This document shows, piece by piece, positions 1 through 34,658 of a DNA stretch of 34,658 bases. The notes below the pieces were generated by a model, which searched no databases, had not been told where the DNA came from, and saw only the letters and a program-made list of their open reading frames with translations. The translations under genes were made by a program, and so were the position numbers. How positions within the stretch are numbered: the first letter of the stretch is position 1; every line of letters starts with the position of its first letter. This stretch comes from Sedimentisphaerales bacterium (lineage in GTDB: Bacteria; Planctomycetota; Phycisphaerae; Sedimentisphaerales; SM23-30), in contig JAFGHE010000159.1 of NCBI GenBank assembly GCA_016930295.1, forward strand, positions 1-34,658, in the 5' to 3' direction.

Positions 1-191
1 CTGGAAGCTTGAGCTACTTTAAAATCAAAAAAATGTGTATTGACTCTGGGATGAAAATCATCATAATATTTCACATTATGGAGTGGGAACTTTGGTTAAT
101 CAAAATCGCCATTGACCACTACAACTAATTGTAATAACTATATTTACAACCGGGCCGGTCGGTTCGGGAGCAGTTAGGAGATACTATAACG

Positions 192-923
192 GTGAAAGAT
201 GTAATGATTAGTGTTCAGGAGTTGCGGCGTAGTTTTGGTCCGCTGGTGGCGGTGGATGGGATATCGTTTGAGGTGGGCAAAGGCGAGGTGCTGGGGTTTC
301 TGGGGCCCAATGGTGCCGGCAAGAGTACGGCTATGAAGATGCTGACCTGCTTTTTGCCGCCGGACAGCGGTACGGCCAGTATTTGCGGGTATGATATTAT
401 CAAAGACCCGATCAAGGTGAGAGAATCGGTGGGTTACCTGGCGGAGAATGCCCCGGCCTACGGGGAGATGACAGTGGGCTCGTTCCTGAATTTTATCTGC
501 GATGCGCGGGAGATTAAAGGCGCCCGGCGTAAAGAGGCCATCGGACGAGTGGTCAAGCTCTGTTCCATTGAATCGGTGTATCATCAAAGTATCGAGACCC
601 TGTCCAAGGGCTATCGGCGGCGCGTGGGTCTGGCCCAGGCATTGATTCACGATCCCCAGGTCCTGATCCTGGACGAGCCGACCGACGGGCTGGATCCCAA
701 TCAGAAATATGAGGTTCGCCAGCTCATTAATAAAATGGCTAAAGATAAATGCATTATCATCTCAACCCATATCCTGGAGGAAGTGGAGGCCATCTGTACC
801 CGCACGATTATCATTGCGAGGGGGAAAATACTGGTGGATTCCACGCCTGCAAAATTAAAGGAAGAATATCACTGCTCGCTGGACGAAGTATTCAGGAAGA
901 TCACCCGCAAAAAAAGTGCATAA
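192..923 (+). CDS. ABC transporter ATP-binding protein (GldA/NosF-like, ABC-2 type exporter)
   Basis: GTG start; Walker A GPNGAGKST, signature LSKGYRRRVGLAQAL, Walker B VLILDEPTDGLDP; followed by ABC-2 permease and GldG-like genes. Confidence 0.93.
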   Translation: MKDVMISVQELRRSFGPLVAVDGISFEVGKGEVLGFLGPNGAGKSTAMKMLTCFLPPDSGTASICGYDIIKDPIKVRESVGYLAENAPAYGEMTVGSFLNFICDAREIKGARRKEAIGRVVKLCSIESVYHQSIETLSKGYRRRVGLAQALIHDPQVLILDEPTDGLDPNQKYEVRQLINKMAKDKCIIISTHILEEVEAICTRTIIIARGKILVDSTPAKLKEEYHCSLDEVFRKITRKKSA

Positions 924-975
924 GAAAACATATTACATATTAAAATGAAAAAATTAAAATTTGGAGCATAAATTT

Positions 976-1707
976 ATGAATGGTTTCTGGACGGTTTGCA
1001 AGAGGGAGTTGAAGGGCTATTTCGTCACCCCGGTGGCGTATGTGTTCCTGGTGATATTTTTATCGTTCGCCGGGTATATGCCTTTCCGGGACAAATTTTT
1101 TGAGTTTCGCCAGGCGGACATGCGGCTGTTTTTCAGTATGATACCGCTTCTGCTGGTGTTAATAGCGCCGTGTACGGCGATGCGACTCTGGTCGGAAGAG
1201 CGCAGAAGCGGGTCGATTGAACTGCTGCTGACGCTGCCGATAACGGTGAGGCAGGCGGTCCTCGGAAAATTCGTGGCGGCCTGGTTATTCCTGGGACTGG
1301 CACTGTTGCTGACCATTCCCATGCCGTTAACGGTCGCCTATCTGGGCGAACCGGATATCGGGCAAATCGTGCTAGGCTACCTGGGCGCGTTCTTAATGGC
1401 CGGGAGTTACCTGGCCGTGGGCAGTTTTTTCTCGGCATTGAGCAAAAACCAGGTCATCAGCTTTATACTGGCGGTCGTGGCCTGCGGGATCCTGCTTTTT
1501 GCCGGGATGCCGACCACGCTGGATTATCTCTCCGGTTTCCTGCCGGCGACGGTGGTATCAGCGTTTGAAACGCTCAGTATTCAGAATCATTTCAATACGA
1601 TACAGAGAGGTGTGCTGCAGTTCCGGGACATATCGTTCTTTATCATTTTGATGGCCGGCTGGATCTGGGGTTGCACGGTTGTTCTTGATGAAAGGAAGGC
1701 TGCCTGA
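976..1707 (+). CDS. ABC-2 type permease (GldF/NosY-like)
   Basis: Multi-TM protein beginning MNGFWTVCKRELKGYFVTPVAYVF, typical of GldF; ORF track extends to a TTG at 961 but the ATG at 976 is more plausible; overlaps the next gene start. Confidence 0.9.
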   Translation: MNGFWTVCKRELKGYFVTPVAYVFLVIFLSFAGYMPFRDKFFEFRQADMRLFFSMIPLLLVLIAPCTAMRLWSEERRSGSIELLLTLPITVRQAVLGKFVAAWLFLGLALLLTIPMPLTVAYLGEPDIGQIVLGYLGAFLMAGSYLAVGSFFSALSKNQVISFILAVVACGILLFAGMPTTLDYLSGFLPATVVSAFETLSIQNHFNTIQRGVLQFRDISFFIILMAGWIWGCTVVLDERKAA

Positions 1708-3734
1708 TGAACAGAACAATAAAAGCCATATTTGCCATATTCTTTATCGGTGTAATCACCTTCAGTGCGATCAGTATATGTCAGAACCTGGATGCCAGAT
1801 TATCGTGGAAGGCGGATTTAACCCAGCAGAAGATATATTCGCTCTCGGACGGCACCAAATCGATCCTGGCCAAATTGAACCAACCCATCACCATCAAGCT
1901 GTATTATTCCAAGACGGCGTCCATGAAGGCCACGGATGATATTCAGCAATATAACGAGTATTACTTCTTTGTCAGGGCCCTGCTGGAAGAATATGCCGCC
2001 CAATCGAACGGCATGGTGAAACTGGAAGTGATCGATCCCCGCCCCTATTCCGAGGATGAACAGGAAGCACTGCGTTATGGTTTGCGGCGGTTTCAGATTA
2101 CTGAAGATGAGAGTTACTTTTTCGGGCTGGTCGCCAAAACCGAATTCGGGGCTACGAAATCAATCGAATTTTTCAGTCAGGACCGGCAGAATTTTGTGGA
2201 ATATGACATCAGCTATTTAATTGATACCCTGCTGACCCGGGAGAAACGTAGAATCGGGGTGCTCAGTTCCCTGCCGGTGATGGGTGATGATGTGACCGGC
2301 TATATGGCCCAGATGAAACGTATGCAGGGTCAGGAACTGGAACTGCCGTGGGAGCTTGTCACAGCCCTGAAAAAGAAATATGATGTTATCAGATTGGAAC
2401 CCGACCTTGATAGCATTGAAGATATTGACATCCTGCTGCTCATCCATCCCAAGGATTTACCCCAAAAGACACTCTTTGCAATTGACCAGTTTGTACTCAG
2501 GGGAGGTCGAACCATCGTATCTGTGGACCCGCATTGTTTCCTGGACCTGCCGGACCCGCAGGCGATGAGACAGGGTATTCCCCCGGAGTCAGGCAGCTCA
2601 AATCTTTCGAAACTGATGAATACCTGGGGCGTTAACATGAAACCCGATATCTTTGCCGGAGATTTGAATCTGGCCATGAAAATGATGCGCAGAAACGGGG
2701 CCCCCGAAACAATCATAGGTATCCTGGAACTCAAAAAGCCCGACTGCTTCAATACGAAAAATACTATTACCACTGACCTCAATCAGGTCCAGGTCTGGTT
2801 TGCCGGAGCGCTGGAACAACTTACCACGGACTCGGAGGACACAGAGGAAAAAGATAAAGACACCAACCAACCTTCCTGTAATTTTGTGCCACTGCTGACC
2901 ACTACCCCGCAGGGGAACACCTGGAAGGTCAGCAATCCCTATGAACTGCAAATGATGAACAGTGAAAGCCTGATGGCCAATTTTACACCCGGTACCAAAC
3001 CGGTGGTTCTCGGCGGCCTGATTACGGGCCGGTTCAAATCGGCGTTTCCCGACGGGATTGAAGTGGAGGTGGAATCCGAAGCCGATCCTGAATCTGATGA
3101 AGACGGGACAAAACCTGAAAAGGAGATGAAAAAAATAACCGGCCTGATCGAAGCGGCGGAAGATACCGACTGCGCGGTGGTAATTTTTACCGATGTTGAC
3201 TTCCTGGCCAATCACGTGGCCTTTTCTTCCCATCCCCTGTTTGGCATGTTCCCGCGTGGTGACAACCTGGCTTTAGTGCTGAATACCCTCGAAAGTATCA
3301 GCGGGTCCGGCGATCTGATAGCCATCCGCAGCCGGGGTAATTTCCAACGGCCCTTTACCCTGATAGACGAGATAGAGAAAGAAACCCAGAAAGAAACCGC
3401 CGAGGAAGAAGAAAAAATCACGGCTGAAATAGAAAAGTATCAGGAAGAATTAAGAAACATCGTCAATGAGGCCCGTAATAAGGGAGAAACCGTTATCGAC
3501 GCGGCGGAACTGGCCGGGCCCACGGCAGAAATCAATAATAAGATACGTATCGCCGAGGGCGAACTGCGTAAGGTTCAGGACAAGAGACGGCAAAAAATCG
3601 AGGCCCTGCAGAACCGGCTCAAAATGTTCAATATACTGCTGGCTCCCGCGATTATCATGGTCATTGTCATTGTTTTATCACTGCGGCGATCCCTGCTGCG
3701 CCGGCGTTATATCAGCCATGCCAGTGATGCGTAA
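1707..3734 (+). CDS. GldG-like ABC exporter auxiliary protein
   Basis: N-terminal TM, SWKADLTQQKIYSLSDGTKSILAKLNQPITIKLYYS typical of GldG-family proteins, C-terminal coiled coil and terminal TM helix; start overlaps the permease stop. Confidence 0.88.
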   Translation: MNRTIKAIFAIFFIGVITFSAISICQNLDARLSWKADLTQQKIYSLSDGTKSILAKLNQPITIKLYYSKTASMKATDDIQQYNEYYFFVRALLEEYAAQSNGMVKLEVIDPRPYSEDEQEALRYGLRRFQITEDESYFFGLVAKTEFGATKSIEFFSQDRQNFVEYDISYLIDTLLTREKRRIGVLSSLPVMGDDVTGYMAQMKRMQGQELELPWELVTALKKKYDVIRLEPDLDSIEDIDILLLIHPKDLPQKTLFAIDQFVLRGGRTIVSVDPHCFLDLPDPQAMRQGIPPESGSSNLSKLMNTWGVNMKPDIFAGDLNLAMKMMRRNGAPETIIGILELKKPDCFNTKNTITTDLNQVQVWFAGALEQLTTDSEDTEEKDKDTNQPSCNFVPLLTTTPQGNTWKVSNPYELQMMNSESLMANFTPGTKPVVLGGLITGRFKSAFPDGIEVEVESEADPESDEDGTKPEKEMKKITGLIEAAEDTDCAVVIFTDVDFLANHVAFSSHPLFGMFPRGDNLALVLNTLESISGSGDLIAIRSRGNFQRPFTLIDEIEKETQKETAEEEEKITAEIEKYQEELRNIVNEARNKGETVIDAAELAGPTAEINNKIRIAEGELRKVQDKRRQKIEALQNRLKMFNILLAPAIIMVIVIVLSLRRSLLRRRYISHASDA

Positions 3735-3775
3735 CTGATACGAAAAAAAATCGAAATAATTAGCCCAAATAATTT

Positions 3776-3870
3776 ACAAGCTGAATCTTGAACACTCAGC
3801 CTGTTAGTGGAATATCCGATTATTCTTTGGATATTCTGAGGGATCGCTGAAAGTTCAGGATTTATCGTAC
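3776..3870 (+). repeat. Intergenic structured repeat, copy A
   Basis: ACAAGCTGAATCTTGAACACTCAGCCTGTTAGTGGAATATCC...GGATCGCTGAAAGTTCAGGATTTATCGTAC; clear similarity and the same fold as copy B. Confidence 0.7.
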
Positions 3871-3913
3871 AAAAAATATGGTAATAATACAGGAGTAGAA
3901 TCAGGAGTTCTCA

Positions 3914-5062
3914 ATGAGCGACAAAAATCTTTCGATTCTCGGTGTGGCAGCTGTGATTATGGCGGGTCTGGCCTTTCTGGTATCCTTTCTCACGCACCAG
4001 GAAGTGGTTACGACCAAATCTGATGTCCCCCTGTTTCAGGGACTGAACACGGCATTGATCGATACCATTGTCTTAACCCGACAGGATGAAAAAGCGACCC
4101 TCCAGCGCAAGGGCAACGGGTTTGTGGTTACGGATAAGGACAATTATCCGGCCGCACTGCCCAAGATAAATAACCTGTTGACCTCCCTGCTGGAGATCAA
4201 AAGCGGCGAACGGTTGACCGACAATCCCGACAACTTTGAAGAGCTGGAAGTAACCGAAGACAAGGCCCAGCATGTAATACGATTCCTGGATAAGGATCAA
4301 AAGCTGATTACCGGAATAATCGTGGGTAAACGAATGCCCGAAGGGAACGGCACCTGCGTGCGCAAGCTCACTAACGATGAGAAACAGAGCAACCAGGTCT
4401 ATGTTTCACCCGAGGTTCGCTGGCTGCAGACCTCGGCCCTGAGTTTTGTGGATAAAGAAATTTTCAAAGTCACCCAAGAAGACATCGCGCGTGTTACCGT
4501 TACCGGGCCCGAAGGGTCTTACTCGATTTCCTCCGATGAAATTGGCAATATCAATATGCTGAACATCCCGGCAGGCAAGACCGCCAAAGGCACTGAATAT
4601 GAGCGGGTTTTTTCGGCACTGACCTCTCTGGATTTTCAGGATGTGCAAAAACAATCCGATAAGAATGCCGATCTGAAATTTGAACACACCTATGTATGCC
4701 AATTAAAAGACAAGACCGTCTGTACCTTTGACATAGCCAAAAAGGACAATAACTATTATATCACATGCCGGTCGGAATATACCGAGGAATTACCACAAAA
4801 TACCCCGGAGTTCATTCAGTCTATGAAACAAAACAAGACAGATGAGGAACTCAAGGAGATGGAGGCAAAATTTCTGGCCCGGGACGCATCCAATGGTTTT
4901 AACAAAAAACATACCGGCTGGATCTACCAGATTCCCAGCTACAAAGCCGAGGTGATGACTAAAAAACTCGCTGATCTTCTCGAAGATAAGGTGGAGGAAG
5001 AAAAGGACGATTCCCCTGAAACCGAATCGGCGGACCTGAATGACAATACGGAACCCGGTTAA
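3914..5062 (+). CDS. DUF4340 domain-containing protein
   Basis: N-terminal TM, then FQGLNTALIDTIVLTRQDEKATLQRKGNGFVVTD, typical of DUF4340 proteins encoded after GldFG-like genes. Confidence 0.85.
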   Translation: MSDKNLSILGVAAVIMAGLAFLVSFLTHQEVVTTKSDVPLFQGLNTALIDTIVLTRQDEKATLQRKGNGFVVTDKDNYPAALPKINNLLTSLLEIKSGERLTDNPDNFEELEVTEDKAQHVIRFLDKDQKLITGIIVGKRMPEGNGTCVRKLTNDEKQSNQVYVSPEVRWLQTSALSFVDKEIFKVTQEDIARVTVTGPEGSYSISSDEIGNINMLNIPAGKTAKGTEYERVFSALTSLDFQDVQKQSDKNADLKFEHTYVCQLKDKTVCTFDIAKKDNNYYITCRSEYTEELPQNTPEFIQSMKQNKTDEELKEMEAKFLARDASNGFNKKHTGWIYQIPSYKAEVMTKKLADLLEDKVEEEKDDSPETESADLNDNTEPG

Positions 5063-5148
5063 TAGCAGGATCTCGAAATCCTCTCACCCGGACCCGCCCG
5101 GACATCTGTCATCCGCCGGATACACTCAAAGATCGTCACTACCCCCCG

Positions 5149-5343
5149 TTATAAACCCCAGGCTTTGGCAAAGGCCTTAAAGCTGCGATCGTAGGTCTTT
5201 TCCACAGCCGACGGAAAACAACAGCCGGGCAGTTGTTTGCTCTGAAGATGATAGGTCAAACACTCACAACAAACTCCTTTACGCGAACAGCCCGGATAGC
5301 TACAGATACAGTTTTCCATATTCGATTCTTTCTGACAATCCAT
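5149..5343 (-). CDS. DUF6485-like small Cys-rich protein
   Basis: MDCQKESNMENCICSYPGCSRKGVCCECLTYHLQSKQLPGCCFPSAVEKTYDRSF; Cys pattern and EKTYDRS motif resemble DUF6485. Start placed at the internal Met (MDCQKE) rather than the ORF-track start at 5355. Confidence 0.75.
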   Translation of the reverse strand: MDCQKESNMENCICSYPGCSRKGVCCECLTYHLQSKQLPGCCFPSAVEKTYDRSFKAFAKAWGL

Positions 5344-5408
5344 AGGTCTCTCCATAATAGATTAACAAACTTCATTAGTCTCACAACACACAACTGACAA
5401 CTGTCATT

Positions 5409-6548
5409 TCACGTTTTCATTCCATCCACGGCCAGGACCGACAAGGGCAGAAATACAATAATCGGCAGCCAGGCCGCCAGGTAGGGTACCAGTACATCCC
5501 CTCCCAGCAGCTTGCAGGTAAAGGTGACCACAAAACACCCGCCGGCACCCATAAACGCCAGGAACATCGCTGACCTGGTACTTCGTATCTCCCGTGACAC
5601 AAGCATGGTCAGTCCCAGCAGCAGCATAATCATATTTATAATCGGATCGGTAATACGAAAATTAATCTCGCTCTTGGCCTCGGCCTGGTCCGCAGCCGTC
5701 ATGTTACCCCGACGCAGCAAGTCTGTGAGTTCACCGGTGCTCATCAGAGACTTGAAATCCGAATTTCTCTGCAGCAATATATCCTCCGGGGTCACGTCAG
5801 AAGGATACCTGCTTATGGATCGGACCGGATGAGTGACCGCCGCATCCGTAGGATTATCAGAGCTCTGATCATACAATCTGCCCTTTTCTAAAATCCATTC
5901 TGTTCCGTCCCAGAGCGCCTGTTCCGCGGTGATAAGGCCGACCATTTGCAGGTCCCGGCGCAGAATAATATGTATATTGGTCATGGTCATGGTGCGGGGA
6001 TCATACGCCTGGGCACAGACAAGAGCGCCTTCGCGGTCGGGAATTAAACATATCGGTATCGATTTGGGTCCTTCCAATTCATCGTGGTAGCGACTGAGCT
6101 TGTCCGCCAGACGGGGCAAAATCAGTTCCTGGTCGAGAACCATCAACATATTCAATAAAAATCCCAGGATAACGACCGGAGCGATAACACGCTTGAGGCT
6201 GACTCCACTGGCCAGGACCGCGGTCAATTCATTCTGGCGGGTCATGCGTGTCAGGGCAAATGCCGCCGCCAATAAAATAATAGTCCCGGAAAAATCACGG
6301 AAATATTCAAACAACTTGGGGCCGTAATACCCGATAATCTTGAATATCACATCCAGGGCTCCCAGCGTTTCTCCCGCGGCCGTCTCCTCCAGAAATTCAT
6401 CAAAATAGATAAACACATCTATGAGCACACGCAGAGATATCACCACCAGCAGGGCAATAAGATAATTGAACACATACTCCTGGGCAACATAACGGTCCAG
6501 GATCTTCATCAATGCCGGCCACCTGAATTTTTTTTCTGAATCACTCAT
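5409..6548 (-). CDS. lptG: LptF/LptG family permease (YjgP/YjgQ), second of pair
   Basis: 379 aa, KILDRYVAQEYVFNYLIALLVVISLRVLIDVF and TRQNELTAVLASGVSLKRVIAPV typical of LptG; paired with a second LptF/G gene. Confidence 0.85.
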   Translation of the reverse strand: MSDSEKKFRWPALMKILDRYVAQEYVFNYLIALLVVISLRVLIDVFIYFDEFLEETAAGETLGALDVIFKIIGYYGPKLFEYFRDFSGTIILLAAAFALTRMTRQNELTAVLASGVSLKRVIAPVVILGFLLNMLMVLDQELILPRLADKLSRYHDELEGPKSIPICLIPDREGALVCAQAYDPRTMTMTNIHIILRRDLQMVGLITAEQALWDGTEWILEKGRLYDQSSDNPTDAAVTHPVRSISRYPSDVTPEDILLQRNSDFKSLMSTGELTDLLRRGNMTAADQAEAKSEINFRITDPIINMIMLLLGLTMLVSREIRSTRSAMFLAFMGAGGCFVVTFTCKLLGGDVLVPYLAAWLPIIVFLPLSVLAVDGMKT

Positions 6549-6568
6549 TAAATTACTATTCTATCCTG

Positions 6569-8251
6569 TCAATTCTTTAAAAGCCGGTGGTACACAAAAA
6601 TATCGGCCAGTCCCACCACCATAATTCCGCCCCAGAGAAACATAATACCCAGCCCGATATTTTCCGGATTCCCTTCGGAAATATGCTTGCCGGTGAATAT
6701 GGTTATCAGGCAAAACGCCGCAGGCACGGAACTGACACCAAAAGCCGTCAGCAGATGTCCGCTGCGGAATACAATACCCAATGCCGCGCCCATCAGGACC
6801 AGCACCACGCAGCTGACACCAAAGGCAAAACGCGAGTTTTTTTCCGCCTGGATCTGGGCTGTCAGGCTGAGACATTCATCCTTTAACTCGTCATACAGCC
6901 GGATCAAATACGAGGAAGACCTGCCAGCCAACAAAGCGTTCATGTCCAGACCATCTTCGGGAAGAAACGACATCGTTTCAGCCTCTCGGACAATTTCTTC
7001 CGGTATATTTATTTCCGGCAGACCATAATCCGTAAGAGCATATTCGAGGCTGTCATCAAGATAATGCCACCTGACTTTATTAAAGTTTATCTGTGCTTTC
7101 GCCCTGCCCAAATCGGTATTGACCACTAATACGGCCCCGGGCGACTGAAATATTTTTTCCGGATACATATCATCGACCTGCCGATAAAGATCCACCTTTA
7201 GCGGCCATTCAGACGATGAATCCTGCGCTTTGAGAACTGCGGTCCTGGCAGACCGGGACGATCGCCCCTGCCAGCCTTTTTTCTGGAATTGCTTATCCGG
7301 GTTATCCCTGATACTGCAGCTGTCAGCGTAAACCAGTAATCGCCGCTTATAGTTGTCGTTTAAATCAATATATTGTTGAGTGTCTATCTGATTTTGACAC
7401 CATTGAAAAAAACGCTCGGTGATATACTGATGTCGAACCTGTTCATGCAATTGATAAACAGGCTCAAATCTGGTCATATCCTCTTCAATCTCCTTCAATT
7501 CCTTCAACTTTTTAAATTTGATGTCATCGGCTAATAACTGGGGCAACGGATAGGCAAAACTCCAGGTTGGAATCGTGGTGGTCTGGTTCTTATCATCAAC
7601 CATGATACAGTCATATAAACTCAGTTTTATCTGCCCGGACGGCTTGCCTTCCTCTACTGTGATATACACCTGGCTGGCATTAATCATCCATTCGATTTTC
7701 TGTTTTTCCCGCAGCAGCACGACCACACCGACAAGCCGGTCGTTTTCCGGATCGGCATAGTCAGCGTGGATTTTGACCCCCTTAAACATCTCGCCCAGAT
7801 TACCCCTTTTCTCTATTTCACGAAATATGATGGCTTTGGCATCTTCTTTTATGATCCTCTCAGAGCGGGCAATAAAATCCGGTATAACATGAAACACCAA
7901 TAAAAGGGTTATGGTGCCAACAATTAAAGACAAGGCCAGAGCCGGATAAATCAAGGTCAGTAACCCTATGCCACTGCTGCGGCAGGCCGTTATTTCATTA
8001 TCCACGGCCAGACGCCCGTAAACCAGAGTAGCCGCCAGAAGAGCGGCTATGGGCAAGACCATGGTCATGGTAATTGGTAAGGTATATAGTATTAGTTCCG
8101 GCACACGTCCCGGATTAATACTGAATTGGCGCAGAGGCTGTAACATCGCACCCAGGCCCATGACCATTGATAAAACCAGGGAAGCCAGGAAAAAAATCTT
8201 GAACAAATCTCTAAATATATATCGCTGGATAGTAAAAACCATAACAGCCAA
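6569..8251 (-). CDS. lptF: LptF/LptG family permease with enlarged soluble domain
   Basis: Three N-terminal and three C-terminal TM segments of the YjgP/YjgQ family (MVFTIQRYIFRDLFKIFF...; ...NIGLGIMFLWGGIMVVGLADIFVYHRL) separated by an unusually long soluble region; 560 aa. Confidence 0.82.
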   Translation of the reverse strand: MAVMVFTIQRYIFRDLFKIFFLASLVLSMVMGLGAMLQPLRQFSINPGRVPELILYTLPITMTMVLPIAALLAATLVYGRLAVDNEITACRSSGIGLLTLIYPALALSLIVGTITLLLVFHVIPDFIARSERIIKEDAKAIIFREIEKRGNLGEMFKGVKIHADYADPENDRLVGVVVLLREKQKIEWMINASQVYITVEEGKPSGQIKLSLYDCIMVDDKNQTTTIPTWSFAYPLPQLLADDIKFKKLKELKEIEEDMTRFEPVYQLHEQVRHQYITERFFQWCQNQIDTQQYIDLNDNYKRRLLVYADSCSIRDNPDKQFQKKGWQGRSSRSARTAVLKAQDSSSEWPLKVDLYRQVDDMYPEKIFQSPGAVLVVNTDLGRAKAQINFNKVRWHYLDDSLEYALTDYGLPEINIPEEIVREAETMSFLPEDGLDMNALLAGRSSSYLIRLYDELKDECLSLTAQIQAEKNSRFAFGVSCVVLVLMGAALGIVFRSGHLLTAFGVSSVPAAFCLITIFTGKHISEGNPENIGLGIMFLWGGIMVVGLADIFVYHRLLKN

Positions 8252-8453
8252 ATCCGGAATTCATATATATAAGTATTTTATTTACAGCACTCTATCGGAT
8301 TATCATACTATAGGCCATCAGCCTTCTTGTCAACAGAATTGCTGTCTGGGTTTCGCGGCTCAGGGGCCGCAGGATAAGGATTACGCCTTTACACAGGCTG
8401 TGAATTTAAATAAAATACTCCTTTGACCAAGGGTTTCTTTAAGACGAGTTACT

Positions 8454-9239
8454 ATGAAAGTATCTAACCGGTTGATAAAAAAATTAGTATCAATTATCCA
8501 TCGCCCATTTATTCTGGCTCTGGATATGGTGTGTCCGCCTGTCTGTGCGGGTTGCCGGATAGAGTTAGAAAGCAACGATGCGGTGCTTTGCCGGGAATGC
8601 TGGCAAAGCTTACAGGATACCCTGCAGGATCAGGCCTGTCCTGTATGTGGTCACAGTGCCGGACGATATTCTCTGGTCAATGGCCGATGTCACCGCTGTC
8701 GTAATACCCGCCCTGTGGTTTCACGGGTCGTGCGCCTGGGAAATTATCAGACTATATTGCGTGAGTTGATCCTGGCCCTGAAATTCCGCCGTCAAAGTCG
8801 CCTGGATCATTTTCTGGGCCATCTGCTGGCAGCGGCCATATCCGGTGAGAGGGAAATCTCAGCGGCAGATATGCTGGTTCCTATTCCTCTGCACTGGCGC
8901 CGTTACTGGGCCAGACGCTATAATCAAGCCGAGCTGCTAACCCGGTCCACAGCCGCCGCCCTGCATCAACAGGGAATCCATATCCCCGTTTCAAGCGATT
9001 TAGTTCGTATTCGCAATACGCCGCCTCAAACATCCCTGACCTCGCTCACTGATCGCCTGGCAAATATCAGAGGAGCTTTTGCGGTTCGTGCAGGACATAA
9101 TTTTAAAGACAAACATATATGCTTGATCGATGATGTTACTACCACAGGCACCACGCTGAGAGTGGCTGCCGGGACACTCCGCCGGGCCGGGGCACGGAAA
9201 ATCAGTGCTGCGGTTCTGGCCGTGGCTGCTAATGATTAG
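8454..9239 (+). CDS. comF: ComF family protein (zinc-finger plus phosphoribosyltransferase)
   Basis: CPPVCAGC...CRECW and CPVCGHSAG...CHRCR zinc motifs; PRPP-binding ICLIDDVTTTGTTL. Confidence 0.93.
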   Translation: MKVSNRLIKKLVSIIHRPFILALDMVCPPVCAGCRIELESNDAVLCRECWQSLQDTLQDQACPVCGHSAGRYSLVNGRCHRCRNTRPVVSRVVRLGNYQTILRELILALKFRRQSRLDHFLGHLLAAAISGEREISAADMLVPIPLHWRRYWARRYNQAELLTRSTAAALHQQGIHIPVSSDLVRIRNTPPQTSLTSLTDRLANIRGAFAVRAGHNFKDKHICLIDDVTTTGTTLRVAAGTLRRAGARKISAAVLAVAAND

Positions 9240-9379
9240 CTTGAATATCGGCGGGATTCATGCTATATTTATCTGACATGTTGCGCGTGTCAGCATGGCC
9301 GATAAGGTTGTGGCACAAAGATGGCTAATCCGCAATACGTGCGAAATTGTATAGTATTTTTACCTTTGGAGACCTTTGA

Positions 9380-9934
9380 ATGTCGAAAAGTCCCATGTTA
9401 TCATCGGAAAAATGCATTTTGATGGTAGTGGATATCCAGGAGGCTTTTATTAATCATATTCCAGACCTCGATCACATCGTACAAAGAAGCTGCATTATGG
9501 TCCAGGCAGCGCAGTTACTGGAGATACCTGTGATTGTCACTGAACAATACCCCAAAGGACTGGGCCGAACCCTCAAGCCTTTACAGGATGTATTAGGTGA
9601 TATCACTTATTATGATAAAGTCACGTTCAGTTCATGTCTGGATAAAAAAGTTACCCAGGCGTTACTTTCATATAATCGAAAACAGTTGCTCCTGATCGGC
9701 CTGGAAGCCCATGTATGTGTGGCCCAGACCACCTATGATGCCATCAAACAGGGATTATTTCCCTATATTGCCGTCGATGCCGTGGGTTCCCGGCATGACA
9801 CAGACAAGCAGATAGCCGTAGAACGATTACGACAATCCGGCGCCGTCATAACGACAACGGAAGCGGCTATTCTGGAAATGACGGCTACCAGTAAACATCC
9901 GGCATTTAAAAAGATATCACAATTAATCAAATAA
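9380..9934 (+). CDS. Isochorismatase-family cysteine hydrolase
   Basis: MVVDIQEAFINHI; VIVTEQYPKGLG; LLLIGLEAHVCVAQTTYDAIKQG - typical family motifs. Confidence 0.93.
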   Translation: MSKSPMLSSEKCILMVVDIQEAFINHIPDLDHIVQRSCIMVQAAQLLEIPVIVTEQYPKGLGRTLKPLQDVLGDITYYDKVTFSSCLDKKVTQALLSYNRKQLLLIGLEAHVCVAQTTYDAIKQGLFPYIAVDAVGSRHDTDKQIAVERLRQSGAVITTTEAAILEMTATSKHPAFKKISQLIK

Positions 9935-9958
9935 CCTCCTATTCATAAGGATAATACC

Positions 9959-10945
9959 ATGACCTATCTTGTTAACCGATTAAGCCGTTTACGGGCCAAT
10001 GAAACGTTTCGCCAGATGGTCCGTGAGAACCGCCTTGAGGCAGGCGATCTGATACAACCTCTGTTTGTTCACCACGGCGACCAGGTTAAAAACGAAATTG
10101 ACTCTATGCCGGGTCAATTCCAGTATTCCATTGATAATCTGATTGAGGTTACTCAAAGATTATATGATGCCGGGCTCCGAGCTGTGCTTTTATTTGGAAT
10201 CCCCGCCGGCAAAGATGAAGCAGGCTCGGATACCTGGGATGACGAACATGGTATCATTCAGCAGGCACTCCGGGCCTTGAAAAAAGCGGTTCCGAAGATG
10301 ATTCTTATTACTGATGTATGCTTTTGTGAATACACAACTCATGGTCATTGCGGGGTTTTGGTTGAGCGTAACGGCCAAAAAGTTCTCGACCATGATGCCA
10401 CACTCGATAATTTAGCCCTGCAGGCAGCTTCCCACGCACGCTCCGGTGCGGATATGCTGGCCCCTTCGGGCATGATCGATGGCGCTGTTGGTATCATCCG
10501 GGAAACTCTGGACGGCCTGGGATATCAACATCTGCCGATTATGAGTTACTCCGCCAAATATGCATCCAGTTTCTACGGTCCTTTCCGCGATGCGGCCCAG
10601 GGAGCACCCCAATTTGGCGATCGGCGCAGTCATCAAATGGATTGTGCCAACTCTAACGAAGCCCTCCGTGAGGTTGAAATAGACATCCAGGAAGGGGCTG
10701 ATATCGTCATGGTCAAACCTGCCCTGTCCTTTATGGATGTTATTTGTCGAATAAAAGAGCTCTTTAATATACCCTGTGCCGCCTATAACGTCTCTGGTGA
10801 ATACGCCATGGTCAAAGCCGCAAGCGAGCGGGGCTGGCTGGATGAAAAGCAGTGTGTCATGGAAATACTGACTTCATTTAAACGTGCCGGCGCCGATCTC
10901 ATCATCACATATCACGCCGGGGATGCAGTAAACTGGTTACCATAG
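9959..10945 (+). CDS. hemB: Delta-aminolevulinic acid dehydratase (porphobilinogen synthase)
   Basis: DVCFCEYTTHGHCGVL metal-binding motif; MVKPALSFMDVICRIK active-site region. Confidence 0.98.
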   Translation: MTYLVNRLSRLRANETFRQMVRENRLEAGDLIQPLFVHHGDQVKNEIDSMPGQFQYSIDNLIEVTQRLYDAGLRAVLLFGIPAGKDEAGSDTWDDEHGIIQQALRALKKAVPKMILITDVCFCEYTTHGHCGVLVERNGQKVLDHDATLDNLALQAASHARSGADMLAPSGMIDGAVGIIRETLDGLGYQHLPIMSYSAKYASSFYGPFRDAAQGAPQFGDRRSHQMDCANSNEALREVEIDIQEGADIVMVKPALSFMDVICRIKELFNIPCAAYNVSGEYAMVKAASERGWLDEKQCVMEILTSFKRAGADLIITYHAGDAVNWLP

Positions 10946-10967
10946 CTTCCTTTATGTAACCAGTTTA
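10929..10967 (+). terminator. Hairpin overlapping the hemB stop codon
   Basis: TAAACTGGTTAC (10929-10940) / GTAACCAGTTTA (10956-10967), 12-bp perfect stem; no strong T-tract. Confidence 0.4.
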
Positions 10968-11036
10968 ATTCCAGTCAGTTACAAGACTACTCAATCTTGA
11001 TGTACCAGTCGTTGTATATAAATCCCGGCAATATCG

Positions 11037-11064
11037 TTGACATTAAATGTGTCTCTTGTATTAT
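11037..11064 (+). promoter_or_regulatory. Candidate sigma70 promoter of focA
   Basis: TTGACA (11037-11042), 16-nt spacer, TATTAT (11059-11064); about 150 nt upstream of the focA ATG. Confidence 0.55.
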
Positions 11065-11160
11065 TTTGATTTTAAAATTTCTGAGGCTTTTATCAGGCTT
11101 CGGTTGTTTTTTGACGATTTATTGTCATATAGTAATTGAAAATTGAATTTGAAAGTATCG

Positions 11161-11194
11161 GGTCTTGCTGAAAAAGCAGGACAGACCTTTTTTT
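11161..11194 (+). terminator. Intrinsic-terminator-like hairpin inside the putative focA leader
   Basis: GGTCT-TGCT-gaaaa-AGCA-ggac-AGACC then TTTTTTT, between the candidate promoter and the focA start. Confidence 0.5.
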
Positions 11195-11218
11195 ATTTCT
11201 TTTTATATGGAGTATGAC

Positions 11219-12049
11219 ATGTCAAACGGAGATTTTTCTGTAGATGCATTATTACCGCCGGCCATGGCGGAAAAGGCAGAAAATGTAGGGGTAGCCAAAG
11301 CTAATATGGATGCTTTGACTATGTTTTTACTGGCTATTCTGGCCGGCTCATTTATCGGCCTGGGTGCGGAATTTTGTACTGTCACAATCACTGGTACCAA
11401 GGCCGTAATGGGTTTCGGATTAACCAAACTACTGGGAGGTCTGGTTTTTTGTATCGGACTTATTTTAGTAATCGTGGCCGGGGCTGAACTTTTTACTGGA
11501 AATAACCTGATATTAATGGCGACTATCAGCGGTAAAGTCTCTATTGTCAGGCTTTTACGTAACTGGATCATCGTTTATTTAGGTAATTTTGTTGGTTCTG
11601 TAGCAACAGCCTTTTTTATCTATTTAAGCACTCAATATACCATGGATGGGGGTGCAGTGGGTCAGACAGCCATGAACATAGCCGCAGGTAAATGCAATCC
11701 CGATGTCGGCTTTCTCGCCTATTTCTTTAGAGCCATCTATTGTAATGCCCTTGTTTGCCTGGCGGTCTGGCTGTGTTTTTCCGCTCGTACCAGTACAGAT
11801 AAAATCCTTTGTATCCTGTTTCCCATTACTGCTTTTGTTGCTTCAGGCTTTGAGCACTGTGTGGCAAATATGTATTTCATCCCGATTGGACTATTTATTA
11901 AAGATGGCACCCAGACGGTTATGGATAATTTAACCTGGTCTAACTTCTTTATTGTCAATCTATTACCGGTAACTCTGGGTAATATTGTAGGGGGCGCCGG
12001 TTTTGTCGGAGTTTTCTATTGGTTGATCTATCGCAGGAAAAAACCTTAA
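11219..12049 (+). CDS. focA: Formate/nitrite transporter family protein
   Basis: FNT fold motifs, e.g. AGAELFTGNNLI and NFVGSVATAFF; start chosen at ATG 11219 (preceded by GGAG) instead of the TTG at 11165. Confidence 0.9.
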   Translation: MSNGDFSVDALLPPAMAEKAENVGVAKANMDALTMFLLAILAGSFIGLGAEFCTVTITGTKAVMGFGLTKLLGGLVFCIGLILVIVAGAELFTGNNLILMATISGKVSIVRLLRNWIIVYLGNFVGSVATAFFIYLSTQYTMDGGAVGQTAMNIAAGKCNPDVGFLAYFFRAIYCNALVCLAVWLCFSARTSTDKILCILFPITAFVASGFEHCVANMYFIPIGLFIKDGTQTVMDNLTWSNFFIVNLLPVTLGNIVGGAGFVGVFYWLIYRRKKP

Positions 12050-12072
12050 TTTCTGAATTTATAAACAGATGC

Positions 12073-12115
12073 AAAAGAGGGCAAAACTTCTCTGGTTTTG
12101 TCCTCTTTTCTTTAT
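12073..12115 (+). terminator. Rho-independent terminator after focA
   Basis: 15-bp stem (one G-U) AAAAGAGGGCAAAAC / GTTTTGTCCTCTTTT with 7-nt loop, followed by CTTTAT. Confidence 0.75.
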
Positions 12116-12275
12116 ATAAAATGCCGTATAATATGAACACAAGTTATGTATATAACTTACTATAAATCTGGTTAAAAAAATAATCATAACTTATTTAATA
12201 TCAATAGATTATAGAAAGTGCCGAAATTTTTTGGGGAAGTTTCAGATCGATTCCGGGATTTAGATTGATTTATTT

Positions 12276-12303
12276 TTGAAAATCATGTATGGTTTACTAA
12301 AAT
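12276..12303 (+). promoter_or_regulatory. Candidate sigma70 promoter of rpsO
   Basis: TTGAAA (12276-12281), 16-nt spacer, TAAAAT (12298-12303). Confidence 0.4.
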
Positions 12304-12365
12304 GTAGATGCATTGCCGATAATATTTTCAGGTATATGTAAATATAATAATGATAATACTTCTAG

Positions 12366-12395
12366 CTGGTCGGTGCCGTTGTTCGGGCTGACTGG
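12366..12395 (+). promoter_or_regulatory. Candidate S15 autoregulatory hairpin in the rpsO leader
   Basis: CTGGTCGGT (12366-12374) can pair with GCTGACTGG (12387-12395), including a G-U next to a G-C; 3' arm overlaps the start of the GGGGAAGGG Shine-Dalgarno. Confidence 0.35.
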
Positions 12396-12409
12396 GGAAG
12401 GGACACGAG

Positions 12410-12676
12410 ATGATTACTGCAGAACTTAAAAACAAAGTAATCCAGGACTACGCCATACATGAAGGCGATACCGGCTCACCGGAAGTGCAGGTTGCACTCC
12501 TGACCAGTCGTATCATGGATTTGACAGAGCACTTAAAAACACACAAAAAAGACCATTCTTCACGCCGCGGCCTTTTAAAAATGGTGGGTAAGCGTTCCAG
12601 TTTACTTAAATATCTCATGCGAAATGATCGTGACCGCTACAATTCGATCATCTCCAGACTTGGTTTACGCAAATAG
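12410..12676 (+). CDS. rpsO: 30S ribosomal protein S15
   Basis: 88 aa with [51 protein letters not shown]; next to pnp. Confidence 0.99.
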
Positions 12677-12950
12677 AAGATATAAGTACCAACCATGGAT
12701 CGATATTCTTTTATTCCCTTTGGGTGGAATAAGCGGTGAATGTACGTCAATTAATATCCAAACACGGGGTATCAGCTTTAGTTAGAGTCCACATGTTTAT
12801 TGAACATTCACAGACAACGTAGTGATAATATCTCAAGAATATAAAAAATGTAATTTTGATTGGATAGATGGAAATTAGTGCAGCAGTGTTTATAGCATCC
12901 TGTGAAGGTAGATGTTGTTAAGACAGGCAAGAAAAAGAAAGTAGGATAAT

Positions 12951-15056
12951 ATGATGTCAATGGTAAAGAAAGTAGAAAGACAAATTGCAGGAAGGATGCT
13001 CTCTATTGAGACAGGCAAACTGGCAAAACAGGCAAATGGAGCAGTGGTCGTACGTTATGGTGATACGGTAATTCTGGCCACGGTAGTAAGAGCGGAACCC
13101 AGAGAAGGAATCGATTTTTTCCCGTTAAGTGTTGATTACCGGGAAAAGACCTCAGCGGCAGGAAAATTTCCGGGCGGATTTATCAAACGCGAAGGTCGTC
13201 CCACGAATAAGGAAATATTGACCATGCGTATGATAGACAGGCCTATCCGCCCCTTATTTCCCAAGGGTTACCGGGATGAAGTACAAATCCAGGTTATGGT
13301 CTGGTCTGCCGACCAGCAGAATGACCCGGATATTCTGTCCATGATCGGCTCTTCGGCAGCGCTGGCTATCTCCGACATTCCCTTTGAAGGGCCGATTGCC
13401 GCAGTACGAATTGGACGGGTAAATGATGAATTTATAATCAATCCCACTCATCAGGAACTGGATAAGTCCTCTCTCAATCTGACCTTAAGCGGTCACCGAG
13501 AGTCTGTAAATATGATTGAAGTCGCCGCTAAAGAGCTTTCGGAAGATATTATTTCCGAAGCGATCGAATTTGGCCATAAGACGGTTATAGAAGTCTGTGA
13601 TATGATTTCCGAGTTGGCAGCCGATTGTGGCAAGGAAAAAAAGGAATTCACGCCTCCTGATATCAGCGAACTGATGCAAATTCTGGAGGAAAGACTGGAC
13701 GAGCCCTTCCGTCAGGCACGAGTATTGCCCACCAAACAGGAGCGCTATGAAAAAACCACGACACTGTTTAATGATTTCATCAACGAAATGTGCCCGGAAG
13801 ACGGTGAAGAAAAGTATCCCCGGGAATTAGTCAATATGGCTATCGCGGATTTTTGTGAAAAAATAACCCGCGATGATTTAATGAAATGCAAACGGGCCGA
13901 TGGCCGTGGTTTTAATGATATTCGTACTCTAAGTGGTGAAGTGGGAATGTTACCGCGAACCCATGGTTCAGGCATGTTTACGCGCGGAGAAACACAGTGC
14001 CTGGTCACAGTCACATTGGGAACGATCGCGGACTCCCAGCGGGTTGACGGACTGATAGAGGAATACACGAAACGGTTTATGCTGCATTATAATTTTCCCC
14101 CCTTCTGTGTAGGTGAAGTTCGCCGGATAATGGGACCCAGTAGAAGGGATATAGGGCATGGTGCTTTGGCCGAAAAAAGCCTGGAGCAGGTGATGCCGGT
14201 CCTGGAAGATTTTCCTTATACGGTCCGGCTGGTCAGTGACATCCTGGAATCGAATGGTTCCAGTTCCATGGCCACGGTATGTGCCGGGACACTGGCCCTG
14301 ATGGATGCCGGTGTGCCTATTATAAGGCCGGTGGCGGGCATCTCTATCGGGATGGTATCCGATGAACAGAATAATTACCAGCTACTCAGCGACATCCTGG
14401 GTGAGGAAGATCACTACGGTGACATGGACTTTAAAGTTGCCGGCACGCAGCGCGGCATTACGGGAATTCAACTGGACCTGAAAGCACGCGGTATATCCTT
14501 TGAACGCATACGTGAAACTCTGAGCCGGGCTCGCAATGCACGCATTGAGATTCTAAAGATGATCCTCAGTATTATTGACCAGCCGCGTAAATCCCTTTCC
14601 GCTTATGCGCCGAAACTGCTGTCCCTGACCATACCCGTTGACATGATCGGGAAAATCATCGGACCGGGCGGCCGGGAAATTAAACGGATTCAGGAGGAAA
14701 CCGGGTCCACTATTGAGATCGAAGATGACGGCACCGTCTTTATTTCGTCGTTTGACAGTGACGGGCATCTCAAGGCCAAGCAGATTATCGAATTAATGAC
14801 AAGGCCCCTGCAGATCGGCACTTCGGTGGATGGCAAGGTTGTTTCGATTAAGGACTTTGGCGCCTTTATTGAGTATGCCCCGGGTATGGAAGGTTTATGC
14901 CATATCAGCGAACTTTCAGATAAATATGTAAAATCGGTGGAAGATGTCTGTTCCCTGGGCGATACCATGAAATTCAAGGTGATCGCGATTGATGAACAGG
15001 GCCGAATCAAACTTTCACGCAAGGCAGCCATGAAAGAAGAAGCCTCTCTGGTGTAG
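12951..15056 (+). CDS. pnp: Polyribonucleotide nucleotidyltransferase (PNPase)
   Basis: Two RNase PH domains, KH (IPVDMIGKIIGPGGREIKRIQEETG) and S1 (GKVVSIKDFGAFIEYAPGMEGLCHISELS) domains. Confidence 0.99.
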   Translation: MMSMVKKVERQIAGRMLSIETGKLAKQANGAVVVRYGDTVILATVVRAEPREGIDFFPLSVDYREKTSAAGKFPGGFIKREGRPTNKEILTMRMIDRPIRPLFPKGYRDEVQIQVMVWSADQQNDPDILSMIGSSAALAISDIPFEGPIAAVRIGRVNDEFIINPTHQELDKSSLNLTLSGHRESVNMIEVAAKELSEDIISEAIEFGHKTVIEVCDMISELAADCGKEKKEFTPPDISELMQILEERLDEPFRQARVLPTKQERYEKTTTLFNDFINEMCPEDGEEKYPRELVNMAIADFCEKITRDDLMKCKRADGRGFNDIRTLSGEVGMLPRTHGSGMFTRGETQCLVTVTLGTIADSQRVDGLIEEYTKRFMLHYNFPPFCVGEVRRIMGPSRRDIGHGALAEKSLEQVMPVLEDFPYTVRLVSDILESNGSSSMATVCAGTLALMDAGVPIIRPVAGISIGMVSDEQNNYQLLSDILGEEDHYGDMDFKVAGTQRGITGIQLDLKARGISFERIRETLSRARNARIEILKMILSIIDQPRKSLSAYAPKLLSLTIPVDMIGKIIGPGGREIKRIQEETGSTIEIEDDGTVFISSFDSDGHLKAKQIIELMTRPLQIGTSVDGKVVSIKDFGAFIEYAPGMEGLCHISELSDKYVKSVEDVCSLGDTMKFKVIAIDEQGRIKLSRKAAMKEEASLV

Positions 15057-15091
15057 CATTTAAATCTGTTTTACTTTTAATACAAGACGTT

Positions 15092-15156
15092 TTATCAATA
15101 ATACCGAAGACGCAGGATAGTTACGCCTTATCGTTTCCTGCGTTGTTTATTGATAA
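15092..15156. other. Long imperfect inverted repeat after pnp
   Basis: TTATCAATAA (15092-15101)/TTATTGATAA (15147-15156) and ACGCAGGA (15110-15117)/TCCTGCGT (15136-15143) nested in one hairpin. Confidence 0.6.
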
Positions 15157-15199
15157 TAAGTCGGCTGAGGCGGTGGCGCAGAAATAAATACCTATAGCT

Positions 15200-16069
15200 A
15201 TGATTAATATTGCGGTGGCATTCACGCTGGGGGTACTCGTGACGATCCTGGCAACGGTGACAGGATTACGTCACCGCGGGCGCCGTCATAGTATTAAACA
15301 GCGAAAACTGATACACCGAACCCGGCAGGCGGAAAAAAAGGCCGAAGCCATGAGTAAAATGGGGATTCTGGCCGGCCATCTGGCACACGAAATACGCAAT
15401 CCTCTTTCGACCATCAAGGTCAATTTACAGCTCCTTTCCGAGGATATCAAATCTCTGTCCCGCACGATAACATCCCATGAAGAGACCTCGAGCGCAAACC
15501 AGACCGAACAGCTTTATCGGCGTCAGTTACGTAAAATCGAAACCATTACCAGGGAAACGGATCGTCTCACCAATACGCTTAACGATTTCCTGCGTTATGC
15601 CGGGCGTATGGAAGTGCATCTGGCCCGGCACGATTTAAATGAAATCCTGGAAGACCTGATCGATTTTTATGAACCTCAGGCCATCAACTCTAACGTGCAA
15701 ATTCGCAGGAGCCTGGATAAGGAGCCCGCTTACTGTCGTATTGACAAAGACCTCATCAAGCAGGCCTTTCTTAATCTCTTTATCAATGCCATCCAGATCA
15801 TGGATGAACAGGGCGGCGAACTGATGATCCGTACCCTCAATCAGGATGATATGATTGTGGTGGAGGTCATCGATACCGGCTGTGGCATGGATGAACAACA
15901 GCAGGAAAAAGCGTTTGATCCTTATTTTTCCACCCGACCCGGGGGCACCGGCCTGGGACTGCCTACCTGCAAGCGCATCATTGAAGAACATCAGGGCAAT
16001 ATCTACCTGGAAAGTGAACCCGGCAAGGGAACCCGATTTACCATCGAACTGCCCCGGCTTAAGGATTGA
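15200..16069 (+). CDS. Sensor histidine kinase (single N-terminal TM, no obvious sensor domain)
   Basis: H-box GHLAHEIRNPLSTIKVNLQLL; N-box NLFINAIQIM; G-boxes DTGCGMDEQ, GTGLGLPTCKRI. Confidence 0.95.
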   Translation: MINIAVAFTLGVLVTILATVTGLRHRGRRHSIKQRKLIHRTRQAEKKAEAMSKMGILAGHLAHEIRNPLSTIKVNLQLLSEDIKSLSRTITSHEETSSANQTEQLYRRQLRKIETITRETDRLTNTLNDFLRYAGRMEVHLARHDLNEILEDLIDFYEPQAINSNVQIRRSLDKEPAYCRIDKDLIKQAFLNLFINAIQIMDEQGGELMIRTLNQDDMIVVEVIDTGCGMDEQQQEKAFDPYFSTRPGGTGLGLPTCKRIIEEHQGNIYLESEPGKGTRFTIELPRLKD

Positions 16070-16102
16070 TTCGCCGGATAAATCGGGTACAATGAATACA
16101 CC

Positions 16103-17461
16103 ATGAGTGAAAAAATACCGATTCTGATCATTGAAGATGAGACGGCCCATGCCGAAGCCCTGGCCGAGGCCCTGGAACGAGAAGCCTATTCTGTCACTAC
16201 TGCCGCCAATGGCCGGGAGGGGCTGGATAAGTTCCAGGCCGGCGATTTTTATGTGATCGTGACCGATCTGAAGCTGGGCGGTGAAACTGACGGGCTGGGC
16301 GTACTGGAGGAGATTGTCAAAAGCAACCAGTCCTGTGAGGTCGTACTGATTACCGCGCACAGTTCCATTGAAACCTGTAAAACCGCCCTGCGCGAAGGGG
16401 CGTATGACTATATTGAAAAACCCATTGACCTCGATTTATTACGCGCAGTGGTCAATCGGGCCGCGGAAAAAGTCAGACTCATGCGGGAAAACCAGCGACT
16501 CCAGACCCACCTGGAAGATAAGTTCGACTTCAGCGGCGTTATTGGAGAATCACCGGCCATGCTGCGCATTGCCGACAAACTCAATCGCGCTGCCGCGAGC
16601 AGCCTGACTGTGCTGCTCCAGGGTGAAAGCGGGGTTGGCAAGGAACTATTTGCCGAGGCTATCCATTTTAACTCACCCCGCAAAAACAAACCCTTTGTGC
16701 CGGTCAATTGTGCCGGGCTTACGGATAACCTGCTGGAAAGTGAACTGTTCGGCCATGTCAAGGGCGCTTTTACCGGCGCGCTCAATGACCGCAAAGGCTA
16801 TTTCGCCATGGCGGACGGTGGCACCCTGTTCCTGGATGAGATTGGCGATATGCCCCTTACCATGCAGGCCAAACTCCTGCGCGTATTGGAGGACCAGATA
16901 GTTATCCCTGTGGGCTCCACACAGGGAACCCGCGTCGATGTACGGATCATCAGCGCCACCAACCAGAACCTGGAAACAAAAGTGGAAGAAAAAGAATTCC
17001 GACAGGACCTGTATTTTCGGATCCGGGGCGTGAACATCGAGATTCCTCCCCTGCGCCAGCGGCGCGAAGATATCCCCCTGCTGCTCAATCACTTCCTTAA
17101 TGAATTTGCCCAGTCCGAAGACCGGCCGGTGCGCGGCTTTACGCCGGCGGCCCTGCGCAGCCTTAAAAGCTATGACTGGCCCGGCAATGTCCGCGAGATG
17201 CGTAACTGCGTGAAAACCATGGTGGTCCTGACCGATTCGGAACTCCTCGATGTGGCGGACCTGCCCTTTGAGATGCACCAGCAGGCCTCCGGAGAGGAAA
17301 CCCTGAGCAATCTGGCCGGCGTCAACCTCAACGAACTGGAAAAAACCGCCATCCAGCGCACCCTCGAAATGGTCAACGGCAACCGAGAAATGGCCGCCAA
17401 AATGCTCGGCATCGGTGAACGTACCCTCTACCGGAAAATCAAAGAGTACGGATTGAATTAG
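16103..17461 (+). CDS. Sigma-54-dependent response regulator (REC-AAA+-Fis)
   Basis: REC domain; Walker A GESGVGKE, GAFTGA loop, LFLDEIGDMP; C-terminal Fis-type HTH; 34 bp after the kinase. Confidence 0.98.
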   Translation: MSEKIPILIIEDETAHAEALAEALEREAYSVTTAANGREGLDKFQAGDFYVIVTDLKLGGETDGLGVLEEIVKSNQSCEVVLITAHSSIETCKTALREGAYDYIEKPIDLDLLRAVVNRAAEKVRLMRENQRLQTHLEDKFDFSGVIGESPAMLRIADKLNRAAASSLTVLLQGESGVGKELFAEAIHFNSPRKNKPFVPVNCAGLTDNLLESELFGHVKGAFTGALNDRKGYFAMADGGTLFLDEIGDMPLTMQAKLLRVLEDQIVIPVGSTQGTRVDVRIISATNQNLETKVEEKEFRQDLYFRIRGVNIEIPPLRQRREDIPLLLNHFLNEFAQSEDRPVRGFTPAALRSLKSYDWPGNVREMRNCVKTMVVLTDSELLDVADLPFEMHQQASGEETLSNLAGVNLNELEKTAIQRTLEMVNGNREMAAKMLGIGERTLYRKIKEYGLN

Positions 17462-17599
17462 ATATCCATTGCCTTTTTTGATATAGTAATCTGATGGCTG
17501 TCTCCCTATTCTGGATATTAAATATTAAAAATCAAAATGTAAAACTACATAGTAAAAATTATAAAGTATTTACACACGACCTGAATAAAATCTATATTC

Positions 17600-18310
17600 A
17601 TGAATACCCAGGTTAATAACAGTCAATGTAAAAAATCAAAAGTATCGTCCCTGGCGATCTGGGTATTGGTGTTGGCATTACTCTCTTCTCCCTTATTATT
17701 AATATTTGCCTTAGAGTCGGCACGAAGTGGTGAGGGAGCATGGGTATCAGCTACTATGGCAGGTATTCTGGTACTTTTAGAGATAATAGCTTTAATCAGA
17801 ATTAATCGCAGTAAAGGATTATTAACGGGTCAAGGGGCGGCTGTTGTGGCATTTTTTATTACCCTGACAGTTGGTGTTTTCAGTATTTATGCCAATTTCA
17901 CTCACCTTCGATTTTTACATCATGTACAATGCTTTTCCGTATTATGTGATGTATGTGATGCCCTGGAGAAATATCAAAGCGACCACCAGGGTAACTATCC
18001 ACCGGACCTGATTACTCTGACTGAGGGGAATTATCTTGATGGTTCAAGCATGCGCGGATCGGAAGACATTAATTCCTATTTGATTAATCAATACAGGTAT
18101 CACGGAGCCGATCTTCCTAAGAACAGTCCCCCCGATATGATACTTGTTTATGATAAATTTGGTACTCATGAGGACAGGTATCGAGATGTACTCTTTACCA
18201 ACGGTAATATAGAGATAATGTCTGAGAGGGTCTTTCATAAAGGCCTCGCCCGGGATAATGAATTACGGGAAAAAATGGGATTGAGTATTTCTACAGATGA
18301 TCATAAGTAA
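17600..18310 (+). CDS. Membrane protein with DUF4190-like TM region and pilin-like C-terminal domain
   Basis: Several hydrophobic segments, then CDALEKYQSDHQGNYPPDLITLTEGNYLDG...MILVYDKFGTHEDRYRDVLFTNGNIE resembling type II secretion/pilin-like substrate domains. Confidence 0.55.
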   Translation: MNTQVNNSQCKKSKVSSLAIWVLVLALLSSPLLLIFALESARSGEGAWVSATMAGILVLLEIIALIRINRSKGLLTGQGAAVVAFFITLTVGVFSIYANFTHLRFLHHVQCFSVLCDVCDALEKYQSDHQGNYPPDLITLTEGNYLDGSSMRGSEDINSYLINQYRYHGADLPKNSPPDMILVYDKFGTHEDRYRDVLFTNGNIEIMSERVFHKGLARDNELREKMGLSISTDDHK

Positions 18311-18346
18311 CTTACGGAGCCTGCAATAGAAATAAATAATTAAAAA

Positions 18347-18442
18347 GCAAGCTGAAGCTTGAACTCTCAGCTCGTTGGCGGAATATCCCACCATTCGGCG
18401 GGTTCTCTGAAGGAGCGCTAAGAGTTCACGATTTATCGTGTA
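18347..18442 (+). repeat. Intergenic structured repeat, copy B
   Basis: GCAAGCTGAAGCTTGAACTCTCAGCTCGTTGGCGGAATATCCC...GGAGCGCTAAGAGTTCACGATTTATCGTG; outer stem TGAACTCT/AGAGTTCA, terminal hairpin CACGA-TTTA-TCGTG. Confidence 0.75.
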
Positions 18443-18516
18443 AATAAAACTATCCCGTTACAGGATAAACGAAAGCATTGCCTCGATGGAAAGAATTTTA
18501 CACCTATAACAACTGA

Positions 18517-19335
18517 TTACAAAAACATGAGGAGGCTCAGGGCCATGATGATCATGCCGGCGATAAGGCCGTAGATGCACAGGTGGTGTTGGCCATATTG
18601 TTCGGCGGAGGGGAGCAGTTCATCCAGGGAGATAAAGACCATGATTCCGGCCACGGAGGCGAACAGGAGGCCGAAAACGATGTCGTTGAAGAACCAGCTT
18701 AAAATGAAATAGCCCAGGAGCGCCCCTATCGGTTCGGCTAAGCCTGACAGGAACGAGTAAATAAAGGCCTTTCGCCGGCTGCCAGTGGCGTAATAGATGG
18801 GGACGGAAACGGCTATGCCTTCCGGGATATTATGGATGGCGATGGCCACAGCAATTGGAATACCCAGTTGCGGATCCTTTAAGGCACTGGCAAAGGTAGC
18901 CAGCCCTTCGGGGAAATTATGAATAGCAATGGCCAGGGCCGTAAACAAACCCATGCGATAGAGTTTTTTGAATTTATCCGCCGCCCGGGTATCCTCCATC
19001 TCTTCTACGTCACGTATTTCATGGGGATTTTCAAAAGAAGGGATAAACTTATCGATCAAACCAATGAAGACAATCCCGCCAAAAAACGCTCCAACCGTGG
19101 CCCAGGTCCCCCCTTTCGCTCCCAGTTCTGCTACTAAAGCGTCCTTGGCCTTAAAAAATATCTCGATAAATGACACATAAAGCATAACTCCGGCGGAAAA
19201 ACCCAGGGCTATCGATAAATAACGAGTATTGGTCCGTTTGGCAAAAAAGGCCAGGGCACTGCCGATCCCGGTTGCCAGCCCGGCAAACAGGGTTAGACCA
19301 AATGCGAACAATACATTATGAGTATTTCCATCCAT
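18517..19335 (-). CDS. zupT: ZIP family zinc transporter (ZupT-like)
   Basis: [16 protein letters not shown] and [32 protein letters not shown] motifs. Confidence 0.93.
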
Positions 19336-19378
19336 TATAGTTTCCTGCCATTATTTATCGATTTGAAACATAGAAAAA

Positions 19379-19461
19379 TGCGAGCGAGAGGATTTGAACC
19401 TCCACACCACTAGGGTACAAGAACCTAAATCTTGCGCGTCTGCCAGTTCCGCCACGCTCGC
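19379..19461 (-). tRNA. tRNA-Leu (anticodon UAG)
   Basis: Reverse complement GCGAGCGTGGCGGAACTGGCAGACGCGCAAGATTTAGGTTCTTG...GGAGGTTCAAATCCTCTCGCTCGCA: acceptor pairing, anticodon stem CAAGA/TCTTG with loop TTTAGGT, class II variable arm; CCA not encoded. Confidence 0.97.
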
Positions 19462-19497
19462 GGCTCAAGTCCTCTTTATCATAGACTATCTCAATCA

Positions 19498-19875
19498 TCA
19501 TTGCAATCGACTATTTACCGTCGATTTCCTGCTTTTCAGGATGTTTTTCAAATGCTTTTCAAACTGTTGGCCGGCATAGACTTCCGTTTTATTTCTCACG
19601 GATTCAAAAGCCTTCAGTAACTTATGCGCCTCTTCGGTTAATTTTGAGGTTCCTCCATGGCTGCCGCCCCGACGGCGATGAACCAGTTCCAGATTCAGGG
19701 CCTTTTCCATGGTTCGTATATCACCCCAGGCCTTACGATAGCTGATACCCAGAGCCTGCGCCGCCTTCTGCAGACATCCCTGGCGATGCACCTCTCTGAG
19801 AAGGCGCCAACGGCCTTCACCCAGAAATCCTATCCCTTTATTATCTGTCAGCCATACTTTTACTTTGATATTCAT
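19498..19875 (-). CDS. ModE-N-terminal-like winged-HTH regulator (no Mop domain)
   Basis: GRWRLLREVHRQGCLQKAAQALGISYRKAWGDIRTMEKALNLELVHRRRGGSHGGTSKLTEEAHKLL is typical ModE N-terminal domain; only 125 aa. Confidence 0.88.
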   Translation of the reverse strand: MNIKVKVWLTDNKGIGFLGEGRWRLLREVHRQGCLQKAAQALGISYRKAWGDIRTMEKALNLELVHRRRGGSHGGTSKLTEEAHKLLKAFESVRNKTEVYAGQQFEKHLKNILKSRKSTVNSRLQ

Positions 19876-20984
19876 AATACGGTCCTGCGGGCGATTTCCA
19901 GTTCCAGCTCTCTCAGGTCGTTATCTGATTCCTGATAAAATTGAACCTGCCAGGCGCTTTCATTGTCGAGATCAAGTAATTCACGGGCAAAATTAAGATG
20001 TTCAAAGGCATCCAGTTTTTCCGCCATGGGACTGATCATGTCGAACAGGCGGCTCAATTGGGTGCGTATGGGAACGACCTCTCCTGTTTCCGCGTCGATA
20101 ACATTGCCGTCAAGGCCGAATCGCATGGCCTGCCAGTGATTCTGCTCCAGAGAGGCAATATCCAGCCGGGCGGGCGGGTTCCCTTCAAGGTATAACTGCT
20201 GATAATACGCCATAGCGGCCTGGGTTACGGCGGCAAAAGCTCCCAGACGGCGGATATCGGTGGGCAGATCAAATACACGCACTTCCACTGTTCCCAGGGG
20301 CGGCTGAGGGCGCAGCGCCCACCATAAATCACCCGGTCGGGTTATATCACCGGCGGCTAGCAGCTTTTCGTAAAACGCCTCTAACTCGGAAAAATCATGA
20401 AAGTAGGGTGGCAAGTGGGTGCGCGGCATTGAGCCAAACAGGTGGGCCCGGGTGGATGCCAGGCCGGTTCGTTGACCCTCATAGAACGGCGAGTTGGCCG
20501 CCAGGGCCATTAACGGATATACCCAGCGACGGAATTCGTACATGGCATACATCGCACTTTCCACAGACTGCATCCCCACATGGACATGCAGACCAAAGGA
20601 TAGCAGACGCTGCACCAGATACACACATTGCTCCCTAACCCATTGATAATGCGGGGTAGGTACAATCTCCAGTTTGTGCCAGTCGGCAAAAGGATGGCTG
20701 CCGGCCGCAGCCAGTTTGACTCCCACTTTATCACAGGCCCGCCACAAAGCCTTACGAGTACTTCGAACATCAAGTATCAACTCATCAACGGTTCGAAATA
20801 CCCGGCTTTTACATTCCAATACCGCCAGGAACAATTCATATTCCAAGAGCCCCGCCAATTCCTCATCCAGTTGGGCCTTCACCTCATCAAAACACGGCGT
20901 TAAATCCGCGGTCTCCGGATCAATTAAATGAAATTCCTGCTCTACTCCCACAGTGGGAAAATCATTACGAACAAACGGTTTCAT
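19872..20984 (-). CDS. ybdK: YbdK-type carboxylate-amine ligase (glutamate-cysteine ligase 2 family)
   Basis: VGVEQEFHLIDPETADL; GLHVHVGMQS; WWALRPQPPLGTVEVRVFDLPTDI. Confidence 0.92.
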   Translation of the reverse strand: MKPFVRNDFPTVGVEQEFHLIDPETADLTPCFDEVKAQLDEELAGLLEYELFLAVLECKSRVFRTVDELILDVRSTRKALWRACDKVGVKLAAAGSHPFADWHKLEIVPTPHYQWVREQCVYLVQRLLSFGLHVHVGMQSVESAMYAMYEFRRWVYPLMALAANSPFYEGQRTGLASTRAHLFGSMPRTHLPPYFHDFSELEAFYEKLLAAGDITRPGDLWWALRPQPPLGTVEVRVFDLPTDIRRLGAFAAVTQAAMAYYQQLYLEGNPPARLDIASLEQNHWQAMRFGLDGNVIDAETGEVVPIRTQLSRLFDMISPMAEKLDAFEHLNFARELLDLDNESAWQVQFYQESDNDLRELELEIARRTVL

Positions 20985-22153
20985 GCCGGCACTCCTTCCC
21001 GGCAGATCTTTTCTGTCATACCCGCCATTATCAGCATGCCGTTACGCAGGGCCTGATCGTTAAAATCAAAATCCGATTGATGTAATTTGGCAGAGCCGAG
21101 ACCCATACCCACACGAAACAATAGACCCGGGATGTGTTGCAGGTAATAGCCAAAATCTTCCGAACCCATACTGGGTGATTCAAATTCCATAACCTTATCC
21201 GGCCCCAGCATATCTGCACCAACTTTTCTAAAGAGGGTATATAATTTCTCGTCATTTTTAACGACAGGTGTATGGTCCCCGAATGTTATCTGAGCCTGCA
21301 TACCAAGGTTACAACATTCCTGGTCAACCAATGCCCTGATTTCTGCCATAGTATCCTCTCGCACATCATCGGCCAGGGCACGCAGGCTGCCGGTCAATTC
21401 GCCCTCATCGGCAACGACATTGGGCCTGGTGCCAATATGGGCCGTACAAAGACTGACAACCCGCTGCGAGTTGTTCATTCGGCTCAGCACATCTATACAG
21501 CGGGCCATGCCGGCCATAGGATTATTGGTTTGCCGGGGCTGGGCGCCATGACCCCCTTTGCCTATCACTTTGATAGTCATCATATCACAGGAGGCCTGTA
21601 TTACACCCGGCCTTGATCCGATCAGGTCAACCGGCATATTCGGCCATCCATGCAGGGAAAAAATAGCGTCCGGCATCGTCTCTCCCAGACAGCCATCGTC
21701 AATCATCACCCTGGCGCCATGGCCGCTTTCCTCGGCCGGCTGAAAAACAAAACGGACACGTCCCATAAGCTTATCTTCCAACGACTTCAACACCTGCGCC
21801 GTGCCAATCAAAGAGGCTACATGCCCGTCATGACCGCAGCTATGGGCAAAGTCAGGATGTTGCGAACAATAATTCCTGCCGGTCGTTTCCCGGATCGGCA
21901 GTCCATCCATATCCGCGCGCAAGGCCACATAATATCCATCCCGCCCGGTATCCAGATCCCCCACTATGCCGGTCGATGCAACACCCGTCTTTATATCCAA
22001 GCCAATTTTCCTCAGTTCGCCGGCAATAAGTTCCGCGGTCTTATGCTCTTCAAACGCCGACTCCGGTATCTCGTGTAATTTCCGGCGCAGGGTGGTTATT
22101 GATTCCAACCGCCCATCAACCTGTCGGCTTATCAGTTTATAGGCGTTATGCAT
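20981..22153 (-). CDS. M20-family amidohydrolase (hippurate/IAA-amino-acid hydrolase type)
   Basis: LRADMDGLPIRETTG; HSCGHDGHVASLIGTA; FQPAEESGHGARVMIDDG; MGSEDFGYY. Confidence 0.95.
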   Translation of the reverse strand: MHNAYKLISRQVDGRLESITTLRRKLHEIPESAFEEHKTAELIAGELRKIGLDIKTGVASTGIVGDLDTGRDGYYVALRADMDGLPIRETTGRNYCSQHPDFAHSCGHDGHVASLIGTAQVLKSLEDKLMGRVRFVFQPAEESGHGARVMIDDGCLGETMPDAIFSLHGWPNMPVDLIGSRPGVIQASCDMMTIKVIGKGGHGAQPRQTNNPMAGMARCIDVLSRMNNSQRVVSLCTAHIGTRPNVVADEGELTGSLRALADDVREDTMAEIRALVDQECCNLGMQAQITFGDHTPVVKNDEKLYTLFRKVGADMLGPDKVMEFESPSMGSEDFGYYLQHIPGLLFRVGMGLGSAKLHQSDFDFNDQALRNGMLIMAGMTEKICREGVPA

Positions 22154-22457
22154 TTTTAATTCCTATATAATATTAACAGGAATACTCAGAAATTACTGCT
22201 AATCTTTCTGTGAGTTTATCTCAGCTTGCTATCACTGACTGATAGCCACTGATATGTGCCACGCTGGTCGAAATATGTAAGAGTATAGAAATAATAACCA
22301 CATGGAACAAATATTTCTTTTATTTATGCTCAATACTCAATTACCTGTCTATAAAACCATACCAGGACAACTAATCTTTTATTTAACACAGCGACTATTT
22401 AAGTGATTAGATAATTCTGGTCTATTCAAATAATTTATTTTTTTCTTTGAATATAAG

Positions 22458-22485
22458 TTGACAACTCTAATGCATAGGGTATAAT
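22458..22485 (+). promoter_or_regulatory. Sigma70-type promoter for a putative small RNA
   Basis: TTGACA (22458-22463), 16-nt spacer, TATAAT (22480-22485); both hexamers match consensus. Confidence 0.7.
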
Positions 22486-22491
22486 TTGATT

Positions 22492-22590
22492 ATATAGCCT
22501 CCGTATGGGGCGGCTCAACCCCCCTTCTTAATATGATCCCAACCGAAAGATCCCAATAACCTCACGAGCCGCCCTACCTTTTTTATTTTT
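22492..22590 (+). ncRNA. Candidate small structured RNA of unknown family
   Basis: Downstream of the consensus promoter; closing stem GGGCGGCTC (22508-22516) / GAGCCGCCC (22566-22574) extended by G-U and T-A pairs, then CCTTTTTTATTTTTT; no convincing ORF. Confidence 0.5.
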
Positions 22591-22782
22591 TCCACAGTTT
22601 TATTGTGAAATATTCTGCACAAAATGCTGCTAATAAAACAGCTTGGCGAAAACAGATAAGATGGGTAAAATAGTAAATTTTGAAAATGAGTAGAATTTTC
22701 CTTTTTTTTTAGAATGAGTCGTAGTCTTGCTTTTGTATAATGAGATACTTTGACTGAAATAAAAAAAATAATATCCCATAAA

Positions 22783-23268
22783 ATGACCAAACAAAAAAAA
22801 ACAGAATCTGATTCCTCCGGCAGCGACCCAAAAATAGTCAATAAAAAGGCCCGATTCAATTATACGCTGCTGGAAAAGCTGGAAGCCGGGATGGTCCTCA
22901 GGGGCACCGAGGTCAAGAGTTTGCGCCAGGGCCGGGCCAGCCTGGAAGAGGCCTTCTGCCGTATTCAGAGCGGGGAACTCTACCTGTTTGGCTGCAATAT
23001 CGCGATCTATGAACACGGCAATATCATGAACCACGAGCCCACGCGCAAACGCAAGCTCCTGGTCCATAAACGGGAATTGAATAAAATCGAAAGCAAACTC
23101 GCTCAAAAGGGACTGACCATGGTCCCGCTGCGCATCTATTTTTCCCGGGGACGGGCCAAGATCGAAATCGCCCTGGCCTCCGGCAAAACCCACGGCGACA
23201 AACGCGAAAAAATCAAAGACCGCCAGATCAAACGAGACATCGGCCGCGAAATGAGAAAATATAAATAA
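22783..23268 (+). CDS. smpB: SsrA-binding protein SmpB
   Basis: NKKARFNYTLLEKLEAGMVLRGTEVKSLRQGRASLEEAF; LLVHKRELNKIE; ATG at 22783 preferred over TTG at 22750. Confidence 0.98.
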   Translation: MTKQKKTESDSSGSDPKIVNKKARFNYTLLEKLEAGMVLRGTEVKSLRQGRASLEEAFCRIQSGELYLFGCNIAIYEHGNIMNHEPTRKRKLLVHKRELNKIESKLAQKGLTMVPLRIYFSRGRAKIEIALASGKTHGDKREKIKDRQIKRDIGREMRKYK

Positions 23269-23273
23269 TAGTT

Positions 23274-24185
23274 TTATTTCACGGAATCGTCCAGTTCCAT
23301 ACCAAGCTTTTTATATAATTCCCGACGCTGTGCTTTATCGATATTGAGGGTGGCACTGGCATAGAGAGCCGCTTCTTCTGCGTGGGCGCGGGGTACGACC
23401 AGTACGCCGTCACCGTCGGCAACGATCACATCTCCCGGCTCCACCAGCACACCTCCGCATTCGATCGGGCGGTTGACCGACTCAATTTCATTGCGCCCGG
23501 GGCGGATACCGCGCCCGGCCTTACGGAAGTAGAGCGGCACCTTTTCTGCTGCGATTTCGTCCGTATCGCGGGCCGAGGCATTGGTCACCACGCCCACACA
23601 ACCCTGCAGTTTCCAAGCCATAATATTGTTCGAGCCAATCGTGCCGACATCCGAGTCAGGGGCATCGTCAAAGACCAGGACCGTCCCTTTACGGATAAGC
23701 GGGGTAAACGGCTCGCTGGAAATTTTCCAGTACCAGTTACCCACCCACTCATCAAACTCCTTGGCACTCATACCACCCGAGGCCGGCGGCTTGTTCGTGG
23801 GCACATAACGGGCCGTCACCGCAATTCCGATAATCCGATGGGTGTAATTCTCATAATCCTTCCAGGACGGCATAATCTCCGGCGACATCAGCCCGATATT
23901 CTTCAAGCCCGCCTTATCCATTCCGTCCACCACATCCGAGACACGCAGGCCATCATACAATTTGAGTATCTGCTCATCCTCTTCCCGGGTATATACGCGC
24001 GTCGGAATAAAATTCTTCCCGTCCCGCAGGTCTTCAACCTGCTCGTCAGTCATATCCTGTGCCTGGACAGGATTACTGCCGACTCCCCAAAAAACAACCA
24101 GCACCATTAATCCCGCCATGACCAACAAGGCAGGCGTAATTTTTTTCCAGTTCCTGATAATTAACATCATAGTATTCTCCTTCAT
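23274..24185 (-). CDS. RraA-like family protein with N-terminal signal peptide or anchor
   Basis: Hydrophobic N-terminus ITPALLVMAGLMVLVVFWGVGSNPVQAQ; LRVSDVVDGMDKAGL, FDDAPDSDVGTIGSNNIMAWKLQGCVGVVTNASARD, GDVIVADGDGVLVVPRAHAEE. Confidence 0.85.
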   Translation of the reverse strand: MKENTMMLIIRNWKKITPALLVMAGLMVLVVFWGVGSNPVQAQDMTDEQVEDLRDGKNFIPTRVYTREEDEQILKLYDGLRVSDVVDGMDKAGLKNIGLMSPEIMPSWKDYENYTHRIIGIAVTARYVPTNKPPASGGMSAKEFDEWVGNWYWKISSEPFTPLIRKGTVLVFDDAPDSDVGTIGSNNIMAWKLQGCVGVVTNASARDTDEIAAEKVPLYFRKAGRGIRPGRNEIESVNRPIECGGVLVEPGDVIVADGDGVLVVPRAHAEEAALYASATLNIDKAQRRELYKKLGMELDDSVK

Positions 24186-24223
24186 AAAAAATTGTTGTTA
24201 TACGGCATTATAAAATCTTGCAT

Positions 24224-25267
24224 CTACTTTTTTCTTAACAAGGCATCGCGCACCGGCGTGTTCCACTCTTCCTTATCAATATCGTAGAGGATAAAATCGC
24301 TGTCGAACTGCCAATAGGCCCAACTCCAGCCGCGTTTTTCCATTTCCGTGGTGACAAACGACAGATAACGAACCCTTGACTCCATGCCGGCCTTGTCATA
24401 GACGCCAAACTCACCCAGGAAAAGGGGGCGCTGGTGTTTTTTGGACCATTCCTGCGCAATATCAAATTTTTCGGTAATGGCTGTCTTTTCTTCATCGGCG
24501 CCTTTCCATTCAACGCCCACTTTAAGCTCACGCCTGACCCACGGGGCCCCCTGATGCGTAAATTCCATGGGCTCATAAAAGTGAATGGTCACGATGATAT
24601 TCCGGTCGTCCTCCGGCAGGACCAGATGTTCCAGGTCCGAAATCGAATTAAAATGTGCCGGCCCGATGATGACCGTACGGGTCGGATTATGTTTGCGAAT
24701 GAGCGCCAGCGCCTCTTTCAAATACTCATTCCACATTTCCGGTTCCAGCTTCCGGCAGGGTTCGTTCAATATTTCAAATACCACCTCGTCCGGCGCATCT
24801 TTCAGACGCTCGGAGGCCTGTCGCCAGAAGGCCAGGAGCTTGGGCTTATTGGCTTCGGGATCATTGCCCAGGGCATAAAACTCGTGCATATCCAGGATGA
24901 CCATAAGATTGTTCTTCAAAGCATTTTGCATGGCCCAGTTCAGGACCTCCCACCATGAATCCGCCACGGTCAGGTCCTTCTCCTCATCCATAGAACCAAA
25001 CGGATGCAGATTGATACGCACGGTATCAAAACCTGCCTCTTTGATCATCTTAAAATACTTTTCCTTGAAGCGTGCCTGGTCCCGGGATTTCCAGATAGGA
25101 TCATAACCGATGATATTCACACCGCGGCCCAGCTTTTTATTTACTTCAAACATATCGGTTGTCTTCTCCGTCGCCGCCGCCAGCAGAACCGGATCCATAT
25201 TTCCTAAAAGCAGTAAAACCACAACCACTTTCGATAGTAACAAACATACTTTACGCAAATGAGCCAT
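24224..25267 (-). CDS. Secreted glycoside hydrolase family 5 (cellulase-like)
   Basis: Signal peptide; GFDTVRINLHPFG, LMVILDMHEFY, EILNEPCRKL, TVIIGPAHFNSI, RPLFLGEFGVYDKA - GH5 catalytic motifs. Confidence 0.9.
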   Translation of the reverse strand: MAHLRKVCLLLSKVVVVLLLLGNMDPVLLAAATEKTTDMFEVNKKLGRGVNIIGYDPIWKSRDQARFKEKYFKMIKEAGFDTVRINLHPFGSMDEEKDLTVADSWWEVLNWAMQNALKNNLMVILDMHEFYALGNDPEANKPKLLAFWRQASERLKDAPDEVVFEILNEPCRKLEPEMWNEYLKEALALIRKHNPTRTVIIGPAHFNSISDLEHLVLPEDDRNIIVTIHFYEPMEFTHQGAPWVRRELKVGVEWKGADEEKTAITEKFDIAQEWSKKHQRPLFLGEFGVYDKAGMESRVRYLSFVTTEMEKRGWSWAYWQFDSDFILYDIDKEEWNTPVRDALLRKK

Positions 25268-25322
25268 ATCAAACTCCTGTCTTCAAAAAACAATAAAACT
25301 ATAACTTATTTGTAGTCTCTCC

Positions 25323-25892
25323 TTAAAGCTGATATTTTTTTAAAAATTTCTCCGCCTTCTTCTTTACCGCGGGGCGGGTATTTTGACCCTGCTTCCTGGT
25401 AAACGTTATTACCGGCTCCTTATCCTGAATAAGGTTAAATATCTTATCAAAAGTATTTATCGCATGGCCTATGGCCACATTCCGGCATTCCGAGGTTTTA
25501 TAGTGGGCCTTTTCGACCTTTAAAATCTCATGGGCTATTTTATCCGCCAGTACCGGTTTGGCAAGTACAATATTTGCGGCGGCCCCGATGGTATTGGCCG
25601 CGGTTATCAGCACCGGGCCGGGAATGGGGGAAAAGAATATATCAAAAATCTTCTCTATCTTATGGTCCGCATCCACCGCTGCCAGGTTTCCAATCGTGAT
25701 AATAGCACCCCATTTGAGAAAGCTGTTATCACAGTAGAGCATCTCGACAAACCGATCAAAATAAGGATAAAGCCAAGCCGGCTTCAACTCACTGATCCGG
25801 CGGATTACTTTCTCGCAGCCATATTTAACTGCCGCCTTATCCGCCTCCAGCCCCGCCATCACCTCATCCAGCAACTCTTGTCGCTTAATCAC
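25323..25892 (-). CDS. HEAT-repeat-like helical protein
   Basis: Repeating amphipathic helices (LKWGAIITIGNLAAVDADHKIEKIFDIFFSPI, LITAANTIGAAANIVLAKP) typical of HEAT-like proteins. Confidence 0.6.
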   Translation of the reverse strand: MIKRQELLDEVMAGLEADKAAVKYGCEKVIRRISELKPAWLYPYFDRFVEMLYCDNSFLKWGAIITIGNLAAVDADHKIEKIFDIFFSPIPGPVLITAANTIGAAANIVLAKPVLADKIAHEILKVEKAHYKTSECRNVAIGHAINTFDKIFNLIQDKEPVITFTRKQGQNTRPAVKKKAEKFLKKYQL

Positions 25893-26029
25893 CTACGCTG
25901 CAACTTTGTCCCGGTCAAATCCCTTCCGGGAAATCGTATCAATTATCTTACTTGCCATTATATTACTTCCCGGAAAAAGTTACCTACTGAATATCATCAA
26001 AAGGCGATTCCATCTGAAATCTCAAATGG

Positions 26030-26794
26030 CTAGTCCAGTTCCCGGATCCATATATTCCTGTACCGTACTGGATTGCCGTGGTCCTGCAGAGAAAACGGTA
26101 GTTTGTCAGCATGGGGCTGGTATCGGGCGCGCTCCTTATGCATGGTCGTTCCCTGTATTACCCAGTGATCCTGAATCAGGACGCCGTTTTGTAACACGGT
26201 AATGGTGGCCGGGGTCAGCAGTTTTTCACCATCAAAGACCGGCCGGTGGAAGATAATATCATAAGTTTGCCACTGGCCCGGCGCCCGGCAGGCATTGACC
26301 AGCGGCGGCTTCTGCCCGTAGATTGCCCCGGCCTGGCCGTCGGGATAGGTGTCATTCTGATAGGAATCCAAGACCTGAACCTCATATCGGCCCATAAGAT
26401 AGATTCCGCTGTTACCCCGCCCCTGGCTATCCCCTTTAACCTCTGCCGGGGAGGCCCACTCGATATGCAACTGACAACTCCCAAAATCCTGGCGTGTCCG
26501 GATACCACCCAACTTCGGCACGACCTCCATAAACCCGTCTTTAATCTTCCAGGCGGCCGGGCCTCCTTTCTCAGATAGCCACTGGGACAGGTCCGAGCCG
26601 TCAAAAAGCACTATAGCATCCGATGGCGGCTCGCCGGGATTATCCCCCGGCTTCACCACCTCCGGCCTCGGACGATTCATATCATGAACCTCCCATATAT
26701 TAGCTGATAAAGAATCCTGTAATGGATCCTGGCAACCGCAGAGAAAAATAAACATCACTACAAGTATCCCCGGCAAAATTCGCTCGATTTTCAC
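26030..26794 (-). CDS. Lipoprotein with DUF1080 (3-keto-disaccharide hydrolase-like) domain
   Basis: Lipobox-like FIFLCGCQ; IVLFDGSDLSQWLSEKGGPAAWKIKDGFMEVVPKLGGIRTRQDFGSCQLHIEW; GNSGIYLMGRYEVQVLDSYQN. Confidence 0.92.
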   Translation of the reverse strand: MKIERILPGILVVMFIFLCGCQDPLQDSLSANIWEVHDMNRPRPEVVKPGDNPGEPPSDAIVLFDGSDLSQWLSEKGGPAAWKIKDGFMEVVPKLGGIRTRQDFGSCQLHIEWASPAEVKGDSQGRGNSGIYLMGRYEVQVLDSYQNDTYPDGQAGAIYGQKPPLVNACRAPGQWQTYDIIFHRPVFDGEKLLTPATITVLQNGVLIQDHWVIQGTTMHKERARYQPHADKLPFSLQDHGNPVRYRNIWIRELD

Positions 26795-27034
26795 AGCTAT
26801 TTCTCCTTTCGTATCGCCCCTACACCTTATAACGGCTAACTTATTACCATATCTGATGTTAGAGGCATATTATAAAATATAATAGTTTTAAAAAGTATAT
26901 CGATAGTATCGATTAACCATAATATAGCTAATAAATAAGCCTATAAAAAGTGTTTTTATAAAACCGAAGTCAAATAATTTTTGCATAATTCCCAACTATA
27001 TTAGATATTTAAAAAGCGGGAGATCTAAAATTTA

Positions 27035-28408
27035 ATGCTTACAAGAGTTAAGGATTTAAAAGGAAATAAAAAAAGACATAATGGCTTCAGTTCCATCATA
27101 GCTATCATCTATGTGGGCCTGTTTGCCGCATTGAGTATTGCCTTTACAGCTATGTGCAGTATTAATGTGCAGATGGCCCAGAATCATCATCAAATGGCCG
27201 CCGCACAAGCCTCCGCTGAATCCGGCCTGCAATACAGCCGCTGGTTGACCAATACCTACACCCAGACTATCAGTCCCGGACCTTTATCGGCCGAAACCAT
27301 GGTAGCAATCTTTTCCGATTACCGTGACTATACGGCCGCTTTATTGAACGGAACTGAGATAATTCAGGGGCAAAATATCGGCGAACTCATTGACCTGGGC
27401 AACGGTTATCAATTCACGATTCCCTCATTGCTATTGTCCTCCGGCCAGCCGGATAATTATGCCCTGACCTATCGGCAGTACTCCGATTCTCCGGAAACCA
27501 TTGAAGTAATCTCAAACGGTACGTCTCTCGGTATTACACGTAGTGTTAGACTCGAATATACCCTGGTAGGTCAAACGAGCTCACCGTTCGAATATGCCAT
27601 TTATTCCAAAGATACCATGTCATTAAGCTCCGGCGTAACAGTGACCGGTTATAATTTTGAGGCCGGTGATGACCCGCTTCGTATCGGGACCAGCAGCACA
27701 AACGCTTCCAGTGTCGCCCTCAACCATAGTGCCACTGTGGATGGAGATGTCATCGTTGGTTACGGGGGCGATCCGGATGATGTCATTTACATTGCCAGCG
27801 GAGCCTCTTATACCGGCTCAGCCCATCCCATGGATAGTGAGTGGGAACCGCCGGTAGTAGAAGTCCCGGCCTATCTGTCCGGCAGCCCCTCGCAGGGAAC
27901 AATTAATAATACCGGTACTATTACCACCAGCGGTAAATACGACAGCATCTGCCTAGGCCGGCGGGATGTACTCACCATTGACGGTCATGTCGAAATTTAT
28001 GTCACGGGTAATGTCAACCTGGGTAATACCGCCTCCATACGAGTTGAAAGCGCCAATCCGGATTCCTCTCTGACACTTTATTTAGGGGGTAACCTTGCTG
28101 GCAGTAATAACGCCTCACTGAACAATGAGACCGACGACTCACGCAAAATGATGATCATCGGCCTGGAAACCTGCGAATCCTTCAGCCTTGCTGAAAGTGG
28201 CGCAGTTACCGCCGCTCTTTACCTGCCCAACGCACATGTGGAATTTAACCATAATGTCGAGTTGCACGGAGCTGTCATTTCCGAATCCTTCACCCAGAAC
28301 AACGGCGTCAATGTCTATTACGACGCCAACCTGCGCGACTCCGAAATCGGAGTAACCACCTCCTCGTTCTCCATCGTAGCCAACGGAAATTCCTACAGCG
28401 AATTATAA
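27035..28408 (+). CDS. PilX-like pilus assembly N-terminal / DUF7305-like protein
   Basis: GFSSIIAIIYVGLFAALSIAFTAMCSINVQMAQNHHQMAAAQASAESGLQYSRW resembles a PilX N-terminus; C-terminal low-charge beta-rich region (LYLGGNLAGSNNASLNN...AALYLPNAHVEFNHNVELHGAVISESF). Confidence 0.65.
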   Translation: MLTRVKDLKGNKKRHNGFSSIIAIIYVGLFAALSIAFTAMCSINVQMAQNHHQMAAAQASAESGLQYSRWLTNTYTQTISPGPLSAETMVAIFSDYRDYTAALLNGTEIIQGQNIGELIDLGNGYQFTIPSLLLSSGQPDNYALTYRQYSDSPETIEVISNGTSLGITRSVRLEYTLVGQTSSPFEYAIYSKDTMSLSSGVTVTGYNFEAGDDPLRIGTSSTNASSVALNHSATVDGDVIVGYGGDPDDVIYIASGASYTGSAHPMDSEWEPPVVEVPAYLSGSPSQGTINNTGTITTSGKYDSICLGRRDVLTIDGHVEIYVTGNVNLGNTASIRVESANPDSSLTLYLGGNLAGSNNASLNNETDDSRKMMIIGLETCESFSLAESGAVTAALYLPNAHVEFNHNVELHGAVISESFTQNNGVNVYYDANLRDSEIGVTTSSFSIVANGNSYSEL

Positions 28409-28479
28409 GCCCTTCTTCAATTATAATTAATCTCTGTTCATCTGAGTAAATCTGCCTTTTCTGCGGACACCGACAGACT

Positions 28480-29781
28480 TTAGTTTTTGGATGGATATGT
28501 AATCCAATAGACAGGCAGACCAAGCAGGCAGATTCCGCAGGGGATCAAAGCAATATAGGGTTTATAGTCGACGGCACTGTAAATCAGAAACGCACACACC
28601 AGGCAGAAGATGATGGTGGGTATCGGAAAGCCGGTAACCTTGTAAGGACGCGGGACATTCGGTTCCCTGCAGCGCAGCACCATGACTGCCAGGCTGGTGG
28701 CCAGGTAAAAGGAATACACTGCCGCGGCCGTGTAGATAATCGTATCCAGGAACGATCCCAGGAGGATAGCCAGCAGAAGAGCAATCTCTCCCTGCAGCAA
28801 AAGTGCCCATACGGGCGTCTGGGTACGATGGTCCCATCGGCCCAGGACATGAAAAAACGGATACTCACATCCTACGGCATAGGAGATACGTGCTCCGGCA
28901 AAGATCAGGCCGTTAATTGCTCCGAGGGCCGATATGCAAATAAGGACGCTGATCAGTCGGGCACCCAAATCGGGAAACACAGGGGAGATTGCATCGGCAG
29001 CAACCGCCGAGGAAGTGGCCATGCCATCGTAGCCCAAAGCATAAATAAAGGCTCCATTGATCAGAAGGTAAAGAATCGTAACCGCGGCGGTGCCCAAAAG
29101 GAGCGCACGAAGAATATTACGGCTGGGATTTTTTACTTCCGCGGCCACAAAGGCCATTTCGTTCCAGCCGCCGAAGGTAAATAACACTAAGATCAACGCA
29201 ATCGTAAGGGGAAACGAACCGGATGCCGACATATCCGACGGCTCACTTTGAGGTACTGCCAGGGCTACCCCAAAGATAGCCAGCAATCCCAGTACCTTGA
29301 TAATAGTCAAAATATTCTGTGTCCATTTGCCCAGTTTTACTCCCATGATATTAATGATGGTTAAAACGACTATCGCCAGGCAGGCATAAACCTGCGCGCT
29401 TAGCAGCGTATGGGCCAAAGGATTGAACAATTTAACCGCGTATGTGGCAAAGATAAATGCCATTATGGTAATGTCACCGGGCCGGACAATCACCAGTTGC
29501 ATCCACCCAAACAGAAATCCCGCCCAGCGTCCAAATGCCCGGCTCAGATACACATAATCCCCGCCCGCCTTCGGATAAGCCGAGGCCAACTCCGCATAGC
29601 TCAGCGCACCAAACAGGGAAAGGACCCCCCCCACGATCCAGATTAAAAATACACCCCAGATACTCGAAGCCCCTCTGGCCACATCCGGCGTCGTCTGATA
29701 AATCCCGGCCCCAATAATAATCCCCACAATCAGACACACACAGTCAAACAGTGATAGAGTACGTTTTGGAGTTTCTTCCAT
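28480..29781 (-). CDS. APC-family amino acid permease
   Basis: CLIVGIIIGAGIYQTTPDVARGASSIWGVFLIWIVGGVLSLFGALSYAELASAYPKAGGDYVYLSRAFG. Confidence 0.93.
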   Translation of the reverse strand: MEETPKRTLSLFDCVCLIVGIIIGAGIYQTTPDVARGASSIWGVFLIWIVGGVLSLFGALSYAELASAYPKAGGDYVYLSRAFGRWAGFLFGWMQLVIVRPGDITIMAFIFATYAVKLFNPLAHTLLSAQVYACLAIVVLTIINIMGVKLGKWTQNILTIIKVLGLLAIFGVALAVPQSEPSDMSASGSFPLTIALILVLFTFGGWNEMAFVAAEVKNPSRNILRALLLGTAAVTILYLLINGAFIYALGYDGMATSSAVAADAISPVFPDLGARLISVLICISALGAINGLIFAGARISYAVGCEYPFFHVLGRWDHRTQTPVWALLLQGEIALLLAILLGSFLDTIIYTAAAVYSFYLATSLAVMVLRCREPNVPRPYKVTGFPIPTIIFCLVCAFLIYSAVDYKPYIALIPCGICLLGLPVYWITYPSKN

Positions 29782-29845
29782 AAATTAAATAATTTTGACT
29801 TTTTATAGGTAGTATTACAGTTTAATATCTGTATTTTGTATTCTA

Positions 29846-30730
29846 TTACCGCTTCTTCAGAGTTATCCCCAGTCCCTGCGCATCCTGATGAATAAATACC
29901 GTCTCCAGCGCAGGATTGGTAGTAATCGCATTGATGAAATCAGCCATTTGTCCGCGCATTGAGGTGTTATGAGACAGGATCAGGCCGCCGGGCCGAACTT
30001 TCGGCAATAGTTTATTCAGATAATCAAGATAGCCGTCCTTATCGGCATCCAGAAAAAGAATATCAATTGGGCCTTCAAGTTTTAAAATCGTTTCATGTGC
30101 ATCGCCCATGACCAGAGTAACCAGATTATCTACCCCTGCCTTTTTAAAATTCTCTCGTGCCAGAGATGCCCTGCCTTCATCGATATCATGGGTTATCAGC
30201 CTGCCGCCGGTCTTCTGCAGCGCCAGACAGAACCAGATACCTGAATAGCCGTTTGAAGTGCCAATCTCCACGACTGTTTTGGCGCCCAGAGCTTCAGTCA
30301 ACAGTCTCAGTACTTTCCCATCTTCCGGTGGGACGTTCATCATACTCCGGCGCTGGTTCTGAAACATATCGTCCAGCACCATCATAATGGTCTGCTCAGA
30401 TGCAGGCACAACAGATTTTGTCTGAACAGGATCAGTCTCGGCCGGTGCAGCGATTTGCGGCCTGACCCTGGCACCTCTATCAGCACCCGGCGGGCCGGCC
30501 TCACGCATTCTTTGGCTGTCCTGCTTCATCTGCTCAATCAACTGCCCCATCTTATCCCAATCGTTCGCCTGATAGGCCTTGTCGATATCCTCCAGCCAGG
30601 TTCCAAATCGCTGCCGGAAACCCCGACGCCCCTGAGCATCCCTCTGCCCTGTATTGTCCTGGGCCATAAGATAGGCTGTAGTAATTAACAGCACTGCTAA
30701 TAAAATCCCTGCCATTACTTTCTTATACAT
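29846..30730 (-). CDS. O-methyltransferase (class I SAM-dependent, COMT-like) with N-terminal signal peptide
   Basis: N-terminal MYKKVMAGILLAVLLITTAYLMAQ; MTase motif VVEIGTSNGYSGIWFCLAL, ITHDIDEGRASLARENFKKAG, IDILFLDADKDGYLDYLNKLLPKVRPGGLILSHN. Confidence 0.9.
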   Translation of the reverse strand: MYKKVMAGILLAVLLITTAYLMAQDNTGQRDAQGRRGFRQRFGTWLEDIDKAYQANDWDKMGQLIEQMKQDSQRMREAGPPGADRGARVRPQIAAPAETDPVQTKSVVPASEQTIMMVLDDMFQNQRRSMMNVPPEDGKVLRLLTEALGAKTVVEIGTSNGYSGIWFCLALQKTGGRLITHDIDEGRASLARENFKKAGVDNLVTLVMGDAHETILKLEGPIDILFLDADKDGYLDYLNKLLPKVRPGGLILSHNTSMRGQMADFINAITTNPALETVFIHQDAQGLGITLKKR

Positions 30731-30938
30731 CTTGGCTTACTCCTTTCCAGATACATGATACAACCAATTTGGTACTTCCACAAAAGCCCCGGTGGCTTCA
30801 TATTAACTAACGTGATAAACGTATATTTATTGCGTTTAAGGGTCAAATAAAGTACTATATTGTCTCTCGATACAAATTATTGTTCTTTAATTACATGTAA
30901 AACAGTAAGTTAAAGCGGCAATACCGCTGGAGACAGAC

Positions 30939-33461
30939 ATGAAAACACCCGGCTTATATCATAAGTTAAACTGTTATAGAGCAGGTATGGTTCTCTGTTT
31001 TATGCTGATTCTTTCAGTATCTCAGCTCCAGGCCAAATGGCAACCGGGCCCGTGTCCTTTGATGACTCAGTGGGCAAAGGATGTATCTCCTGATAATATC
31101 CATCCGGAATATCCCCGTCCCCAGATGGTTCGTAATCAGTGGCTCAGCCTTAACGGGCTCTGGGACTATGCCATCACACCCAAAGATAATCCACAGCCCA
31201 AAGAATACCACGGCCAGATACTGGTGCCTTTTCCAATTGAGTCCGCCCTTTCCGGCGTTGCCAAAACGGTTGGCCCGGAAAATAAACTCTGGTATCGCCG
31301 GACATTTAAACTTCCGGCATGGGGTGACCAGCAAATCATCCTTCACTTCCAGGCTGTTGACTGGGACGCTGCTGTCTGGGTTAATGGAAAGGAAATCGGC
31401 TCCCATAAAGGGGGCTATGATCCGTTCAGTTTTGATATTACCGAGGCACTAAAATCCGCCGGCGAACAGGAGATTGTCATCTCCGTGTGGGACCCGACCG
31501 ATACATCCTGGCAGCCTCGCGGTAAACAAGTGAGAAATCCACAGAGTATCTGGTACACCTGCGTTACCGGAATCTGGCAAAGCGTTTGGCTGGAGCCGGT
31601 CAATAAAGAACATATTAAATCCCTGAAAATTATTCCTGACATTGATGCTAAAGTAGTCCGAATCAAGGCCGATTGCAGCACCAGTTCTAAAAAGCATGAT
31701 ATCGAATTTATCATTAAACAAAACGCCGGAAGAATGGGATTATTCAGAACACGGGTACATGCCACCGCGGAAATCCCTGTGAGAAATCCCCAACTATGGT
31801 CCCCTGATTCACCCTTCCTCTATGATCTGGAAGTCCATTTAAAAGATAATGCCGGGAACACCCTGGATACCGTGACCAGCTATTTTGGTATGCGAAAAAT
31901 ATCTCTGGGCAAAGATAAAGACGGCATAACCAGAATGATGCTCAATAACGAATTCCTGTTCCAACTGGGACCGCTGGACCAGGGCTGGTGGCCGGACGGC
32001 TTATATACCACACCCACCGACGACGCACTCAAATATGATATTGAAGTCACAAAAAAACTGGGCTTTAACATGGCCCGGAAACATGTCAAAGTCGAACCGG
32101 CCCGCTGGTATTACTGGTGCGATAAACTGGGGCTGCTCGTCTGGCAGGATATGCCCAGCGCCTTTAAAACCATTGAGCCCGGCGAGGCCGAGACCGCACG
32201 CACCAAAGAGTCTTCAGCACAATTCTATAAAGAGTTGAAACATATGATCGATTACTTTTACAATCATCCCAGTATTATCGTATGGGTGCCATTTAACGAA
32301 GGCTGGGGCCAGTTCGAAACGGCTGAAGTCGTTGATTTTATCAAAGGAATTGACTCTTCCCGTCTGATCAACAGTGCCAGTGGCTGGACCGATCACGGGG
32401 TCGGAGATATCAACGATGTTCATGCCTACCCGGGACCGGCTATGCCGGACGTGGAAGAAAAACGCGCTGTGGTTTTAGGTGAATTCGGAGGACTGGGCCT
32501 GCCCCTGGAAGGACACACCTGGCAGGATAAGAATAACTGGGGCTATCGCAGCTTTCAAAATACGGATGAACTTGCCAGAGCCTATCAGGAATTATTCACT
32601 CAGTTGCAACCTTATATCGCCAAGGGTCTCTCGGCCGCGGTCTACACCCAGACCACGGACGTGGAAGTTGAGGTCAACGGCCTGATGACCTATGACCGGG
32701 CGATCATCAAGATAAATCCCGAAAAGCTCAAACGGTTCAACCAGGGCTATCTTCCGCCGACCATGGAATCCAATGATGAAATATTCCTCAAGACCGGCCA
32801 TGTAAAACTATATAACGTATCAAACCAGGGTGAAATAAGGTTCACCCTGGACGGTCGTGAGCCCGGGCGGGACTCCATGCTCTATACCGATTTAATTGAA
32901 CTTACAAAAACCACTTCCATCAAGGCCCGGACTATCTGGCCGGATGGCAGTTACAGCGATGTCAGCGAATTAACCTGTAAAAAGGTAACTCCTCTAAAAA
33001 GTAAAGACGATATTGAAAATCTCCAGGCGGGGCTTAAATTTACCTATTATGAGGAAGACGGAAAAACCTGGAATACAATCCCTGATTTCAATACCCTCAA
33101 ACCTGAAGACTCCGGCATAGCCACAAATATCAACTTAAACCATGCCCCACGTCACGACTATATCGCTTTAACCTTTGAAGGATATATCAGGATTCCTGAA
33201 GAAGGCATCTATACATTCTATACCAACTCGGATGACGGCAGCAGGCTGTACATAGATTCAACCCTGGTCGTTGATAACGATTTAGTCCATGGCGAGCAGG
33301 AAAAATCCGGTAAAATCGCCCTGACTGCCGGTGTCTTTCCCTTGAAAGTCACGTTCTTTCAGGGCATGGGCGGCCGCTCGCTCCAGGTCCTCTATCAAGG
33401 CCCGGATATCCCCAAACGGGAAATCCCTGAAAACTGTCTGTTTCATCTGAATAGTGATTAA
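30939..33461 (+). CDS. Secreted glycoside hydrolase family 2 with C-terminal PA14 domain
   Basis: GH2 sugar-binding domain (LWYRRTFKLPAWGDQQIILHFQAVDWDAAVWVNGKEIGSHKGGYDPFSFDIT), PSIIVWVPFNEGWGQF; chitobiase-C-like segment; PA14 (YIRIPEEGIYTFYTNSDDGSRLYIDSTLVVDND). Confidence 0.93.
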   Translation: MKTPGLYHKLNCYRAGMVLCFMLILSVSQLQAKWQPGPCPLMTQWAKDVSPDNIHPEYPRPQMVRNQWLSLNGLWDYAITPKDNPQPKEYHGQILVPFPIESALSGVAKTVGPENKLWYRRTFKLPAWGDQQIILHFQAVDWDAAVWVNGKEIGSHKGGYDPFSFDITEALKSAGEQEIVISVWDPTDTSWQPRGKQVRNPQSIWYTCVTGIWQSVWLEPVNKEHIKSLKIIPDIDAKVVRIKADCSTSSKKHDIEFIIKQNAGRMGLFRTRVHATAEIPVRNPQLWSPDSPFLYDLEVHLKDNAGNTLDTVTSYFGMRKISLGKDKDGITRMMLNNEFLFQLGPLDQGWWPDGLYTTPTDDALKYDIEVTKKLGFNMARKHVKVEPARWYYWCDKLGLLVWQDMPSAFKTIEPGEAETARTKESSAQFYKELKHMIDYFYNHPSIIVWVPFNEGWGQFETAEVVDFIKGIDSSRLINSASGWTDHGVGDINDVHAYPGPAMPDVEEKRAVVLGEFGGLGLPLEGHTWQDKNNWGYRSFQNTDELARAYQELFTQLQPYIAKGLSAAVYTQTTDVEVEVNGLMTYDRAIIKINPEKLKRFNQGYLPPTMESNDEIFLKTGHVKLYNVSNQGEIRFTLDGREPGRDSMLYTDLIELTKTTSIKARTIWPDGSYSDVSELTCKKVTPLKSKDDIENLQAGLKFTYYEEDGKTWNTIPDFNTLKPEDSGIATNINLNHAPRHDYIALTFEGYIRIPEEGIYTFYTNSDDGSRLYIDSTLVVDNDLVHGEQEKSGKIALTAGVFPLKVTFFQGMGGRSLQVLYQGPDIPKREIPENCLFHLNSD

Positions 33462-33523
33462 TAAATGGTGGTGTTTATTTTAAGTCCACGGACAATAAAA
33501 TAATCTTCTGCTCACGAAAATAT

Positions 33524-33550
33524 GGCTAAGAGTTTATGATTTATCATGTT
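33524..33550 (+). repeat. Intergenic structured repeat, partial copy C (3' end only)
   Basis: GGCTAAGAGTTTATGATTTATCATG aligns with copy B GCGCTAAGAGTTCACGATTTATCGTG, with compensatory changes in the terminal hairpin. Confidence 0.5.
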
Positions 33551-33591
33551 TTTAAAAAGTACTGTATAACGTATAAACAAGGAAGATCTGT

Positions 33592-34626
33592 ATGAAAGCA
33601 ATAGTTTTAAGCGGTATCAAACAGATGGAAATCCGTGATATTCCACAGCCGGTCATAAAAAATGATAACGAGGTTCTGATTAAAATGTCGGTCGTGGGCA
33701 TATGCGGCTCTGATACCCATTACTACAAATCAGGCCGGATCGGCTCGCAGGTGGCACAGTTTCCTATGATGGTCGGTCACGAATGTGCCGGCGTGATCGA
33801 GGATGCAGGCTCGGCCGTAACACGTGTCAAACCCGGCGATCGCATCGCCATTGATCCGGCCATGTCCTGCCGGCAATGCGACCAGTGCAAAATGGGACGG
33901 CAGCATACCTGCCGGAACCTGCGGTTTCTGGGTTGTCCCGGCCAGGCTGAAGGGTGTCTCTGCGAGTATATTGTCATGCCCCAGGAATGCTGCTTTCCTA
34001 TAAAAGATACCATGACCATGGACCAGGCAGCCATCTCCGAACCCCTGGCCATAGGTATATACGCGGTTAAAACCTCTATTCCCATGCCGGGCGCTAAGAT
34101 TGCGATTCTCGGGGCCGGCCCCATTGGCCTTTGTGTTCTACTGGCCGCCCGGGCTCAGGGAGCGGAAAAAATATATGTCACTGAAAAAGTGGCCGAACGA
34201 ATCACCATGGCCGGGCAGGCCGGCGCTGACTGGGCCGGGAACCCGGACCAGCAGGACATAGTCAAAGCCATTAACGAACTCGAGCCGCACCAGATGGACG
34301 TGGTGTTCGAATGCTGCGGCCAACAGGAGGCTTTGGACCAAGCCGTCGAAATCCTCCGACCCGGCGGCAAGCTCATGATCGTCGGAATCCCCGAAGTTGA
34401 CCGGATATCATTTGACATCGGCTCCCTGCGCCGGCGCGAAATAAACATCCAGAATGTCCGCCGCCAGAATGAATGCGTACAGAACACTCTGGATATGATC
34501 GATTCCGGACGCATCAACGCGGACTTCATGGTCACCCACCGATTCCCCCTGGACCAAACCCACAAAGCTTTTGAACTCCTGACCAACTACCGCGACGGCA
34601 TTGTCAAAGCCATGATCGATTTATAA
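33592..34626 (+). CDS. Zinc-dependent medium-chain polyol/sorbitol-type dehydrogenase
   Basis: GICGSDTHYYKSGRIG; GHECAGVI; CRQCDQCKMGRQHTCRNLRFLG; GAGPIGLCVLLAARAQGA. Confidence 0.93.
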   Translation: MKAIVLSGIKQMEIRDIPQPVIKNDNEVLIKMSVVGICGSDTHYYKSGRIGSQVAQFPMMVGHECAGVIEDAGSAVTRVKPGDRIAIDPAMSCRQCDQCKMGRQHTCRNLRFLGCPGQAEGCLCEYIVMPQECCFPIKDTMTMDQAAISEPLAIGIYAVKTSIPMPGAKIAILGAGPIGLCVLLAARAQGAEKIYVTEKVAERITMAGQAGADWAGNPDQQDIVKAINELEPHQMDVVFECCGQQEALDQAVEILRPGGKLMIVGIPEVDRISFDIGSLRRREINIQNVRRQNECVQNTLDMIDSGRINADFMVTHRFPLDQTHKAFELLTNYRDGIVKAMIDL

Positions 34627-34658
34627 AGCTAAATCATTTATTAAAAACAAAAAAACAC

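Follow-up and report, generated by a model that had tools for sequence, protein, structure and literature searches.

Cuckoo/CcsR RNAs of alphaproteobacteria are multicopy, C-rich small RNAs (sRNAs) whose unpaired C-rich loops carry a CCUCCUCCC motif. CcsR1-4 share a transcript with the gene of a DUF1127 protein (PMC10253847). In Listeria monocytogenes, LhrC1-5 are five homologous copies of about 110 nt with a terminator hairpin, and lapB mRNA is bound by three redundant UCCC sites of LhrC, a process in which Hfq is not required (PMC4132741). Protein-sequestering RNAs of the CsrB/RsmX type carry a repeated single-stranded motif and sometimes occur in several gene copies (PMC4132741). Our literature search found no study devoted to the sRNAs of planctomycete-type bacteria. 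Here, we report that a unit on the smpB strand, about 190 nt before that gene, very probably encodes a genuine small RNA, and that five unlinked loci in the host genome carry a hairpin with a C-rich open loop: C250, which is the copy in the window (the whole stretch of DNA analyzed, 34,658 nucleotides), C26, C131, C198, and C237. The features of the window copy, in 5' to 3' order, are:

22458..22485, + strand, sigma-70-type promoter TTGACA-N16-TATAAT, 12/12 consensus match, evaluated by shuffle test
22493..22505, + strand, predicted 5' leader with AGCCTCCG (22496-22503), single-stranded and complementary to CGGAGG; start inferred from the -10 element
22506..22516, + strand, 5' arm of the closing stem, TGGGGCGGCTC, from the fold; the GGGGCGGCTC core is identical in four copies
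22517..22565, + strand, open C-rich loop with AACCCCCCTTCTT and two AUCCCAA motifs (22536-22542 and 22550-22556), unpaired in the minimum free energy (MFE) fold; the motifs recur in sibling copies
22566..22576, + strand, 3' arm of the closing stem, GAGCCGCCCTA, from the fold; conserved
22579..22591, + strand, T-tract TTTTTTATTTTTT, predicted transcription end, from the sequence

The initial annotation had described this architecture, and its description is exact: the consensus promoter upstream of the stem (-35 TTGACA at 22458-22463, -10 TATAAT at 22480-22485, spacer of 16 nt) is correct to the base, the closing stem, the C-rich loop without internal pairing, the CCCCCC (22519-22524), and the direct repeat GATCCCAA (22535-22542 and 22549-22556) lie at precisely the positions given, and the T-tract 3' of the stem is present. 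A promoter of equal quality was found in 0 of 500 shuffles. The GC-rich stem of 11 bp closes a 49-nt loop composed of 39% C and 6% G, and the MFE fold (-20.1 kcal/mol, z = -2.3, equally good folds in 3 of 200 shuffles) consists of this stem with the loop entirely unpaired. The hairpin was not flagged in a generic terminator scan because the loop limit of that scan is 8 nt.

No Rfam family matched at gathering thresholds, nor in 22440-22640 up to E = 10, and this includes the LhrC covariance model; the earlier view that the RNA is not SRP, 6S, or tmRNA agrees with the lack of any Rfam or ARAGORN match. By inspection of the aligned copies, no ORF is conserved and short ATG frames are not kept from copy to copy, and a peptide-coding reading was rejected. 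What is found here is what characterizes an independent sRNA gene closed by an intrinsic terminator, i.e., its own promoter, no conserved ORF, and a hairpin with a T-tract, the transcription itself being predicted.

Recurrence at four further loci of the same genome is the decisive test against chance. A BLAST search in the host genome returned further copies on other contigs, C26 (E 1e-19), C131 (2e-11), and C198 (1e-9), and these three have the stem GGGGCGGCTC/GAGCCGCCC in common with C250. In the loop, CCCCCCTTCT is present in four copies and ATCCCAACC...ATCCCAA in four and partly in the fifth, the linkers between the loop motifs differ in length and sequence among the four close copies, and loop length ranges from 46 to 51 nt across all copies. 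The similarity among the four close copies belongs to the element (z 13-28); the DNA around them, whether upstream, far upstream, or downstream, is no more alike than chance predicts (z about -2 to 2). C237 is a weak fifth match (21.5 bits) to a covariance model of the other four in which it was not included, and it was recovered independently by a filter on structure alone, which is blind to the family's sequences and asks for a stem of 8 bp or more, a C-rich loop, and a T-tract. In its strict form, run over about 200 kb of the host genome, this filter returned family members only; a looser form, applied to 37% of the genome (about 1.56 Mb), gave the family copies together with background matches, mostly with weaker T-tracts and apparently mostly in coding sequence. 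The C237 stem is a different one of 13 bp, AGCCTGCGAGTGG/CCACTTGCGGGCT, and its loop keeps ACCGAAAGATCCCAAC. With C237 aligned, 100% of the stem cells are paired, every pair stays standard, and 6 of 10 pairs show two-sided change, a result matched by 0 of 500 shuffles; this covariation comes largely from one divergent sequence in an alignment fitted to the model, and we therefore take it as supportive, not conclusive.

Sigma-70-like hexamers end 19-22 nt 5' of the stem in C250, C26, and C131. The promoter is strong in C250 and in C131 (TTGACG-N17-TATAAT, 11/12) and plausible in C26 (TTGATT-N17-TATAAA, 9/12) and C237, which are both at shuffle level (P 0.30 and 0.25, respectively). An [A/G]CCTCCG leader is common to C250, C26, and C131 (ACCTCCG in C131). 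T-tracts are strong in C26, C131, and C237 and weaker in C198. Since C198 has neither promoter nor leader and only a weak T-tract, it may be silent or decaying.

Each of the five copies is intergenic, with unrelated neighbors. Beside the C250 copy, an M20 peptidase gene lies on the opposite strand (20981-22153); of the other four loci, one follows gatB, one follows a sulfatase gene, one lies between a histidine kinase gene and fliM, and one precedes STAS-domain/anti-sigma-type genes, as named from the translations. Several other observations were made in these surroundings. Downstream of smpB, the window carries RraA-like, GH5 cellulase-type, and 3-keto-disaccharide hydrolase genes (23274-26794), which suggests polysaccharide degradation, and dockerin-like GDxxxx...DFAxxxxQWL segments were seen among the translations of the host genome, which may point to a planctomycete of the Phycisphaerae type. 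An Acido-Lenti-1 RNA (RF01687, 45.4 bits) lies at 2363-2408 (+) of the C198 stretch, about 85 nt away from the family copy there, and the same stretch holds several imperfect CTTCGGGRCTA repeats. A 27-nt near-identity to window 22577-22603 (T-rich stretch and TTCCACAGTTT) at 14997-15023 of C304, in an apparent coding region, is probably due to chance.

BLASTN found no copy in 39 relatives, and the covariance model (R2) had no match in the other 160 genomes of the order, nor in 391 further genomes of the phylum; all relatives searched belong to genera other than that of the host. Three weak covariance matches in relatives (E 0.04-0.3) turned out to be ordinary short-loop terminators. In 18 related genomes whose smpB could be placed, a structural scan around that gene did not find the unit. 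The pattern CCCCTTCT-TCCCAAC-TCCCAA has 19 matches in 84,980 species genomes and 3 in IMG/VR; these were rejected as homologues, their number in genomes being about that estimated for chance and none having a comparable enclosing stem. In several genomes of the host's family, the shorter TCCCAAC-N-ATCCCA outnumbers its reverse, used as control, and lies mostly in coding sequence; the matches inspected do not belong to the RNA family, and the excess probably reflects codon usage. The initial annotation had named lack of the stem at smpB in relatives as evidence against its proposal, and the stem is indeed not kept there; it is kept at four other loci of the host genome, which makes the linkage to smpB incidental. 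With five places in the host genome and none in the other genomes searched, the copies look like sibling regulatory RNAs specific to this lineage and, judged from their sequences, make up an sRNA family that is new but of a known kind, confined to the host lineage as far as sampled. The earlier proposal of a new small RNA is well supported by its absence from Rfam and by its multiple copies with kept stem, motifs, leader, promoter position, and T-tract; we consider it highly likely that these loci are a real small-RNA gene family.

We propose that the five sibling genes, C250 being one of them, would each encode a noncoding RNA of about 90-95 nt, transcribed, as we infer, from its own promoter (none is seen for C198). 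The GC-rich stem and the T-tract would terminate the RNA, and the stem would also close the single-stranded loop, which would expose CCCCCCUUCUU and two AUCCCAA(C) motifs, while the 5' end would expose CCUCCG. These exposed C-rich stretches would then pair with the G-rich Shine-Dalgarno/start regions of mRNAs and block translation, which is what the LhrC sRNAs do with their redundant UCCC motifs. For such pairing, LhrC1-5 is the best analogy: several homologous sRNA genes per genome (five loci here), redundant unpaired, CU-rich UCCC-type motifs (here two conserved AUCCCAA in the open loop), a hairpin terminator, and Hfq-independent action, the present host being without detected Hfq. LhrC has two hairpins and carries its motifs in each of the loops and in the stretch that joins them, whereas here a single large loop inside the terminator stem contains them all, and the present RNA has no Rfam sequence match. 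The present RNAs resemble Cuckoo/CcsR in being C-rich, in having several gene copies, and in their unpaired C-rich loops; unlike them, the copies here are dispersed with their own promoters, carry a different motif, and match no Rfam family. As in CsrB/RsmX, a single-stranded motif is repeated and the genes are in several copies, but multiple exposed GGA motifs are missing and the repeated motif is AUCCCAAC.

Hfq was not detected in the host genome and 14 relatives (15 genomes), in which the controls were found, nor was ProQ in the host genome; since this genome is about 89% complete, their absence from the host is likely rather than proven. Duplex scans covered 1047 predicted gene starts; at these, the loops showed no more complementarity than shuffled loops did or than was seen in mid-CDS windows, so the target ranking obtained is given no weight here. 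Among the regions scanned, only the CCUCCG leader was above shuffles at starts (72 versus 39 +/- 13), but not clearly above mid-gene windows (67). The Shine-Dalgarno pairing in trans proposed by the initial annotation thus finds no statistical support in loop complementarity at start codons, and we keep the trans-acting role conditional for this reason. We give about even chances to a five-copy sRNA family acting antisense on mRNAs.

Because the complementarity test added no support for pairing, a serious rival is that the RNAs titrate an RNA-binding protein through single-stranded AUCCCAAC motifs, two per molecule times five genes, i.e., the CsrB/RsmX logic with another motif and protein. The identical motif repeated in the open loop, the repeated genes, and the lack of enriched mRNA complementarity all fit, and the same alternative was raised for LhrC by its authors (PMC4132741). 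CsrA is encoded in the host genome, but by inspection no GGA motif occurs in 22493-22591, so CsrA is not the obvious partner and a CsrA sponge is unlikely. Overall, we regard titration as a rather doubtful reading, yet one to be kept in mind.

Five dispersed intergenic copies in one genome, none in relatives, together with the full stem-loop of C198 lacking leader and promoter and followed by a weak T-tract, would suit a dispersed palindromic repeat, i.e., a REP/MITE-like DNA element of about 80 nt whose terminator-like hairpin is incidental; the copy number of only five, the different and re-paired stem of C237, as expected of RNA, and the lack of target-site duplication by eye argue against it, and we find it improbable. 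Leader, T-tract, and promoter placement, all outside the stem, are common to three copies in nonhomologous DNA, a pattern better explained by a multicopy sRNA family than by a spreading repeat or a lone terminator. That the hairpins are ordinary terminators of neighboring genes, alike by chance or duplication, is quite unlikely: there is a GC stem with a T-tract, and same-strand genes lie upstream of C26 and C131, but no same-strand gene ends just upstream of C250, where the 12/12 promoter precedes the hairpin, and termination needs no conserved 49-nt loop. A cis-acting attenuator, i.e., a regulatory leader of smpB, would account for the position of the window copy on the smpB strand, but the other four copies are not upstream of smpB, the 18 relatives scanned around smpB have no such element there, and the T-tract closes the unit ahead of the gene; this is very improbable.

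Returning to the sRNA family, a broader reading is possible, if tentative: five lineage-specific sRNAs in a host without Hfq/ProQ, in which the terminator stem presents the 46-51-nt loop with AUCCCAAC repeats to bind a protein or many mRNAs, may constitute a chaperone-independent global regulator of unusual one-stem design. A multicopy family with identical loop motifs is a defined, testable entry point in a host without Hfq or ProQ, and the repeated motif should lead either to a new protein that binds RNA or to an antisense regulon that works without a chaperone.
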